Positions 1 to 64,000 of a DNA stretch of 64,000 nucleotides are shown in pieces. A model generated the notes under the pieces. The model made no database searches. It had not been told where the DNA came from and saw nothing but the letters and a program-made list of their open reading frames with translations. The first letter of the stretch is position 1; every line of letters starts with the position of its first letter. This DNA is from Solirubrobacterales bacterium 67-14 (lineage in GTDB: Bacteria > Actinomycetota > Thermoleophilia > Solirubrobacterales > 70-9). A program made the translations under genes and the position numbers. The stretch is from NCBI GenBank assembly GCA_001897355.1, contig MKST01000002.1:138516-202515 (forward strand). Reading direction: 5' to 3'.

Positions 1-1
1 G

Positions 2-622
2 GTCCAGCTCAAGAACATCCAGCGCGACGTCGGCATCACTTTCGTCTACGTGACGCACGACCAGGAGGAAGCGCTCACCATGAGCGACCGGATCGCGGTC
101 ATGAACGCCGGCCACATCGAGCAGTGCGCCGACCCGGAGACGGTCTATGACCGCCCGAGCACGACTTTTGTCGCCGGCTTCATCGGCGTCTCCAACCTGA
201 TGCCGGCCGTGGTCAAGGGCTCGAATGAGATCGAGATCGCCGATGGCCCGACCGTTCCGAGCAAGGATGCCGGACAATTCTCGACCGGCGAGAAGTGCTT
301 CGCCGTGGTCCGTCCCGAGAAGCTGACCGTCTCCCTGCCGGAGAACGCACCGGGCGACCAGCCCGGAGTGGACGGCATCGTCGAGAGCTCGCTTTACCTC
401 GGGACCTCGACCCAGATGGCGATCCGGGTCGCCGAGGACGTGCAGATGACCGTGCTCGTTCCGAACGCCTCCGAAGACGCCCGCCAGCATCTGCCGGGCG
501 GCGGCGCGAAGGTCCGCCTCAACTGGCTGCCCGAGCACATGCACCTCGTCGCCGAGTCCGAAGCGGACCAGCCGGCCGATGACCAAACGCCCACCGAAAC
601 CGTCACCGAAGGAGTGAACTAA
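2..622 (+). CDS. potA: ABC transporter ATP-binding protein, spermidine/putrescine type (5'-truncated by window edge)
   Basis: This is the C-terminal part of an ABC ATPase that would energise polyamine import on the cytoplasmic face. The reading frame is open from base 2, so the true start lies outside the window. The track start at 50 is an internal GTG. What is visible begins just before the H-loop (VTHDQEEALTMSDRIAVM), the usual end of the nucleotide-binding domain, followed by the G-x-I-x-Q segment and a C-terminal TOBE-like regulatory domain (FAVVRPEKLTVS). Walker A, the ABC signature and Walker B are not in the window. Its stop overlaps the next ATG by one base (TAATG), so it is translationally coupled to the binding-protein gene. 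Confidence 0.9.
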   Translation, partial: VQLKNIQRDVGITFVYVTHDQEEALTMSDRIAVMNAGHIEQCADPETVYDRPSTTFVAGFIGVSNLMPAVVKGSNEIEIADGPTVPSKDAGQFSTGEKCFAVVRPEKLTVSLPENAPGDQPGVDGIVESSLYLGTSTQMAIRVAEDVQMTVLVPNASEDARQHLPGGGAKVRLNWLPEHMHLVAESEADQPADDQTPTETVTEGVN

Positions 623-1779
623 TGCCCGTCAAGAAGATGAAGCGCGCCCGACTTTTGATCGTCGCCGTACTGGCCCTCGCGGCCTCCATGGTCCTCGTCG
701 CCTGCGGCGGCGGTGGTGGTGGCCTGAGCGGCTCCGACAACTCTGATGTGACGACCGCGACCGGCGGCGACCCGACCGGTTCGCTGAACATCTCGAACTG
801 GCCGCTCTACATCGACGGGCAGACGATCAAGAACTTCCAGAACGAGACCGGCATCAAGACCACCTACACCGAAGACGTCAACGACAACAACGAGTTCTTC
901 GGCAAGGTCCAGCCGCTGCTCAGCCAGGGCGACTCGGGCGGCCGCTCGATCATCATCGTGACCGACTGGATGGCCCAGAAGATGTATGACCTCGGCTACA
1001 TCCAGAACCTCGACAAGGCGAAGATCCCGACCGTCGAGAAGAACCTCATCCCCAGCCTCCAGCACCCGTCCTTCGACCCGGACCGCAAGTACAGCGTGCC
1101 GTGGCAGTCGGGCATGACCGGGCTGGTCGTCCGCAAGGACCTCGCGCCGGACGTGAAGTCAATCAATGACCTCTTCGACCCGAAGTACAAGGGCAAGGTC
1201 ACGATGCTGACCGAGATGCGGGACACCGTGCCGCTGGTCATGGCCGCCGACGGGATCGACCCGCCCGACGCGACCAAGCAGGACTGGCTCGACACGATCG
1301 ACAAGATCAAGAAGGCCAGCGACAGCGGCCAGATCCGCCGCTTCACCGGCAACGACTACATCCAGGACATGGCCAAGGGCGACGTGGTCGCCGCGATCGG
1401 CTGGTCGGGAGACGCGGTTCAGGCCGAGTCGGACAACCCGAACCTGCAGTACGTCCAGCCGGAACAGGGCTGCTCGCTCTGGTCCGACAACATGCTGATC
1501 CCGGTCGGGGCGCCCAACCCGGCCGCCGCCTACAAGTTCATGGACTACGTCTACGAGCCGAAGAACCAGGCCAAGATCACCGCGTACGTGAACTACGTCA
1601 GCCCGGTCAAGGGCGTCAAGGAGATCCTCCAGAAACAGGATCCCGACATCGCCAACAACCAGCTGATCTTCCCCAGCGAGGCCTACACGAAGAACTGCTT
1701 CAACCAGGTTTCGCCGCCCGGCGACGAGGCCGACCAGCAGGAAGTCGAGCAGGCCTTCCAGGATGTCGTCACCGGCTGA
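622..1779 (+). CDS. potD: Polyamine ABC transporter substrate-binding lipoprotein
   Basis: Extracytoplasmic solute-binding protein of the spermidine/putrescine (PotD/PotF) type, 385 aa. It starts with a basic n-region and hydrophobic stretch ending in a lipobox (LVAC, Cys about residue 28) followed by a Gly-rich linker, so it should be lipid-anchored outside the membrane. The body has the family features: SLNISNWPLYID near the N-terminus of the mature protein, PWQSGMTGLVVRKD, and DNMLIPVGAPNPAAAYKFMDYV near the hinge. It sits between the ATPase and the permeases of the same operon. The exact ligand (spermidine, putrescine or another cation) cannot be told from sequence alone; the neighbouring decarboxylase and aldehyde dehydrogenase support a polyamine. 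Confidence 0.9.
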   Translation: MPVKKMKRARLLIVAVLALAASMVLVACGGGGGGLSGSDNSDVTTATGGDPTGSLNISNWPLYIDGQTIKNFQNETGIKTTYTEDVNDNNEFFGKVQPLLSQGDSGGRSIIIVTDWMAQKMYDLGYIQNLDKAKIPTVEKNLIPSLQHPSFDPDRKYSVPWQSGMTGLVVRKDLAPDVKSINDLFDPKYKGKVTMLTEMRDTVPLVMAADGIDPPDATKQDWLDTIDKIKKASDSGQIRRFTGNDYIQDMAKGDVVAAIGWSGDAVQAESDNPNLQYVQPEQGCSLWSDNMLIPVGAPNPAAAYKFMDYVYEPKNQAKITAYVNYVSPVKGVKEILQKQDPDIANNQLIFPSEAYTKNCFNQVSPPGDEADQQEVEQAFQDVVTG

Positions 1780-1845
1780 TCCAACCGGAACGAACCGAGT
1801 GAGAAAGGGCGCTGACGAACCGATGACCAAGGTGAGGAGACACCA

Positions 1846-2715
1846 ATGACATCGGTTCGTCGGCGCCTGGTCCCCTATGGGCTGCTCGCCCCCGGCCTGA
1901 TCTGGCTGATCGTCTTCTTCGTGATCCCCATGTACTACATGGGGGAGCTTTCGCTGAAGACCGGCACGATCGAGACCGGTTACCAGATGAGCTGGGCGTT
2001 CAGCAACTACACGGACGCCATTTCGCAGTACAGCACCCAGTTCTTCCGGGCCTTCTACTACGCGGGCGTGGCGACCGTGCTCTGCCTGCTGATCGGATAC
2101 CCGTTGGCCTACGCGATCGCCTTCAAGGCGGGGCGCTGGAAGAACCTGATGCTCTTCGCGGTGGTCGCGCCGTTCTTCACCACCTACCTGATCCGGACGA
2201 TCGCCTGGAAGACGATCCTCGATGACTCGAGCCCGGCGGTCAGCGTCCTCAAGACGCTCCACCTGGTCCCCCAGGACGGCCGGGTGCTGGCCACCTCGGC
2301 GGCCGTGATCGCCGGCCTCACCTACAACTTCCTGCCCTTCATGGTGCTGCCGCTCTTCGCCGCGCTGGAGCGGCTGGACCGCCGGCTGCTGGAGGCCGGC
2401 AAGGATCTCTACGCCTCGGCGACCCAGACCTTCCTCAAGGTCACCCTGCCGATCACCATGCCGGGCATCGTCGCCGGCGTGCTGCTCACCTTCATCCCGG
2501 CGGCCGGCGACTACGTCAACGCGACCTTCCTCGGCGGCACCAACCAGGCGATGATCGGCAACGTGATCCAGTCGAAGTACCTGGTCGTCCGTGACTACTC
2601 CGAGGCGGCGGCCCTGTCCTTCACCTTGATGGCGATCATCCTGGTCGCCCTGATCATCTACATCAAGTTCGCCGGCACGGGAGCGCTCATGGGAGACGAG
2701 GAGGAAGCCGAATGA
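1846..2715 (+). CDS. potB: Polyamine ABC transporter permease, PotB-like
   Basis: Inner-membrane permease subunit, 289 aa, about six transmembrane helices. The first helix follows a short basic N-terminus (LVPYGLLAPGLIWLIVFFVI). The EAA-type cytoplasmic loop that contacts the ATPase is visible as LLEAGKDLYASATQTFLKVTLPITMPGI around residues 180-210. A binding-site-like GGAG motif is not obvious, but GGTNQAMIGNVIQ is typical of PotB. A ribosome binding site (AGGTGAGGAGA) lies before the ATG. The gene overlaps the next permease by 4 bp (ATGA). It pairs with potC to form the heterodimeric channel. Confidence 0.92.
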   Translation: MTSVRRRLVPYGLLAPGLIWLIVFFVIPMYYMGELSLKTGTIETGYQMSWAFSNYTDAISQYSTQFFRAFYYAGVATVLCLLIGYPLAYAIAFKAGRWKNLMLFAVVAPFFTTYLIRTIAWKTILDDSSPAVSVLKTLHLVPQDGRVLATSAAVIAGLTYNFLPFMVLPLFAALERLDRRLLEAGKDLYASATQTFLKVTLPITMPGIVAGVLLTFIPAAGDYVNATFLGGTNQAMIGNVIQSKYLVVRDYSEAAALSFTLMAIILVALIIYIKFAGTGALMGDEEEAE

Positions 2716-3563
2716 AGGCCTGGCGCTGGCTGCGCGAAAACGCCGTGATGATCGCCGGCATCCTGGCGCTGCTCTACATGCTGACGCCGATCTTCGTCAT
2801 CGCGCTCTTCTCCTTCAACGACCCGACCGGGCGCTACAACTTCGAGTGGGTCGGTTTCACCACCCAGTACTGGGCCCACCCCTTCGCGATCACCGAACTG
2901 ACCGATGCGCTGCTGGTCAGCATCCGGCTGGCTTTCTTCACCGCGATCGGCGCCACCATCCTCGGCACCCTGATCGCGATCGCCCTGGTCCGCTACCAGT
3001 TCTTCGGCCGGCGGGCCGCCAACTTGTTGATCGTGATCCCGATGGCCACCCCGGAAGTCGTGATCGGCGCTTCCCTGCTCTCGTTCTTCCTCACGCTCGA
3101 CGTATTCAAGCTCGGTTTCCAGACGCTGCTGATCGCCCACATCATGTTCTCGGTCAGCTTCGTGGTGATCGTGGTCAGGTCCCGCCTGATCGGCTTCGAC
3201 CGTCGACTCGAAGAAGCCGCGCAGGACTTGGGGGCCAACGCCCTCACCACCTTCCGCAAGGTGACCCTCCCCCTGATCGCCCCCGGTGTGGTCTCGGCCG
3301 CGCTGCTCTCTTTCGCCCTCTCGATCGACGACTTCGTGATCTCGAACTTCAACTCCGGCTCGACCGTCACCTTCCCGCTCTACATCTTCGGCGCCAACCA
3401 GCGGGGCATCCCGGTTCAGGTCAACGTGATCGCGACCATGCTCTTCGCGGTGACCGTGATCGCGATGCTGGTCGTCATCATCCAGCAGCGGCGAGCCGAA
3501 AAGGCCTCGGCGATGCGACCCGAAGAGATCGCCAACAAGCCAGCGATGTCACTGCCTGTTTGA
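2712..3563 (+). CDS. potC: Polyamine ABC transporter permease, PotC-like
   Basis: Second membrane subunit of the importer, 283 aa with about six helices. It begins WRWLRENAVMIAGILALLYMLTPIFVIALFSFN, a typical PotC first helix. The EAA loop is RLEEAAQDLGANALTTFRKVTLPLIAPGV and is followed by the PotC-like SIDDFVISNFNSG segment. The start overlaps the end of potB (ATGA). It is the last gene of the operon, since a long hairpin follows directly after the stop codon. Confidence 0.93.
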   Translation: MKAWRWLRENAVMIAGILALLYMLTPIFVIALFSFNDPTGRYNFEWVGFTTQYWAHPFAITELTDALLVSIRLAFFTAIGATILGTLIAIALVRYQFFGRRAANLLIVIPMATPEVVIGASLLSFFLTLDVFKLGFQTLLIAHIMFSVSFVVIVVRSRLIGFDRRLEEAAQDLGANALTTFRKVTLPLIAPGVVSAALLSFALSIDDFVISNFNSGSTVTFPLYIFGANQRGIPVQVNVIATMLFAVTVIAMLVVIIQQRRAEKASAMRPEEIANKPAMSLPV

Positions 3564-3577
3564 CCCGGGCATTGGTG

Positions 3578-3640
3578 GCGGGGGCCGGTGGGGCTCCCTC
3601 CTCGGCCCGAAACGTCGTCGGGAACCCCACCGGCCCCCGC
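3578..3640 (+). terminator. Long hairpin after the polyamine transporter operon
   Basis: Sixteen bases at 3578-3593 are perfectly complementary to 3625-3640. After one mismatch the pairing continues for four more base pairs (3595-3598 with 3620-3623). The stem is almost entirely G/C. No clear T-run follows, which is usual for the hairpins in this window. Its position 15 bp after potC and before the separately promoted aldehyde dehydrogenase gene suggests termination. Confidence 0.75.
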
Positions 3641-3670
3641 TCTCAGTTTCGGGACGCTTAGGCTTGGGGT

Positions 3671-5137
3671 ATGGGATATGAGACGCGTTGCCTGATCGGT
3701 GGAGAGTTGGTCGAGGGAGCAGGCGCTTCGATCGAGGTCGAGAACCCGGCTTCCGAGGAGATCGTGGCCAAGGTTGGTTCCGCCTCGCTTGAGCAGCTCG
3801 ACCTGGCCGTCGAGAAGGCGACCGCGGCAAAGTCTTCCTGGGGCAGGATGCCGGCGGTCGACCGGGCTCCCCTGCTGCACGGGATCGCGACCGCGCTGCG
3901 GGAGAAGACCGATGAGCTAGCCCTGCTGATGACCACCGAGATCGGCCGGCCGTTGACTGAATCGGCCGACGAGGTCGAGTGGTGCGCGGCCTGCTTCGAC
4001 TACTACGCCGAGGTGGCTCGCTCCGAGATCGGCCGGGTGATCCCGCCGATCGAGGCCTCGCAGTTCTCGGTCGTGGTCAAAGAGCCCCATGGCGTGGTCG
4101 GCTGCATCGTGCCCTGGAACTTCCCTCTGCTGCTGCTGATCTGGAAGCTCGCCCCGGCACTGGCAGCCGGCAACACGGTGGTCGCCAAGCCCTCCGAGCT
4201 GACCCCGCTCTCGACCCTCGCGATCGCCGACGCCTTCGCCGGACTTCCCGCCGGCACCGTGAACCTGCTCGCCGGGGCCGGTGAGATCGGGGCTGCGATC
4301 TCCGGCCATCCCGGGATCGATTGCGTCGCCTTCACCGGCTCGGTCGCCACCGGCCAGAAGGTCGGCATGGCGGCCGCGGCCCGCAACGCGCGCGTCAACC
4401 TCGAGATGGGCGGCAAGGATCCCTTCATCGTCTGTGACGACATCGGCGTGGACGGCCTCCAGGTTGCGGCCGAAGGCGGCGCCTGGGCGGCCTACCTCAA
4501 TGCCGGCCAGGTCTGCACTTCATCCGAGCGTTTCTACGTGATGGAGTCGATCTTCGACGAGTACGTCGATGCCTTCGTCCAGCACACGAGGTCACTGGTG
4601 ATCGGCGACCCGCTCGAGCCGGGCACCGACCTGGGGCCGATGGTCTCCGCCGCCCAGCGAGGCAAGGCGCTCGGTCAGGTCGAGGAAGCGGTCGCGGCCG
4701 GCGCCGAGCTGCTCACCGGCGGCGGCAACGCCGGCTTCGAGCAGGGCCACTACCTGGAACCCTGCGTACTGACCGGAGTGCCGGCCGAAGCCGATCTGCT
4801 GCGCGAGGAGACTTTCGGACCGGTCGCCCCGATCGTGCCGGTCAAGGACCTCGACGAGGCGATCGCCCTCGCCAACGGGCTCGACTTCGGCCTCGGCGCG
4901 AACATCTACACGCGGGACCTGAAGCGGGCGATCCGCTGCGTCAAGGAGGTCCGGGCCGGCTCGGTCTGGATCAACGACCCGCTGACCGACAACGACGCCG
5001 GGCCGTTCGGCGGTTTCAAGAACTCCGGCATCGGCCGTGAGCTCGGGACCGAGGGACTCGACGCCTTCCGCGAGGCGAAGCACGCCCACATCGACACGGA
5101 GATCGAGGTCAAGGAGTGGTGGTACCCCTACGGGTGA
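3671..5137 (+). CDS. NAD(P)-dependent aldehyde dehydrogenase
   Basis: Class-II-type aldehyde dehydrogenase, 488 aa, full length. It oxidises an aldehyde to the acid with NAD(P)+. Visible motifs are the PWNFP cofactor/oxyanion region (about 150), VAKPSELTP (cofactor binding), FTGSVATGQ, the general base Glu in LEMGGKDP (about 250), the catalytic Cys in AGQVCTSSERF (about 283), and EETFGPVAPI (about 380). Following the polyamine importer, gamma-aminobutyraldehyde or a related amino-aldehyde is a plausible substrate, but this is inference from context. The ATG lies 6 nt after a TAGGCT -10 box, so the mRNA is probably leaderless and independent of potC. It ends base-to-base against the convergent lipoprotein gene. 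Confidence 0.93.
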   Translation: MGYETRCLIGGELVEGAGASIEVENPASEEIVAKVGSASLEQLDLAVEKATAAKSSWGRMPAVDRAPLLHGIATALREKTDELALLMTTEIGRPLTESADEVEWCAACFDYYAEVARSEIGRVIPPIEASQFSVVVKEPHGVVGCIVPWNFPLLLLIWKLAPALAAGNTVVAKPSELTPLSTLAIADAFAGLPAGTVNLLAGAGEIGAAISGHPGIDCVAFTGSVATGQKVGMAAAARNARVNLEMGGKDPFIVCDDIGVDGLQVAAEGGAWAAYLNAGQVCTSSERFYVMESIFDEYVDAFVQHTRSLVIGDPLEPGTDLGPMVSAAQRGKALGQVEEAVAAGAELLTGGGNAGFEQGHYLEPCVLTGVPAEADLLREETFGPVAPIVPVKDLDEAIALANGLDFGLGANIYTRDLKRAIRCVKEVRAGSVWINDPLTDNDAGPFGGFKNSGIGRELGTEGLDAFREAKHAHIDTEIEVKEWWYPYG

Positions 5138-5719
5138 TCAGGAGGTGGTGCCGGTCGTCCCGGTGGCGCCGGTAGCCCCGGATGCCCCGGTCGTGCCGGC
5201 TTCGGCCCCGCTGCTGCCGCAGGCCTTGAAGCCGAACCCGTCGGCCAGCTGGAAGTACTCACCGGCCAGAACCGACGCCTTCTTGCCGGCCGCGATCATG
5301 GTCTCCTTGTCGCCGGAAGCGATCGCATCGGCCGCCTTCTTGGCGACATCGACCCGCTGGCGCCCCAGGGCGATGATCTGATCGACCGTGGCCTGGTCCG
5401 AGGCCGGGGCGGTCAACTGCTCCAGTTCGTCCAGCATCGCCGTGACATCCGCGGCCTGGTCTTCGAAATCCTGCGCGGCCGCCTCAAGGTCGCTGCCCTT
5501 CAAGGCCTGGTTGAACTGGTTCTCCAGGGTTGCGGAGTTGGCGCTGTACTGGGCGCAGACGGCATCGGCCTTGGTGATGTAGTCGGCCTTGCTCAGATCC
5601 TCGTCGTCGGAGCCGCCGCCGCAGCCCGCCAGGAGGAGAGCGACGACCATCAGGACGGCACCGGAACCCCGGCGGGCACGGGATGCGCGGATCAGGCGGC
5701 TTTCCAACTCGACTTTCAC
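5138..5719 (-). CDS. Small lipoprotein of unknown function
   Basis: 193 aa. A basic N-terminus and hydrophobic stretch end in a lipobox (LLAGC, about residue 33) followed by GGGSDDEDL, so this is an exported lipid-anchored protein. The mature part is mostly helical, with one conserved-looking Cys in AVCAQYSANSATLENQF and another in FKACGSS near the end, which could pair as a disulfide. The tail is a low-complexity TGATGTTGTT run. This layout is common for unknown lipoproteins in Solirubrobacterales-like genomes. The start is GTG, 8 nt after a TAGGCT box. The gene is divergent from the decarboxylase gene across a 160-bp palindrome and abuts the aldehyde dehydrogenase stop with no spacer. No function is assigned. 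Confidence 0.82.
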   Translation of the reverse strand: MKVELESRLIRASRARRGSGAVLMVVALLLAGCGGGSDDEDLSKADYITKADAVCAQYSANSATLENQFNQALKGSDLEAAAQDFEDQAADVTAMLDELEQLTAPASDQATVDQIIALGRQRVDVAKKAADAIASGDKETMIAAGKKASVLAGEYFQLADGFGFKACGSSGAEAGTTGASGATGATGTTGTTS

Positions 5720-5760
5720 CGCAGCGCAGCCTATCGGGGGTATCGGTGATCCGCGTCACC

Positions 5761-5920
5761 AGAAGGTGTGGCCAAGACTCTGTCCTCGGTCCGGGGCCGT
5801 GTGCCGGCGGACTGCTTCGCACAAGGGCAACGCCGGGCCACCAGCCCGTCTTGCACCCTTGCGCTTGCATCCCACCGGCACACGGCCCCAGCCCTTCGGG
5901 ACGTCTTGGCCACACCTTCT
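5761..5920. repeat. 160-bp imperfect palindrome in a divergent promoter region
   Basis: Outer arms of 18 bp (5761-5778 and 5903-5920) are perfectly complementary. Inner 15-bp arms (5793-5807 and 5875-5889) are also perfect, and a central 5-bp hairpin (5834-5838 with 5844-5848) has a 5-nt loop. All share one axis near 5841. The unpaired 13-14 nt segments between outer and inner arms face each other. The right arm ends exactly on the first base of a TAGACT -10 box of the decarboxylase gene. It could be a miniature mobile palindrome, a REP-like element or an RNA structure. No second copy is seen in this window. Confidence 0.85.
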
Positions 5921-5931
5921 AGACTCGTGCC

Positions 5932-7395
5932 ATGCCTTCCGATCAGGATCACACGCCTTACGTTGATGCCCTGCTCGAATTCGCCCAGGGCGACCCCGGC
6001 AGGTTCAACGTGCCGGGGCATCAGGGGGGCATCGGGGCCGATGCGCGCCTCCACCTGCTGGTCGGCCAGACCGGACTCTCGGATGACGTCCCGGCCCTGA
6101 TCGAGGGCATCGACGTCGGTGATCCGAATCCGTTCCAGGAAGCCCAGAAGCTGGCCGCGGCCGCCTGGGGGGCGAAGCGGACCTGGTTCCTGATCAACGG
6201 CGCCTCCCAGGGCAACCAGGCGATGTGCCTCGCCGTCGCCCACATGGGAGGCGAGCTGGTGGTCCAGCGCAACGTCCACTCGTCGGTGATCGACGGCATG
6301 ATCATGGCCGGGCTGAAACCGACCTTTGCCGCCCCGGAGATCGACCCCGACCTCGGGGTCGCCCACTGCCTCACCCCGGAGGCACTGGCCGAGGCGCTCG
6401 ACCGCTGCCCCGACGCCGCCGCCGCGGTCGTCGTCTCACCTACCTATTTCGGTGCCTGCGCCGACATTCCGGCGCTGGCCGAGGTCGCCCACGGCCGCGG
6501 CGTGCCCCTGGTCGCCGACGAGGCCTGGGGAGCCCACCTCCACTTCCACCCCGACCTGCCCCCCAGCGCGATCGAGAGTGGCGCCGACCTGGTCATCTCC
6601 TCGACCCACAAGATCGTCGGCAGCCTGACCCAGTCGGCGATGATCCACCTCGCCACGGACCGCTTCGACGAATCGATCATCGACCGCTGCATCTCGATGA
6701 CCGAGTCGACCAGCCCGAACTCGCTGCTCTGCGGCTCACTCGACGCGGCCCGCCGCCAGGCCGCGGTCGACGGCGAGCGCCTGCTCGGCGAAACGATCCG
6801 AGTGCTCGCCGACGCCCGCGAGGAGATCAGGTCCATTCCGGGCCTCGACGTGCTCGACGAACGGTTGCTGGAAAGGCAGAGCGTGGCCGGTTGGGATCCC
6901 CTGCGCCTGACCGTCGACGTGCGCGGCACCGGCAGCACCGGCTACCACATCGCGGAACTGGCCCGAGACCTGGCCGGGGTCAACCTCGAACTGGCCTCGG
7001 ACACGGTCGCGGTGGCGGTCTTCGGCATGGGCACCGGCACCCCGCCGCGGGCCCGTCGCCTGATCGACGGGATCCTCACCGCCCTCGAGGCGATCGAGGC
7101 CGAGCCCTTCAAGGAGAAGCCCGAGTTCGCCCCGCCGCCGCCCTGGGGCGACCCGGCCATGACCCCGCGCGATGCCTTTCTCGGCAAGCAAGAGGTGGTT
7201 CCGTTCGCCGAGGCGGAAGGCCGGATCGCGGCCGAGCCGCTGGCCACCTACCCGCCCGGCATCCCCAACGTGCTCCCCGGCGAAAGGCTGACCCGCGAGA
7301 CCCTCGAGTACATCACCGACTCGGTCGACCACGGCGGCTACGTGCGCGGCGCCGCGGACCGGGAGCTGACCACGCTCCGGGTCATCGCCGAGTGA
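5932..7395 (+). CDS. Orn/Lys/Arg decarboxylase family PLP enzyme
   Basis: 487-aa fold-type-I pyridoxal-phosphate enzyme of the prokaryotic ornithine/lysine/arginine decarboxylase family (Bacillus SpeA-like short form). It starts with the characteristic HTPYVDALLEFAQGD...FNVPGHQGG segment. LINGASQGNQAMCLA binds the cofactor phosphate, VVSPTYFG and VADEAWGAHLHFHP supply the ring-stacking and Asp contacts, and ISSTHKIVGSLTQ holds the Schiff-base Lys (about residue 226). The C-terminal domain (PPGIPNVLPGERLT) is also typical. It probably decarboxylates an amino acid to a polyamine precursor; which amino acid is not decidable here. TAGACT lies 6 nt before the ATG, indicating a leaderless transcript. 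Confidence 0.9.
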   Translation: MPSDQDHTPYVDALLEFAQGDPGRFNVPGHQGGIGADARLHLLVGQTGLSDDVPALIEGIDVGDPNPFQEAQKLAAAAWGAKRTWFLINGASQGNQAMCLAVAHMGGELVVQRNVHSSVIDGMIMAGLKPTFAAPEIDPDLGVAHCLTPEALAEALDRCPDAAAAVVVSPTYFGACADIPALAEVAHGRGVPLVADEAWGAHLHFHPDLPPSAIESGADLVISSTHKIVGSLTQSAMIHLATDRFDESIIDRCISMTESTSPNSLLCGSLDAARRQAAVDGERLLGETIRVLADAREEIRSIPGLDVLDERLLERQSVAGWDPLRLTVDVRGTGSTGYHIAELARDLAGVNLELASDTVAVAVFGMGTGTPPRARRLIDGILTALEAIEAEPFKEKPEFAPPPPWGDPAMTPRDAFLGKQEVVPFAEAEGRIAAEPLATYPPGIPNVLPGERLTRETLEYITDSVDHGGYVRGAADRELTTLRVIAE

Positions 7396-7447
7396 GCGAC
7401 CGTCTCCCCGGATGAGCCGCCGTCGTGACCCTGCTCCTTTGACCCAC

Positions 7448-7492
7448 CGAGATTGAGTTCAATCGCAAATAGAGCGAATGAACTCAATCTCG
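7448..7492. terminator. Bidirectional hairpin terminator
   Basis: A 14-bp perfect stem (7448-7461 with 7479-7492) is followed, after one A-A mismatch, by a further 4-bp stem (7463-7466 with 7474-7477). It lies between the convergent decarboxylase and glyoxalase genes and can serve both strands. Confidence 0.8.
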
Positions 7493-7514
7493 ATGCCGTC
7501 CCGCTGCGGTGTTT

Positions 7515-7907
7515 CTACTCGGTCCGGCCCGGGTCGCCTTCGATCAGTTCGATCCGGTAGCCGTCGGGATCACGGACGAAGCAGAGCCGGGAGCCGCCTT
7601 CGCTGACCGTGTAGGGCGGCTTCTCGGGCGCGATCCCCTCACCCGCCAGCCGTTCGAGCGTGGCGTCTAGGTTGTCGACCAGGAAGGCGATGTGGCCGTA
7701 GCCGGTGCCGATCTCATAGGGCTCTTCCTGGTCGTAGTTGAAGGTCAGCTCCAGTCGCGGGCCGTCGCCCTCGTGGCCCATGTAGACGTTGACCGCCTCG
7801 TCGCCGATCGGCAGCCGGTGATGTTCCTTCAGGCCGAGCTTCTCGTAGAAGGCGATCGACTCGTCGAGGTCGAAGACGCGGTAACAGGTGTGAATCAGGG
7901 ATGACAT
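7515..7907 (-). CDS. Glyoxalase I-like / VOC family protein
   Basis: 130 aa, a single vicinal-oxygen-chelate domain of the lactoylglutathione lyase (GloA) type. It contains the paired beta-alpha-beta-beta-beta modules. Likely metal ligands are the His in LIHTCYRV, the Glu in LELTFN, the His in GYGHIAF and the Glu in YRIELIE. FVRDPDGYRIELIE is the usual C-terminal signature. In an actinobacterium the thiol cofactor may be mycothiol or another thiol rather than glutathione, so the exact substrate is open. The ATG lies 6 nt after TACGGT, suggesting a leaderless mRNA. It is convergent with the decarboxylase gene. Confidence 0.9.
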   Translation of the reverse strand: MSSLIHTCYRVFDLDESIAFYEKLGLKEHHRLPIGDEAVNVYMGHEGDGPRLELTFNYDQEEPYEIGTGYGHIAFLVDNLDATLERLAGEGIAPEKPPYTVSEGGSRLCFVRDPDGYRIELIEGDPGRTE

Positions 7908-7961
7908 GGTCCAACCGTATCCGCTCGCGGCAACCGCTACACCGGGTGCGACCCGGAAACC

Positions 7962-9131
7962 TCAGCGCTTGATCCGGAACACGCGCCGCACCGGTGACCG
8001 GTCCACGTTGCCCGCCTTGTCCACCGCCCGCACGCGGAAGACATGCCGCCCCTTCGTGAGGCGACGATAGACCTTCGGCGACGCGCAGCGACGGAAACGC
8101 CGACCGTCGATCGAGCAACGGAAGCTACCGGCCTCGTTCGACCGGAACCGGAAAGCCACGGAGCGGCGGCCCAGCCGTTTCATCGAGATCAGCCTGGTTT
8201 TCGGGGCGACCTTGTCCTTGGGCGTCGGGCAGAGAGAGGGATCGGTCTCACAGGTCGGATCAGGCGGGCAGAGGCTCTGGTCGGTCTCGCAGCTCGGCTC
8301 CGGTGGACAGAGCGACGGGTCGGTCTCACAAGTCGGCTCCGGCGGTGGGTCGCAGTCGACCGGCTGGACCGGGTCGAGGAAGGCGTCGGCGATCGCCGCG
8401 TTGCCGGCCGCGTTGGCGTGGATCGAATCGGCCAGGAACGACCCGTTGGCATCGAGGAATGCCTGGTACGGATCGGCGACGACCGCGCCGTATTTCGAGC
8501 CAGCCTGCCGGACGATGTCGTTGACCCCGGTCGAAACCTCGACCGCGCACTGGTCAGGGATCAGGTTGGCGCCGAACAGCATCAGGTCGATGTGCTGCTG
8601 GTCCTCGGGCGAGATCCCCGATCCGTCCCATCTGAACGGGTTGTAATAGGACATCAAGCCGAAGAACTCATCGCCCGGGTCGTTGTCGAGGGCGTTTCGG
8701 ATCTGGGCGACGAGATCGTCGTAGCTCGCCTGCCATGCCGCGCAGCCGCTCGGTTCGCCGAAGCAGGGATCGTCGGCGCCCAGCGCGTCGTTCGCGCCGA
8801 TCGCGAGGGTCACCGCCTTGGTGTCGTCCGGATCGTTGATCGCGGCCAGCGCCTGCGGCAGCTGCTCCGCCTTGAGGCCGGCGAGCACCTGGCCGGCCTG
8901 GGCCAGCGCTACGTGCTCGTCAGCGCCCAGTGTCTCGCCGAAGCCGGGAAAGCTTCCGTACCCGCCGAAAAGGAGATCGGGATACATCGATGCACCACCG
9001 CTGGAGGAACTGGTCGATGACGAATCGCCGAGCGAGACGTACGAGTCCGCCGACGCCGCAGCCGCGGTGCCCAGCGAACAGAGAATCGTGGCAGCGAGAG
9101 CCGCGAGGACTGACTTGAAATTGACTGGCAT
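7962..9131 (-). CDS. Secreted SGNH/GDSL-type hydrolase with Cys-rich repeats
   Basis: About 389 aa. A signal peptide (LAALAATILCSLGTAAAASA) leads into an SGNH hydrolase domain with block I SLGDSSS (nucleophile Ser), block III IGAND and block V DSIHANAAG (Asp/His of the triad). A linker of three near-identical repeats, each PEP/PDP-x-CETD-x-SLCP, holds paired Cys that could form disulfides. The last 80 residues are a basic beta-rich domain (APKTRLISMKRLG...FRIKR) ending in RAVDKAGN, like extracellular Ig-like modules. It is probably an esterase or lipase acting outside the cell. The ATG at 9131 has a purine-rich AGGGGG stretch upstream; an alternative ATG lies at 9140. Confidence 0.85.
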   Translation of the reverse strand: MPVNFKSVLAALAATILCSLGTAAAASADSYVSLGDSSSTSSSSGGASMYPDLLFGGYGSFPGFGETLGADEHVALAQAGQVLAGLKAEQLPQALAAINDPDDTKAVTLAIGANDALGADDPCFGEPSGCAAWQASYDDLVAQIRNALDNDPGDEFFGLMSYYNPFRWDGSGISPEDQQHIDLMLFGANLIPDQCAVEVSTGVNDIVRQAGSKYGAVVADPYQAFLDANGSFLADSIHANAAGNAAIADAFLDPVQPVDCDPPPEPTCETDPSLCPPEPSCETDQSLCPPDPTCETDPSLCPTPKDKVAPKTRLISMKRLGRRSVAFRFRSNEAGSFRCSIDGRRFRRCASPKVYRRLTKGRHVFRVRAVDKAGNVDRSPVRRVFRIKR

Positions 9132-9226
9132 GGATTCCATCCCCCTGCGGATGAACGAGTTGCGAGTGTCGAAAGAGGCGATTCTAGCCGGAGGAGACCG
9201 TGGAGCTACTCATCTAGGGTGAGGTC

Positions 9227-10294
9227 ATGAGCACGTACGAGCGAGTTGCGGAGCTGCCCCTGGAAGTCGAGTCGTGGTCCATGGAAGGGCTGGCGATCCG
9301 GCCCGCCCCGGATTTCGAGCGCCTGACCACGGTCATCCGGGTCGAAGGCGGAGGGCTGACCGGGCTCGGCGAGGACATCACCTACGAGGCACTCGACCAG
9401 ATCGCCCTGCAGGACGCCGGGCCGACCCATGACCTCACCGGGGTGAAGACGGTCGGCGAGTTCTGCGACCTGATCGGCAGCCTCGACCTCTTCCCCGGCC
9501 CGCCCGAACGTGAGGTCTCACGTCTCTACCGCCGCTGGGCCTTCGAGTCGGCGGCGCTCGACCTCGCCCTCTGGCAGGCCGGCACCTCGCTGGCCGCGTT
9601 CCTCGGCCGCCCCCTCAACCCGCTCACCTTCGTCGCCTCGATGGGCCTGGCCGGCGGACCAGGCGGGACCGAATCGGACGTGGGCCGCCTACGGGCGAAG
9701 CTCGACCGGTACCCGGAGCTTAAGTTCAAGCTCGACCCTTCACTCGACTGGGGCCAGGAGCTGATCGACGAACTGGTCGCGACCGGCGCGGTGAACACGC
9801 TCGACCTGAAGGGCCAGTACAAAGGCACGGTCGTCGACATCGAAACGGACCCGGAGCTATACCGGCGCCTGCTGACCTCTTTCCCCGATGCCTGGATCGA
9901 GGATCCGGACCTGACCCCGGAGACCCGCGAAGCGCTGAAGGACGACTGGCGCCGGGTGACCTGGGATGCCCCGATCCATTCGGTCGACGACATCGCGGCG
10001 CTTGAGCACAAGCCAACCGTGATCAACATCAAGCCCTCCCGCATGGGCGGCCTGAAATCCACCTTCGACGCCTACGACTACTGCGAGGCCGAGGGAATCG
10101 GCGCCTACGGCGGCGGCCAGTGGGAGCTCGGGGTCGGCCGCGACCAGATCCAGTACCTGGCGGCGCTCTTTCATCCCGACACCCCGAACGACACCGCCCC
10201 GGTTGGCTACAACGCCGCCGAACCCGAGCCGGGACTTCCGACGAGCCCGATGGAGGTGCCCGGAAACGGCTTCGGAAAGCCGGATGGGAGTTAG
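9227..10294 (+). CDS. Enolase-superfamily protein (mandelate racemase/muconate cycloisomerase-like)
   Basis: 355 aa. The N-terminal capping domain is followed by a TIM-barrel. Likely features are FKLDPS (the KxK-type strand, with one Lys retained), DLKGQYKGT, WIEDPDLTPETR (metal-ligand Glu/Asp strand), and INIKPSRMGGLKSTFDAYDYCE, which is the usual C-terminal barrel motif, followed by GGGQWELGVGRDQIQ. The substrate cannot be inferred. ATG is 6 nt downstream of TAGGGT (leaderless). The promoter segment resembles the right arm of the hairpin before the cupin gene at 41486 (see findings). The stop codon sits inside the terminator hairpin. Confidence 0.8.
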   Translation: MSTYERVAELPLEVESWSMEGLAIRPAPDFERLTTVIRVEGGGLTGLGEDITYEALDQIALQDAGPTHDLTGVKTVGEFCDLIGSLDLFPGPPEREVSRLYRRWAFESAALDLALWQAGTSLAAFLGRPLNPLTFVASMGLAGGPGGTESDVGRLRAKLDRYPELKFKLDPSLDWGQELIDELVATGAVNTLDLKGQYKGTVVDIETDPELYRRLLTSFPDAWIEDPDLTPETREALKDDWRRVTWDAPIHSVDDIAALEHKPTVINIKPSRMGGLKSTFDAYDYCEAEGIGAYGGGQWELGVGRDQIQYLAALFHPDTPNDTAPVGYNAAEPEPGLPTSPMEVPGNGFGKPDGS

Positions 10295-10308
10295 AGGCAT
10301 CTAACTCC
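10287..10308 (+). terminator. Hairpin overlapping a stop codon
   Basis: A 9-bp perfect stem (10287-10295 with 10300-10308) with a GGCA loop. It includes the TAG stop of the enolase-superfamily gene, so the terminator and the end of the coding sequence overlap. Confidence 0.7.
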
Positions 10309-10389
10309 GATTGCGGCCAGCCAAAGCCGTGAGGTGCGCTAGGTTGGGGTCGGCGACCTGAATCGACCCCCTCACGAACGGAGCAGATC

Positions 10390-10923
10390 ATGGCCAACAA
10401 GAAGAGTTTCGGTAAGGCACTCAACGAGCAGATCTCGAACGAGTTCGCCGCTTCGCAGCAGTACGTGGCGATGGCCGTCTACTACGACAGCGAGACCCTG
10501 CCCCGGCTGGCCTCGTTCTTCTACCGGCAGGCGCTGGAGGAACGTGAGCACGCGATGATGATGATCCAGTACCTGCTCGACGTCGACGAGGAGATCGAGG
10601 TCCCCGACATCAAGTCGCAGCCGACCAAGTACGAGGACGGGATCACCCCGGTCAAGGAAGCCCTGGCCCAGGAAGAGCGCGTCTCGAACGAGATCTTCAG
10701 CCTCTTCGAGTTGGCCCGCGAGATCAAGGACTACCGGGCCGAGCACTTCATGCAGTGGTTCGTCAAGGAGCAGGTCGAGGAAGTCGCCCTGATGGGTGAC
10801 CTGCTCAACGTGGTCGAGCGCTCGAAGGAGAACCTGCTCTTGGCCGAGGAGTACATCGCCCGCGAAGGCCTTGGTGAGGAAGGCGACGACCCGACCGCCC
10901 CGCCCCCGGCCGGCGGGCACTGA
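10390..10923 (+). CDS. Ferritin
   Basis: 177 aa non-haem ferritin that oxidises Fe2+ and stores it in a 24-mer shell. The four-helix bundle shows the di-iron site residues: Glu in NEQISNEFAASQQYVAMAVYYDS, then EEREHAMMM (Glu/His), and Glu pairs in FMQWFVKEQVEEVALM. The C-terminus carries an extra acidic and Pro-rich tail (EEGDDPTAPPPAGGH). The length fits bacterial Ftn. A GGAGCAG ribosome binding site precedes the ATG. Confidence 0.95.
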   Translation: MANKKSFGKALNEQISNEFAASQQYVAMAVYYDSETLPRLASFFYRQALEEREHAMMMIQYLLDVDEEIEVPDIKSQPTKYEDGITPVKEALAQEERVSNEIFSLFELAREIKDYRAEHFMQWFVKEQVEEVALMGDLLNVVERSKENLLLAEEYIAREGLGEEGDDPTAPPPAGGH

Positions 10924-11043
10924 GCGACCGGCCGGCCGCGTTGAAGTCGGCTCCCCGATCCTGCGGTATCCTCGGCTGAGGAGGGACCGGCAGGACCGGT
11001 CTACATGGGAGACGGGCGGGGAGCCCGACAGGAGGAGTTGCAT

Positions 11044-13356
11044 ATGTCAGTTGTTGTTCGTTCTTGGCCGGCGCGGCTTTGCGTGCTGGCGGCCGCGGCA
11101 CTTTGCCTACTGGCGGCAACCGCCAGGGCGCAGGCGGCCGACCCGGCGGTGTTCGACGTTGGCGCCGCGTCTTCAAACATCAATCCGGATGGGCCCCAGT
11201 ACGTCGGTGGTTACGGCTATCTCCAGGGACCGACCAAGGCCACCCACGACGATCTCGAAGCCCGTGCCTTCGTGGTCGGCAACGGTGACAAGGCGCTCGC
11301 CTTCGTCTCGGTCGACCTGGTCGGCTGGTTCGCCGCCTACGACGGAGTCAACGCTCCGTACGGAATCGACGCGACCCGTCAGAAGATCGCCGATGCCCTC
11401 GTCGCCCGGGGCTACGACGTCGGCCGCGAGTCGGTGATCATTTCCAGCACCCACGTCCACGCGGCACCGACCGTGGTCGGCATCTGGGGCACGATCGATC
11501 CGAACTATCTGAAGAAGGTCAGCGACGCCGCCGTTTCGGCTGCCACCACCGCGGCCGACCAGACGAAGCCATCGGAGATCTGGACCGGCGTCGGCGATGT
11601 CAGGTCGTTTATCTGGCAGAACGGCCAGGGCACCAACCACCCCGACGGTTTCGCCACCGACAACAAGCTGCCGATTCTCTGGGCCCGTGATCCCGACACC
11701 GGGGCCACCAACGCTCTCTACGCAAACGTTCCCAACCACGCCGACCAGTACCAGGCCGATGACAACGACCTGGAGATGTCGGCCGACTGGCCGGGCTACG
11801 TCCGTCGCAAACTGGACGCCATGAACGGCGGCACGGCCGTCCTCGCCCAGGGCACCCTGGGCCGCCAGGAGCCTCCGGGCAGCGTCACCGCCTACAGCGA
11901 AGTCGAGGCACAGGGCGAGATCGTCGCCAACGAGATCCAGCGGACAATGGCCAAGGCCACGCCGCTGACCGACAACACGATCGCGGCCAACGAGCAGTCG
12001 ATGCAGATCGTCGCCGACAACGAGGATCTGCTTTTGGCGATCAATTTCAATCCGACCACCGGCTCCCAGGCGGCGACGGGATTCTGCATCGAGCTCTACC
12101 AGAAATGCACGATCCCGCGTTCGAAGCAGGCGCCGTACTTCGGGCCAGGCCCCGATGACGACACCAAGACGATCGGGACCTCCGTGGAAGCGGCCCGGAT
12201 CGGCGATGTCGCCTTCGCGACCAATCCCGGCGAGGCGTTCCCGGAGGTAAACTGGGCGATCCGCGACAGCGTCACCGCGCCCAGGCAGGTCAACGTGATC
12301 GCCCAGGCCGGCGACATGCTTGGCTACTACTACGACCGCGACGATTACACGAGCCAGCAGTTCGGTTCGAGTGACTTCGAGGATTACAACGTCGGGCCGG
12401 ACCTGGCCCAGGCCAACGCCGACAAGGCGATCGCCGCGCTCGGCCAGATCGGGTTCGCAACCACGCCCAAGACGGTGCACGCCCCGTTCGACAGCAGCGT
12501 CCCGGCCAAGCCCGGCGTGCAGTGGTACCCGGACGAGTACGAGTCGACCGATCCCACGTTCAACATCCTCGGCTCGGCCGCGAAGTCGCAGGACGGCACG
12601 GCGCCGGTGCCGACCGAGATCACCTGGGATTTCGGTGACGACACCACCGGCACCACGGCCGTCGGCGAGCGGTTCGACCACACCTTCCCTGGCCCCGGCA
12701 CCTATGAGGTGACCGCGACCGTGGAGAGCAACTCACAGACCCGCACCTGGACCGACACGATCACCGTCGACCCGCCCCTGACGGCCACGGCGTCGCTGGC
12801 CAGCCGGGCCTGGGACGGTGCGCGGCTCTCGGTCTCGACCCAGGGTGGCCAGGGTGACCTGGTCGCCGCCCGCTGGACCTGCCAGGACGGCACCGAGACC
12901 ACCGGCCTCAGCGTCACCTGCGATTCGGCCAGCGCCGGCACGGCGAAGGTGACCGCGGTCGACGGCGCCGGCAACACCGCGACCGCCTCGGTCGAGGTCA
13001 GCAAGGCACCGCCGAAGCCGGCCGCCAAGCTGAAGATCGTCAGGGCGAAGGTGAAGCCCGGCAAGGTCAAGCGCGGCAAGGCCGCGAAGCTCTCGATCAC
13101 GGTGAAGAACACCGGCACCGCGGGAGCGACCAGCGCCAAGGTCTGCGTCAAGGTGCCCGGCAAGGCCAAGAAGGGCGTCAAGGCGAAGCCCGCCTGCCGC
13201 AAGATCGGCAAGCTCGCCGCCGGCAAGAGCCGCACCGTGAAGATCAAGTTGAAGACCACGAAGAAGGCCAAGCGCAAGGTGAAGCCCAAGGTCGTCTTCA
13301 GCGCCAAGGGCGTCAAGACCGTCAAGAAGACGGTGACGCTCCGCACCAAGCGCTAG
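11044..13356 (+). CDS. Secreted neutral/alkaline ceramidase-like protein with PKD domain
   Basis: 770 aa. A signal peptide (RLCVLAAAALCLLAATARAQAA) is followed by a neutral/alkaline non-lysosomal ceramidase N-terminal-type domain. It starts FDVGAASSNINPDGPQYVGGYG and has the metal-binding HxH in SSTHVHAAPTVVG (about residue 135). NPGEAFPEV and YEDYNVGPDLAQ-like segments follow in the same catalytic region. A PKD domain (TWDFGDDTTGTTAVGERFDHTFPGPGTYEV) lies at about 535-590. The C-terminus has an Ig-like part and a strongly Lys-rich CARDB-like tail (VKPGKVKRGKAAKLSITVKNTG). It probably hydrolyses amide lipids or a related substrate outside the cell; no substrate is proven. Start chosen at 11044 because AGGAGG lies 7-12 nt upstream; the track start at 11005 has none. 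Confidence 0.85.
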   Translation: MSVVVRSWPARLCVLAAAALCLLAATARAQAADPAVFDVGAASSNINPDGPQYVGGYGYLQGPTKATHDDLEARAFVVGNGDKALAFVSVDLVGWFAAYDGVNAPYGIDATRQKIADALVARGYDVGRESVIISSTHVHAAPTVVGIWGTIDPNYLKKVSDAAVSAATTAADQTKPSEIWTGVGDVRSFIWQNGQGTNHPDGFATDNKLPILWARDPDTGATNALYANVPNHADQYQADDNDLEMSADWPGYVRRKLDAMNGGTAVLAQGTLGRQEPPGSVTAYSEVEAQGEIVANEIQRTMAKATPLTDNTIAANEQSMQIVADNEDLLLAINFNPTTGSQAATGFCIELYQKCTIPRSKQAPYFGPGPDDDTKTIGTSVEAARIGDVAFATNPGEAFPEVNWAIRDSVTAPRQVNVIAQAGDMLGYYYDRDDYTSQQFGSSDFEDYNVGPDLAQANADKAIAALGQIGFATTPKTVHAPFDSSVPAKPGVQWYPDEYESTDPTFNILGSAAKSQDGTAPVPTEITWDFGDDTTGTTAVGERFDHTFPGPGTYEVTATVESNSQTRTWTDTITVDPPLTATASLASRAWDGARLSVSTQGGQGDLVAARWTCQDGTETTGLSVTCDSASAGTAKVTAVDGAGNTATASVEVSKAPPKPAAKLKIVRAKVKPGKVKRGKAAKLSITVKNTGTAGATSAKVCVKVPGKAKKGVKAKPACRKIGKLAAGKSRTVKIKLKTTKKAKRKVKPKVVFSAKGVKTVKKTVTLRTKR

Positions 13357-13373
13357 CCAGCGCCACGCCGTGT

Positions 13374-13424
13374 GACGGTGACGCAGGTCATGCGTCGATA
13401 CGACTCATGACCTGCGTCACCGTC
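13374..13424. terminator. Bidirectional terminator, 19-bp perfect stem
   Basis: Bases 13374-13392 are perfectly complementary to 13406-13424, with a 13-nt loop. It lies between the convergent ceramidase-like and FMN-reductase genes. Confidence 0.85.
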
Positions 13425-13434
13425 GGTGCTCGGC

Positions 13435-13998
13435 CTACTCGCGCAGGGTCTCGAGGGCGCCGGACCACTTGGCCAGGGAGTCCAGCATCCCGGCGACGCT
13501 TCGCTCGTGTTGCTCGTTGCCCTGGAAGTCCCCCTCCTCGTCGATCAGGCCGGCCACCCCGGGAATCGGCACCATCTCCGGCACCGGCATCACCGAGAGC
13601 TGGGTCAGCGTGGGCTTGAGCACTTGGACGGCGCGGGCCCCGGCCCAGACACCGCCGTAGCTGACGAAGGAGCAGGGCTTGTAGGCCCACTCGTGGTAGA
13701 GGTAGTCGAGCGCGTTCTTGAGCGCCGGGGCGGGGGTCGCGTTGTACTCGGGGGTGACGAAGACGAAGGCGTCGGCCCGGTCGACGATCGCGCTCCAGTT
13801 CTTCGTGTGCTCCTGCGTGTACTCGCGGCGACCCGGCATGTTCGGCTCGTCCATGAAGGGCAGGTCCAGCTCCTTCAGGTCGGCTACTTCAACCTGGAAA
13901 CGGCCGTCGGCTTCGGCGATCGGGGTGAACCAGTTGGCGACCGGTTCACCGACCCGGCCGGGACGGACGCTGGCGATGACGACGAGGAGATTGATCAT
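13435..13998 (-). CDS. NADPH-dependent FMN reductase
   Basis: 187 aa flavodoxin-like reductase of the NADPH-dependent FMN reductase/azoreductase family. The N-terminal IASVRPGRVGEPVANWF segment binds FMN phosphate. The VTPEYNATPAPALKNALDYL motif is the family signature, and VSYGGVWAGARAVQVLKPTL follows it. It probably reduces FMN or quinones at the expense of NADPH. The ATG lies 6 nt after TAGGGT, so the mRNA is probably leaderless. It is divergent from the zinc-ribbon SDR gene with only about 50 bp between them. Confidence 0.92.
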   Translation of the reverse strand: MINLLVVIASVRPGRVGEPVANWFTPIAEADGRFQVEVADLKELDLPFMDEPNMPGRREYTQEHTKNWSAIVDRADAFVFVTPEYNATPAPALKNALDYLYHEWAYKPCSFVSYGGVWAGARAVQVLKPTLTQLSVMPVPEMVPIPGVAGLIDEEGDFQGNEQHERSVAGMLDSLAKWSGALETLRE

Positions 13999-14050
13999 GG
14001 TCCGACCCTAGACGTTGCGGACCTCTAATACCCTTGCCCGGTTACCGGCC

Positions 14051-15502
14051 ATGGACCAGCGCAACCGACCCAAGAGCGAAGAGAGGATAGATCCAGATGA
14101 CTTGGAGACCGCCCTTCGGGTGATCGGCGAGCTCGACCGGCTCCCGGTCGAACATCCCGATTCGATCACGCTCCAGCAGGCCGCTGCCGGCCTCTACAAG
14201 TCGGTCAAGATCCGGCGACGGCAGGAAAAGCGACGGCAGGTGCTCGAACACGACGCCGAGATCACCGCCCGCACGGCTACCGCCGCCCCCGGCCGAATCG
14301 ACGACGAGACCGAGGGGCTACCGCTGGTCTCGACGGCCAAGGGAGCGACGGCGGGCACCCTGATCGAACCGCGGGCCTGTTACATCTGCAAGCAGAGCTT
14401 CCGGGTGGTCGACGCCTTCTACCATCAGCTCTGTCCGGACTGTGCGGCCTTCAACCACGCCCGGCGCGATGCCCGCACCGACCTGACCGGCAAACGAGCG
14501 CTGCTGACCGGCGGCCGGGCCAAGATCGGCATGTACATCGCCTTGCGGCTGTTGCGGGACGGGGCCGACACCACGATCACCACCCGCTTCCCGAATGATG
14601 CGGTCCGCCGGTTCCGGGCGATGGAGGATTCCGAGGAGTGGTTCGACCGGCTCCACATCGTCGGGATCGACCTGCGGGATCCCGGCCAGGTGGTCGACCT
14701 GGCCGATTCGGTCGCGGCGAAGGGGCCGCTGGACATCCTGATCAACAACGCCTGCCAGACCGTCCGCCGCACCCCGGAGGCCTATGCCCCGCTGATCCAG
14801 GCCGAGCTGGAGGAGCTCGAACCGGGTCCGATGCCGGACATCGAGACCTTCGACCGCCACGGCGACCACCAGCTCGCCCTGGCTTCCGCTCCCTCGCACT
14901 GGGCGCCGACGCCGCATGCGATCACGGCGATGGCCCTGACCGCCGGCTCGGCCGACTTCGATCTGGTCGATTCCGGCCGGGCGATCGATGCCGGCGGCCT
15001 GGTTCCCGACGTGGTCGACACCAACAGCTGGATCCAGACGGTCAGCGAGGTCGACCCGATCGAACTGCTCGAGGTCCAGCTCTGCAACATGACCGCGCCC
15101 TTCATCCTGATCGGGCGCCTGCGGAAGGCGATGTCCGGCTCACCGGCCCGCCGGACGTACGTGGTCAACGTCTCGGCGATGGAAGGCCAGTTCTCACGGG
15201 GCTACAAGGGGCCGGGGCATCCTCACACCAACATGGCCAAGGCGGCGCTCAACATGCTGACCCGGACCAGCGCCCAGGAGATGCTGGAGGCCGACGGCAT
15301 CCTGATGACCGCGGTCGACACCGGCTGGATCACCGACGAGCGGCCCCACCCGATGAAGAAGCGCCTGGCCGACGACGGCTTCCACGCCCCGCTCGACCTG
15401 GTCGACGGCGCCGCCCGGGTCTACGACCCGATCATCCGTGGGGAACAAGGCGAGGACGTCCACGGCGTCTTCCTCAAGGACTACAAGCCCTCGCCCTGGT
15501 AG
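14051..15502 (+). CDS. Short-chain dehydrogenase/reductase with N-terminal zinc-ribbon extension
   Basis: 483 aa, nearly twice the usual SDR length. Residues 1-110 are an acidic/basic helical region. Next comes a zinc-ribbon-like pair CYIC...CPDC (about 112-135). The SDR domain then begins at LTGKRALLTGGRAKIGMYIALRLL (Rossmann glycine motif TGGRAKIG), with DILINNACQT (the NNAG-type motif, here NNAC) and NVSAMEGQFSRGYKG...HTNMAKAALNML, where the catalytic Tyr of the usual YxxxK is not in its standard spacing and NMAK supplies the Lys. VDTGWITDERP is the end of the cofactor half. An insertion at about 245-340 separates NNAC from the active-site strand. Substrate unknown. ATG at 14051 is preferred over the track start at 14015, which is not an ATG and has no obvious ribosome binding site. 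Confidence 0.8.
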   Translation: MDQRNRPKSEERIDPDDLETALRVIGELDRLPVEHPDSITLQQAAAGLYKSVKIRRRQEKRRQVLEHDAEITARTATAAPGRIDDETEGLPLVSTAKGATAGTLIEPRACYICKQSFRVVDAFYHQLCPDCAAFNHARRDARTDLTGKRALLTGGRAKIGMYIALRLLRDGADTTITTRFPNDAVRRFRAMEDSEEWFDRLHIVGIDLRDPGQVVDLADSVAAKGPLDILINNACQTVRRTPEAYAPLIQAELEELEPGPMPDIETFDRHGDHQLALASAPSHWAPTPHAITAMALTAGSADFDLVDSGRAIDAGGLVPDVVDTNSWIQTVSEVDPIELLEVQLCNMTAPFILIGRLRKAMSGSPARRTYVVNVSAMEGQFSRGYKGPGHPHTNMAKAALNMLTRTSAQEMLEADGILMTAVDTGWITDERPHPMKKRLADDGFHAPLDLVDGAARVYDPIIRGEQGEDVHGVFLKDYKPSPW

Positions 15503-15505
15503 CGC

Positions 15506-16798
15506 TTAGCGCCGATGACGGCCGGCCACCTTCTTCAGCAGCACCTTGCGTGCGATCACGCCGCTGCCGCCGAGCTTCGCCGGCAGGCCCTTGCGCCTCG
15601 CCTTGGCGACCAGCGATCCGCCCTTCTTGGTCAGACGAACCTTGACCGTCTTTCGCTTGCCCCCGGCCACCGAGAAGCTCGCCTTGCCCAGCGTGACGGT
15701 CTTACGCTTGCCCCGGCGTGCGGCGAGCGATGCCGTCCCGGCGCATCGGGCTCCGCCTCCGCAGGTGAGTTTCAAGAAGGCGGCACGTCCTTTCACCTTG
15801 ACCAGCCGGGCCACCTTGGCCTTCGTGTCCTTCCGCGTGACCGTGAACTTCAGCACCCCCTGGGTCTGCCTGTCGGGGAACCGCAGGGTGCCGGCCGCGT
15901 AGAGCTTGCCGGCCGAGTCGACGCCGAGGCCGGCGGCGTCGATGATCGGCAGCGTGGCCTTGGCGACGAAGCCGCCGGTCGGCGTGAACTCGTCGATCGA
16001 GGCCTGCTGCCCGTAGCCCGGGGTGCTGAGCACGAAGACGTTGCCGTCCGGGGCCACCGTTACGTCTCTCGGCGCGAACATCTGCCCGGCCTTGCTGCCT
16101 TCGCTCCCCCAGCTTCCGAGGAAGGTCCCGTCGAGGCGGAACCGGTCGACCTGGAAGTTGCCGCTGTCGACCACGTACATGCTGTTGTTGCCCAAGGCGA
16201 CATCGGTCGGGTACTGCATCTGGCCCGGTCCGACGCCGCCCGATCCGATGAAGGGCCCGGTGCTGCCGTCGGGCTTGAGGGTTGCCACGTCGTTGCCGGC
16301 GTAGTCGGCCACCCAGAGCTTCCCGTCGGGGGCCATCGCCATGCCACGCGGGGAGAACTGCTCGGTCGGCTGGAAGTGGGTCACTTCGCCGTCGGTCGGC
16401 ACGATCCTGACCCAGCCATCGGCCTCACCGGGGTCGGTGCGGCTGAAGTAGACGGTGGTACCGGCGACCAAGACGCTCTGGTAGGTGTCGTACGGGTTGT
16501 CCCAGGTATTGATCTCGGTGTCGAAGGTGCCGTTCAGGTCGTAGATCTGGAGGTTGGAACCCCAGGGGATCAGGACTTCACCCCCGGACTCGGTCATGTT
16601 CACGGTCAGGTCGCTCCAGCCGCCGCTGTTCTCGTTGACGTCCTTCCAGCGAGTGATCTCCTTGAAGCCCCCGAGGGGACCGGCGGAGGCGACCGGGACA
16701 TTCGCCGAGAAGAGGGCGACCAGCAGCATCAAAGTGATGCCGAAGACCGCAGCTGCTCCCCTGGCCCAACCGAGCAGAACTGCGTTATTCACCTGCAC
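15506..16798 (-). CDS. Secreted NHL-repeat (beta-propeller) protein
   Basis: 430 aa. A signal peptide (AAAVFGITLMLLVALFSANVPVASA) precedes several NHL/SMP-30-like blades, seen as SPRGMAMAPDGKLWVADYAGN, YPTDVALGNNSMYVVDSGNFQVDRF and FAPRDVTVAPDGNVFVLSTPG. Such propellers usually bind proteins or ligands outside the cell or act as lyases; neither can be chosen here. The last 110 residues are very basic with a Cys pair (LTCGGGARCAG), like the tails of other secreted proteins in this window. The start is GTG, 7 nt after TACGAT, suggesting a leaderless transcript. It is convergent with the SDR gene. Confidence 0.83.
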   Translation of the reverse strand: MQVNNAVLLGWARGAAAVFGITLMLLVALFSANVPVASAGPLGGFKEITRWKDVNENSGGWSDLTVNMTESGGEVLIPWGSNLQIYDLNGTFDTEINTWDNPYDTYQSVLVAGTTVYFSRTDPGEADGWVRIVPTDGEVTHFQPTEQFSPRGMAMAPDGKLWVADYAGNDVATLKPDGSTGPFIGSGGVGPGQMQYPTDVALGNNSMYVVDSGNFQVDRFRLDGTFLGSWGSEGSKAGQMFAPRDVTVAPDGNVFVLSTPGYGQQASIDEFTPTGGFVAKATLPIIDAAGLGVDSAGKLYAAGTLRFPDRQTQGVLKFTVTRKDTKAKVARLVKVKGRAAFLKLTCGGGARCAGTASLAARRGKRKTVTLGKASFSVAGGKRKTVKVRLTKKGGSLVAKARRKGLPAKLGGSGVIARKVLLKKVAGRHRR

Positions 16799-16877
16799 GC
16801 GGGCGATCGTAACACCAGATTTACCGAGGGATGGCGGGTATGAGTCTCGCCTGTGACACCTCGCCAGGATCCGGCAG

Positions 16878-17573
16878 CTACGGGAGCCGCTTCGGCGGGA
16901 ACTCCCTCTGGTCCGGGTAGAAATCGGTCAGATCGGCGCCACGGAACTGCTCGCCCAGGCTGAGGTTGCAGACGCCGTCACCGGAGGCGAGTTCGAGCAG
17001 GAAGCCTTCGAGCGCGGCCTCCTGGTATCGCGGCCGCGGCGCTCCTGCCAGATACCGGACATGGCCCGGGTAACCCTTCACTCCGTCGGCCGGTCCCTTG
17101 ACCAGATAGGCGACGGCCTGCCGGCCGGCCAGCGAGGTGAGCTTTGCCTCCCGGTGCGGCGGCGGGAAGGAGCAGCCGAGCTCGACTTCGACCAGGGACG
17201 GCATCGACGAGGTCGTCGAGCCGGCCCGGAGGCGCTGTCCGTTCGCCAGCACGGAACTCACCTCGATCGGGATGATGTCCGTCTCGACCCGGCCGGGGGA
17301 TCCGTCTGCCCGGATCGCGGTCAGACCCGAGCGCGGCGTGCCGATCGTCCCACGAACCACCAGGTTGGAGGTCCGGGCGATCGCCCGGGGGCCTCTCATC
17401 GGCTGGTAGTCGTAGGTACATCCGACGATCGGCTCCTTCGTCTCCGACCTGGAGACGGGCACCACGGGCTCTGACTCGTCGCCCCCACAACCCCCGACGA
17501 TCAAGACGGAAAAGCCGATCCCAGCCAAACAACCCAACCAAGCAACCCGTCTAAGCAGAAGATTCAAGGCCAT
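16878..17573 (-). CDS. Lipoprotein of unknown function
   Basis: 231 aa. Basic start, hydrophobic stretch and lipobox (VGGC, about residue 29) followed by GGDESEPVV indicate an exported lipid-anchored protein. I do not recognise the mature domain. Visible points are single Cys residues in VGCTYDYQPM, LGCSFPPPH and GVCNLSLGEQF, which could form disulfides, and a beta-rich middle (SNLVVRGTIGTPRSG...VETDIIPIEVSSVL) recalling small secreted beta domains. The ATG at 17573 lies 4 nt after TAGTTT; a TTG two codons upstream is the track start. Confidence 0.72.
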   Translation of the reverse strand: MALNLLLRRVAWLGCLAGIGFSVLIVGGCGGDESEPVVPVSRSETKEPIVGCTYDYQPMRGPRAIARTSNLVVRGTIGTPRSGLTAIRADGSPGRVETDIIPIEVSSVLANGQRLRAGSTTSSMPSLVEVELGCSFPPPHREAKLTSLAGRQAVAYLVKGPADGVKGYPGHVRYLAGAPRPRYQEAALEGFLLELASGDGVCNLSLGEQFRGADLTDFYPDQREFPPKRLP

Positions 17574-17663
17574 ACCCAAACTACGAACAAAAGACCAAAT
17601 CGATCACAAGCAAGCCGCTAGCTTCGTCAAGGGTCAAGCGAAGAACCGAAAGCGGACATGCAC

Positions 17664-17780
17664 AAACGCCGTCAGCCGTGCGCTGGCAAGGAGTGAGTGA
17701 GGAGGCGCGGCGGGCGTGCTGGAAGTACGTTCGCAAGCCTTCGAACGAACGACGCCGCCAGCGTGCGGCTGACGGCGTTT
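17664..17780. repeat. 117-bp palindrome downstream of tRNA-Asp
   Basis: Arms 17664-17687 and 17757-17780 form a 24-bp stem. The outer 15 bp and inner 7 bp are perfect, and the two bases between can form G-U pairs in RNA. The loop of 69 bases contains its own short hairpin (17729-17734 with 17742-17747). It starts 25 nt beyond the 3' end of the minus-strand tRNA-Asp, so it may terminate that transcript. It may equally be a small palindromic insertion. Confidence 0.75.
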
Positions 17781-17804
17781 GGGCGTCCGCGACGCCACAA
17801 GCAA

Positions 17805-17878
17805 CGGGAGCGACGGGACTTGAACCCGCGGCCTCTGGCGTGACAGGCCAGCGCTCTAACCAACTGAGCTACGCCCCC
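17805..17878 (-). tRNA. tRNA-Asp (GTC)
   Basis: A 74-nt cloverleaf on the minus strand. The acceptor stem GGGGGCG/CGCTCCC has one G-T pair, the D-arm is GCTC-AGTTGGTTA-GAGC, the anticodon stem CTGGC/GCCAG holds loop CTGTCAC with anticodon GTC, and the T-arm is GCGGG-TTCAAGT-CCCGT. CCA is not encoded. Confidence 0.96.
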
Positions 17879-17963
17879 GTGAGGCGATCGGTCGAAACCG
17901 ACCGGGCGGGCATTATCGCAGTCTCGCTCGAATGGCGGCAGCCGACCCTCCCCGCAACCGGTT

Positions 17964-18004
17964 CCGGGGGCGATCGCCCACCAAATCGGTGGGTAAACGC
18001 CCCC
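17964..18004. repeat. 41-bp palindromic repeat, copy 1
   Basis: A palindrome with GGGGGCG/CGCCCCC outer arms and CCCACC/GGTGGG inner arms. On the minus strand it matches the sequence at 56546-56586 in all but about five of 41 positions. It lies between the 5' end of tRNA-Asp and the start of the FAH-family gene, so here it does not sit downstream of a plus-strand gene. Confidence 0.8.
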
Positions 18005-18048
18005 AGTTGCCGGGCCGGACTCGACGTTCGGGTTTTAGACTGGCGGCC

Positions 18049-18900
18049 ATGAGACTCGTCACCTACGCATCAGACCGGGGCCCGCGGGCCGGAGTCCAGA
18101 CCGATAAAGGCGTGATCGACGCCTGGGATCTGATCCGGGACGAGGGCGGTTCGAGCCTGAAGGAGCTACTCGCCTCGGGCCGTTTGGACGAAGTCCGAGC
18201 GGCGTTCGAGACCGGTGGCGGCGAGCCGCTCATGCTCGGCCCGGGCGGGATCCTCACCCCGATCCCCGACCCGGACAAGATCATCTGCATCGGGCTCAAC
18301 TACCGGGCTCATGCGGAGGAGACGGGCATGGACCCGCCCAAGGCTCCGACCATCTTCGGCAAGTACCGCAATGCGCTGGTCCCGGACGGTGCGACGGTCA
18401 CCCTGCCGGCGGCCAGCCGCAAGGTGGATTACGAGGCCGAGGTGGCTTTCGTGATCGGGCGGCGGGCCGGCGAGGTGAGTGTCGAGGATGCCCTCGACCA
18501 CGTCGCGGGCTACACCCTGCTCAATGACCTTTCGGCCCGTGACCTGCAGGGCCTGACCATGCAGTGGATGGCCGGCAAGGTGTTCGACGGTGCCGCGCCC
18601 TGCGGCCCGGCCCTGGTCACCCCGGACGAGGCCGGGCCCCACGACGGCATCGGCATCGCCATGCATGTCAACGGCGAGCAGCGCCAGAGCTCGAACACGG
18701 GCGATCTGATCTTCTCGATCCCGGAACTGGTCTCCACCCTCTCCACCTGGATGACGCTCGAACCGGGCGACATCATCGCCACCGGCACCCCTTCCGGCGT
18801 CGGCCTCGCGATGGACCCAAGGACCTGGCTCGAGGACGGCGACGAACTGCTCGTCAGCTCACCGCAGCTGGGTGAGCTGAAGACCAAGGTTTCCCGATAA
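18049..18900 (+). CDS. Fumarylacetoacetate hydrolase family protein
   Basis: 283 aa. FAH-superfamily enzyme (2-hydroxyhepta-2,4-diene-1,7-dioate isomerase / acylpyruvase-like). The family core starts at KIICIGLNYRAHAEETGM and carries the metal-binding acidic residues in DYEAEVAFVIGRRAG. LLNDLSARDLQ and GDIIATGTPSGVGLAMDP are the other signatures. Such enzymes cleave or isomerise C-C bonds of acylpyruvate-type acids with Mg2+ or Mn2+. The precise substrate is not inferable. ATG 18049 is 7 nt after TAGACT (leaderless). The track ORF start at 17932 runs through the palindromic repeat and is rejected. Confidence 0.93.
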   Translation: MRLVTYASDRGPRAGVQTDKGVIDAWDLIRDEGGSSLKELLASGRLDEVRAAFETGGGEPLMLGPGGILTPIPDPDKIICIGLNYRAHAEETGMDPPKAPTIFGKYRNALVPDGATVTLPAASRKVDYEAEVAFVIGRRAGEVSVEDALDHVAGYTLLNDLSARDLQGLTMQWMAGKVFDGAAPCGPALVTPDEAGPHDGIGIAMHVNGEQRQSSNTGDLIFSIPELVSTLSTWMTLEPGDIIATGTPSGVGLAMDPRTWLEDGDELLVSSPQLGELKTKVSR

Positions 18901-18912
18901 CCAGAACTCGGG

Positions 18913-20127
18913 CTAAGGGCGCTTCGCGCCGGCGAGTTCGTTTCTGACCATCGGGAGGTCGGCCGAGAGCGGGGCGCTCGGCGTGACGCTCGAGGCCGAG
19001 GCGCCGACCGGTCGGCTGCGCCGATGGGCGGCCGACCAGCGGACCCGGACCGGCCGGACCTTCATCAGGCGATTCCAGGTTTGGGTTCCGACCACGCCGT
19101 CGGCGGTCAGGCCGCGGTTCGCCTGGAAGCGACGGACCGCCCGGTAGGTGGCCTGGTTGAAGATCCCGGTCGGCTCCATCGAATTGCCGAGCGCGATCAG
19201 GTGCTGTTGCAGCCAGACCACCTGGTCACCGCGGTCACCGCGATCCAGCGAGACGTGGCCGGAGTAGGCCCGGTAGCGCGGAATCCGGTTGACCGCCTTG
19301 CCCAGGGCGGTCCATTCGGACGAGTTCGTTTCCTGCCAGGACCACCAGCTCGGGGCGGTGCCGTAGTTGAGCATGAAGCGGCGGAAGGCGAGCAGTTCCC
19401 GGCTGCCCGGGTTCTCGTAGGTCTGCCCGACCGGGTAGATCCGCCGTTTGTAGATGCTGTTCTGCTCCCAGGTGATCTCGAGCGAAGTCCGGACCGGATC
19501 TCCGATCGTGTGCCAGTAGACCTGCGGCACGTTCGCGGTCGCGGCGCCCGGGCCGAGGAAGACGGAGTAGGGGAAGGCGGGGTGGTAGTGGACGTAGGGG
19601 AAAGTCGAAAGCCCGAGCGGGAAACGATTCCCGACCAGGGCGCGAAGCTTGCGGATGTACCAGTCGGCCGCCGCGTACTTGCCTTCGTACTCGGCCTCGG
19701 CGTCGATCACGAAGCAGTCGGCGCCGCGACGCTTGGCCGCGGCCGAGACTTTCGCTTCGGCGATCGGGCGCTTGCCGTAGACGTACTGCCAGCCACAGAC
19801 CTTCAGTCCCGCCCGGTGGAGACGGGTGGTCAGGTTCCGGTTGAACTGGCTCCAGGTGCCGTCGCCGTCACCGGACTTGATGTAAAGCGCGCCGATCTTC
19901 GCCTGCCTGGCCTGGCGGATGATCGACCTGAGGTTGCCGCCGTTCGACTGGTCGACGTACCAGATCCACATTCCCGGTCGGGCGAACGGGTTCGCGCCGG
20001 CACGGGTCGATGGCGCGGGGATCGAGAGGGCCGCCTCGGCCTTTGGCAGGCTCGACTGGGATGTGATGAAGAGCACCGGCAACAGCAGGGCAAGCAGCCC
20101 GGCTCGCCGGCAGGAAGTCTTTGTCAT
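18913..20127 (-). CDS. Secreted glycoside-hydrolase-like TIM-barrel protein with peptidoglycan-binding domain
   Basis: 404 aa. Signal peptide (RRAGLLALLLPVLFITSQSSLPKAEA) followed by a TIM-barrel-like domain. RPGMWIWYVDQSNGGNLRSII starts it, YIKSGDGDGTW, VCGWQYVYGKR and CFVIDAEAEYEGKY (acidic strand end) continue it, and it resembles the glycoside-hydrolase-like DUF1906/GH25-type folds. At about 315-380 is a PG_binding_1 domain (LDRGDRGDQVVWLQQHLIALG...GVVGTQTWNRL). It probably acts on, or anchors to, the cell wall. ATG 20127 starts the signal peptide directly; the track start 54 codons upstream would place it internally. Confidence 0.85.
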   Translation of the reverse strand: MTKTSCRRAGLLALLLPVLFITSQSSLPKAEAALSIPAPSTRAGANPFARPGMWIWYVDQSNGGNLRSIIRQARQAKIGALYIKSGDGDGTWSQFNRNLTTRLHRAGLKVCGWQYVYGKRPIAEAKVSAAAKRRGADCFVIDAEAEYEGKYAAADWYIRKLRALVGNRFPLGLSTFPYVHYHPAFPYSVFLGPGAATANVPQVYWHTIGDPVRTSLEITWEQNSIYKRRIYPVGQTYENPGSRELLAFRRFMLNYGTAPSWWSWQETNSSEWTALGKAVNRIPRYRAYSGHVSLDRGDRGDQVVWLQQHLIALGNSMEPTGIFNQATYRAVRRFQANRGLTADGVVGTQTWNRLMKVRPVRVRWSAAHRRSRPVGASASSVTPSAPLSADLPMVRNELAGAKRP

Positions 20128-20269
20128 CAGGTTCTGGAACACGGTAAGAGCCAGTTCGGAGCGGGTGGCACTCGGCCGTTCCCCGTTTCCGGGCGCCCCG
20201 ACTCCGGAACCAGCGTCGCATGAGGCCGCTTGGACGAGACCCTTTCGGGCCTCGCCGGCAAGGTTTATT

Positions 20270-20596
20270 TCAGCCCTCCGCCGACTCACCCACCGCGAGC
20301 CAGATCACGCCGACGGCGATCAGCCCGATCGCGACCGTCCGTCCCGCGGTCACCGACTCCCCGAGCCAGGCGATGCCGAGCAGGGCGGTGCCCACTGCCC
20401 CGATGCCGACCCAGACCGCGTACCCGGTGCCGACCGGCAGCGCTCGCAGGGCCAGGCCGAGCAACGCGGCGCTGGCCAGGTAGACAGGCACGAAGACAGC
20501 GGTCGGGGCCAACCGGCTGAACCCATGTGATTCCTTCAGGGCGAGCGCCCACACGACTTCGAGCAGGCCGGCAATCAAAAGCAGAATCCAGGACAT
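20270..20596 (-). CDS. SMR-family transporter, probable guanidinium exporter
   Basis: 108 aa, four transmembrane helices, a standard small multidrug resistance protein. The central Glu of helix 1 is in [15 protein letters not shown] (about residue 13), as required for proton-coupled antiport, and the helix 2/3 signature [31 protein letters not shown] is intact. The LLEVVWA(L)...S pattern is nearer the SugE/Gdx subgroup than the polyaromatic-cation EmrE group. A guanidine-III riboswitch lies directly upstream, so the natural substrate is most probably guanidinium. A ribosome binding site (CAGGAGA) is well placed before the ATG. Some SMR proteins need a second subunit; none is adjacent, so a homodimer is likely. 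Confidence 0.93.
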
Positions 20597-20625
20597 GATG
20601 GTCTCCTGACGTAGGTGCGAATGAA

Positions 20626-20668
20626 CCTGCGTCGTCGTCCTTGCCGGGTACGGCGCGTCTCGTCCGGG
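20626..20668 (-). ncRNA. Guanidine-III (ykkC-III) riboswitch
   Basis: On the minus strand, 30-70 nt before the SMR start codon, the RNA reads CCGGACGAG, then GCGCCGUACCCGG, then GGACGACGACGC. The first and second blocks match the ykkC-III consensus as I recall it from the Thermobifida fusca example, including the CCGG/CCGG helix and the GCGCCGU strand that pairs with the downstream ACG-rich segment. The ribosome binding site follows within about 20 nt, so guanidine binding probably exposes it. The 3' strand differs at a few positions from the T. fusca RNA. Confidence 0.85.
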
Positions 20669-20804
20669 ATCCTGAGGATCGACTTCCAGCTTAGGCGAAC
20701 CGGGGCCGCTCGGCCAGCAGCGTGACGAACGACACAGAAATGCCGATCCCCTGTAGCCTCACGGGTAGGGAGAAGTTCAATTTTCTGTTAGGGAGGAATC
20801 AAGG

Positions 20805-23279
20805 ATGCGTCGTTACGCCGTTTTGCTGGTCGCTCTGCTCGCCGGGGCACTGCTTGCCAGCGGGTTCACCACTGCCGCTTCGGCCAAGAAGAAGCAAAAG
20901 GCCGTCAAGCCGACGGTCAAGGTCCTGAACGCCAAGGCGAACCAGCTCGCCAAGGGCAAGGTCAAGCTTCGGGTCAAGGCCAACAAGGGTGCTCGGGTCC
21001 GGATCTCGGCCACGACCTACACCTTCGATACGGGCAACCAGACCCTGTTCAAGGCCCGCAAGGTCAAGCTGGGCAAGAAGCGCAGCAAGATCGTCACCGT
21101 GAAGATGGCCAGCGCCGTCAAGCCCGCCGTCAACAGCTGCCAGCTGCGCAAGCTGACGGTCAAGGCTAAGAACGGGAAGCGCAAGGCGAGCCGCACCCAG
21201 ACCGTCACGCGTGACCCGGCCGACTGTCAGCCCTCCACCGTCGACCTGAGCCGAGCCGACGACTGCGACTTCATCGCCAAGCCGAAGGAAGGCACCTGCC
21301 TGATGCCCTTCCCCGACGACTACTACACGGTCGACGACCCGTCCAGCCCGACCGGCAAGCGGATCCGCCTGACCGATGCGGCGATGCCGAAGAACCGTTA
21401 CGGCAAGCCGATCTCGGCCGCCAACTACGGCTACTCGGACGGCTTCAGCCAGGGCCAGGGAATCGTCGTGCGAGTCCCGGGACTCGACTCGATCGAGGCG
21501 GTCGACGCCAATGGCATGGTGCCGATCAACCACATCGGCGAGTACGCGAAGCCCGACCAGAAGGCCGTGATCATCAACGCCGACACCGGTGAGCGCCAGC
21601 CGATCTGGGTCAATGCCGACTCGAACGCGAGCGTGGACCGGCTCCGGGTGCTCGAGATCCATCCGGCCAAGAACTTCGATGCCGGAAGCCATTACATCGT
21701 TGCCCTGCGCAACCTCACCGACAAGAACGGCACTGCGCTCAAGGCACCGGATGCCTTCCGCTACTACCGCGACCAGATCAAGTCGGGCAAGCCGGAGATC
21801 GAAGGCCGTCGGGCCCACTTCGAGCAGATCTTCAAGGACCTGAAGAAGGCCGGCATCAAGCGAGGTGACCTCTACCTCGCCTGGGACTTCACCACGGCCA
21901 GCAACGAGAACAACTACAAGCGCGTGCTCAGCATGCGCGACCGGGCCTTCGCCGAGCTGGGCGACGACAAGATGGGCGACCAGATCGTCCAGGGTCACGC
22001 GCCGGACTTCCAGATCGACTCGGTGACCAACTACACCGCGGGCCAGAACTCGCAGATCGCCCGCAAGATCGTCGGCTCCTACACGGTGCCTTGTTTCCTG
22101 GCCCCGGACTGCGGCCCGGGCAGCACCATGGACCTCGACTCGAAGGGCCTGCCGACCGAGCACGGCACCTACGAGGCCAACATGGTCTGCATCATCCCGC
22201 GGGTCGGCCTCGACGGGCCGAATCCGGTCAAGACCCGGCCGATGGTCTTCGGCCACGGCCTCTTCGGTGATGCCTCGGGCGTCGACGGCGGCCCCAACCC
22301 GCCCCTGGCCCAGCACGGCATGACGATCTGCGCCACCGACGAGATCGGCATGTCGAACAAGGACGTCGGCCAGGTGATGACCAGCGCGCTGGCCGACCTG
22401 TCGCACTTCGACGTGCTGACCGACCGCCTCGCCCAGGCCATCCTCAACGAGCTCTACCTGGCCCGGCTGATGTACCACCCGCAGGGTCTCGGTAAGGACC
22501 CCGCCTTCCAGGACGGCGACGGGACGACACCCGGCGAGTCGGTGATCAAGACCGACCACGTCTACTACATGGGGGCCAGCCAGGGAGGGATCCTCGGCGG
22601 CGCCCTGACCGCGGTTTCGCCCGATTTCGTCCAGTCCTCATTGCTGGTCGGCGCGATGAACTACTCGATCCTGCTGCCGCGCTCGATCGACTTCGACCTC
22701 TACGGGGCGCTGCTCTACGGCGCCTACCGGACCGAGATCGAGCATCCGCTGCTCTTCCAGCTGATGCAGATGCTCTGGGACCGCAGCGAGCCGAACGGCT
22801 ACGCCCATGTGATGACCGACAACCCGCCGCCGAACACCCCGAAGCACCGGGTGACCCTGCAGATCGCGCTCGGCGACCACCAGGTCTCCAACTACGCGTC
22901 CGAGGTCATGGCCCGGACCCTCGGCATGAAGACGAATCCGGTGCCGGTCGACGAAGGTCGCTGGCCGAACTACGACGTGCTGTGGAACGTGCCGCGGCTG
23001 ACCGCCGGTGACTTCCCCTACCACGGCAACAACATCATCTACTTCGACGGCGGCCCGCCGCGAACCGATCCGGGCAACCCGTCGAAGACCATCGGCACCG
23101 ACCCGGCACCGTTCGAGAACCTGCCGAACCGGGTCGCGCAGGATCCGCACGGAGCGCCGGGCGGGGCCAGCGTGGCGGTCGCCCTGACCTCCAGCTTCCT
23201 GCAGCCGAACGGCTACATCGACGATGTCTGCTCGCCGAAGGCCTGTTACGGCGACGCCTGGGACGGCAGCCTGCCGTAA
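20805..23279 (+). CDS. Large secreted alpha/beta-hydrolase-like protein
   Basis: 824 aa. A signal peptide (YAVLLVALLAGALLASGFTTAASA) is followed by a Lys-rich N-terminal beta domain (about 25-140, VKPTVKVLNAKANQLAKGKVKLRVKA) with one Cys pair. The large body has FPDDYYTVDDPSSPTGKRIRL, VFGHGLFGDASG (oxyanion-type HG motif) and YYMGASQGGILGGAL (nucleophile elbow GxSxG, about residue 590). NIIYFDGG and a Cys-rich C-terminal end (VCSPKACYG) follow. It is probably an extracellular esterase/lipase-like enzyme of a family known mainly from actinobacteria and myxobacteria. A strong ribosome binding site (AGGGAGGA) precedes the ATG. Confidence 0.78.
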   Translation: MRRYAVLLVALLAGALLASGFTTAASAKKKQKAVKPTVKVLNAKANQLAKGKVKLRVKANKGARVRISATTYTFDTGNQTLFKARKVKLGKKRSKIVTVKMASAVKPAVNSCQLRKLTVKAKNGKRKASRTQTVTRDPADCQPSTVDLSRADDCDFIAKPKEGTCLMPFPDDYYTVDDPSSPTGKRIRLTDAAMPKNRYGKPISAANYGYSDGFSQGQGIVVRVPGLDSIEAVDANGMVPINHIGEYAKPDQKAVIINADTGERQPIWVNADSNASVDRLRVLEIHPAKNFDAGSHYIVALRNLTDKNGTALKAPDAFRYYRDQIKSGKPEIEGRRAHFEQIFKDLKKAGIKRGDLYLAWDFTTASNENNYKRVLSMRDRAFAELGDDKMGDQIVQGHAPDFQIDSVTNYTAGQNSQIARKIVGSYTVPCFLAPDCGPGSTMDLDSKGLPTEHGTYEANMVCIIPRVGLDGPNPVKTRPMVFGHGLFGDASGVDGGPNPPLAQHGMTICATDEIGMSNKDVGQVMTSALADLSHFDVLTDRLAQAILNELYLARLMYHPQGLGKDPAFQDGDGTTPGESVIKTDHVYYMGASQGGILGGALTAVSPDFVQSSLLVGAMNYSILLPRSIDFDLYGALLYGAYRTEIEHPLLFQLMQMLWDRSEPNGYAHVMTDNPPPNTPKHRVTLQIALGDHQVSNYASEVMARTLGMKTNPVPVDEGRWPNYDVLWNVPRLTAGDFPYHGNNIIYFDGGPPRTDPGNPSKTIGTDPAPFENLPNRVAQDPHGAPGGASVAVALTSSFLQPNGYIDDVCSPKACYGDAWDGSLP

Positions 23280-23307
23280 CGGGGAAGCCATCTCCGAGCA
23301 TCCTCAG

Positions 23308-23339
23308 AAAGCCCCGGCGCGGAAACGCCCGGGGCTTTT
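23308..23339 (+). terminator. Rho-independent terminator
   Basis: A GC-rich stem (AAAGCCCC-G-GCG with CGC-C-CGGGGCTTT) and a loop of about 6 nt, followed by TTTTC. It lies about 30 nt after the alpha/beta-hydrolase-like gene and before the convergent deacetylase gene. Confidence 0.88.
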
Positions 23340-23357
23340 CTGTTGCCCGGATAGCCG

Positions 23358-24593
23358 CTAGGGGACCGGGCGGTAGATCATCCGGTTGCCGAGCAGTTCG
23401 GAAACCGTGACCAGTTTGTAGCCACGCTGGCGGAGGCCGCGGATCGCGCCGGCCAGCGCGTCAACCGTGCCTCCGCGCGGGCCGCCGCCGTCGTGCATCA
23501 GGACGATCGAGCCGGGCCGCACGTCATGCAGGATGGTCGAACGGATCGAGGCCGAACCGGGCAGCTTCCAGTCGGTGGTGTCGACATCCCAGTTGATGAC
23601 CTTCATCCCGTTCTTGCGGGCCGAGTCCTTGAGCGACGAACTGACTGCCCCGTAGGGCGGGCGGAAGAGGCAGGGACGGAAACGGGTGACCTGTGTGATC
23701 GTCCTGCTGGCGTGACGGATATTGGAACCGGAGGGCAGCAGGTCGTGGTCGTAGCTGTGGTTCCCGATCTCGTGGCCGAGGGCGAGTACGCGACGGGCGT
23801 ATGAGGGGTAGCGGGCGACCTGCTGGCCGAGCTCGAAGAAGGTCGCCCGGACCTTGAAGCGCTTCAGGACATGCAGGACCTGGGGCGTGTAGTCGCTGGG
23901 GCCGTCGTCGAAGGTGAGGGCGACCCGTTTGCTGCCCCGGGGGCCGTTGGTCACGAACTCGCCGTTGCCGCCGGTGCAGCCGACCACCCGTACCGGGCGC
24001 AGGTCGTAGACGGCGCGGCGTTTCGCCGGGAAGTAGTCGAGGCACTCGTCGACCGGCCGGGCCATGGGGCCGCCCTGCGGGCACTTGCCGGAGTGGTCGG
24101 CGACCCGCCAGGCGTACTTGCCGACGGGCAGGCCGGCATCCCGCGGGTCGAAGGTGGCGACCAGCTTCAGCTCACCGACTTTCTTGACCTCGGCCCGGAT
24201 CACTTTGCTGGAGCGCACCTGCCCGGTTTCCGAGGTCCGGGAGACCCCGAGCACCTGGTAGGTGCGGGTCCGCCCGCCGAGGCAGATCCGCACGATCGTG
24301 GTGCCGCCCCGCGGGTTCATCTGCAGGCAGAGGTAGCGGTGGTTGCCACGCACGAAATCGGGCCGACGGTCGAGCTTGCCCATGTTGACCTTCTGGGTGG
24401 TACCGACCTGGAAGATCAGCGACTTCCCCTTCTGGATCAGCCCCGCGGACTGGATCGGGTTCTGACCGGCGCTGCTGGCGTTCGACGGGATCAGGAATAC
24501 CAGCCCCGCAACCAGCAGGAAGAAAGCGAGCAGCGCGAGCTGCTGGCGAAACCGATTCGCCGACCTGAGGGCGCCTGTCGACCGGTCCACCAT
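23358..24593 (-). CDS. Secreted polysaccharide deacetylase
   Basis: 411 aa. A short cytoplasmic start leads to a signal/anchor helix (QLALLAFFLLVAGLVFLIPSNASS). A beta-rich middle with several Cys (about 60-200) precedes a NodB domain: VALTFDDGPSDYTPQ (motif 1, with Asp base and Asp ligand), ATFFELGQQ, GHEIGNHSYDHDLL (His ligands), FRPPYGA (motif 3), INWDVDTTDW and VLMHDGG. It probably removes acetyl groups from cell-wall polysaccharide or peptidoglycan outside the membrane. The ATG at 24593 is 9 nt after a TATACT box; ATG 24599 is too close to it. The track start at 24833 overlaps a divergent gene and is rejected. Confidence 0.9.
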   Translation of the reverse strand: MVDRSTGALRSANRFRQQLALLAFFLLVAGLVFLIPSNASSAGQNPIQSAGLIQKGKSLIFQVGTTQKVNMGKLDRRPDFVRGNHRYLCLQMNPRGGTTIVRICLGGRTRTYQVLGVSRTSETGQVRSSKVIRAEVKKVGELKLVATFDPRDAGLPVGKYAWRVADHSGKCPQGGPMARPVDECLDYFPAKRRAVYDLRPVRVVGCTGGNGEFVTNGPRGSKRVALTFDDGPSDYTPQVLHVLKRFKVRATFFELGQQVARYPSYARRVLALGHEIGNHSYDHDLLPSGSNIRHASRTITQVTRFRPCLFRPPYGAVSSSLKDSARKNGMKVINWDVDTTDWKLPGSASIRSTILHDVRPGSIVLMHDGGGPRGGTVDALAGAIRGLRQRGYKLVTVSELLGNRMIYRPVP

Positions 24594-24649
24594 CGACATG
24601 CGAGTATAGGCGGGCGGTCGGGTCTCGACCCTTCCGCTTCCTCGCACCG

Positions 24650-24973
24650 ATGAATCCGTCGACAGCCCTGAAGTCCGCTCTCGTGATGTTCCTCCTCGTC
24701 GCTGTTCTAGCGGTGCTGCTCGCGGTCGCTTTGCCGAAGTCGTTCTTCGAGGACTGGGGCTGGCTCTCAGGCCCGGCCGCCTTGCTCCTGTGTGCCTTCG
24801 GCACGGCCCGGGTTCTCGGCCTGCCGGTGGCACGCACCCTGTTCGGGGTGGTGATCGCCGGCGTCCCGGGCCTGCTCGGGGTGGTGACCGGGGTTCACTG
24901 GCTTGGCACCTTGCTAGCGGTGGTCGCCTTCGCGGTCTGGTGCGGCTTCGGCCCGGAACCCCGCCGGCTCTGA
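24650..24973 (+). CDS. Small membrane protein of unknown function
   Basis: 107 aa with about four hydrophobic helices (ALVMFLLVAVLAVLLAVALP, LSGPAALLLCAFGTARVLGL, ARTLFGVVIAGVPGLLGVVTGV, WLGTLLAVVAFAVWCGFG). The layout resembles small actinobacterial integral membrane proteins with no known role. It is divergent from the deacetylase and ends 1 bp before the convergent EEP-family gene. Coding is supported by codon position GC and by fitting exactly between two other genes. Confidence 0.65.
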   Translation: MNPSTALKSALVMFLLVAVLAVLLAVALPKSFFEDWGWLSGPAALLLCAFGTARVLGLPVARTLFGVVIAGVPGLLGVVTGVHWLGTLLAVVAFAVWCGFGPEPRRL

Positions 24974-24974
24974 G

Positions 24975-25949
24975 TCAGTTCCCGGCCGGCACCGGCGGCA
25001 GCAACAGCTCGGCGAAAACCGCCTTGTGGTCCGAGCCGGGCAGGCCGATCACGTCGTATTGCGAGAAGGAGATGCCCTTCTCGGCCAGCACGTGGTCGAT
25101 CGTCACCGGCGGTGGAAACTGGATCGTCGAGGGCCAGGTCGGCACCAGTCCGTCGCCGACCACTTCCGCGGCATCCCGGTAGCCGGTGTCGATCAACCGG
25201 CGCAGGTTGGCATGGTCCAGGGTCGCGTTGAAGTCCCCGGCCAGGACGATCGGGACGCTGGCGCTGAATGCCGGCGGCAGGGCGTCGAAATCACGTTCCC
25301 ACAGGTGCACGTCCGATCGGTGGATCGGCGCCGTGGGATGGACCGCGACGACTTCGAGCGGGATCGAATCCGGCACCTGGACATCGGCCCGTGGCTGTTC
25401 CTTGACCGGCAGCGGCTCCCGGCGGACCAGCGGCCAGCGGGACCAGATCCCGTTCCCGAACTTCTCGCTGAAGCTCATGACCTGATGCGGGTAGGACGAT
25501 CCCAGCCCGGCCTGGTTCAACGCCCGTGCTTTCTCCCTGGTCAATTCCTGCAAGAAGACCAGGTCGGCCTGCCTCGTCTGGGCCTCGTCGACCACGGCCC
25601 TGGTATTGGCCTTCGACTTGGCCAGGTTGAAGGTCAGCACCCGCACCGGCCGCGAACCCGGTGCGGATTCCGGGCCGCCGATCGCCCGGGGCAGCACGGC
25701 CAAGGCCAGGGCAAGGACGGCGATCCCGAGGAAGCCCGCGGCCAGCCAGCGCCGGCAGAGTACGACCGCGAGCAGCGCCAGCAGGGACAGCATCAGCACA
25801 TAGGGCGTGTAGGCCAGCAGTTGGACCAGCGGGTATCCCCGCTCGAACCCGCCGATCCGGAATATCGCCCAGACCAGGAAGAAGCCGGCCAGAAACCAGC
25901 AGATGCCAGAAACCCAGACCCGCCGGGAAGCTTGTTCGGTGCCCGCCAA
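24975..25949 (-). CDS. Membrane-anchored endonuclease/exonuclease/phosphatase family protein
   Basis: 324 aa. Three N-terminal transmembrane helices (VSGICWFLAGFFLVWAIF, VQLLAYTPYVLMLSLLALLAVVL, AGFLGIAVLALALAVLP) anchor an EEP (DNase I-like) domain. RVLTFNLAKSKANTRAVV supplies the metal Asn, DLVFLQELTREKAR the metal Glu, HPTAPIHRSD the His/Pro region, LAGDFNATLDH the Asp/Asn pair, and GSDHKAVFAEL the terminal Asp-His. The same 3-TM plus EEP layout occurs in actinobacterial lipoprotein or phosphodiesterase-like proteins. The substrate (nucleic acid, phospholipid or other phosphoester) is unknown. Confidence 0.87.
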   Translation of the reverse strand: MAGTEQASRRVWVSGICWFLAGFFLVWAIFRIGGFERGYPLVQLLAYTPYVLMLSLLALLAVVLCRRWLAAGFLGIAVLALALAVLPRAIGGPESAPGSRPVRVLTFNLAKSKANTRAVVDEAQTRQADLVFLQELTREKARALNQAGLGSSYPHQVMSFSEKFGNGIWSRWPLVRREPLPVKEQPRADVQVPDSIPLEVVAVHPTAPIHRSDVHLWERDFDALPPAFSASVPIVLAGDFNATLDHANLRRLIDTGYRDAAEVVGDGLVPTWPSTIQFPPPVTIDHVLAEKGISFSQYDVIGLPGSDHKAVFAELLLPPVPAGN

Positions 25950-25979
25950 GACGGAGATTATCCCGGCCGGACGGAACCC

Positions 25980-26120
25980 GTGACCAGTGACATCCCGGCC
26001 GAATACGACCGGCGTCCGCGGGACGGGGATACATCTACGACCCCGAGTTCGACGAGTGGTTCAATCTCAACGCCTTCAAGCACAAACCAGGCAAGATCAC
26101 CCTTCCGAAGGGCTGTCCCT
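25980..26120 (+). pseudogene. Short frameshifted ORF next to the integration site
   Basis: A GTG at 25980 opens a frame reading (V)TSDIPAEYDRRPRDG. A -1 shift at the GGGG run (26025-26028) continues as YIYDPEFDEWFNLNAFKHKPGKIT and ends at TAG 26120. The second part has a convincing protein-like composition but no start codon in its own frame after the stop at 25988. It is either a small gene broken by a one-base change or one needing frameshifting. It lies outside the element. Confidence 0.45.
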
Positions 26121-26143
26121 AGTAGGACGCTGGGACGTCCGGG

Positions 26144-26188
26144 ATGGGCGGTACTGGGCTCGAACCAGTGACCCCCTGCGTGTAAAGC
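26144..26188. repeat. Attachment-site repeat, left (tRNA-Val 3' fragment)
   Basis: A perfect 45-bp copy of 31713-31757. It covers the tRNA-Val 3' half from the discriminator base into the anticodon loop, and the remaining tRNA sequence is absent, so it is not a tRNA gene. Confidence 0.95.
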
Positions 26189-26390
26189 CGTCCTGGTAGG
26201 CAGAGGATGAGTCAGAAGAGATCAGTTTCCCACCGTAGAGCCAAGTTGAGTCAGCTTGAGTCGGTTTGGCTCGGCCTGAGTTGGCCTGGGTTGGTACATC
26301 TCGCGGTACATCGGGAGCCGATCGACCGACGGGGCGTAACGGCAGGGAGCGTCGAAACCCATTCAGTCAAACCAGAAGGGCGGTTTGACC
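26189..26390. other. Element left end, non-coding
   Basis: 202 bp between the attachment repeat and the integrase. It holds repeated GAGT/TTGAGTC-type words and the paired GGTACAT sites listed separately. No convincing gene is seen. Confidence 0.6.
26293..26313 (+). promoter_or_regulatory. Putative integrase arm-binding sites, left
   Basis: Two GGTACAT words 11 bp apart, in a 21-bp block matching 31620-31640 at all but four positions. Placement beside both attachment repeats suggests arm-type sites for the recombinase. Confidence 0.6.
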
Positions 26391-27758
26391 ATGGAAGCGA
26401 GTTCGGAGCCGAGAGGCGCGTTGGTTGTATACGAGACCAAGGGCGGGGAACCCCGCTACAGGGCCAAGTGGCGGGATCGGACCGGCAGGCAGTGCTCGCC
26501 GACCATCGGCCCCGCGTGGCTGACCAGGAAAGAAGAGCGATGGGTCCGGCGGTCGGGGCGTCCCGACTCGGGCTTCTACGACGAGCAGCGGGCCTATCTC
26601 AGGATGGCCGAGCTGATCGCCGAGCACGACGCGGCCCTGCCGCAACCGGGCGACCCGGAGTCGGTGCCCTTCGAGGAGTTGGCCGAAGCCTGGTTGGAGT
26701 TCCTCTCCCACGGTGGCCGGGCCAAGCCCTCGACCCTGCACGACTACCGGACGATGCTCGCCCACCCCGGCCCCTGCGCGCGAGGGGGCCGCGAGCGCAA
26801 GGCCCGCATCATGCGCGAGTTCGCCAGAAGGAACGCAACCGCGATCACGACCGGCGAAGTGGCGGCCTTCCTGGACCGACTCGTGGTCGAGGGCCTCAAG
26901 GCGCGGAACGTGAACCGGCACCGCCAGGCCCTTCACGCCGTCTTCGCCTTCGGCATGAGACCGGGCACCTACGGCCTGGCGAAGAACCCGGTCTCCGACA
27001 CCGAGAAGCAGCGCGAGGACGGTCCAGCAGCGATCGACGCCTTCACGACCGAGGAGCTGGCAGCGATCGAACGGGTGGCAAGGGAGGGGTCGCACCGCGC
27101 GCGCCCTAACGGTTGGTACGGCCCAGCAGTGCACGAAGAGTGGCAGCGGATGAACGACCAAGACGCGGCGATCGTCAAACTGGCCGCCTACACCGGACTC
27201 CGGCAGGGCGAGCTACGAGCGCTCAGATGGAGACATGTGTTCCTGGGCGAGCAGCGCCTGTCGGTCGAGGAGGCAATCTCAGGTGACGAGTTCTCCACCA
27301 CCAAGAGCAGAAGGGTGAGATCGGTGCCCTTGACCGAAGCCGCCTGCGACCTGATGGTCGGGCTGCGTCGCCGAGGCCGATGGCTCAGCGACGAGGATCT
27401 GCTCTTCTGCACCAACGACGGAACCCCGCTCAACGCCTCGGCGCTCCGCAGGAGGTTCAAGCAGGCTCAGCGGAAGGCCGGGGTTCGGGTGCGCCGCTTC
27501 CACGATTTACGCCACACCTTCGGCTCGATCGCGGTGCGCCGGTTCGATCCAGTGACGGTCCAGCGACTGATGGGCCACGCCAACTTGAAGACGACCGAGC
27601 GATACCTCCACAGCCGACCACGCGCCGATGATGCCACTCGACTCGCAGAGGCCTTTGCCTCAGACGTAGAGCCCAGTCCTAAACCAACCCAGCCCGGACC
27701 CACTTCGCGCAACGGTCGTACGTCGAGGTTCCGGTTGAGGGTGAAGCTCGGACCTTGA
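26391..27758 (+). CDS. Tyrosine recombinase (site-specific integrase)
   Basis: 455 aa. N-terminal arm-binding-like region, then a SAM-like core-binding domain (FEELAEAWLEFLS...TLHDYRTML) at about 90-200, then the catalytic domain. The catalytic residues are Arg in YTGLRQGELRAL, Lys in the STTKSRRVRSVPLT hairpin, HDLRHTFGS (His-x-x-Arg), His in LMGHANLKTT and Tyr in ERYLHSRP. All are present, so the enzyme looks active. It should catalyse integration and excision at the tRNA-Val site. ATG 26391 is preferred because AGAAGGG lies about 10 nt upstream; the track uses a TTG two codons earlier. It is convergent with abiEii, with only 4 bp between the stop codons. Confidence 0.95.
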   Translation: MEASSEPRGALVVYETKGGEPRYRAKWRDRTGRQCSPTIGPAWLTRKEERWVRRSGRPDSGFYDEQRAYLRMAELIAEHDAALPQPGDPESVPFEELAEAWLEFLSHGGRAKPSTLHDYRTMLAHPGPCARGGRERKARIMREFARRNATAITTGEVAAFLDRLVVEGLKARNVNRHRQALHAVFAFGMRPGTYGLAKNPVSDTEKQREDGPAAIDAFTTEELAAIERVAREGSHRARPNGWYGPAVHEEWQRMNDQDAAIVKLAAYTGLRQGELRALRWRHVFLGEQRLSVEEAISGDEFSTTKSRRVRSVPLTEAACDLMVGLRRRGRWLSDEDLLFCTNDGTPLNASALRRRFKQAQRKAGVRVRRFHDLRHTFGSIAVRRFDPVTVQRLMGHANLKTTERYLHSRPRADDATRLAEAFASDVEPSPKPTQPGPTSRNGRTSRFRLRVKLGP

Positions 27759-27762
27759 GTGA

Positions 27763-28620
27763 CTACGCGGTTGCGATCCGATCAATGAAGGCCTGAACTG
27801 TGTCAACTGCGGTCTCTACGTCGGTTGGACTCATATGCAACTCTTCGGCGAGCGCGGCATAACCTTCGCGCCAACTCGGCTGGGCGACCAGCCGAGGGGG
27901 CCACGTCTGACCGCCCCTGGCCGTGAAGACCTGCTCGCATGCTTGCCGTGCCGTCGGCAGGTCGGCCTCCAGAGCCTCCAGCAGCTGAAGATCAACGAGG
28001 TCACGGAACCTGGGGTTCTCGTAGCCATCGGGGTATTCCTCGGTGACAGCATGAAGTTTCTGGGCGATCTGCCACCGCGTATCGAGAACCAGAACCGTCT
28101 CCGGCCCGTCGAGCCCAACCGCATCAAGCGGCAAACCTGGGATGGCCGTGAACTTCTCATGGCCGGTCTCCGCGGGCGAGATCTCCAATTGTGGCGAGGA
28201 AAGAACTCGACCGGCGAATATGACTTGCACCTTGACTTTCCTGAATTCAGCCCGACGGGGAAGACTGGTGATCTCACCCCGCCTGAAAGAGAAGCCCTCG
28301 TAAGGAGCCGCCAGCCCTTCATCGAGCAAATCTGCGAGTTGGTCCGCGTCGCCGCGCAGCACCAGGTCGATGTCGTTGGTGGCCCGGGCTTGTCCCCGCA
28401 TCCTCAGCTCCATCGCGATCCCGCCTTTGGTGGCAAACGCAGCCCGGCCTTCCGGGCCGACGACCCGCGCCAATGCGCCCGCAATCATCATCGCGGCGAT
28501 CCGTAGATTCAAGCGGCTGACCGGATAGCCCGAGTCTTTCTGCCATTGGGTGATGAGCTGCTCCAGGCGAGCCTTCGTTTTCGGGCGCTTCGGACGAGCG
28601 GCTGGATCGCCGGTGTTCAT
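27763..28620 (-). CDS. abiEii: AbiEii-type nucleotidyltransferase toxin
   Basis: 285 aa. Nucleotidyltransferase of the AbiEii/AbiGii toxin family. The motif AFATKGGIAMELRMRG and, 14 residues on, RATNDIDLVL supply the polymerase-beta-like G-G and DxD signature. A family-typical segment HEKFTAIPGLPL and QIAQKLHAVTEEY follows in the second half. In known AbiE systems the toxin modifies tRNA 3' ends or other targets using NTPs and blocks growth. It is translationally coupled to abiEi (4-bp overlap). Both catalytic motifs look intact. Specific target unknown. Confidence 0.9.
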   Translation of the reverse strand: MNTGDPAARPKRPKTKARLEQLITQWQKDSGYPVSRLNLRIAAMMIAGALARVVGPEGRAAFATKGGIAMELRMRGQARATNDIDLVLRGDADQLADLLDEGLAAPYEGFSFRRGEITSLPRRAEFRKVKVQVIFAGRVLSSPQLEISPAETGHEKFTAIPGLPLDAVGLDGPETVLVLDTRWQIAQKLHAVTEEYPDGYENPRFRDLVDLQLLEALEADLPTARQACEQVFTARGGQTWPPRLVAQPSWREGYAALAEELHMSPTDVETAVDTVQAFIDRIATA

Positions 28621-29192
28621 GCTCGCCCAGTTGGTATCCGACCCAGATCAAGGTCTTGATTCAGCCGGTCGGCAACGGCAGAACTCAGCAAGCCTTTTTC
28701 ACGGCCCCGCCGCACGGCTTGCTCGATCAGATCGAGACCGAGATGGTCGGCAGCGCATTCACGAATCGCCCGTTCCAGGGAGACGATTGGAATCCCCTCG
28801 ATCGCGGTCACCTCGGCCTCATCCAGATCCTCACGATGGATCACATAAGCCTTCGGCACTTGCCGTTGCGGTCTATGCTCCCGCGGCACCGTGACATGAA
28901 TCTTCGCGGGGTTTACGTCACTCACATCCCAGAGATCTAGCGCCGTGGCATGGCTCAAGACGCCGCGTACTCCCGCCGGCCATAGTGCCGCCTCCATATA
29001 CCCGGCAAACGGACCGGGCGGAAGGAAAGGGATTCGGTAGACCCCCTGGCTAACTCTTTCGAGCCGACCGCGCCGCGCCATCTGCGCGACGGTGTTGTCC
29101 GCATACCCGACAGCACGAGCATCTGCCAGGGTGAAAAATCCATGCTGATCAGCAGCAAGCTCAGCCAGCTCTGCGAAGCGATCGGTCGGCAT
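28617..29192 (-). CDS. abiEi: AbiEi antitoxin / transcriptional regulator
   Basis: 191 aa. The N-terminal winged-helix domain of AbiEi is clear: HGFFTLADARAVGYADNTVAQMARRGRLERVSQGVYRIPF (residues 15-55). The C-terminal antitoxin domain starts at VLSHATALDLWDVSDVNP and includes IHVTVPREHRPQRQ and IVSLERAIRECA. It should bind its own promoter and restrain AbiEii. ATG 29192 is chosen: TATTCT lies 6 nt upstream, giving a leaderless start, and the core domain follows at the usual distance. The track start at 29264 has no such signal. An AAAGGGACAAA word lies between the -35 and -10 region and recurs at 29644-29657. Confidence 0.88.
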   Translation of the reverse strand: MPTDRFAELAELAADQHGFFTLADARAVGYADNTVAQMARRGRLERVSQGVYRIPFLPPGPFAGYMEAALWPAGVRGVLSHATALDLWDVSDVNPAKIHVTVPREHRPQRQVPKAYVIHREDLDEAEVTAIEGIPIVSLERAIRECAADHLGLDLIEQAVRRGREKGLLSSAVADRLNQDLDLGRIPTGRA

Positions 29193-29295
29193 GCGCTCAG
29201 AATAGCGCATTTTGTCCCTTTTCAAGCACACATTGTGTGAGTGGTCGAAGTCGCCACCGGTCACGAAACCGAGGATCCGCCGCTACGATGGACCG

Positions 29296-29484
29296 ATGGT
29301 GGCCAGGAAACAACCAAGCGACGCCAATCCGTTCCCGCCCCACCTTGACGTAGTGCCGCTCGATGAGGAGCCCCTGAGCCCCGAGGACGAAGCGATGATT
29401 CAAGAAGGCCGGGACGACATCAAGGCGGGCCGGACCGTGAGCCTGGAAGAGGCCGAGGCGTGGCTCCGCGAATCCCCAAAGTGA
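29296..29484 (+). CDS. Small antitoxin-like protein
   Basis: 62 aa. The C-terminal half (LSPEDEAMIQEGRDDIKAGRTVSLEEAEAWLRESPK) has the acidic helix-turn-helix-like pattern typical of small antitoxins that partner RelE/ParE toxins, where I..G..DI.AGR.VSLEEA is frequent. The N-terminus is basic and Pro-rich. It is divergent from abiEi by about 100 bp. The coding sequence directly after it, in the same frame, looks like a decayed toxin, so this may be an orphan antitoxin. ATG 29296 is preferred; the track start at 29212 overlaps the abiEi promoter. Confidence 0.6.
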   Translation: MVARKQPSDANPFPPHLDVVPLDEEPLSPEDEAMIQEGRDDIKAGRTVSLEEAEAWLRESPK

Positions 29485-29613
29485 ACGGCGGCTCCGGGTC
29501 GGGACTGGCGGGTCATCTTCGATCGAGATCCTGAAGCCCATCTCATGACGATCTTCACGATCTCCCACGCGGCCGAGCCTACGAACGGTAGCCACGCCAT
29601 GCCACCAATCTGA
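29485..29613 (+). pseudogene. Remnant of a RelE/ParE-like toxin gene
   Basis: The frame continues after the antitoxin-like stop as RDWRVIFDRDPEAHLMTIFTISHAAEPTNGS and ends at TGA 29611-29613. WRVIFDRD followed by a short beta-strand-like IFTISH looks like part of a small toxin of the RelE/ParE fold. It is far too short (about 42 codons) and has no start codon near its beginning. I infer a truncated partner of the upstream antitoxin-like gene. Confidence 0.4.
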
Positions 29614-29622
29614 TGGCATGGC
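29596..29622. terminator. Hairpin after the toxin remnant
   Basis: A 9-bp perfect stem, 29596-29604 with 29614-29622, and a 9-nt loop. It overlaps the end of the remnant toxin frame. Confidence 0.6.
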
Positions 29623-29643
29623 GCGCCGCTTCACGGGAGGGGA

Positions 29644-29657
29644 TTTGTCCCTTTCCA
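29644..29657 (-). promoter_or_regulatory. Second copy of the abiEi-promoter word
   Basis: TTTGTCCCTTTCCA here matches TTTGTCCCTTTTCA at 29211-29224, inside the abiEi promoter, at 13 of 14 positions. It may be a second AbiEi operator. Confidence 0.35.
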
Positions 29658-29731
29658 GACCGACTTTTCCCCAGCACCATCCCCTTCCCACACAGTATCA
29701 CCAGAACGTATGTTCGATCTAGCGATCCAAG

Positions 29732-29784
29732 TGGTGCTGTTTTGACCCAATTGCCTTACCAGCACCATTTGTGTATAGTGGTGC
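29732..29784 (+). promoter_or_regulatory. Promoter and operator of the XRE operon
   Basis: -35 TTGCCT (29751-29756), 17-bp spacer and -10 TATAGT (29774-29779), followed 6 nt later by the ATG, so transcription probably begins on the start codon. Half-sites TGGTGCT (29732-29738), AGCACCA (29761-29767) and TGGTGC (29779-29784) alternate in direction. The last two form an inverted repeat around the -10 box, well placed for autorepression. Confidence 0.65.
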
Positions 29785-29785
29785 C

Positions 29786-30424
29786 ATGAAAAGCAATCCC
29801 GAGAAATCAGCACCAGTTGCCGACGCGGTTCGCGAAGCGAGAGAGCGCGAAGGTCTCACAGTCCGCGAGCTATCCCGTCGAGCCGGCATTTCCCACACAC
29901 AGATCAGTCGACTCGAATCCGGCGAGGTGAGCAAACCCTCGCGAGAGATACTGGTCGCTCTGGGCCGAGGCCTCGATCGGAACCCGATCCCCCTGTTGAT
30001 CCTCGCCGGCTACTACGACGAAGAAGAGGCCGTTGAAGCCTTGAAACCAATGTTCAGGGAGGACGCCGAGTTGCCCGAGGCGTGGCCCGACGGGGGCGTT
30101 TGGACCGTCGACGAAGCCAACGAGTTTCTATTCGATCCAGATCTCGGCCATGACATCGAAGAACTGAAAGGGCTCGCCGCAGACGTTTTTTCGGTACCCG
30201 AAACCGACGAGACCCTTTGGGATCCTTCGTATCTACTCGCAGCTGCCCGCGGAGACGACGCTTGGCACCTCCAACGCTTCATGGCCACCTGGCGCTACCT
30301 AGATTCTGAACTCCGGGCACGGTGGCTTGACTACGGTCTCAAACTACGCAAGATCGCTGACCTCGACTACCGGGTTGACGCTGACCTCGACCGCCGGGAC
30401 AAGGCGGGGGAGCAGGATGCTTGA
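29786..30424 (+). CDS. XRE-family (HTH_3) transcriptional regulator
   Basis: 212 aa. Residues 10-65 are a standard helix-turn-helix domain (VADAVREAREREGLTVRELSRRAGISHTQISRLESGEVSKPS). The C-terminal 140 residues are acidic and helical, with no family I recognise (FLFDPDLGHDIEELKGLAADVF, WHLQRFMATWRYLDSELRARW). This is longer than a simple repressor, so it may sense a ligand or partner. It heads a four-gene operon in which every downstream start overlaps the previous stop. The ATG at 29786 is placed by the -10 box; the track GTG at 29771 lies inside the promoter. Probably autoregulated through the GCACCA operators. Confidence 0.88.
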   Translation: MKSNPEKSAPVADAVREAREREGLTVRELSRRAGISHTQISRLESGEVSKPSREILVALGRGLDRNPIPLLILAGYYDEEEAVEALKPMFREDAELPEAWPDGGVWTVDEANEFLFDPDLGHDIEELKGLAADVFSVPETDETLWDPSYLLAAARGDDAWHLQRFMATWRYLDSELRARWLDYGLKLRKIADLDYRVDADLDRRDKAGEQDA

Positions 30425-30896
30425 GCCACGCGAAATGGGATTCGAAGGGTACGTCCCCCTTCGGGCGCTTCCACGCGGATGCCAGGAGGTGCCCCCCGAG
30501 GGTGGCGTTTATTGCGTCCTCGCAGAGAACCCCAAACCCGAGTTTGCCGACACGAGTACCGGTGGATGGTTCAAGGGGCGCAATCCCTCCGTTGACCTGA
30601 ATCAACTCGAAGCTAAGTGGGTCAATGACACGTCGACCCTCTACATCGGGAAGGCCAAGTCCCTGCGGAAACGGATCGACCAGTTCGCCAGGTTCGGCCG
30701 GGGCGAGCCGATCGGCCACTGGGGCGGTCGCTACTTGTGGCAACTGACCAACCCAGACGTTCTCCAAATCGCCTGGAAGATCGATCCGAACCCAGCACAG
30801 GCAGAGATCGACCTCATTTCAGGCTTCATCGACGTCTACGGCACTCTCCCATTCGCAAATCTGAACCGGCCCCGCAGAGCTGGGAGACCAGCGTGA
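30417..30896 (+). CDS. GIY-YIG nuclease domain protein
   Basis: 159 aa. Single GIY-YIG domain: GVYCVLAENP carries the GIY strand, TLYIGKAKSLRKRIDQFARF has the YIG strand with the catalytic Arg in RKRI, and QAEIDLISGFIDVYGTLPFANLN has the metal-binding Glu and the usual Pro...Asn ending. All key residues are present, so it should cut DNA. There is no obvious extra DNA-binding domain, so a partner may target it. The ATG overlaps the end of the XRE gene by 8 bp and follows a GGGGGAGCAGG ribosome binding site. The track start at 30327 lies inside the XRE gene and is rejected. Confidence 0.82.
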   Translation: MLEPREMGFEGYVPLRALPRGCQEVPPEGGVYCVLAENPKPEFADTSTGGWFKGRNPSVDLNQLEAKWVNDTSTLYIGKAKSLRKRIDQFARFGRGEPIGHWGGRYLWQLTNPDVLQIAWKIDPNPAQAEIDLISGFIDVYGTLPFANLNRPRRAGRPA

Positions 30897-31249
30897 CCCC
30901 GCAGATAGAGCTGCCGATCCAGTTCAAGGCCCATGCGGTCGAGCGGTACCGGGACCATCTGCGCCCAGCGCTTTCCGTGAAGGACGCCGAAGTTGACCTT
31001 CAAAGGATTGCTGCCCATGCTCGGGTTTGGTGGCAAGCGCCTCAATGGCTCGGCGGGTCCAGTCGCCAGGACGTCACGATGTTCCTAACCGTCGCCGATG
31101 CCGCATTCCCCTTGGCACCATCCGAGGATGGGACATGCCTCATAGCGTTGACGTGCCGGGTTCGCGGTTCGTTGAGCGCGAGCGTCAGGGAAAGTCGAAA
31201 TCGAAAACGCCGTGCCTGCCAGGACGATCGCAGATCGGTAAACCATTGA
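30893..31249 (+). CDS. 118-aa protein of a phage-associated unknown family
   Basis: Starts with GTG overlapping the GIY-YIG stop by 4 bp. The pattern FKAHAVERYRDHLRPALS...LQRIAAHARVWWQAPQWL...MFLTVADAAFPLAP...GTCLIALTCRVRG recalls a small family I associate with actinobacterial phages and islands. Its members carry ERYxxRxRP near the start and a TC-x-RG strand near the end. The basic tail (RNRKRRACQDDRR) could bind nucleic acid. A small RNase or toxin-like fold is possible but not shown. I do not assign a function. Confidence 0.65.
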   Translation: MTPQIELPIQFKAHAVERYRDHLRPALSVKDAEVDLQRIAAHARVWWQAPQWLGGSSRQDVTMFLTVADAAFPLAPSEDGTCLIALTCRVRGSLSASVRESRNRKRRACQDDRRSVNH

Positions 31250-31521
31250 CTACCTGGGGATGGATTGCCACCGCTGTTGTCGTGCTAGTAGTCGGTGGTT
31301 GGTTCAGCAGACTGCTCAGCCCTTACCCGGAGGACGACAAGTACCCGAAAGCCGGAACAATTGGTGAGAAGGCAACTCACATCGCGCTTCAACCCCTTGT
31401 TTCTGGCATCGGCTTAATGGGGTTTCTGCTGGTGGTTGCTGGTACCGCCATCCGGTTGATGGTCTGGGCCATCGGCCTTGCTTTTGCCTGGTACTTCATC
31501 TCGGAGATCTTTGGCCTCTAG
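31246..31521 (+). CDS. Two-helix membrane protein, last gene of the XRE operon
   Basis: 91 aa from a TTG that overlaps the preceding stop (TTGA). It has helices WIATAVVVLVVGGWFSRLL and LVSGIGLMGFLLVVAGTAI plus LMVWAIGLAFAWYFISEIFGL, so two to three membrane spans, with a short polar segment (SPYPEDDKYPKAGTIGEKATH) between. Small membrane proteins of this kind are often effectors (holin-like or pore-forming) or anchors in defence operons. The role here is inference from context only. The start rests on the overlap pattern of the operon. Confidence 0.6.
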   Translation: MTTWGWIATAVVVLVVGGWFSRLLSPYPEDDKYPKAGTIGEKATHIALQPLVSGIGLMGFLLVVAGTAIRLMVWAIGLAFAWYFISEIFGL

Positions 31522-31619
31522 CGTGAAGGCGTTGGCGTCCCGGGCCTCTTCGGGATAGCCGCTTGACCTTTCGCTCAGTTCATGGGATCTACCGTTGGTC
31601 GATCCCTCCGACCCGCCGC

Positions 31620-31640
31620 GGTACATTCAGCGGTACATCG
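31620..31640 (+). promoter_or_regulatory. Putative integrase arm-binding sites, right
   Basis: Paired GGTACAT words 11 bp apart, equivalent to 26293-26313. This 191-bp stretch between the last operon gene and the right repeat (31522-31712) holds no other signal that I see. Confidence 0.6.
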
Positions 31641-31712
31641 AAAGCGCCGTGCCGCTGAGTGCGCGACCCGCGAAAGGCGCGTTCTCAGCAGCAGAGGCGA
31701 GAATCAGACTGA

Positions 31713-31757
31713 ATGGGCGGTACTGGGCTCGAACCAGTGACCCCCTGCGTGTAAAGC
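31713..31757. repeat. Attachment-site repeat, right (within tRNA-Val)
   Basis: 45-bp perfect copy of 26144-26188. The element therefore supplies the 3' half of the functional tRNA-Val gene. Confidence 0.95.
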
Positions 31758-31786
31758 AGGTGCTCTTCCAACTGAGCTAACCGCCC
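31714..31786 (-). tRNA. tRNA-Val (TAC), site of element integration
   Basis: 73-nt cloverleaf. The acceptor is GGGCGGT/ACCGCCC with discriminator A, the anticodon stem CCTGC/GCAGG encloses TTTACAC with anticodon TAC, and the T-arm is CTGGTTCGAGCCCAG. The gene is complete despite the insertion. CCA is not encoded. Confidence 0.96.
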
Positions 31787-31882
31787 GGGTGGTTGAGGAC
31801 GCGAGGGCAACCTCAAACCGGAGATCGGGATTATGCCCGCTCCGGCTGGATCGCCGCAGGCCGGCGGACGAACCTACCTCAG

Positions 31883-33088
31883 TCAGCCAGGCTCAGAGCA
31901 GGTGAGCTGGTCCGCGGTGATCGGGACGACCCCCGTGGGTGGCGTCGGAGCCTTGACCTTCGGAGGCTTCTTGCCGCTCTTCACGTAAGCGTTGAAGAAG
32001 CGGGCGACCGCAGTGCGCTGGGCGAGGACCGAGGCAGTCGGGTCGAGGTTGCCGATGATGATCGGGTAGAGCGAGGCGAAGGGCCAGTCCGGCTTGCGCT
32101 CGGCAATCTGCGGAGCCAGTACCTGGAAGTCGCTGAACGAGAGATGCTTCGCCCCGGCCAGTTGCCAGCCGAGCTTCGGCTTGGCGGCGTGGCCGAAGTA
32201 GCGGCATGACTTGTCCAACGGCAGGACCGAACCGAGCCCGTCCTGGGAGGTGAAGAGCAGGTACGGCTTCCGGCTCTTCGCACTCAGCGGCCAATCCCCG
32301 AACAGCGAGCCATCGAGGTCGGCCGACGCCCGGAATCGCTTGTCGACCAAGGCGACGCGGCTCGCGGTGGCGCCACCCAGAGAGTGCCCGAAGATGCCGA
32401 TCCGCTTCGGGTCGATCCGCTTCTTCAGCCAGGATTTCTTCTTCCGGTCCTGCTTCAACAGCCAGGTGGTCACGAAGCGGACATCCCGGGTCCGCATGTT
32501 GACCAGCTTGACCAGCTCCGGCTCCTCGATCGCCTTCGAGGCGAGCGGGCTGCCGTAGGCACCATCGACCACCTCGCCGTCGGGGAACTCGACCGCGAAG
32601 GCGTCACCGGTGTGGTCGATCGAGGCGACCATGAACCCGCGGCTGGCCAGGTCGTTGACCAGCGAGGTGTAGACCGCGCGATCAGCGGTGTAGGCATGGG
32701 AGAAGACGACCAGCGGCAGCGCCTTCCGGGTCACCGGCCCGCCGAGACAGGCCCGGGTGTCGATGTCGACCGGCCCGTCGAGGTTCAGATAAGAGAGGAG
32801 CCGTTCGGCGGTGCCGTCCGGAAGGTACGGCGCCTTGCGGCAGGCACCGGCGCCGCGCTTCCTGGGATAGGTGACCTGGACCATCAGCCGTCGCTTGCCG
32901 GCCTGGTCGAACCCGGCCGGACGGGACCGGTCGGTCAGTTGGAACGATCGGGTGCCGATCTTCGCCTTGCCGGTCAGTTTGGGGATCTCCAGTTTCAGGG
33001 TCTCCTCAGCGTGTGCGGCGTTCGCAAACGCCCCCGCGGCCAACAGCGCCCCGGTCAGTAGCCCAGCCAACGTTCTCCTCGTTCCCAT
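31883..33088 (-). CDS. Secreted alpha/beta hydrolase (PAF-acetylhydrolase/chlorophyllase-like)
   Basis: 401 aa. Signal peptide (RTLAGLLTGALLAAGAFANAAHA) then an alpha/beta-hydrolase fold. KALPLVVFSHAYTADRAVYTSLVNDLASRGFMVASIDHTGD is the HG(A/G) oxyanion-region equivalent, IGIFGHSLGGATASRVAL holds the nucleophile Ser, SADLDGSLFG follows, and AKHLSFSDFQVL probably carries the His. The layout resembles PAF-acetylhydrolase and PET-hydrolase/chlorophyllase-like secreted esterases; the substrate is unknown. ATG 33088 lies 7 nt after TACCTT. The alternative track start at 33109 overlaps that -10 box. Confidence 0.85.
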   Translation of the reverse strand: MGTRRTLAGLLTGALLAAGAFANAAHAEETLKLEIPKLTGKAKIGTRSFQLTDRSRPAGFDQAGKRRLMVQVTYPRKRGAGACRKAPYLPDGTAERLLSYLNLDGPVDIDTRACLGGPVTRKALPLVVFSHAYTADRAVYTSLVNDLASRGFMVASIDHTGDAFAVEFPDGEVVDGAYGSPLASKAIEEPELVKLVNMRTRDVRFVTTWLLKQDRKKKSWLKKRIDPKRIGIFGHSLGGATASRVALVDKRFRASADLDGSLFGDWPLSAKSRKPYLLFTSQDGLGSVLPLDKSCRYFGHAAKPKLGWQLAGAKHLSFSDFQVLAPQIAERKPDWPFASLYPIIIGNLDPTASVLAQRTAVARFFNAYVKSGKKPPKVKAPTPPTGVVPITADQLTCSEPG

Positions 33089-33139
33089 GGTGACCAAGGT
33101 AACAGGCACCTTCGCCCCCAGTTTCGGTGACGCGGGCGC

Positions 33140-33943
33140 TCAGGCGGCTGGGACCGGCACGTCGGCGGCACTCATCTGGTCGGCAGGCCGGGCCAAGGAT
33201 CCATACCGCCGGCGGACGACCACGATCCAGACGATCCCCCCGACCACCATCGCCACGCTTTCCAGCTGGGCCTGGGTCAGGCCGAGGAAGACATCGACGT
33301 TACGCCGCAGGAACTCGACCAGGAAACGCTCCACGCCCGCATAGATCAGGTAGATCGCGAAGAGGATGCCGAGCCGGAAACGGTTCCTGAGCCGCCAGAG
33401 GATGAAAGCGCCGAGGCCCATGGTCAGGGTTTCGTAGACCGGGGTCGGGTGGACCGTCACGCCGGGCGGGGTCGGCACCGTGCCGTCCGGATAACCCATC
33501 GCCCAGGGACCGTGCCAGGGCTTGCCGTAGTCGCCGTCTCCGGAAAGCTGGCAGCCGATCCGGCCGACCGCGTAACCGGCAGCCAGGGCCGGGGCCGCCG
33601 CGTCGAGCAGCCAGAGGTTGAGGAACTTCCGCCACCAGGCCCAGAGGATCACCCCCAAGGCACCGCCGAGCGCACCGCCGTACCAGGTCAGGCCGGAGCC
33701 GGAGAAGATGTTGCCAAAGAGGTCGTCCTTGACGTCGGCATAGTTGTCGACGATGAAGTAGAGCCGGGCTCCGATCAGGCCGCCGATCAGTGCGGCGAAG
33801 ACCATTTCGTAGGCCCAGTCGGGCGGCTTGCCGATCTCCTCGAGCCGCATGTGCACGATCCAGCCGGAAACGATGAACGCGGCGGCGAACATCAGACCGA
33901 AGGTCTGCAGGGTTATCGGGCCAACCGAGATCTCCGGAATCAC
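33140..33943 (-). CDS. lgt: Prolipoprotein diacylglyceryl transferase
   Basis: 267 aa integral membrane enzyme that transfers diacylglycerol from phosphatidylglycerol to the lipobox Cys of prolipoproteins. About seven helices are visible. Signatures include GGLIGARLYFIVDNY, SGLTWYGGALGGALGVILW (catalytic His-Tyr region) and the Lgt motif AVGRIGCQLSGDGDYG, which differs from the common GRxGNFxxGE by carrying Cys-Gln and a longer SGDGDYG. HPTPVYET and the C-terminal helices are typical. GTG 33943 is chosen: it gives the usual IPEISVGPITLQTFG beginning and follows TAGCCT by 7 nt; the track uses a GTG seven codons upstream. It serves the lipoproteins seen elsewhere in the window. Confidence 0.93.
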   Translation of the reverse strand: MIPEISVGPITLQTFGLMFAAAFIVSGWIVHMRLEEIGKPPDWAYEMVFAALIGGLIGARLYFIVDNYADVKDDLFGNIFSGSGLTWYGGALGGALGVILWAWWRKFLNLWLLDAAAPALAAGYAVGRIGCQLSGDGDYGKPWHGPWAMGYPDGTVPTPPGVTVHPTPVYETLTMGLGAFILWRLRNRFRLGILFAIYLIYAGVERFLVEFLRRNVDVFLGLTQAQLESVAMVVGGIVWIVVVRRRYGSLARPADQMSAADVPVPAA

Positions 33944-33990
33944 ATCCGCAAGGCTACCTGTCACTCGCGCTGGGAATCATGCCCCGGCAC

Positions 33991-34020
33991 GAGGAAGCCC
34001 GGCCTGGGCCGGGCTTCCTC
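33991..34020. terminator. Hairpin terminator, downstream of the acylase gene
   Basis: A 13-bp perfect stem (33991-34003 with 34008-34020) with a CTGG loop. It lies between the minus-strand acylase gene end and lgt. Confidence 0.82.
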
Positions 34021-34046
34021 GTGGTCAGCGGTGGTTTTGAGTGCCT

Positions 34047-37000
34047 CTACCGGGGCACCTTGATGCCGGTACGCGCGGTTCTGATCCCGGAGTTGGTCGA
34101 CGTGACCGTGAACTTCACCTTTCCGGAGCCACCCGCCCTGCGCTTCGCCTTGAGTTTGATCGTGGCGGTCTTCGCCGCACCGGCGGCGATCGAGCCGAGC
34201 GACTTGCAGCCCGTCGGCCGGACGTTCCGGATCTTGCCTGACAGGCCGGCACAGACCCGGACACCCTTGGCCGCTGTCCCTCCCGTGTTTCGAACCGTCA
34301 CCTTGACCTTCGTGGCCTTGCCCCGCCTGACCTTGATCGCCTTGGGAGCGACCCGGGCAACCCGGAGGGAGGGTTGCCCGGCGGGCCGCTCGCTGAATAC
34401 GGCCGTGACTTCGCGGTCACCACCAATCGTGACCTGACAGGTGGCCGTGCCGCTGCAGCCGCCGCCGGACCAGCCCGTGAAGCCGGATCCTGGATCCGGG
34501 TTCGCGGTCAAGGTCACTACGGTGCCGTCGTCGAGGGCATTCGAGCAGCTGCTTCCGCAGTCGATCCCGCCCACGTCGCTGGTCACCTTCCCGGCACCGA
34601 TCTTGTGCACGGTCAGGTTGTGCTTGTCGGGCGGGATCGCATCGAAGGTCGCCGTGACGGTGGTGGCGCCTTCGATCGTCGTCTCGCAGTCGGCGGTGCC
34701 GGAGCAGCCGCCGCCGGCCCAGCCGGTGAAGGTCGAGCCGGCCTCCGGGTCGGCGCTGAGCACGACGGTCTGACCGGATTCGAAATCGGCCTCGCAGGTA
34801 GCGCCGCAATCGATCCTGGCCGGGTCGCTGCTCACGGTGCCGTCGCCAGTCCCGTCCTTCTGCACCGTAAGTGCGAACTCATTCGACAGGTCGCTCAACG
34901 GGACCGCCGGCGAGAGCTTGTCCTCGTCGACGTCACCCGGAGTCCATGGCAGCGAGATCCACTGGTCATCCGAGAAGGACTGTGTCTGGTCCTCGTAGAA
35001 GGGCGACGTGGTGTCTTCGGACTGCGAGTAGGTGAGCAGCCCCCTGGCCTGCGGCCCGTCCTGGGAGAGCTTGGTGAACATGACGATGCTGGAGCCGCTG
35101 GAGACCTGGGACTTGGGCGAACTGCCGCTGTCGTAATTCGATGAGATCAGCGCGTAGCAGTTGCCCCCCTCGTTGCATCCCGGGATCGGGATCTGTGTGC
35201 TGCGGCTCGCATACTGCACATCGCCGAAACTCGCGTCGAGCGGGATTCCCCGGTTGGTGAGGTCGGTCACCGCGGTCGCCAAGGCGGTCCGGCTGCCGGA
35301 CAGGCTCGTGTTGAGAGTGTTCGGCGTGTAGACAGGGTTGGCCGCCGTCCAGGGGTTCACCCAGAACGAGGCATTCGTAGTGGGGGCGCTCGCCCACCAC
35401 CGGTTGAACAGCCAGCCGCCTTCGTCGTCGATCGAGGCGGTCGCGTTGTAATCGTCGAGGATCGAGCAGGCGGCGCTGACGTCTACGCCGTTGATGATGC
35501 CGCCCGAATTGTCGATCGCGTCATGACAGATCGCCCGGAGCCCCGGCAACGTCCGCTCGGCCGGCATCGAGCGATACGCGGTCCAAGAATCCTGCAGCGA
35601 ATCCAGCGAAAAGCCTTGGGCCGCGCCGAGGCCGTCGGTCGGGTTGCCGCCGTTGAAGGCCCCCATCCGCTGGTTGACCATGTCGATCCCGGTCTGCATG
35701 CGCATGCCCGGGTTCTGGATCTCACCTCCCATCGCCCGTGAGTATCCGACCAGCGGGGCGCTCGGATTCGCCAGCCAATGCGAGTTGTTCGAGTTGCCGA
35801 CGAAGTCGTGGCGCACCAGCTTCGGCTGGCTCGTGGCCGGCAGCAGACCAGGCACGACCGCACCCGGGCTCTGGCCGAGCTTGCAGGCTCCCACCGAGCC
35901 GTCGAAGGGGCCGCTGACGGCCTTGGTCGGGCTCAGGTTGCAGGATCCATCGAGATACGAGTTGGGCAGGTCGGGAGTCACGGCGTACTCGATGTAGAAC
36001 GCAGTGCCTCGGTCGTCGGCGCCGATCGTGTTGACCCACGGCACTCCCTGGATCCTCCGTTCGGAATCGATCAGCTCGTGTGCGTTGTCAGCCTGGCCCA
36101 TCTCCAGCCACTGATCGACCATGCGCACATTGCTCGCGTTCGCATCGAGGAACGCGGTCGCGGTACTGGTCGTCCAGGCGGGGCTCGAGAGGATCGGGCC
36201 GTACTGGCTGGAATAGAGACGGCGCGTGCGGTCGACCAGCACGCCGCCTTCCAGGGACTTCACCGTCACATCGGTCGTCGACATCGGCACCGATTGGCCG
36301 TCGACCATGTAGCGAGTCGGATCGGCCGGGTCCAGTTGCAGGCGCCAGCTGGTGGTAGTGGCGTTGGTCGACACGGTGTGGGTCCAGCCCACGTGCTGGT
36401 TGTGGCCGATGTGGATGATCGCCGGTGCTCCCCAGAGGCTGGCCCCGATCACGTGATACTGGCCGGGCACGTCGATGTGGGATTCCCAGAATCGCTCGCT
36501 GCCGACCCACGGAAAGTGGGGGTTGGCGATGACGAGCCCGGAACCGTCGGCGCTGTCGTCCTCGCCGATCGCGAGGCCGTTGGAACCCAGTTCGGGGCCG
36601 GGGACGTCCGGTTCGCCGGCCGGCGTCACGCCCGCACCGCCGCCTCCACCGCCGACCGGGGGCTGTGCCGTCGCGATCTGCGACACCCTGGCGTTGGTGC
36701 CCTGAAGCATCGTCGCCTGGTACAAGCGCCGCCAGACGTCGGTCGCCGTGATCGGCCTCACCCAGGAAGCATCCGCGCAGCGCGGGTCGGTGATGCCTTC
36801 GGCACCGCCGATGTCGGAGAGGTACTTGTTATAGCCGGCCGCGAACCCTTCGGCCATCCGCTTGGCGGTCTCCGAGGGCCCTTGCGGATATGGCTCCGCC
36901 AGCATGTCCTCGAGCGTGTGGTCGTCGATCAACGACTGCCAGAAGAAGTCCTGGTTCAGGTTGCTGTTGCCGCTGCCGGGGCCGAGGTTTCTGGAGCGCT

Positions 37001-37223
37001 CCGCCGATACGGTCATGTACCGCTCGGCAAGCGTGCAGATGCCGTCCTGGGCCTGCGCGTATCCACTGCCGAACCCGGCACTGGACAGCGTCGACGCCTG
37101 GATGTTCGCCATCCCACCGGTGGTGCGGGTGAGCGTCACGTCATAGGCGCTGGCTCCGCCGACAAAAACCAGTAGGCCAAAACAGGCGCAAAGCAGACTC
37201 ACGAATGAGCGAAACCCCATCAT
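34047..37223 (-). CDS. Large secreted penicillin-acylase-family protein with bacterial repeat domains
   Basis: 1058 aa. Signal peptide (SFVSLLCACFGLLVFVGGASA) then a penicillin amidase-type Ntn hydrolase. The alpha-chain part contains YAQAQDGICTLAERYMTVSAERS. The processing site and nucleophile Ser is SNGLAIG (about residue 220), followed by the expected ANPHFPW and IGHNQHVGWTHTVS. A Gly-rich linker (GGGGGGAG) precedes the cleavage site. Two Cys-paired bacterial repeat modules, each starting KDGTGDGTVSSDPARIDCG or KIGAGKVTSDVGGIDCG, follow at about 790-940, then a CARDB-like basic tail. It probably hydrolyses amide bonds of acyl homoserine lactones, acylated amino acids or similar. An AGGGG-type ribosome binding site (GGAGGGG) precedes ATG 37223. 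Confidence 0.88.
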   Translation of the reverse strand: MMGFRSFVSLLCACFGLLVFVGGASAYDVTLTRTTGGMANIQASTLSSAGFGSGYAQAQDGICTLAERYMTVSAERSRNLGPGSGNSNLNQDFFWQSLIDDHTLEDMLAEPYPQGPSETAKRMAEGFAAGYNKYLSDIGGAEGITDPRCADASWVRPITATDVWRRLYQATMLQGTNARVSQIATAQPPVGGGGGGAGVTPAGEPDVPGPELGSNGLAIGEDDSADGSGLVIANPHFPWVGSERFWESHIDVPGQYHVIGASLWGAPAIIHIGHNQHVGWTHTVSTNATTTSWRLQLDPADPTRYMVDGQSVPMSTTDVTVKSLEGGVLVDRTRRLYSSQYGPILSSPAWTTSTATAFLDANASNVRMVDQWLEMGQADNAHELIDSERRIQGVPWVNTIGADDRGTAFYIEYAVTPDLPNSYLDGSCNLSPTKAVSGPFDGSVGACKLGQSPGAVVPGLLPATSQPKLVRHDFVGNSNNSHWLANPSAPLVGYSRAMGGEIQNPGMRMQTGIDMVNQRMGAFNGGNPTDGLGAAQGFSLDSLQDSWTAYRSMPAERTLPGLRAICHDAIDNSGGIINGVDVSAACSILDDYNATASIDDEGGWLFNRWWASAPTTNASFWVNPWTAANPVYTPNTLNTSLSGSRTALATAVTDLTNRGIPLDASFGDVQYASRSTQIPIPGCNEGGNCYALISSNYDSGSSPKSQVSSGSSIVMFTKLSQDGPQARGLLTYSQSEDTTSPFYEDQTQSFSDDQWISLPWTPGDVDEDKLSPAVPLSDLSNEFALTVQKDGTGDGTVSSDPARIDCGATCEADFESGQTVVLSADPEAGSTFTGWAGGGCSGTADCETTIEGATTVTATFDAIPPDKHNLTVHKIGAGKVTSDVGGIDCGSSCSNALDDGTVVTLTANPDPGSGFTGWSGGGCSGTATCQVTIGGDREVTAVFSERPAGQPSLRVARVAPKAIKVRRGKATKVKVTVRNTGGTAAKGVRVCAGLSGKIRNVRPTGCKSLGSIAAGAAKTATIKLKAKRRAGGSGKVKFTVTSTNSGIRTARTGIKVPR

Positions 37224-37401
37224 TTTCCCCTCCAACTGCCTCGAGATTTCCGCGCGCCAGATGCGCCCGGAACTTCCACGGACATTCTTTGCCGCGGGCC
37301 GAAGGCATGTCAATGTCCGTCCGGAATAGACTTGGCAGGGCTTCGGTGTCGGGTTGAACCAGTGCCCGGTTCGGCGGGAACGGCGGAGAACTACTGTCGA
37401 G
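37224..37401. other. Non-coding upstream region of the acylase gene
   Basis: 178 bp with the acylase ribosome binding site at its left end and tRNA-Glu at its right. A promoter for the minus-strand acylase must lie here, but I see no convincing hexamers. Confidence 0.4.
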
Positions 37402-37473
37402 TAGCCCCGGCGGGAGTCGAACCCGCGCTTCCAGGTTGAAAACCTGGCGTGCTAACCGTTACACCACGGGGCC
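37402..37473 (-). tRNA. tRNA-Glu (TTC)
   Basis: 72-nt cloverleaf. Acceptor GGCCCCG/CGGGGCT with one G-T pair, anticodon stem CCAGG/CCTGG around TTTTCAA with anticodon TTC, T-arm GCGGGTTCGACTCCCGC, discriminator A. CCA is not encoded. Confidence 0.96.
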
Positions 37474-37532
37474 GCGCGGCGGACATTCTCTCAGGATCGG
37501 CGCTCAGCTGACCTCCCGATTCATCGAAAGCT

Positions 37533-37561
37533 GGAAAGTTGGCAACTATTGCCAACTTTCC
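37533..37561. terminator. Hairpin terminator after argF
   Basis: A 13-bp perfect stem (37533-37545 with 37549-37561) with a CTA loop, 21 nt beyond the argF stop on the minus strand. Confidence 0.8.
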
Positions 37562-37582
37562 TTACTTCGAGGGTGGCCCCGG

Positions 37583-38476
37583 TCAGGCGGCGAGCAGGTA
37601 CTCGAGCAGGGCCTTCTGGGCGTGGAGGCGATTCTCGGCCTGGTCCCAGACCGCGCTGCGCTCGCCGTAGAGCACGTCGGCGGTGATCTCCTCCCCGGGA
37701 TGGGCCGGCAGACAGTGCATGACGATCGTCTCCTGCTTCGCATGCGAGAGCAGGTGGCCGTCGATCCGGAAGGGCGCGAGGTCGGCCCGGCGCTGCTCGG
37801 CGGTTTCCTCGTCACCCATGCTGACCCAGACGTCGCCGTAGATCGCGTCGGCCCCGCTGACCGCTTCGACCGGGTCGTCGGTCAGCTTCGCCGGCACCTC
37901 GGCCTCGAGCTGATAGCCGACAGGGGCCGCGACCACGACCTCGACCCCGGTCAGTGACCCGGCCACCGCCAGCGAGCGGGCGACGTTGTTGCCGTCCCCG
38001 ACGTAGGCGATCTTGAGACCGTTGATATCACCGAAGCGCTGCTTCAAGGTCTGCAGGTCGGCCAGGGCCTGGCAGGGGTGGTACATCGGGGTGAGCGCGT
38101 TGACCACCGGCACGCTCGCGTTCTCGGCCAGGGTGACCACGTTCTCATGCGAGCCGGAACGGATCACGATGCCCGAGACGAAGCGGGAGAGCACCCGGGC
38201 GGTGTCCTCGACCGACTCGCCGCGGGAGAGCTGCATCTCGTCGCCTCGCAACACGACCGGGTGGCCGCCGAGCTCGACCACGCCGACCTCGAAGGAGATC
38301 CGGGTGCGGGTCGAGGGCTTCTCGAAGATCAACGCCACCGACTTGCCGGCCAGCGCCGAATCGCCGCTCGAGGGACGGCCCGCCTTCAACTCTTCTGCCC
38401 GGTCGAGCAGGCTGACCAGCCGTCCACCGGAAATCTCGTAGCCGTCTATGTAGTGCCGAGGGCGCGCTTCGCTCAA
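37583..38476 (-). CDS. argF: Ornithine carbamoyltransferase
   Basis: 297 aa. Makes citrulline from ornithine and carbamoyl phosphate in arginine synthesis. The carbamoyl-phosphate motif is EKPSTRTRISFE, with the second HPCQALADLQT and the ornithine-binding SMGDE...HCLPAHPGEEI. The SMG loop (WVSMGDEE) and the HCLPA motif identify an OTCase rather than an aspartate enzyme. TTG 38476 is chosen as start: TAGTAT lies 7 nt upstream, and the core begins at the usual place (RHYIDGYEIS). The track start at 38533 is a TTG that overlaps the divergent methyltransferase gene. No other arginine genes are adjacent. Confidence 0.93.
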   Translation of the reverse strand: MSEARPRHYIDGYEISGGRLVSLLDRAEELKAGRPSSGDSALAGKSVALIFEKPSTRTRISFEVGVVELGGHPVVLRGDEMQLSRGESVEDTARVLSRFVSGIVIRSGSHENVVTLAENASVPVVNALTPMYHPCQALADLQTLKQRFGDINGLKIAYVGDGNNVARSLAVAGSLTGVEVVVAAPVGYQLEAEVPAKLTDDPVEAVSGADAIYGDVWVSMGDEETAEQRRADLAPFRIDGHLLSHAKQETIVMHCLPAHPGEEITADVLYGERSAVWDQAENRLHAQKALLEYLLAA

Positions 38477-38523
38477 GAGGGGAATACTACGCCCGCTTTC
38501 AGCCTGAGATAGTGGTGGGTCCA

Positions 38524-39954
38524 ATGTCTGCAACTGAGCCCACCACCCCCACCCGCCTGCGCCGCGGCGAAACCTTCGAAGGCGAGATCGAGACCCTGGC
38601 CTACGGCGGCCGAGGGATCGCCCGTCCCGGTGGGTACGTGGTCTTCGTCAACGGCGGTCTCCCCGGTGATGTGGTCCGGGCCGAGGTAACCAAGTCAAAG
38701 CGCGGCTACGCGGAAGCAAACGCGACCGAGCTGGTCACTCCGGCCCCCGGCCGGCTGCCGGAGATCGACCTCCATCAGGACGAACCATGCCCCGGCGCCG
38801 CCTGGCAGGCGCTCGACTACGAAAAGCAGCTCGCTTTCAAGGAGGCTCAGGTCGCCGACGCCCTGACCCGGATCGGCAAGCTCGGTGACGTCAACATCGA
38901 TCCCGTGGTCGCGGCCGACGAGCAGTGGCGCTACCGCAACAAGGTCGAATACTCCTTCGGTGAGCAGGACGGCGAGTTGGTCCTCGGCTTCCATCCCCGC
39001 GGCCGCTGGGATGAGGTGCTCGACATCGAGGACTGCCACCTCTCCTCCGAGGCAACCAACCACGCCCGGAACGAAGTGCTCGCCTGGGCCCGGTCCGAGG
39101 GCCTCAACGCCTACGACCCGCACGACCATCGCGGCACCCTCCGCAACCTGGTGGTCCGCGAGGGCCGCCGTACCGGCCAGGTCCAGACCCGCCTGGTCAC
39201 TTCTAGGGCCGAGTTCCCCCGTCCGCCGGTGGACCTCCACACGGTCATCGACGGACCCTCCGGTTCGACCTCCGGCCCGACCGGCGTGCTGGGCGAGGAG
39301 TTCCTGCGCGAGCGGATCTTCGACCTCGACATCGAGCTCTCCCACGACGCCTTCTTCCAGACCAACACCGAGATGGCCGAGAAGCTCTACGGGCTGGCCG
39401 CCGAGTACGCCGGGCTGACCGGGACCGAGAAGCTCTTCGACCTCTACTGCGGGGTCGGCACGATCGGGCTTTCGATGGCCCGCGAGGCCGGCCAGGTTTG
39501 GGGGCTGGAGATCGTGCCCGAAGCGATCGAGAACGCGAAGCGGAACGCCAAGGCGAACGGCATCACCAACGCCCGTTTCGTCGCCGCCAACGCCCGTACC
39601 GGGATGCGGCCGCTGATCGAGCAGGCCGGCCGGCCCGACGTGGTCACGATCGACCCGCCGCGGGCCGGGCTCTCGGCCAAGATCGTGCGCCGCCTGATCG
39701 AGTGCGAGGCCAGGAGGATCGTCTACATCTCCTGCAACCCGACCACGCTCGCCCCGAATGCGGCCCAGCTGGTCGAGGCCGGCTATAGGCTGACCCGGGT
39801 GAGACCGGTCGACATGTTCCCCCAGACCCCCCACATCGAATGCGTCGCCCAGTTCGATCTGGTCGGCGAGGTCAAGTACGTCGAATCCCCCAGCGAGCGC
39901 AAGCGTCGCGAAAGAGAAGAGCGGCGCGATGCCGCGAAGGAGGCAGACCAGTGA
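38524..39954 (+). CDS. 23S rRNA/tRNA (uracil-C5)-methyltransferase, RlmD/TrmA family
   Basis: 476 aa. Methylates uracil C5 in RNA with SAM. N-terminal TRAM domain (about 10-70, GETFEGEIETLAYGGRGIARPGG), central RNA-binding part, and a class I methyltransferase domain with FDLYCGVGTIGLSMA (SAM motif), TIDPPRAGLS and IVYISCNPTTLA with the catalytic Cys near the end. The RlmD Fe-S cluster motif normally near residue 80 (C...CGGC-WQHL) is here DEPCPGAAWQAL with a single Cys, so no cluster is expected. It is the first gene of a pair, overlapping the oxidoreductase by 4 bp. Confidence 0.9.
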   Translation: MSATEPTTPTRLRRGETFEGEIETLAYGGRGIARPGGYVVFVNGGLPGDVVRAEVTKSKRGYAEANATELVTPAPGRLPEIDLHQDEPCPGAAWQALDYEKQLAFKEAQVADALTRIGKLGDVNIDPVVAADEQWRYRNKVEYSFGEQDGELVLGFHPRGRWDEVLDIEDCHLSSEATNHARNEVLAWARSEGLNAYDPHDHRGTLRNLVVREGRRTGQVQTRLVTSRAEFPRPPVDLHTVIDGPSGSTSGPTGVLGEEFLRERIFDLDIELSHDAFFQTNTEMAEKLYGLAAEYAGLTGTEKLFDLYCGVGTIGLSMAREAGQVWGLEIVPEAIENAKRNAKANGITNARFVAANARTGMRPLIEQAGRPDVVTIDPPRAGLSAKIVRRLIECEARRIVYISCNPTTLAPNAAQLVEAGYRLTRVRPVDMFPQTPHIECVAQFDLVGEVKYVESPSERKRREREERRDAAKEADQ

Positions 39955-40745
39955 GCCGTCCCGACCAGAAGCGCGCCTTCGGAGTTGCCGCCGGATTGCC
40001 GGAAGAGGTCTGCGAACCGCTGGCCACCGCCTGCGAGGAAGCCGGTTACGCCTCGATCTGGGCCAACGACCACCCTATGGCCAAGGGGCTCGAGACCCTG
40101 GCCGCCTTCTCCCGGGGGGCGGAAGGGATCGAGCTGGGGGTCGCCGTGATCGCCCTCGACCGCCAGGACCCGGCCGAGATCGCCGCCGACATCGAACGGC
40201 TCGGCCTGAACCCCTCACGTCTCTGGATCGGGGTCGGCGCCGGGTTCACGAAGAAGCCGCTGACCTTCATGACCGAGCAGATCGGCGTGCTCCGCGAAAA
40301 GCTGCCCGGTATCCGCGTGATCATGGCCGCGATGGGGCCAAAGATGTGCGCCCTGGCCGGGGCCGAGTACGACGGTGCCTTCTTCAACTGGATGACCCCC
40401 GAGTTCGCGGCCGGCGCCCGGACCAAGGTCGAGGAGGGCGCGGCCGACGCGGGCCACGATGCTCCCCCGGTCTTCGGATACGTGCGGACCGCGGTCGGCG
40501 AGGACGCCGGCGAGCGGCTGGCCAAGGAGGAATCCTTCTACCGTGATCTGCACAAGGGTTACCGGGACCATTTCGCCCGGCTGGGCGAGCCCGAGGGCAC
40601 GGTCGGCGTGGCCGCTGCCGACTCGGCCGAGGCCCAGCAGAAGCTGGCCGCCTACGACGCCCTCGACGTGATCGTGGTCCGCGGCCTCGCCTCGGCCCGG
40701 GTCGAGCCGATGGTCGAGCTGGCCCGCGCTGCCGCCCCTGCCTGA
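39951..40745 (+). CDS. LLM-class flavin-dependent oxidoreductase (luciferase-like)
   Basis: 264 aa. GTG overlaps the methyltransferase stop (GTGA). Bacterial luciferase-like TIM-barrel of the F420 or FMN type: YASIWANDHPMAKGLETLAAFSRG at the start, LGVAVIALDRQDPAEIAADIERLGLNPSRLWIGVGAG, and GPKMCALAGAEYDGAFFNWM. In actinobacteria such proteins often use coenzyme F420, which is plausible but not shown. It is shorter than most family members. The substrate is unknown. Confidence 0.87.
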   Translation: MSRPDQKRAFGVAAGLPEEVCEPLATACEEAGYASIWANDHPMAKGLETLAAFSRGAEGIELGVAVIALDRQDPAEIAADIERLGLNPSRLWIGVGAGFTKKPLTFMTEQIGVLREKLPGIRVIMAAMGPKMCALAGAEYDGAFFNWMTPEFAAGARTKVEEGAADAGHDAPPVFGYVRTAVGEDAGERLAKEESFYRDLHKGYRDHFARLGEPEGTVGVAAADSAEAQQKLAAYDALDVIVVRGLASARVEPMVELARAAAPA

Positions 40746-40804
40746 GCGCTGCGCGATCCGCACAGAACCCGCCGGTGATGCCAGTTTGATTGGATTCCCG
40801 TCCG

Positions 40805-41404
40805 ATGTCGCAGGCACCTGACGCCCCCGAAGGCGAAGTCACCGAGTCCGAGATGGCCCCCGCGCCCCGGGAGCATCAAACCCCGGCCGCGATGATCGGC
40901 TGGTCGATCTTCGCCAGCCGCTGGATCCAGGCTCCGCTTTACATCGGTCTGATCCTCGCCCAGGCCGTCTACGTGGTGAAGTTCTGGAAGCAGCTGGTCC
41001 ACCTGATCACCGACTTCGGCCATTTCGACGAGAACGAAGTCATGCTGATCGTGCTCGGCCTGGTCGACGTGGTGATGATCGCCAACCTGCTGATCATGGT
41101 GATCATCGGTGGCTACGAGACTTTCGTCTCCCGGATCAAGCAGGTCTCGGACCATCCGGACCAGCCGGAGTGGCTTTCGCATGTCAACGCCAATGTGCTC
41201 AAGGTGAAGCTGGCGATGGCGATCGTCGGCATCTCCTCGATCCATCTCCTCAAGACCTTCATCGAGTACGGAACCGAGAACACCGGGCTCACCGAGAACG
41301 AAGTGATGTGGCAGACCATCATCCACGTGGTCTTCGTCGCCTCCGCGGTCGGCCTGGCCTACATCGACCGGTACCTCTCACCCCAGCACGACGCCGGCCC
41401 CTGA
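40805..41404 (+). CDS. UPF0114-family membrane protein
   Basis: 199 aa. Four transmembrane helices typical of the UPF0114 (YqhA) family: FASRWIQAPLYIGLILAQAVYVVKFW, ENEVMLIVLGLVDVVMIANLLIMVIIGGYETFVSR, LKVKLAMAIVGISSIHLLKTFIEY and MWQTIIHVVFVASAVGLAYIDR. The conserved SSIHLLK motif is present. Function in the family is not established. The N-terminus is an acidic/Pro-rich soluble stretch. ATG 40805 is preferred to the TTG at 40790. Confidence 0.9.
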   Translation: MSQAPDAPEGEVTESEMAPAPREHQTPAAMIGWSIFASRWIQAPLYIGLILAQAVYVVKFWKQLVHLITDFGHFDENEVMLIVLGLVDVVMIANLLIMVIIGGYETFVSRIKQVSDHPDQPEWLSHVNANVLKVKLAMAIVGISSIHLLKTFIEYGTENTGLTENEVMWQTIIHVVFVASAVGLAYIDRYLSPQHDAGP

Positions 41405-41435
41405 CCGAACCGGTTTGATCGGCGACCACCCCGGT

Positions 41436-41475
41436 TAGATGAGTATTTCCACGATCCCGTGGAAATACTCATCTA
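41436..41475. terminator. Perfect 18-bp hairpin, repeat-family copy A
   Basis: Bases 41436-41453 pair perfectly with 41458-41475; loop ATCC. It separates two plus-strand genes and its right arm carries the start of the TAGAGT -10 box of the next gene. A diverged copy in reverse orientation is at 45425-45460. Confidence 0.85.
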
Positions 41476-41485
41476 GAGTCCGGGC

Positions 41486-41905
41486 ATGCCCGATTACGAA
41501 GACACCCCCGCCACCCCGAAGCCCGGCTACAAGCAGGTCAAGGTCGGAGACGTCGAGGATTCCGCCAAGGCCCACGGGCTCGGTGAGATCCAAGAAGCCC
41601 GCTTCGCCACGGGCGACCTCGAAACCACTCAGGTGGGGGTGACCTGGTTCCGCATGCACCCGGACCAGCGCCAGCCCTTCGGCCACCACCACGACGAGGC
41701 CGAGGAGGTCTACTTCGTGGTCTCCGGCTCCGGCCGGGTCAAGCTCGACGAGGAGATCGTCGAGCTGGCCGAAGGTGACCTGCTGAGGGTCGCCCCCGAG
41801 GTGACCCGCTGCTTTGAAGCCGGTCCCGAGGGGATGGTCTACTTCGCCACCGGCCAGCACATGTCCGGCGACGGCGACATCAAGCCGGGCTGGTGGACCG
41901 ACTAA
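41486..41905 (+). CDS. Cupin-domain protein
   Basis: 139 aa. Single cupin domain with motif 1 DQRQPFGHHHDEAEEVYFVVSGSGRVKLDEE (G-x5-H-x-H-x3-4-E-x6-G) and motif 2 LRVAPEVTRCFEAGPEGM (with a Cys rather than the usual His). Such metal-binding barrels are enzymes or sugar/ligand sensors (mannose-6-phosphate isomerase-like). The ATG is 6 nt after TAGAGT (leaderless). The C-terminal end (HMSGDGDIKPGWWTD) is short and acidic. Confidence 0.9.
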   Translation: MPDYEDTPATPKPGYKQVKVGDVEDSAKAHGLGEIQEARFATGDLETTQVGVTWFRMHPDQRQPFGHHHDEAEEVYFVVSGSGRVKLDEEIVELAEGDLLRVAPEVTRCFEAGPEGMVYFATGQHMSGDGDIKPGWWTD

Positions 41906-41935
41906 GCAGCCCGTCGGTCACTGAGCCGGTACTCC

Positions 41936-41967
41936 AAGGTGCTCGCCGGCGTTCCGGCGAGCACCTT
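41936..41967. terminator. Bidirectional terminator
   Basis: 14-bp perfect stem (41936-41949 with 41954-41967) with a 4-nt loop, between the convergent cupin gene and the DUF4190-like gene. TTTCTC follows on the plus strand. Confidence 0.88.
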
Positions 41968-41975
41968 TCTCTCAG

Positions 41976-42341
41976 CTAGGAAGCTGCGATGGCGATGATC
42001 CAGACGATCGTCCCGATCGCTCCGAGCACCAACGAAATGATGGCGAGGATCCAGCCGGCCTTGGCCATTCCCTCGCCCCCGATGTTGGGATTCGAGGCAA
42101 TTTCCTTCTTGGCCTGGGAACCAAGGACCAGGGCGATGATGCCGAGGATGATCGCGATGATGCTGCCGAAGATGAAGAAGCCACAGATGGAGACGACGAC
42201 GCCGAGGATGCCGAGCACCATGGACGCGATCCCCTTGCCAGAGTTCGGCTTCTTAGGCTGCATCGCTCCGGGCTGAGGCGCCTGCGGAGGCGGTGGGGGT
42301 GGTGGTGCTCCGCCAGGCGAACCGGTGGGTACTCCGCTCAA
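41976..42341 (-). CDS. DUF4190-like small membrane protein
   Basis: 121 aa. A Pro-rich cytoplasmic N-terminus (GAPPPPPPPQAPQPGAMQPKKP) precedes two to three helices: GIASMVLGILGVVVSICGFFIFGSIIAIILGIIALVLGSQAKKE and GMAKAGWILAIISLVLGAIGTIVWIIAIAAS. The GIASMVLGILG...GIIALVLGSQAKKEI...G.A.AG.IL pattern is the DUF4190 family, of unknown role. TTG 42341 is preferred because AGGGAG lies about 8 nt upstream. The track start eleven codons earlier has no such site. Confidence 0.85.
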   Translation of the reverse strand: MSGVPTGSPGGAPPPPPPPQAPQPGAMQPKKPNSGKGIASMVLGILGVVVSICGFFIFGSIIAIILGIIALVLGSQAKKEIASNPNIGGEGMAKAGWILAIISLVLGAIGTIVWIIAIAAS

Positions 42342-42444
42342 TTTTGACTCCCTCTCTCGTGGACTGTGACACACGGAAATCCGGCAGATGACTGGCGCCG
42401 GACCAAACTAGACGGCAAGATAGCAGCGATTCGACCGGCCGCGG

Positions 42445-42885
42445 CTAGGCGCCGTAGAACTCCTGCTGTTTCATCGTCGCGTTCACATCGATCGACGCCC
42501 AGATCGCCATGCCTCCCCAGATCAGGACGCCAAAGCACCATCCGAAGAGCGTGATGATCCCCAGGGTGAGCGTAAGCACGATGTTGACGATCGTGATCAC
42601 CAGGAAGACGGTGCCGAAATCGGTCTTCACGCCGGCGTAGAGATGCCCGGCGCCCGGGAAGAGGATGCTGAGGAAGATGGCCAGCCCGGTCGACTTCGGC
42701 TCCCGGTAGGCAACGACCGCTACCGGCTGGCCGGGCACGACGGCCGGCGGTGGCGTGGCTCCGGCGGCGGCGTGAAAATGCTCGGTCCAGGCGTTGCCGT
42801 CCCAGTAGCGTTGCTGCCCGCTTCCGCCCGGGTCTGGGTACCAGCCGGCCGGCACGTTCGGCTGGCTGTCTTCAGGCTCGTTCAC
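42445..42885 (-). CDS. DUF2510 plus TM2-like membrane protein
   Basis: 146 aa from GTG. Residues 13-36 are a DUF2510 module (AGWYPDPGGSGQQRYWDGNAWTEHF), common at the start of actinobacterial membrane proteins. The C-terminus has two to three helices including GLAIFLSILFPGAGHLYAGV, like TM2/DUF5683-type domains. Role unknown. The family is often found in sets with DUF4190 proteins, as here with neighbours on either side. Confidence 0.85.
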   Translation of the reverse strand: MNEPEDSQPNVPAGWYPDPGGSGQQRYWDGNAWTEHFHAAAGATPPPAVVPGQPVAVVAYREPKSTGLAIFLSILFPGAGHLYAGVKTDFGTVFLVITIVNIVLTLTLGIITLFGWCFGVLIWGGMAIWASIDVNATMKQQEFYGA

Positions 42886-42949
42886 TCAAAGTTCCCTTCA
42901 TGGACGGAGACCGCGCGAACACAGTCTGGACGGTGGCATACTAGCGCGA

Positions 42950-43438
42950 ATGTGCGTGGATTCTGACGGGACGATTGCCCACGAACCGGTGGTCTGGCCA
43001 CCGCCGAGCGAGCCTCCCGCCGCTGCCTACGTGGCGAGCCCGCCGCTGCCGGATCGGGTCACCGGTTTGACGCTCATCGCGGTCGGCGCGTCGCCTTTTG
43101 CGACCGCTCTGCTGATGCGGGCCGTCGGCTTGGACGGCAACCTCCCGTCGGGCTGCATCGTCCAGCGACTGACCGGCCTCCCCTGCCCGGTATGCGGGGC
43201 CACCCGCGCTTTCCTCCACGCATCCGCCGGCGATCCTGGCTTCCTCCACTACAACGGCTTCTGGGTGCTGGTCGCGCTTGGCTTGATCCTGGCCGGCCTG
43301 GCCGTGATCGCCACCCGGGCCTCCCTCAAAGGGTTCTGGAGCCGATGGAACCGGCTCCCCGTCTATCTCGTGGTCGGCCTGTTGGCCAGCGGCTGGGTGT
43401 GGGCCTTCGTGAACCGGGCCACGATCGTCACCACCTAG
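42950..43438 (+). CDS. DUF2752 membrane protein
   Basis: 162 aa. A Pro-rich N-terminus leads to the DUF2752 core, with the signature GLPCPVCGATRAFLH (CPxCGxTRA) between helix 1 (LTLIAVGASPFATALLMRAVG) and helix 2 (FWVLVALGLILAGLAVIAT), then a third helix. The Cys pair might bind metal; function unknown. A CATACT box lies 7 nt before the ATG. It is convergent with the next gene, with 4 bp between. Confidence 0.87.
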   Translation: MCVDSDGTIAHEPVVWPPPSEPPAAAYVASPPLPDRVTGLTLIAVGASPFATALLMRAVGLDGNLPSGCIVQRLTGLPCPVCGATRAFLHASAGDPGFLHYNGFWVLVALGLILAGLAVIATRASLKGFWSRWNRLPVYLVVGLLASGWVWAFVNRATIVTT

Positions 43439-43442
43439 GCCT

Positions 43443-43826
43443 CTAACTGGTCGAAATTCCGATCGCCACGACCAAGACCAGATAGCCGATGCCGCAGAGC
43501 AGATAGAGGCTGCCCAGCACCGTCCCGATGATCCCCGTGATGTAGCCGACCTGGGCCTGGGTCTCCCCGTCGGCCCCGGGGGTCATCGCCAGCAGGTTCT
43601 TCGCCTGTTTGGCGAAGACCAGGGCCAAGATGCTGCAGACCAGGGGGCAGACCGTCAGGCCACAGATGCCCAGGATCATCGAGGTGGTGGCCTTGCTCCG
43701 GCCCTCAGGGTTGAGCGGGACGGTGACCGTCGCGTAGGTTGGCTGGACCGGCTGTTGCTGAGGAGCAGGCTGCTCGCCCGGCGGCGGAGGTGGCGGCTGG
43801 GGTGGCTCGGGCGGCTGGTCGCTCAC
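43443..43826 (-). CDS. DUF4190-like small membrane protein
   Basis: 127 aa from GTG 43826, which lies 6 nt after TACGCT. Long Pro/Gln-rich head (PPQPPPPPPGEQPAPQQQPVQP) then two helices: TTSMILGICGLTVCPLVCSILALVFAKQAKNL and VGYITGIIGTVLGSLYLLCGIGYLVLVVAI. Same family as 41976-42341. Within 25 bp of the gdhA stop, so they may be co-transcribed. The track ORF here extends through gdhA in another frame and is not real. Confidence 0.85.
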   Translation of the reverse strand: MSDQPPEPPQPPPPPPGEQPAPQQQPVQPTYATVTVPLNPEGRSKATTSMILGICGLTVCPLVCSILALVFAKQAKNLLAMTPGADGETQAQVGYITGIIGTVLGSLYLLCGIGYLVLVVAIGISTS

Positions 43827-43848
43827 GCGCGAAGCGTACAGGCAAGGG

Positions 43849-45300
<1,452 letters not shown>

Positions 45301-45424
45301 TTACCTGGAGGGCGGGTCGGACCCCGCCCGACCTACTTTCTCAGTACGGCGGGAGGTTGTCTATCCCGCGAGGTTCAACTCGCTAGGCCATAGCGCTTGC
45401 AAATCGAACCTATTGGCTGCGCTG

Positions 45425-45460
45425 GATGAGTAGTTCCACGGGATCGTGGAACTCCCGATC
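45425..45460. terminator. Hairpin, repeat-family copy B
   Basis: A 9-bp perfect core stem (45432-45440 with 45445-45453) with a GGAT loop. Reverse-complemented, the block matches 41436-41475 at all but a few positions. It follows the minus-strand membrane-protein gene ending at 45467. Confidence 0.7.
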
Positions 45461-45466
45461 AGGCCT

Positions 45467-45865
45467 CTAGTCGATCATCACGCCGTCGTTGGCGAAGCTG
45501 AACGCCAGGAATACCCCGATCAGCAGGAGCACGGCGATCGCGAGCAGCACCAGCCCGGCCGCGACGCCGCCGAGGATCGCGCCCAGCTGGGCTTCGAAGA
45601 GACGCCGGTCCGTGATCCCGCGACGCACGTCGACCCATCCGATCGATCCGAGGAAAGCCGCGATCAGGCCGGCAGTCACACCGAAGAAGGGAAACAGCAG
45701 CCAGAGGCTGCCGATTTCGTCGAGCGTATCGGCGCTCACCGCCATGAACACCGCCAGGGCGACCACGTTCGCCATCGCAAAAGCCCCGAGGAGCAGGGCG
45801 GCCAGGGCCTTGCCGTTGGCGTGCCCCACTTTGGGACCGACGATCGGATGCTCAAGCGTCGACAT
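45467..45865 (-). CDS. Small membrane protein of unknown function
   Basis: 132 aa with three to four helices: ALAALLLGAFAMANVVALAVFMAVS, LWLLFPFFGVTAGLIAAFLGSIGWVDVRRG and LGAILGGVAAGLVLLAIAVLLLIGVFLAFSF. The G...A...IG..DVRRG...R.....A.LG.ILGG pattern is reminiscent of DUF4190-like proteins, but I do not claim the family. The ATG is 6 nt after TAGAAT (leaderless). Confidence 0.75.
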   Translation of the reverse strand: MSTLEHPIVGPKVGHANGKALAALLLGAFAMANVVALAVFMAVSADTLDEIGSLWLLFPFFGVTAGLIAAFLGSIGWVDVRRGITDRRLFEAQLGAILGGVAAGLVLLAIAVLLLIGVFLAFSFANDGVMID

Positions 45866-45976
45866 GCCCGGATTCTAAGGTGAAACGGGAGCCTTGGCGA
45901 AGGTTCGGTGAGGTTGAAGAAGTGGTCCGTATATGACCACTTCCCAGATCTCGATCGGGCAGCCCGCCGGACCGGG

Positions 45977-46582
45977 CTAGTACGGGGGAAGGTCGTCGTG
46001 CCAGCGGCCGAGCGTGCGGAAGGACCGCCAGAAACGACGCTTGGCGGTCTCCTCGTCGAGGGCGCCGTCGATGTCCGGGGTGAAGAGCGCGTCGCAGGCG
46101 GGGGTGAAGGCCTGGATCTCGCCTTCGCGGGGTTCGAGCACCCGGGCCAGGGGCAGGGCCAGGTCATTGATCGTCTCCAGGGCCGGGTCGCCCATCACCA
46201 CGACGATCCTCGGTTGCACGATGTTGAACTCGTCGGCCAGGCGGGCGACGCATTCGGGGTCGGCCTGAGTCGGATCCTCGACCGGGCACTTGGCGCAGAC
46301 CGTGCCGTAGATCACGGTCGGGTCGATGGTCAGGCGCTTGAAGGACTTCATCAGGGCATTGCCGGCACGACCGTAGAAGGCGACCCCCTCCTCCACCTCG
46401 GCGGTGGTCGGTGCGAACTTGACCAGCATGATGTCGGCCTGGGGATGGCCGGAGCCGAGCACCGGCATCACCTTGGTGCTCAGGCAGGCATCACAGCCCT
46501 GCAGGTCCCGGCTGAGCTGGTTCAGCTCGCGGATCGCACGTTCCAGATACTTCTCTTTGATCTCGTTGTCGGTCGCAGGCAT
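45977..46582 (-). CDS. Uracil-DNA glycosylase-superfamily protein (family 4/5-like)
   Basis: 201 aa. The overall order of a family 4 uracil-DNA glycosylase is recognisable: CDAC near the start (Fe-S-type Cys pair), VLGSGHPQADIMLVKFAPTTAEVEEGVAFYGRAGNALMKSF (motif A region), YGTVCAKCPVEDP and PRIVVVMGDPALETIN. However, the motif A GEAPG is replaced by KFAPT and the motif B His-Pro-Ser is not present, so catalysis on uracil is doubtful. It could be a derepressed DNA-repair relative. It lies at the 3' end of the inositol locus, 69 bp from the fusion gene. ATG 46582 fits the family N-terminus better than the track start. Confidence 0.72.
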   Translation of the reverse strand: MPATDNEIKEKYLERAIRELNQLSRDLQGCDACLSTKVMPVLGSGHPQADIMLVKFAPTTAEVEEGVAFYGRAGNALMKSFKRLTIDPTVIYGTVCAKCPVEDPTQADPECVARLADEFNIVQPRIVVVMGDPALETINDLALPLARVLEPREGEIQAFTPACDALFTPDIDGALDEETAKRRFWRSFRTLGRWHDDLPPY

Positions 46583-46650
46583 CGCTGATGCTTTATTAGA
46601 CGCTTCCGGCGACCCTCCTGCCGGATCCCGGTGATCGCCGGGTCCGTGCA

Positions 46651-48624
46651 TCAGCTCTTGCCTGCTGCACGTTTTGGCCCACCGGGCTCGCCACCGTTCC
46701 GGCTCCGCTTCGGAGCCCGGGACTTGCGGCGGCCGCCCTTGACCGCGCGGGGATCCTCGACCTCGCGCTTGGCCGCCTTGGGCCGGCCGGTGGTCTGGAT
46801 GAACTTGAGCGCCTGGACGTAGACCAGGTTCTTGTGGCGACGGGTGATCTCCGCTTCCCGCATCGACTCGAGGAACTCCTCCGGCCCGTCGAAATCGTGC
46901 AACCGGTTGCGCACCGCCCCGAGCCCCTGGGCGACGTGGCTGTCGGAGCCGGCGGCCGGGATGATGTTGTACTTGCGGGCGAAGCGCTCGGCCTCCTCGT
47001 TGAAGGACGAGATCGCGACCCGCGGGTTGAAGACCTCCATCAGGTCGATGTCCTCGACGATCTCCAGCAGGTTCTCGTAGTCGGGAACCGAGTGCAGGCG
47101 GTCGAAGGGATGCGGCACGTAGACCAGCCCCCCCTGCCGCTTGATCTCCTTGATCGTGTCGGCCATGGAAGTCCCCTTCGGGATCTTCTCCTTGAGGAAG
47201 AGGCCGATCACCTCGCCGGCGTCGCCGGTCATCACCTCTTCGGCGACGATGATCTTGAAGTCGTCCATCTCCTCCACGACCTCAGCCGCCTCCTGGGCGC
47301 CGGAGACCTCGTTGTGGTCGGTCACCGCGATCGCCCCGAAACCCCGGTCGCGCGCGGTCTCGATCAGCACCTTGACCGGCGTCGCACAGTCGCTGGAGTG
47401 GTCGGTGTGCATGTGCAGGTCGACGTCGATCAGCGGCCGCTCACGGAGCTTCTTGCGCAGCGCCTCGTTGCCGGTCGGGTCGTGACGACGGGCGACCAGC
47501 CGCTCGTAGATCTCCTCGAACCTCGCGGCGACCTCGGGCCAGGTCTCGACCTCGAATCCGCGGCCTTCGTCGCGGAAGCCGTCGCGCAGCTTGCGGTCCT
47601 CGCCGAGTCGCTGGATCTGGCCAGCCAGGGTCACCGGGTCACCGGCCGGGAAGAGCAGGCCACGCTGGCCGTCGCCGACCAGTTCGACGTAGCGGCCGAT
47701 CGTGGTGGTCACCGGCACGGCGCCGGAAGCGATCGCCTGGCGCACCGCGGCCTGGTCCGGGCGAGGCCCGTTCGAGGCGGCGACGAAGACATCGGAATGC
47801 GAAAGCAGGTCGGCCAGCGAAGCCTGGTCGGGGCCGATCACCTTGATCCGGTCGCGGACCTGCCGGGCGACCCGGAACTGGACCGCGCCGGGTTCGTCGG
47901 CGTAGATCGTCGCGGTCCATTCGAGTTCGGTCGGCAGGCGCCTGAGCGCCCGCAGGAAGAGCCGCAGCGCGCCTGCCTCCTCCCGTTCGGAGAAGGCGAT
48001 CTTGAGCGGCGGTTCGTCGGTCTGCGCGGGGGCGATGGGGGCGATGCCCGGATGGGTGATCTCGTAGGAGCCGGGGAAGTAGCGGTTGAGCAGCTTGGCC
48101 GAGGTGCGCGAGGAGGCGGTGCGCGCGTCTAGCCGGCCGAAGAAGATCTCCAGCAGCGGGCGCGCGAACTGGGTCGCGAACGGCCGCTCCTCGGTCTCGT
48201 GGAAAGTGCCGACGTTGAGCGAGAAGGAATGCCTCAGCGCGGTCGAGGAGAACCCGGGCACGAAGGGGTCGTGGACGTGGACGATGTCGAAGCGGCCCGA
48301 GCCGAGCAGGGCTTCGACCCGGTTGCCCATGTCGACCGAAACCGGCGCCTGGCGCTTGCCGGCCCGCGGGATCTTCACCCCTCCGCCCATCGAGAGCACC
48401 CGGGGCTCCTCGCCCGGGCGGAAGAGGGCGTCGGGGTCATCGGCCAGTTCGGCCAGAACCGACTTGGTTTCGGTGACGCCGCCACGGCCACCGGAAGGGG
48501 CCGCGATCACCACCGAATGACCGCGCCGGGCCAGCTCTTCGCTGGCCCGGCGCGTGTACTCGTTCAGTCCACCCCGTTCAGACGCGGGGAACGGGGTGAA
48601 CTGGACTATCGAAAGAGGAGCCAA
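46651..48624 (-). CDS. Glycosyltransferase (GT4-like) fused to a PHP phosphoesterase domain
   Basis: 657 aa. Residues 1-390 are a GT-B glycosyltransferase of the GT4 type: the N-terminal GGLNEYTRRASEELARRGHSVVIAAPSGG donor/acceptor strand, FDIVHVHDPFVPG, and IKVIGPDQASLADLLSHSDVFVAAS. The EX7E nucleotide-sugar motif is replaced by NGPRPDQAAVRQA. Residues 400-600 are a PHP domain with all metal ligands: DLHMHTDHSSDC, AVTDHNEVSG, VAEEVMTG, YVPHPFDR, and GSDSH. The tail is very basic. It starts at a TTG adjoining the ino1 stop with no gap, so it is coupled to inositol-3-phosphate synthesis. A glycosylinositol-phosphate pathway is inferred. Confidence 0.88.
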   Translation of the reverse strand: MAPLSIVQFTPFPASERGGLNEYTRRASEELARRGHSVVIAAPSGGRGGVTETKSVLAELADDPDALFRPGEEPRVLSMGGGVKIPRAGKRQAPVSVDMGNRVEALLGSGRFDIVHVHDPFVPGFSSTALRHSFSLNVGTFHETEERPFATQFARPLLEIFFGRLDARTASSRTSAKLLNRYFPGSYEITHPGIAPIAPAQTDEPPLKIAFSEREEAGALRLFLRALRRLPTELEWTATIYADEPGAVQFRVARQVRDRIKVIGPDQASLADLLSHSDVFVAASNGPRPDQAAVRQAIASGAVPVTTTIGRYVELVGDGQRGLLFPAGDPVTLAGQIQRLGEDRKLRDGFRDEGRGFEVETWPEVAARFEEIYERLVARRHDPTGNEALRKKLRERPLIDVDLHMHTDHSSDCATPVKVLIETARDRGFGAIAVTDHNEVSGAQEAAEVVEEMDDFKIIVAEEVMTGDAGEVIGLFLKEKIPKGTSMADTIKEIKRQGGLVYVPHPFDRLHSVPDYENLLEIVEDIDLMEVFNPRVAISSFNEEAERFARKYNIIPAAGSDSHVAQGLGAVRNRLHDFDGPEEFLESMREAEITRRHKNLVYVQALKFIQTTGRPKAAKREVEDPRAVKGGRRKSRAPKRSRNGGEPGGPKRAAGKS

Positions 48625-49824
48625 TCAGGCTTCGGACTTGGAGTCCTCGGCCGTCTCGGCCACCGGCTTGGTGCCGGAAAGCGGGGACTTGCCGCGGGCG
48701 TACTCGCTGATGAAGTCCTCGGTCTGCTGACGCGCCTCGGCGTCGGGCCGCTGGTTGTGCGGGGACTTCATGAGGTACGAGGACGGGCCGTCGAGCTGGC
48801 CGGCGATGCCGTTGTTGAGGGCCAGCTTGACCAGGCGCACCGCGTCGATCACGACGCCGGCCGAGTTCGGCGAGTCCCAGACCTCGAGCTTGAGCTCGAC
48901 GTTCAGCGGGACGTCACCGAAGGACTTGCCCTCGAGGCGGATGTGGGCCCACTTGCGGTCAGTCAGCCACGGCACGTAGTCCGAGGGACCGACGTGGACG
49001 TCGCGGTCCTCGAGCTCGGTGCCCATGATCGAGGTGACGGCGTTGGTCTTCGAGATCTTCTTCGAGTCGAGGCGCTCGCGCTCGAGCATGTTGAAGAAGT
49101 CCATGTTGCCGCCGACGTTGAGCTGCGAGGTGTGCTGCATCTCGACACCACGCTCGTGGAAGAGCCGGGCGAGCTGACGGTGGACGATGGTCGCGCCGAC
49201 CTGGGACTTGATGTCGTCACCGATGATCGGCAGGCCGGCCTTCTTGAAGCGGTCGTCCCAGTAGTCCTGGCTGGCGATGAAGACCGGCAGGCAGTTGACG
49301 AAGCCGACACCGGCGGTGAGGGCCTGCTCGACGTACCACTTGACGGCCTCTTCCGAGCCGACCGGCAGGTAGCAGACCAGCACGTCGGTCTTGGTGTCCT
49401 TGAGGATCTGGACGATGTCGGCGGTCGGGCCCGGGGCCGGGGTGATGACCTGCTTGAGGTACTTGCCGAGGCCGTCGTGGGTCATGCCGCGCTCAACGGT
49501 GACACCGAGGTCGGGCACGTCGGCGAACTTGATCGTGTCGTTCTGGCCGGACCACATCGCCTCGGAGAGATCCTTGCCGACCTTCTCCTGGTCGATGTCG
49601 AAGGCCGCCACGAACTCGATGTCGTTGACGTGGTATCCGCCGAGGTCGACGTGCATCAGGCCGGGTACCTGGTCCGAAGGATCGGCGTCCTTGTAGTACT
49701 GGACCCCCTGGATGAACGAGTTGGCGCAGTTGCCGACGCCGACGATGGCTACGCGAACCTTGTCGTCTCCGCCACGGCTGGCGCCGTTGCCGTTTCCGTT
49801 GGTCGAAAGTCCGTTATCAGTCAT
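48625..49824 (-). CDS. ino1: Inositol-3-phosphate synthase, actinobacterial type
   Basis: 399 aa. Converts glucose 6-phosphate to L-myo-inositol 3-phosphate with NAD. After a low-complexity head ([11 protein letters not shown]) comes the Rossmann motif [19 protein letters not shown]. Then [29 protein letters not shown], and the catalytic Lys-bearing [17 protein letters not shown] and [25 protein letters not shown]. These are the hallmarks of the short bacterial MIPS family. A good ribosome binding site (CAGGAGA) stands before ATG 49824; the track extends 33 codons upstream without support. The product feeds phosphatidylinositol and, in many actinobacteria, mycothiol. Confidence 0.94.
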
Positions 49825-49993
49825 GGGTAAGCGAAAGTCTCCTGTGGGTGGGATGGCATCTCTTGCCGAATCGGGACTCCGGAACCGGGCGAGGAAGAGG
49901 AGCTCTCTCTGGGCACGCCTCATCCGGGCACGGGGCCGGATCGACCCCTAATGACACCACAAATCGAGATCGGTTACAGGTTTGCGGCCAGAT

Positions 49994-50650
49994 TTAGTCG
50001 CTGGCGGCCGCGGCGTCGAGCTTCTTCAGCTCGGTCCGGACATGCCAGACCCGTTGAAGCGTGGTGATCGCGGTCAGCGCCGCCATCACGTAGATCGCGA
50101 TCGGCAGCAGGTCGAAACCTGAAATCACTTCTTCGCCGCCCAGCACGAGGCCGGCCGAAAGCAGGACCACCCTCACCGGGCGGGTCGCGATGCCGACCTT
50201 GCACTCGACCCCGAGCGCCTCGGCCCGGGCCCGGGTGTAGCTGACCATCAGCGACCCGAGCACGACCAGCACGCACATCGCCGCGGCCACGTTCTCACCG
50301 CGGTCGGCGAACTGCCAGGCCACAGCCGCCAGCACCACGCCCTCCTCGATCCGGTCGAGGGTGGAGTCGAGGAAGGCTCCGAACAGGGTTCCCTTGCCCG
50401 ACATCCGCGAGTAGCGGCCGTCCAGCGTGTCCATGACCGAGCCGATGATGAAAGCGAGGCCGGCGAAGAAGAAATCTCCGTGCAGCACCAGGCCGGCGGC
50501 GATCAGGTTGCCGACCAGCCCCATCATCGAAATCGCGTTCGGGGTCAGGCGCGACTGGATCAGGGCATTGCGGGCCTGCTCCCGGAATTCCTGGGCGGGC
50601 CGGCGCTGGCCGCTTTGACCACCCTCCGGGGGGCCGGACGAAGACTCCAT
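49994..50650 (-). CDS. CDP-alcohol phosphatidyltransferase, phosphatidylinositol-phosphate synthase type
   Basis: 218 aa, about six helices. The CDP-AP signature is SVMDTLDGRYSRMSGKGTLFGAFLDSTLDR, i.e. D-x2-D-G-x2-S-R-x8-G-x3-D-x3-D, with the usual Ala replaced by Ser. Next to an inositol phosphate synthase, the expected acceptor is inositol 3-phosphate, giving phosphatidylinositol phosphate from CDP-diacylglycerol. Other acceptors (glycerol phosphate) are possible from sequence alone. The ATG is 7 nt after TAACCT. Confidence 0.88.
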   Translation of the reverse strand: MESSSGPPEGGQSGQRRPAQEFREQARNALIQSRLTPNAISMMGLVGNLIAAGLVLHGDFFFAGLAFIIGSVMDTLDGRYSRMSGKGTLFGAFLDSTLDRIEEGVVLAAVAWQFADRGENVAAAMCVLVVLGSLMVSYTRARAEALGVECKVGIATRPVRVVLLSAGLVLGGEEVISGFDLLPIAIYVMAALTAITTLQRVWHVRTELKKLDAAAASD

Positions 50651-50668
50651 ACCGGGCAGGTTATTCCC

Positions 50669-52276
50669 TCATCGCTCGGGGCGACAGTCGCGGTCGGAGC
50701 CGAACCGGGCACCCGGACTGAAATCGGCGGCGACCTCGAGCGGGCCGGGGCGGTCGAGTGTGACCCGGGTCCAGTCGCCGCGGCCCGGCTCGACACAGCC
50801 GAATCCCCCCTTGACCCGCCAGTACGGGGTCGAGCGGATCCGCACCTCGAAGGCGCCGGCGATCGGCGAGGCGACGGTGAACCCGTCGGTGTCGAGTTCG
50901 GTCAGACGGGCGGGGCGCGAAACCATCGGCCGGGCGCCAAGCACCTTGAACAATCGCCACTGGCCCCCGACCGGGATCTCTTTGAGGAATGGGAGCCCAG
51001 CCTGGATCAGGGCCGCCTCCTTCTCGCCCGCGTAGTCGAGCTTGGCGTTCGGCAGGGCGACGTAACCGACCGCGAGTCGGTCCAGCCATTTCCGATAGCG
51101 GTTGGGGCCGAGCCGGTCGGCGTAGAAGAGCGGGTTCAGGTTGCGATCGGTCTGCCGTTCCCAGCCCCGGGCGAGCGGGAACTCGGGAGCGGCCCGGGCG
51201 GATTCCCAATGCGAGGCCACGGGCACCACTTCGACCCGGGCCGGTTCCCGGGCCAGACGGGGCTCGAGCGCCTCCGCCAGCGGCTTGTAGAAGGCCTGGC
51301 TCACGGCCGGTTCGTCCTCGACCAGTTCGAGATCGCGGACCACCGGGCCGGTCTGCCACCAGACGATGGTCGGCAAGAGCAGGACCAGCGCCACCCGGCG
51401 CGACAGCTTCGGCGTGAGTGGCTCGGCGGCGAGCGCGCAGAGCAGGACCGGCCCGAGCAGCAGGGCACCCAGCCGGTTGACGTTGCCGCCCATCGGCGTG
51501 CTGAGGACGAAGGAGGCGACCAGGGCGCCGGCGTAGACCAGCAGGCCGACCCGGACCAGCCGCTGGCTCGGTGGGACCATCGCCGCACTGACCAGGGTCA
51601 GGCCGATCGCCGGGATGAAGCTGGAAGCCACGTATGGCTCGTCACCGCCACCCGGGAAGAGCAGGGCGACCACGCCGGCGACCAGGAAGGAGATCCCCGC
51701 CAGTTCGAGCCCACGGCGGTCGGGGCGCTCGGCGAGGAAATGGGCGAAGCCGAGACAGGCGAGGAACAGTGCCGCGACCGGACTGGCCAGACCGACCGAG
51801 CCGGCCAAGATCAGGGCGGGGATGCGCTGTCCGCGTTGCGAGGCAAAGACCGCCGCCATCGCCAGCAGGACGCCGAGGGCGAACGTGAGCCGGCCGGAGA
51901 AGAGGCTGATCGTCGCGGCGAAGGCGAACCAGATCGCCCCGGCCTGGGCCCGCTCCCCCCACTCACGACGGACGATCAAGGTGAAGAGGACCACGGTGCC
52001 GATCACCGCCAGCGAACCCATCACGCGGAACCCGAGCCAGGCGCCGAGCGGCGGCGAGAGCAGCGAATACGTAGGCAGATAGTGACCGGCGAACCAGTAG
52101 TTGTTCCAGACGGTCGGCCCGGAAAGCTCGAAAAGCTCGGTGCGGAAGGTCTGGGCGGCGTGGTCGGCGCTGTGGGGCGCCATGACCAGGTAGACGACCG
52201 CGAGGCCGACCACCACCAACAGCGGTGCCGCGAGGAACCCCCACGAGGCAGAATTGGCCAGGGAACGGAGCTTCAA
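50669..52276 (-). CDS. Polytopic membrane protein, possible GT-C-type glycosyltransferase
   Basis: 535 aa. At least ten hydrophobic helices are seen from WGFLAAPLLVVVGLAVVYLVMAP to VALVLLLPTIVWW. After them comes a soluble C-terminal part with VEVVPVASHWESARAAPEFPLARGWERQTDRNLNPLFY and VGGQWRLFKVLGARP. The membrane half plus soluble tail suggests a GT-C-like lipid-linked sugar transferase, although I see no clear DxD. The start is TTG 52276; the frame is open upstream only as a shadow of the next gene. It is 18 bp from the CDP-alcohol transferase gene and 11 bp from the PAP2 gene. The codon GC pattern supports the reading frame. Confidence 0.7.
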   Translation of the reverse strand: MKLRSLANSASWGFLAAPLLVVVGLAVVYLVMAPHSADHAAQTFRTELFELSGPTVWNNYWFAGHYLPTYSLLSPPLGAWLGFRVMGSLAVIGTVVLFTLIVRREWGERAQAGAIWFAFAATISLFSGRLTFALGVLLAMAAVFASQRGQRIPALILAGSVGLASPVAALFLACLGFAHFLAERPDRRGLELAGISFLVAGVVALLFPGGGDEPYVASSFIPAIGLTLVSAAMVPPSQRLVRVGLLVYAGALVASFVLSTPMGGNVNRLGALLLGPVLLCALAAEPLTPKLSRRVALVLLLPTIVWWQTGPVVRDLELVEDEPAVSQAFYKPLAEALEPRLAREPARVEVVPVASHWESARAAPEFPLARGWERQTDRNLNPLFYADRLGPNRYRKWLDRLAVGYVALPNAKLDYAGEKEAALIQAGLPFLKEIPVGGQWRLFKVLGARPMVSRPARLTELDTDGFTVASPIAGAFEVRIRSTPYWRVKGGFGCVEPGRGDWTRVTLDRPGPLEVAADFSPGARFGSDRDCRPER

Positions 52277-52287
52277 GGCAACCGCCC

Positions 52288-53070
52288 CTAGGCCTCGGCC
52301 CGTTGCCGCTCCGCTTCGCGGCTCCAGGCCCAGGTTTCGGGTTTGATCTCGGCCAGCACGCGGGAGGCGATCAGGAATGAGCAGAGGGCCACCGTCCAGC
52401 CCAGCACCGCGTCGAGCCAGTAATGGTTGGCGGTGACCACGGTGACCCAGGCGACCAGCAGCGGCCAGCCGGCCCAGAAGGCCCGCGCGAACCAGTTCTT
52501 GCAGACCATGAAGCCGGTCCCGCCGATCATCAGCGCCACCGCGCAGTGCATCGAGGGCACCGCGGCGAAGGGGTTGATGAAGAGCTTGGCCAGGGCGGAA
52601 TCGTGGTTGACGCTTGACTGGGCATTGACCGTGTCGATGAAGCCATACTCCGGATACATCCGCGGCGGTGCGGTCGGGAAACCGATGTACCCGATCAAGG
52701 CGATGCCCATCGAGACGAAGAGCATGTTGCGGAAGAAGTAGTAGTAGTCGTTGCGGAACAGGTACATCCAGATCAGGAAGCTCAGGGCAACCGTGAACTG
52801 GCTGTTCAGGTAGATCGTGTTGGCGAAGTCGATCAGCCAATCGAAACTATGCAGGGCGCTCTGGAGGCCCGGCTCGAAAAAGAGCCCGAGCGTGCGTTCG
52901 GTGTCGATCACCCGCTCGCCGTTGGCGAAGGCGACGTTGGCCCGTCCGTCCGCGAGTCCACGCGCCAACTCGTAAACCGTGTCGGCGAGTACGTAGAGCA
53001 GAAGCTGACGGAAGAGATCCGGCCAGCCGCGGGGAAGCCAATTCCCGATCCGGACAATCAGCGCGGGCAT
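52288..53070 (-). CDS. PAP2/Aur1-like membrane phosphotransferase
   Basis: 260 aa, about six helices. The phosphatase-superfamily residues are FPTAPPRMYPEYGF, VPSMHCAVALMIGG (His) and TANHYWLDAVLGW (His, Asp). The PxxMHC-type and HYxLDAVLG spacing resembles the Aur1/Ipt1 inositolphosphotransferase subfamily. It could transfer a phospho-inositol group to a lipid or hydrolyse a lipid phosphate. The ATG 53070 is 8 nt after TAGACT. The track start at 53679 runs across the divergent kinase gene and is rejected. Confidence 0.83.
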   Translation of the reverse strand: MPALIVRIGNWLPRGWPDLFRQLLLYVLADTVYELARGLADGRANVAFANGERVIDTERTLGLFFEPGLQSALHSFDWLIDFANTIYLNSQFTVALSFLIWMYLFRNDYYYFFRNMLFVSMGIALIGYIGFPTAPPRMYPEYGFIDTVNAQSSVNHDSALAKLFINPFAAVPSMHCAVALMIGGTGFMVCKNWFARAFWAGWPLLVAWVTVVTANHYWLDAVLGWTVALCSFLIASRVLAEIKPETWAWSREAERQRAEA

Positions 53071-53139
53071 GACCGCCCAGTCTAGTGGCGTGCACAGATT
53101 TCTCTCAGCGAGGCTGGGATAGGCTCCGGCTTCCCAGCG

Positions 53140-54075
53140 ATGGAGCCCGAACCGCAACCCCAGGAACCCCCCGGCGACGGGCGCACGATCGCCTGCCTCG
53201 GCGAGGCGATCGTCGACCTGATCTGCGAACGGAACCTGGCCGAGGGCGAGGCGCCCGGATCCTTCGTCCCCTGGGCCGGCGGTGCCCTGGCCAACGTCGC
53301 GGTCGCCGTCGCCAGATCCGGCTTGCCGGCCGCCCTGGTCGGTGGCGTCGGCGCGGACGGCTGGGGCAGCCGGCTGGCCCGGGGCCTGGAGGAAGAAGGT
53401 GTTTCGACCGAGTGGCTGGCCATCCTCGAGGGGGTCGACACACCGGTGGCGCTGGTCGAGTTCGGTCCCGACAACGAGCCTTTCTTCCAGGTTTACGGCG
53501 AGCACATCGGCCCGACCATGGCCGCCACCTCGGGCTTTCTCGAAAGGGCGATCACCGCTTCCCAGGCGTTGGTGGTCGGCTCCAACACGATGGTCGGCGA
53601 AACCGAGCGCGAAGTGACCAGGCAGGCGATCGGGCTGGCCCGCGCAGCCGGCTTGCCGGTCCTGCTGGACCCGAACCACCGGCCGAACCGGTGGCGGGGC
53701 GATGACCCGGCCCGCGAACGTTCGCGCGAGCTCGTGGCGGCAGCCACGGTGGTCAAGCTAAACCGGTCCGAGGCCGAACTGATCACCGGGATCCGCGAGC
53801 CGCTGGAAGCTGCCCGGGCGCTGGTCGGCCTGGGGCCGCAGTTGGTGGTGGTGACCGACGGTGAGGGCGAGGTGGTCACCGCCGGCGCGGCCGAGGCAAG
53901 GCATCAGCCACAGGTGGTCGAGACGGTGAGCCCGCTGGGGGCCGGCGACGCCTTCATGGGCGGGCTGGCCGCCGGCCTGGCCAGATTGGGCTGGGATCTT
54001 TCCCGGGTGGGCGAGGTGCTGCCGGAGGCCGCCACCGCGGCGGCTTCGGTCTGCGGCCGTTGGGGAGCACAGTAG
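53140..54075 (+). CDS. PfkB-family sugar kinase
   Basis: 311 aa ribokinase-fold kinase. The N-terminal signature IACLGEAIVDLICERN is of the fructokinase type, GGALANVAVAVARSGLPAALVGGVGADGWG binds sugar, and SPLGAGDAFMGGLAAGLA carries the catalytic Asp and anion hole. VLLDPNHRPNRW is the usual fructokinase strand. It phosphorylates fructose or a related sugar; exact specificity unclear. It is divergent from the PAP2 gene with 69 bp between. Downstream endonuclease III begins 3 bp after the stop, so they form an operon. Confidence 0.92.
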   Translation: MEPEPQPQEPPGDGRTIACLGEAIVDLICERNLAEGEAPGSFVPWAGGALANVAVAVARSGLPAALVGGVGADGWGSRLARGLEEEGVSTEWLAILEGVDTPVALVEFGPDNEPFFQVYGEHIGPTMAATSGFLERAITASQALVVGSNTMVGETEREVTRQAIGLARAAGLPVLLDPNHRPNRWRGDDPARERSRELVAAATVVKLNRSEAELITGIREPLEAARALVGLGPQLVVVTDGEGEVVTAGAAEARHQPQVVETVSPLGAGDAFMGGLAAGLARLGWDLSRVGEVLPEAATAAASVCGRWGAQ

Positions 54076-54078
54076 ACC

Positions 54079-54780
54079 GTGGCGGCTGTCTGGCAGCCAA
54101 AGGTGGCCAAGGCGGACTGGAAACGGCCGACCCGGGCCCGGGTCCGGGCGATCCGGGACCGGCTGCGGGAGATGTACGGCCGACCGGTCAACCTGCCCCA
54201 CCGGCAGCCGATCGACGAACTGGTCCGCACCATCCTGTCCCAGGCGACCTCCGACGCCAACCGCGACCGGGCCTTCGCCGGGCTGAAGGAGCGGTTCGAG
54301 GACTGGGAGGCGGTCCGTGACGCACCGGAAGCCGAAGTCGAGGAGGCGATCCGGCCCGGCGGGCTGAGCCGGCAGAAGGCCCCGCGGATCCAGGCGGTCC
54401 TGAGGGAGATCGAGGATCTCGACCTGGGCTGGCTCGAGCACGCCGACCGGGTCGAGGCGATGGAGTTCCTGACCGGGCTGCCCGGGGTCGGCCGCAAGAC
54501 CGCCGCCTGCGTTCAGGTCTTCACCTGGAACCGGCCCGAGATACCGGTCGACGTGCATGTGTTCCGGATCGGCGGACGCCTCGGTCTCTTCCGGCCGAAC
54601 GCTTCCTTCGAGGAAGCCCACGACGAGGTGCTGGCCCTGGTCAACCCCGAGGACTCCTACGAGTTCCACATGAACCTGATCCGCCACGGGCGCACCCTGT
54701 GCCGTCCGAAACCGCTTTGTGGGGAGTGCGCGCTGCGCCGGATGTGCCCCTACGGACGCGGACCGGGGTCAGACAAGTAA
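54079..54780 (+). CDS. nth: Endonuclease III-like DNA glycosylase/lyase
   Basis: 233 aa. HhH-GPD base-excision repair enzyme. LTGLPGVGRKTAACVQVF is the helix-hairpin-helix with the catalytic Lys, and VDVHVFRIGGRLG holds the catalytic Asp. The C-terminal Fe-S loop is CRPKPLCGECALRRMC, i.e. C-x5-C-x2-C-x5-C, one residue shorter in the first gap than E. coli Nth. The N-terminal half has LVRTILSQATSDANRDRAF in place of SxQTxD. It would excise oxidised pyrimidines. GTG 54079 starts 3 bp after the kinase stop. Confidence 0.88.
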   Translation: MAAVWQPKVAKADWKRPTRARVRAIRDRLREMYGRPVNLPHRQPIDELVRTILSQATSDANRDRAFAGLKERFEDWEAVRDAPEAEVEEAIRPGGLSRQKAPRIQAVLREIEDLDLGWLEHADRVEAMEFLTGLPGVGRKTAACVQVFTWNRPEIPVDVHVFRIGGRLGLFRPNASFEEAHDEVLALVNPEDSYEFHMNLIRHGRTLCRPKPLCGECALRRMCPYGRGPGSDK

Positions 54781-54825
54781 TATTCCCGCCGTCCGGCGCA
54801 CAGTCCGTTTTTGCGCCTCTATGCC

Positions 54826-55233
54826 ATGAACAAGAAGCCTTTCGTCATATTCGGTCTCGTCCTCGTCCTGCTGGTCGTGGTCATCCCGTTCTGGGCCTTC
54901 CATCGCGACGGCGACGTCGCCGACAATGAAGGCGTGCCTCCCGAGAACACCCCGGGCAAGCAGCTCTTCCAGACCAACTGCGGCAACTGCCACACGCTCT
55001 ACGCCGCGGGCACCGACGGCGATTACGGCCCGAACCTCGATCAGAAGCTCTCCCCGGCCGGCGCGCCGACCGACAAGACCGCGATCGAGGGGATCAAGAC
55101 CCAGGTCATGACCGCCCTTGAAGAGGGCGCCGACAGCCCGGACGTGCCGGGCCGCATGCCGGCCGGCATCGTGACCGGCACGGTCGCCGAAGAGATCGCC
55201 AACTTCGTCGCGCACTACGCCGGCGAGGGTTGA
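54826..55233 (+). CDS. Membrane-anchored c-type cytochrome
   Basis: 135 aa. An N-terminal uncleaved signal/anchor (FVIFGLVLVLLVVVIPFWAF) and one haem c site, NCGNCHTLYAAG (CxxCH), with probable axial Met in GRMPAGIV near the end. It is a small mono-haem cytochrome facing outside that would carry electrons between a membrane complex and an oxidase. No oxidase genes lie nearby. ATG 54826 is used; the track start at 54811 is a TTG. Confidence 0.88.
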   Translation: MNKKPFVIFGLVLVLLVVVIPFWAFHRDGDVADNEGVPPENTPGKQLFQTNCGNCHTLYAAGTDGDYGPNLDQKLSPAGAPTDKTAIEGIKTQVMTALEEGADSPDVPGRMPAGIVTGTVAEEIANFVAHYAGEG

Positions 55234-55338
55234 TCCGCAGCTTCCGGCGCTGAGCCGGGTTTATCCTCCTGACAGCGGTCGGGGAACCCCAGATGACGCG
55301 TTGCCGCGTCACGCCCCGGGCCAAAAGGAGAGAACTTG

Positions 55339-56481
55339 ATGTCGAGATCGAAGAACCGCGTGGTTTTCGCCCTGCTGGCGATCTTCGCGCTGACGGCCGT
55401 GGTGGCCGGACCGGCCCAGGCCAAACGGAAGCACAAGCCAAAGAAGCCGAACACCGCGAAGGTGATGACCCGGAACCTGTACCTGGGCGCCGACCTGACC
55501 CCGGCGATCAACGCGACCAGCACCGATGACTTCATCGACAAGAACGGCCAGATCCTGCGGGATGTAGACACCAACGACTTCCCGGTCCGGGCGAAGGGGC
55601 TGGCGGGCGAGATCAAGCAGGTCAGCCCAGACCTGGTCGGCCTGCAGGAAGTCGCCCTTTGGCGCACCGGCCCGGTCAACCTCGCTGCCGCGACCGGCGC
55701 CGAGAAGACCGCGACCACGGTCCACATCGACTACCTGAAGGACCTGATGGCTCAGCTCAACAAGGGCAAGAAGCGCTACCGGGTGGTCAGGGTCCAGCAG
55801 GAGTTCGATTTCGAGGCACCCGCCGACTACAACGGCGTGGCCGGTGACGGCAACCTGCCCGGGATCAACTCGAACGGCGAGATCGACGGCCGCCTGACCA
55901 TGCGGGACGTGATCCTGGCCAAGGTCGGCGCCGGCATCCGGACCAAGAACCTCAAGTCCGCGAACTACAAGACCCTGTACACGCCGACGATCTCGGGGAT
56001 CCCGGTGACGGTACAGCGAGGCTGGCTCTCGGCCGACGTGAAGGTCCGCAAGGGCAAGTGGTTCCGTTTCGTCGACACCCACTTCGAAGCCTTCGGCGCC
56101 CCGGATATCCGGGAGGCCCAGGCCAAGGAACTGCTGGCCAAGGGCGGCCCGCTCCGCAGTGGCAGCATGCCGGCGGTATTGGTCGGGGATCTGAACTCGG
56201 ATGACAAGACAGTCTCCGCCGATGACGCGCTCGCCTATGACGCGCTGAAGAAGGGCGGCATGGTCGAGCGGGGGGTCACGGGCAAGATGACCTGGGGCGT
56301 CAACGCCGGGATCATCACCGCCGGCGCACCGACGGACTGGAGCCAGCGCATCGACCACGTGATGACCAACCGGCCGAAATCGGTCAAGAGGCTCGCTGCC
56401 GGGGTCACCGGCACCAAACCGGCGAACGGCCTCTGGGATTCCGACCACCGGGGAGTTTGGTCGAAGCTGAAAATGCCCTAG
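55339..56481 (+). CDS. Secreted endonuclease/exonuclease/phosphatase family protein
   Basis: 380 aa. Signal peptide (RVVFALLAIFALTAVVAGPAQA) then a DNase I-like EEP fold. VMTRNLYLGADLTPAI carries the Asn, SPDLVGLQEVALWRTG the Glu, VDTHFEAFGAPDIREAQ the catalytic His region, VLVGDLNSDD the Asp-Asn pair, and WDSDHRGVW the Asp-His end. The insertion around 130-200 (DYNGVAGDGNLPGINSNGEID) is distinctive. It may act on extracellular nucleic acids or phospholipids. ATG 55339 has AGGAG 9 nt upstream. Confidence 0.87.
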   Translation: MSRSKNRVVFALLAIFALTAVVAGPAQAKRKHKPKKPNTAKVMTRNLYLGADLTPAINATSTDDFIDKNGQILRDVDTNDFPVRAKGLAGEIKQVSPDLVGLQEVALWRTGPVNLAAATGAEKTATTVHIDYLKDLMAQLNKGKKRYRVVRVQQEFDFEAPADYNGVAGDGNLPGINSNGEIDGRLTMRDVILAKVGAGIRTKNLKSANYKTLYTPTISGIPVTVQRGWLSADVKVRKGKWFRFVDTHFEAFGAPDIREAQAKELLAKGGPLRSGSMPAVLVGDLNSDDKTVSADDALAYDALKKGGMVERGVTGKMTWGVNAGIITAGAPTDWSQRIDHVMTNRPKSVKRLAAGVTGTKPANGLWDSDHRGVWSKLKMP

Positions 56482-56545
56482 CCGGTTCCGCTGGGCCCGG
56501 CGCCCTATAACGCAGCTTCCGAACCCGGAACCCACCCCCAATTCC

Positions 56546-56586
56546 GGGGGCGATCACCCACCGATTACGTGGGCGATCGCCCCCGG
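56546..56586. terminator. 41-bp palindromic repeat, copy 2, probable terminator
   Basis: An inverted repeat with GGGGGCGATC outer arms and CCCAC/GTGGG inner pairing, followed by TTTGCTTTT. It ends the EEP transcript and stands before the dnaK promoter. It matches 17964-18004 in opposite orientation. Confidence 0.82.
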
Positions 56587-56628
56587 TTTGCTTTTGGGAG
56601 CCGAGAAATCGCTGGAAATGAGGCTTGT

Positions 56629-56667
56629 TTGACGTTTCGTAAGAAATCTGACACAATCCCACTTAGA
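56629..56667 (+). promoter_or_regulatory. dnaK promoter with HspR-type operator
   Basis: -35 TTGACG (56629-56634), 17-bp spacer and -10 CACAAT (56652-56657). The stretch 56641-56667, read on the minus strand, matches the clpB operator at about 20 of 26 positions (CTAAGTG-G--TTG---AGATTTCTT). This box overlaps the -10 region, as expected for repression by HspR. Confidence 0.75.
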
Positions 56668-56726
56668 TTTATGGATATCGGCCGTACCCTCATCCGGCCG
56701 CGAAACACCCAAACAGGAGAAACACA

Positions 56727-58624
<1,898 letters not shown>

Positions 58625-58628
<4 letters not shown>

Positions 58629-59236
58629 CCCAGGAGCCGGAAGAGCGGGCGGTCCAGCCCGAGGTGGAAGAGGTCGTCGACGCCGAAGTGGTGTCGGCGA
58701 CCGACCCTGCCCCGGAGGCTGAGGAGTCGGCCGAAGCCAGTGTCGAGCAGGACCTGAACGCACTGGTCGAGGAGGCCCGCAGCCAGCGGGACGAGTACCT
58801 GCAGCTGGCCCAGCGGACCAAGGCGGATTTCGACAATTACCGCAAGCGGATGGCGGCCGAAAGCCAGGCCCAGGTCGAGCGGGGCCGGCTCGAGGTCGTC
58901 TCCGGATTGATCGAAGCGGTCGACAACCTCGAACGGGTGCTTGAGGCGGCCGGCATCGAACGGTCCGCCGCCCTCGGTGGCGAGATTCCGACCGAGGCCC
59001 CGGTCGCCGAACAGGGCGTGATCGTCGCCTACCGGGACCTGACCACGGTGCTGAAGAAGGCCGGGGTCGAGGCCTTCGACTCGAACGGCCAACCCTTCGA
59101 TCCGAACCTCCACGAGGCGCTCCAGGCCCTACCGGCCGAAGGCGTCGGATCAGGTGTGGTCATCGAGGAAATGCAGAAGGGCTACCGCGCCGGGGAGAAC
59201 GTGATCCGTCACGCCCGCGTCGTGGTGAGTCAGTGA
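58625..59236 (+). CDS. grpE: Nucleotide exchange factor GrpE
   Basis: 203 aa. GTG overlaps the dnaK stop (GTGA). An acidic disordered head ([14 protein letters not shown]) leads to a long coiled coil ([38 protein letters not shown]), then the beta-domain with [16 protein letters not shown] and [22 protein letters not shown]. It releases ADP from DnaK and acts as a thermosensor in many species. Confidence 0.96.
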
Positions 59237-59258
59237 ATGAAGAGAAAGTGAACGCCGG

Positions 59259-60386
59259 ATGGCGAAAGACCTCTATGAAGTGCTCGGTGTCAGCAAGAAG
59301 GCATCGCAGGAAGAGATAAAGAAAGCCCACCGCAAGCTGGTGCGGCAGTACCACCCCGATCGCAACCCGGACGACAAGCAGGCCGAGGACAAGTTCAAGG
59401 AGATCCAGGCCGCCTACGACGTGCTCGGCGACGAAGAGAAGCGCAAGGAGTACGACTCCGGCGGCGGCATGTTCGGGAGCTTCGGCCAGGGCGGCAGCCC
59501 GTTCGGCCAGGCCGGTGGCCAGGGCAACCCCTTCGGCCAGGGTGCCCAGGGCGGCTTCGGTGACATCTTCTCGACGATCTTCAGTCGGGGCGGCGGCGAA
59601 GCGGCCGGCCCGGAAAGGGGCCGCGACCTCGAGACCGACACCCGCATCTCGTTCGACGATGCGATGAACGGCACCCAGCTCACGGTCACGATCCCGAAAT
59701 CGGAGCGCTGCCCGACCTGCTCCGGTTCCGGGGCCGAACCCGGCACCAGCCCAGAGACCTGCCCCCGCTGCGGCGGTCGCGGCGTCGAGGCACAGGGCCA
59801 GGGGTTCTTCTCGATCAGCCAGCCTTGCCCGCAGTGCCAGGGCACCGGCCAGATCATCCCCAACCCCTGCCACACCTGCGGCGGCTCCGGCCTGACCCAT
59901 CAGACCAAGCGCTACAAGGTCAACATCCCGGCCGGGGTCAAGGACGGCACCCGGATCAGGGTCGCCGGCAAGGGCGAGGCGGGACTCCGGGGCGCTCCGT
60001 CGGGCGACCTCTACGTGACGATCCAGGTCGCGCCGTCACCGGTCTTCAAGCGACTCGACGACGGCAACCTCGAAGTCGAGGTCCCGATCTCGGTTACCGA
60101 GGCGATGCGGGGCGGCACGATCGAGGTGCCGACCCTCTCCGGGACCAAGCGGATCCGGGTACAGCCCGGCACCAGCAACGGGGCGATCCAGCGGCTGCGC
60201 GGCGAAGGACCGCCGAATACGGGCGGCAAGGGTCGTGGCGACATCCGCTACCGGTTGAATGTGGTGATCCCGAAGGAGCTGACAGATGACCAGCGCCGGG
60301 CCGTCGACCAGCTGGCCGAGGCGATGAACGGCGATGACCCCCGGGCCGAGCTGCTGCGGCGGGCGAAGGCGGGCGGAGGGTCCTGA
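59259..60386 (+). CDS. dnaJ: Chaperone DnaJ (type I Hsp40)
   Basis: 375 aa. J-domain with the HPD in LVRQYHPDRNPDDKQAEDKF, a Gly/Phe region (GMFGSFGQGGSPFGQAGG), four zinc-binding repeats (CPTCSGSG, CPRCGGRG, CPQCQGTG, CHTCGGSG), then the C-terminal beta domains. It stimulates DnaK ATPase and delivers substrates. The stop overlaps the hspR ATG by 1 bp. Confidence 0.97.
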   Translation: MAKDLYEVLGVSKKASQEEIKKAHRKLVRQYHPDRNPDDKQAEDKFKEIQAAYDVLGDEEKRKEYDSGGGMFGSFGQGGSPFGQAGGQGNPFGQGAQGGFGDIFSTIFSRGGGEAAGPERGRDLETDTRISFDDAMNGTQLTVTIPKSERCPTCSGSGAEPGTSPETCPRCGGRGVEAQGQGFFSISQPCPQCQGTGQIIPNPCHTCGGSGLTHQTKRYKVNIPAGVKDGTRIRVAGKGEAGLRGAPSGDLYVTIQVAPSPVFKRLDDGNLEVEVPISVTEAMRGGTIEVPTLSGTKRIRVQPGTSNGAIQRLRGEGPPNTGGKGRGDIRYRLNVVIPKELTDDQRRAVDQLAEAMNGDDPRAELLRRAKAGGGS

Positions 60387-60823
60387 TGGCTGACCGGCGG
60401 CAGACCCGGCTGGAGATGACGGTCGACAAGGACCGCGGCGTCTTCATGATCTCGGTCGCTGCCGAGCTGGCCGAGATGCACCCCCAGACACTGAGGATCT
60501 ACGAAGCGCGGGGGCTGATAACCCCCAAGCGTTCGCCCAAGAACACCAGGCTTTACTCGAAGCGGGACGTCGAACGCCTGAAGCGGATCCAGCAGATGAC
60601 CAACGAGGAAGGGCTCAACCTGGCCGGGGTCGAGACCGTCCTCGAGATGGAGGCCCGGGTCGAGGCGATGCGAAACGAGCTCGAAGCGATGCGCGCCCGC
60701 ACCCGCGAGCTCGAGGAGCAACTGGATTCGGAGATGACTCGCCTGCGCACCGAGATCGTTCCCTACGGCGCCTACGAACCCGACCCTCCGGTCGAGATCC
60801 CCGTCCACCGGCCGGAGGACTGA
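60386..60823 (+). CDS. hspR: HspR heat-shock repressor (MerR family)
   Basis: 145 aa. MerR-type winged helix (FMISVAAELAEMHPQTLRIYEARGLITPKRSPKNTRLYSKRDVERLKRIQQM) with the HspR hallmark MHPQTLRIYE...R..NTR.YS. A coiled-coil dimerisation region follows (MEARVEAMRNELEAMRARTRELEEQL). In the actinobacterial model HspR binds DnaK and represses the dnaK and clpB promoters at HAIR operators. Being the last gene of its own operon closes the feedback loop. Start ATG overlaps the dnaJ stop. Confidence 0.95.
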   Translation: MADRRQTRLEMTVDKDRGVFMISVAAELAEMHPQTLRIYEARGLITPKRSPKNTRLYSKRDVERLKRIQQMTNEEGLNLAGVETVLEMEARVEAMRNELEAMRARTRELEEQLDSEMTRLRTEIVPYGAYEPDPPVEIPVHRPED

Positions 60824-60891
60824 TCCACTCTTCCCGGCCCGGGATTGCCGACCGATTCGGCCGTATCTCCTTTTCCAGAGCCGAGTACGAC

Positions 60892-60944
60892 CTAAGTGAG
60901 TTTGACTAAGATTTCTTGACATTCTTTGGTTGATCACCTACAAT
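60892..60944 (+). promoter_or_regulatory. clpB promoter with HspR-type operator
   Basis: -35 TTGACA (60916-60921), 17-bp spacer and -10 TACAAT (60939-60944). The operator block 60892-60917 overlaps the -35 and matches the dnaK promoter block. The GTG start is 7 nt after the -10, so the mRNA is probably leaderless. Confidence 0.82.
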
Positions 60945-60951
60945 TTGTCTC

Positions 60952-63522
60952 GTGCAACCAGACAGATTTACAGTGAAATCCCAGGAAGCGATCCAGACCG
61001 CGCAGCGTCTGGCTGCCGCTTCGAAGAACCCCGAAATTACGCCTGCCCACCTGCTCGTCGCCCTGCTCGAACAGGAAGAGGGGCTGGTGCCCGCCGTGCT
61101 GAACAAGCTCGGTGCCGACCTTTCGTCGATCAGGAACCGCGCGCGTCAGGCGATGAGCGACCTCCCCACCCTGGGCGAAGGCGCAAGCGCCGACCCGCGA
61201 CCCTCCTCCGCCCTCTCCGACGTGCTGCGCCGGTCCGAAGGCGAGATGGCCCAGATGGGCGACGAGTACCTCTCGACCGAGCACATGCTGCTCGCGATCG
61301 CGGACTCCAGGTCCGCCCTCGCGGAGATGGTGCCGGACCGCGACTCACTCTCGAAGGCGATCGTTGAGGTGCGCGGACCCCACAAGGTCACTTCGCCCAA
61401 CCCCGAGGACCAGGTCCAGGCACTGGAGAAGTTCGGCCAGGACCTGACCGCGGCCGCCGCCGAAGGCAAGCTCGACCCGGTGATTGGCCGCGACGAGGAA
61501 GTCCGCCGGGTCATCCAGGTGCTTTCCCGACGGACCAAGAACAACCCGGTCCTGATCGGCGAGCCCGGGGTCGGCAAGACCGCGATCGTCGAGGGTCTCG
61601 CGCAGCGCATCGTCTCCGGTGACGTGCCGGAGAGCCTGCGAGACCGGCGCGTGATCGCGCTCGACATCGGCGCCCTGCTGGCCGGATCCAAGTACCGCGG
61701 CGAGTTCGAAGAGCGGCTCAAGGCTGTGTTGACCGAAGTCGAGGACGCCGAAGGCCAGATCGTGCTCTTCCTCGACGAGCTTCACACCATCGTCGGAGCC
61801 GGCGCCGCCGAAGGCGCGGTCGACGCCGCCAACCTGCTCAAGCCAATGCTGGCCCGCGGCCAGCTGCGGGCGGTCGGCGCGACCACGCTTGACGAGTACC
61901 GCCAGCACATCGAAAAGGACGCAGCCCTCGAGCGGCGCTTCCAGCCGGTCCTGGTCGACGAGCCCGACGTGTCGGACACGATCGCGATCCTGCGCGGTCT
62001 GAAGGAACGCTACGAGGTGCACCACGGCGTGCGAATCGCCGACTCGGCGATCATCGCCGCCGCGACCCTGTCCGAGCGTTACATCGCCGACCGCTTCCTG
62101 CCCGACAAGGCAATCGACCTGATTGACGAGTCGGCCTCGCGGCTGAAAATCGAGATCGACTCGATGCCAACCGAGATCGACGAGGTCGAGCGGCGCATCC
62201 AGCAGCTCGAGATCGAACGCGAAGCCCTCAAGGCCGAGACCGACGAAGCCTCGCGCGGCCGCCTCGACGCACTCGAGGAAGAACTGGCCGAACTGAACGA
62301 GAAGTCGAGCGCGATGAAGGCCCGCTGGCAGACCGAGAAGGGCCTGATCGAGCAGATCAAGGATGCGAAAGCACGTCACGAAGAAGCCAGCCGCGAGGCC
62401 GAACGGGCCGAGCGCGACGCCGACCTGGAGAGGGCGGCGAGGCTCCGCTACAGCGAGATCCCCGAGCTCGAGAAACAGGTGGCAGACGCCGAAGCGAGGC
62501 TGACCGAACTGCAGGCCGAAGGTGGCACGATGCTGACCGAGGAAGTGACCGAACAGGACGTGGCCGAAGTGGTCGCGAAGTGGACCGGTATCCCCGTGAC
62601 CCGCCTGATGGAAGGCGAGGTCGAGAAGCTGGTCCAGATGGAGGAGCGCCTCCACGACCGGGTGATCGGTCAGGACGAGGCGGTCTCCGCGGTGGCCAAC
62701 GCGCTCCGTCGTTCCCGGGCCGGCCTTTCCGATCCGGACCGGCCGATCGGTTCGTTCCTCTTCCTAGGCCCGACCGGGGTCGGCAAGACCGAGCTGGCCA
62801 AATCACTGGCCGAGTTCATGTTCGACACCGAGCAGGCAATCGTGCGGCTCGACATGTCCGAGTACATGGAGAAGCACACCGTGGCCCGGCTGATCGGGGC
62901 ACCCCCCGGATACGTCGGCTACGAAGAAGGTGGACAGCTGACCGAAGCGGTCCGCCGCCGGCCCTACGCCGTGGTCCTGCTCGACGAGATCGAGAAGGCC
63001 CACCCGGACGTCTTCAACACGCTGCTCCAGCTGATGGACGATGGGCGCCTGACCGACGGCCAGGGCCGCACGGTCAGCTTCGCCAACACGGTGCTGATCA
63101 TGACCTCGAACGTCGGCTCGCAGGAAATCGCCGGCGAGACCGTTGACGAGCGGATCCGCGAACGGGTGACCGAAGTCCTGGAGACCACGTTCAAGCCGGA
63201 GTTCCTCAACCGGATCGACGACACGGTGATCTTCCATCGCCTCTCGAAGGAAGACATCGGGAAGATCGTCGAGATCCAGGTCGAGAACCTGACCCGGCGG
63301 GTCGCCGAACGCGACATCGAGATCGAGCTGACCGACGACGCGCGGACCCTGCTCGGCAACCTCGGCTACGACCCGACCTACGGCGCCAGGCCGCTGAAGC
63401 GAGTGGTCCAGAAGCAACTGGTCGACAAGCTGGCGCTGAAGATCCTCGAAGGCGAATTCACCGAAGGCGACTCGGTCCAGATCGACGCGGCCGACGGCGA
63501 ACTCACCTTCGCAAAGCGCTGA
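60952..63522 (+). CDS. clpB: ATP-dependent disaggregase ClpB
   Basis: 856 aa AAA+ protein that extracts proteins from aggregates with DnaK. N-terminal Clp_N repeats ([26 protein letters not shown]), first ATPase with [15 protein letters not shown] and [14 protein letters not shown], the long ClpB coiled-coil middle domain (about 400-530), second ATPase with [21 protein letters not shown] and [15 protein letters not shown], and the C-terminal D2 small domain ([19 protein letters not shown]). GTG 60952 fits the -10 spacing. HspR is the probable repressor. Confidence 0.97.
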
Positions 63523-63631
63523 CCATTAACCGCTCCTTTACTTCCTCTTTTGGGTTCCCGTATTACCCTGTGACGCCCGCAAAGGGTCCAGGGAGATCCA
63601 CTTCATAAGCGGGAAACCGGCTTACGACTCG

Positions 63632-64000
63632 ATGCATCAGGAACCAAACGACAACTGGCAGGACTACCGGGAGCCTCCGGGCGGACTGTTCTGGCCGATC
63701 AAGCGGCTGGGATGGTTCCTGGAGAAATACGTTCTCTGGCCGATCGGCGATTCCTTCCGGCGGTTCACGAATGCCTTCCGCTACCGCAGCCCCTTCGCCT
63801 ACATCGGCGCCACCTTGATGGTGACCGTGACCGCCGGCGCGGTCGCCGCTGCGGTCTATTTCTACAACGAAGGCAAGGACGACTCGCCGGTGGTGGCCAA
63901 CACCGCGATCCCGACCGAGACGATCGCGCCCTCGGTCCCCACCCCGACCCAGACCCCGACCACGGTCGAGGACACCACCCCGAACTCCGGCAACGGCGAC
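63632..64000 (+). CDS. Single-pass membrane protein, 3'-truncated by window edge
   Basis: 123 codons, open to the last base, so no stop and no line in the ORF track. A soluble head (MHQEPNDNWQDYREPPGGLFWPIKRLG) is followed by a basic amphipathic part and one helix (SPFAYIGATLMVTVTAGAVAAAVYFY). After the helix comes an extracellular Thr/Pro-rich stretch (TETIAPSVPTPTQTPTTVEDTTPNSGN). Unknown actinobacterial membrane protein; the remaining domain is outside the window. Confidence 0.7.
   Translation, partial: MHQEPNDNWQDYREPPGGLFWPIKRLGWFLEKYVLWPIGDSFRRFTNAFRYRSPFAYIGATLMVTVTAGAVAAAVYFYNEGKDDSPVVANTAIPTETIAPSVPTPTQTPTTVEDTTPNSGNGD

What the first reader, a model, noticed from the sequence alone, without database searches (positions are those of the whole stretch)
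26144..31757. 5.6-kb integrative element in tRNA-Val
Perfect 45-bp direct repeats flank the region. One is the 3' half of an intact tRNA-Val and the other is an isolated fragment. A tyrosine recombinase with all catalytic residues sits just inside the left repeat. The cargo is AbiE, an orphan antitoxin-like gene and a four-gene operon, with no capsid or transfer genes. This matches a defence-carrying phage satellite or minimal genomic island.
Basis: partly seen in the sequence, partly recalled or inferred. Interest (0 to 1): 0.7.

Follow-up and report, generated by a model that had tools for sequence, protein, structure and literature searches.

The report
Hitchhiking defence element in tRNA-Val
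A 5.6-kb piece of mobile DNA carrying the anti-phage toxin pair AbiE sits in a tRNA gene. It appears to spread not by phage but by carrying a copy of the DNA 'start transfer here' signal of a 51-kb conjugative element, found in another species of the same genus, whose machinery it would have to borrow.

Summary
Exact 45-bp repeats (26144-26188, 31713-31757) flank a 5.6-kb insert. The right repeat is the 3' half of an intact tRNA-Val(TAC). The integrase is intact. At least six genomes of the genus have a single, unoccupied tRNA-Val. A relative carries a 4.6-kb sister element at the same tRNA, and the same chromosome carries a 16.7-kb relative in tRNA-Ala.
The phage-satellite reading is not supported: no phage genes, and no viral relative resembling the element.
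The closest complete relative is a 50.9-kb conjugative element in tRNA-Thr of another species, with a TrwC relaxase, coupling protein and a VirB4/TraG-like ATPase. All four elements share the integrase family and paired GGTACAT arms. They also share one 15-bp string, CCACACAGTATCACC, which occurs four times in 232 genomes: once in each element, and in the conjugative element just upstream of its relaxase gene. A sister motif lies just upstream of relaxase genes at 12 of its 20 occurrences in the order, and all 20 are followed by an inverted repeat. This is very probably the origin of transfer (oriT).
So the element is best read as a relaxase-less integrative mobilizable element (iOriT/MGI-like) carrying AbiE. 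Transfer itself is inferred; no relaxase homologue was found in this genome.

The parts
26144..26188 (-). left attachment repeat: displaced 3' fragment of tRNA-Val, 45 bp identical to the right copy
   Evidence: no tRNA called here
26237..26313 (+). left integrase arm region: AGAGCCAAGTTGAGTC block, then GGTACATCTCGCGGTACATCG (26293-26313), conserved in position next to the left att in the related elements
26385..27758 (+). tyrosine recombinase (integrase), 457 aa, catalytic residues present; start codon uncertain (TTG or a nearby ATG)
   Evidence: PF00589 E=1.6e-28, phrog_1 E=1e-61, 63-81% identical relatives in G000, G014, G010
27763..28620 (-). AbiEii toxin (nucleotidyltransferase), 285 aa, with GG-x15-DID, KLHAV and RDLVD motifs
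   Evidence: PADLOC E=5.7e-67, PF08843, motif positions, motif definitions in PMC3985639
28617..29264 (-). AbiEi antitoxin/repressor (ORF-caller start; the true start is probably further in)
   Evidence: PADLOC E=1.9e-66, PF13338
29296..29484 (+). small antitoxin-like ORF, without a database family
   Evidence: related frame-broken sequence in G014 element
29485..29612 (+). remnant of a RelE/ParE-like toxin gene (C-terminal part only, frame broken)
   Evidence: aligned by eye with G014 ORF L022:9530-9826, which matches ParE_toxin weakly (E=0.0035, below cut-off)
29687..29716 (+). candidate oriT: CCCACACAGTATCACCAGAACGTATGTTCG. The nic-like block and proximal arm are identical to the conjugative element; the GAAC-N4-GTTC palindrome resembles the host LexA box with one mismatch
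29786..30424 (+). XRE-family HTH regulator, 212 aa
   Evidence: PF13560/PF01381 E~1e-11
30417..30896 (+). GIY-YIG-like protein, 159 aa (weak family match); 38-45% identical homologues on 26 plasmids, mostly actinobacterial
   Evidence: PF01541 E=0.048, below cut-off
30893..31249 (+). 118-aa protein of unknown function
   Evidence: no significant family
31246..31521 (+). 91-aa protein with hydrophobic segments, probably membrane
   Evidence: hydrophobicity read from the sequence
31620..31645 (+). right integrase arm: GGTACATTCAGCGGTACATCGAAAGC
31713..31757 (-). right attachment repeat, forming the 3' half of the intact tRNA-Val
31714..31786 (-). tRNA-Val (TAC), intact; the target gene

Best explanation
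The 5.6-kb segment is a relaxase-less integrative mobilizable element (called iOriT or MGI in the literature): an integrase, its two att/arm regions, an oriT and exchangeable defence cargo. Proposed cycle: (1) the element's integrase recombines at the anticodon loop of tRNA-Val and leaves the displaced tRNA 3' end at the far side (shown by anatomy). (2) It sits in the chromosome and provides AbiE, a type IV toxin-antitoxin known to give phage abortive infection and to stabilise mobile DNA (cargo shown; activity inferred). (3) When a conjugative element of the same family is in the cell, the island excises; the directionality factor would come from the helper or is unrecognised (inferred). (4) The helper's TrwC/MobF relaxase nicks the island's oriT at 29687-29716 and moves the single strand through the helper's type IV system (inferred from sequence identity). 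(5) The island's own integrase re-integrates it at tRNA-Val (inferred). The oriT palindrome coincides with the host's LexA-box pattern in the conjugative element, so transfer may be tied to DNA damage (speculative).
For: Integration: 45-bp repeats and tRNA; empty sites in six genomes; sister element at the same tRNA in G014, integrase-region DNA 81% identical, different cargo; tRNA-Ala relative in the same chromosome with 62-bp repeats and 69% identical integrase. Conjugative kinship: G010 tRNA-Thr element, 50.9 kb, integrase 63% identical, TrwC relaxase E=1e-80, coupling protein E=4e-43, VirB4/TraG-like P-loop ATPase E=1e-7, SSB, ParB, ArdC, lytic transglycosylase. Shared arms: GGTACATN4-5GGTACATCG occurs 9 times in 151 genomes, all at ends of these elements, none in the reversed control. 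oriT: CCACACAGTATCACC occurs exactly 4 times in 232 genomes, once per element, about 68 bp before the relaxase start in the conjugative element. The sister motif CACACAGTTGCAC occurs 20 times (reversed control 4); 12 lie within about 65 bp upstream of, and on the same strand as, a relaxase gene found independently, and all 20 are followed by a 4-10 bp inverted repeat whose sequence varies between sites. Over 15 relaxase-upstream sites the summed stem length is 67 against a shuffled maximum of 34. R388 TrwC needs the nic region and the proximal arm, while the distal arm tolerates change (PMC4176350); nic block and proximal arm are what the window copy retains exactly.
Against: No transfer, excision or nicking was observed. 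The window oriT lacks the distal arm (GGTGAT) that completes the stem in the conjugative element. No TrwC relaxase was found in this genome, so a helper would have to arrive. No excisionase was recognised (families; a crude motif scan). The conserved palindrome could be kept as a LexA operator rather than as part of oriT. Three elements plus one conjugative element is a small sample, all in one genus. Window-versus-G014 identity in the 30-bp site (28/30) is only modestly above the local 79% (P=0.03).
Confidence: 0.78

Rival explanations
1. A decayed remnant of a conjugative element: everything was deleted except the integrase and oriT, later filled with cargo, and it no longer moves.
For: The tRNA-Ala relative keeps an 841-bp gene region 79% identical to the stretch beside the oriT of the conjugative element; the RelE-like toxin is decayed; no relaxase homologue in the genome.
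Against: Integrase, both arm regions and oriT core are intact in the window copy while the DNA between differs among elements. Two sister elements at the same tRNA carry different intact cargo, and relatives have moved to at least four different tRNAs, which suggests continuing mobility.
Confidence: 0.13
2. A phage satellite (PICI/P4-like) carrying AbiE, packaged by a helper phage.
For: Small size, tRNA site, a phage-type integrase (phrog_1) and an XRE regulator.
Against: No capsid-interference, packaging, replication or portal-like gene; no substantial viral relatives of the integrase; relatives encode conjugation, not phage, genes.
Confidence: 0.04
3. The conserved 30-bp site is an SOS (LexA) operator controlling cargo, not an oriT; the island is an ordinary integrase-only genomic island.
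For: The genome's LexA box is CGAAC-N4-GTTCG (upstream of lexA, recA and an ImuB-like polymerase), and the site contains AGAACGTATGTTCG, one mismatch away, about 80 bp before the XRE gene.
Against: The most strictly conserved part, CCACACAGTATCACC, lies outside the LexA box and resembles motifs just upstream of relaxase genes in other genera that have hairpins but no LexA box.
Confidence: 0.05

Closest known systems
MGIs / relaxase-less IMEs mobilised by SXT/R391 ICEs (MGIVflInd1 family), also called iOriT elements
   Same: Integrase, att sites, an oriT related to that of an ICE, no relaxase or secretion genes, exchangeable cargo (PMC5704250 section 3.2; PMC11389934).
   Different: oriT is of the TrwC/MobF type, not the SXT MobH type; site is the tRNA anticodon loop; size only 5.6 kb; the cited 2017 review reports such elements in Firmicutes and Proteobacteria only; no excision regulator identified.
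Actinobacterial T4SS-type ICEs with MOBF relaxases
   Same: The 50.9-kb G010 relative has integrase, T4CP, VirB4/TraG-like ATPase and TrwC relaxase, the criteria used by PMC3218068.
   Different: The window element itself has none of the conjugation proteins.
CIMEs (cis-mobilizable elements)
   Same: att-flanked defence cargo derived from an ICE family; tandem tRNA-Val fragments in G003 look like this.
   Different: The window element has its own intact integrase and an oriT, so it need not fuse with an ICE.
AbiE type IV toxin-antitoxin/Abi systems on ICEs
   Same: Bicistronic AbiEi/AbiEii with all four toxin motifs; AbiE is known on ICEs, where it aids stability (PMC3985639; PMC11062541).
   Different: Here it rides a mobilizable, not a self-transmissible, element.
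Phage satellites (PICI, P4-like)
   Same: Small integrase-bearing tRNA element with defence cargo.
   Different: No phage-derived genes or packaging signals recognised; kinship is with a conjugative element.

Membership tests
Relaxase-less integrative mobilizable element (iOriT/MGI) | Own integrase and att sites at a specific site | tested here: met
Relaxase-less integrative mobilizable element (iOriT/MGI) | oriT homologous to that of a conjugative element | tested here: met
   15/15 identical core, unique to the four elements among 232 genomes, immediately upstream of the relaxase in the conjugative element; motif class tied to relaxase genes. Distal hairpin arm missing.
Relaxase-less integrative mobilizable element (iOriT/MGI) | No relaxase, coupling protein or mating-pair genes | tested here: met
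   no relaxase homologue anywhere in G000
Relaxase-less integrative mobilizable element (iOriT/MGI) | Mobilised in trans by the helper | not testable with these tools
   needs a mating or nicking experiment
Relaxase-less integrative mobilizable element (iOriT/MGI) | Excision with a directionality factor from island or helper | tested here: inconclusive
   no excisionase recognised (crude motif scan)
Integrative and conjugative element (ICE) | Encodes relaxase, T4CP and T4SS | tested here: not met
   none in the element; present in the G010 relative
Phage satellite (PICI/P4-like) | Phage-derived packaging, capsid-remodelling or satellite replication genes | tested here: not met
   PHROGs scan gives only integrase and HTH repressor matches above noise
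CIME | att-flanked but lacking integrase | tested here: not met
   intact integrase present
AbiE type IV TA system | Adjacent AbiEi (wHTH antitoxin) and AbiEii (DUF1814 NTase with motifs I-IV) | tested here: met
   K-G-G then x15 then D-I-D, KLHAV, RDLVD
AbiE type IV TA system | Toxicity neutralised by antitoxin; phage resistance | not testable with these tools
   needs expression assays

The most novel reading that the evidence does not exclude
A family of relaxase-less mobilizable islands that carry the MobF oriT of a co-circulating conjugative family, in a lineage where this is not reported in the papers read here. They ferry different anti-phage systems (AbiE, IetAS, a PDC-S60-like protein) into tRNA anticodon loops, and their oriT hairpin doubles as a LexA operator, so DNA damage, for example from phage infection, would release both helper transfer and satellite mobilisation.
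Probability: 0.25. Interest if true: 0.75.

Novelty: new variant of a known kind. Interest (0 to 1): 0.58.

Why it matters
Many small integrase-only islands with defence genes have no known way to move. Here the missing piece is a short oriT that can be recognised because the same string marks a conjugative relative and the same motif class precedes relaxase genes across the order. It gives a short searchable signature (CACACAGT followed by a hairpin) for finding MobF conjugative elements and their passengers in this group, and it suggests that anti-phage systems here travel by conjugation rather than in phage particles.

Tried and rejected
Genome contigs and viral-contig scans with the integrase gave only distant or tiny matches; the full oriT string is absent from viral contigs. 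A 16S rRNA search of the genome found none, so the host name could not be fixed; a high-G+C actinobacterial order (perhaps Solirubrobacterales) is only a guess. The idea that the G014 tRNA carries a donor 3' half (its left fragment differs from its intact tRNA) could not be confirmed, because protein identity does not make G014 the sister of the genome with the matching tRNA type. The GIY-YIG-like protein had no meaningful solved-structure relative and only seven genomes of the order, this one included, carry it. The perfect-stem search does not score the bulged stem of the G010 oriT or the short palindromes of the satellites. Left flanks differ between genomes, so most empty sites are syntenic on the tRNA/right side only.
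Full report
Observation. The 45-bp direct repeats are exact (26144-26188 and 31713-31757), and the right one is the 3' half of the only tRNA-Val(TAC) in the window (31714-31786, minus strand). The next-longest direct repeats in the region are 32 nt at 72% identity. The integrase gene starts about 200 bp inside the left repeat, reads inward and is intact. The element is lower in G+C (62%) than its flanks (67%).

Empty and occupied sites. In G011 the tRNA-Val and the esterase to its right are syntenic with the window, and no fragment or element is present. G001, G004, G005, G006 and G010 each have one tRNA-Val copy and no fragment. G014 has the same right flank and the same tRNA-Val, but a 4.6-kb element with integrase-region DNA 81% identical, the same arms and different cargo. 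G003 has two extra tRNA-Val fragments in tandem; one interval carries a different AbiE pair (27-31% identity to the window pair) and no integrase. The site is a hotspot.

A family of elements at different tRNAs. The same chromosome carries a 16.7-kb relative in tRNA-Ala(TGC) with 62-bp repeats and a 69% identical integrase. G010 carries a 50.9-kb relative in tRNA-Thr(TGT). G013 has a truncated one beside a fragment that reads as tRNA-Met/fMet(CAT) (tRNA identity read from sequence). The pattern GGTACATN4-5GGTACATCG occurs nine times in 151 genomes of the order, always at the ends of these elements, and never in the reversed control. I read it as the integrase arm-binding sites (inference).

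The conjugative relative. The tRNA-Thr element encodes a TrwC relaxase with helicase (PF08751, E=1e-80), a coupling protein (PF02534, E=4e-43), a VirB4/TraG-like P-loop ATPase (E=1e-7), SSB, ParB, an ArdC antirestriction protein and a lytic transglycosylase. It meets the criteria used for T4SS-type actinobacterial ICEs in PMC3218068.

The oriT. Comparing the four elements by blastn, the only DNA shared by all outside the integrase/left-arm region and the right end was a stretch of about 30-60 bp. Aligned, it reads CCACACAGTATCACC(A)GAACRTAYGTTCG. In the conjugative element it lies about 68 bp before the relaxase start. The 15-mer CCACACAGTATCACC occurs exactly four times in 232 genomes, once in each of the four elements, and never in the reversed control. 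Relaxase homologues across the order have a related motif, CACRCAGTTGCACC, upstream: eleven of the loci examined (the G010 element included) have at most two mismatches at 42-95 bp before the start. An independent scan for CACACAGTTGCAC found 20 sites (reversed control 4); 12 lie within about 65 bp upstream of, and on the same strand as, a relaxase gene, and all 20 are followed by an inverted repeat whose sequence varies between sites (GCACC/GGTGC, GCACG/CGTGC, GCACT/AGTGC, GCACTCACCC/GGGTGAGTGC). In R388, TrwC requires the nic region and the proximal arm of the inverted repeat, while the distal arm tolerates change, and some HUH-relaxase nic sites have no inverted repeat (PMC4176350). The window copy keeps the nic-like block and proximal arm letter for letter and has lost the distal arm. 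I take 29687-29716 as a probable oriT; nicking is untested.

SOS link. CGAAC-N4-GTTCG occurs at 20 places in this genome (reversed control 2), including upstream of genes that read as lexA, recA and an ImuB-like polymerase (gene identities by eye). The conjugative element's oriT hairpin contains a perfect copy; the three small elements have one mismatch. Control of transfer by LexA is therefore possible, not shown.

Cargo. Each of the four elements carries a known or predicted defence gene: AbiE in the window, a PDC-S60-like protein in G014 (E=2e-15), IetAS in the tRNA-Ala element (E=8e-84 and 2e-36), and a PRTase_III-A-like/PRTase-CE protein in the conjugative element. The window AbiEii has the four motifs needed for toxicity in PMC3985639. 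AbiE can also stabilise mobile DNA, so phage defence and element maintenance are both plausible. The XRE, GIY-YIG-like, 118-aa and 91-aa genes remain unassigned; GIY-YIG-like homologues occur on 26 plasmids, mostly actinobacterial. The small antitoxin-like ORF is what is left of a RelE/ParE-like pair, also broken in G014.

Mechanism and limits. Shown by sequence: insertion at tRNA-Val, an intact integrase, shared arms, an oriT-like site, AbiE cargo, and absence of conjugation and phage genes. Inferred: excision, nicking by a helper relaxase, transfer and re-integration. No relaxase homologue was found in G000, so the helper is absent or was missed; G010, which carries the conjugative relative, is the closest genome by Lgt identity among those compared (90%).

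Comparison with the known. Relaxase-less IMEs are described as MGIs in Firmicutes and Proteobacteria (PMC5704250) and as iOriT in PMC11389934. The element meets the sequence-testable features of that class; trans-mobilisation was not testable. It fails tested features of ICE, phage satellite and CIME. What appears new is the host group, the MobF-type oriT, the small size and the possible LexA overlap. A search for papers on such elements in Solirubrobacter found none relevant, but the host taxon was not established.

Noticed in passing
G000:C2:307674-324354 (L038:675-17355): A second integrative element in the same chromosome: 16.7 kb in tRNA-Ala(TGC) with 62-bp repeats, 69% identical integrase, IetAS defence pair, RES/Xre-like and PIN-type toxin-antitoxin genes, and the same oriT core.
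   Followed up: partly
G010:C24 about 2.3-53.3 kb (L039-L041): A 50.9-kb conjugative element in tRNA-Thr(TGT) with MobF relaxase and a PRTase-CE plus ORC-CDC6-like module; candidate helper.
   Followed up: partly
G003:C14:2131-8086 (L090): Two extra tandem tRNA-Val fragments; one interval holds a different AbiE pair and no integrase, a possible CIME at the same hotspot.
   Followed up: partly
G014:C12, L022:7608-7653 versus 12159-12204: The displaced tRNA-Val fragment has a different T-arm sequence from the intact tRNA, as if the element had supplied a donor 3' half.
   Followed up: partly
L123, L127-L131, L133, L134: Eight oriT-like CACACAGTTGCAC sites with hairpins but no relaxase match within 1.5 kb; L134/L141 (G111) has an integrase of this family beside tRNA-Pro(GGG) and an 805-aa P-loop protein, perhaps further relaxase-less passengers.
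   Followed up: partly
L102, L103, L104 (G000): Host LexA box inferred as CGAAC-N4-GTTCG, upstream of lexA-, recA- and ImuB-like genes.
   Followed up: partly
window 30417-30896: GIY-YIG-like protein with 38-45% identical homologues annotated as hypothetical on Streptomyces, Rhodococcus and Mycolicibacterium plasmids.
   Followed up: partly
L005, L006, L018: More distant integrases of the family have paired GGTACC or GAGTACC repeats near the gene instead of GGTACAT, suggesting arm sites that diverge with the integrase.
   Followed up: no
L038 about 9360-10197 and the G010 element: An 841-bp region with a gene of unknown function is 79% identical between the tRNA-Ala and tRNA-Thr elements and lies just upstream of the oriT in the conjugative one; possibly an accessory transfer gene.
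   Followed up: no
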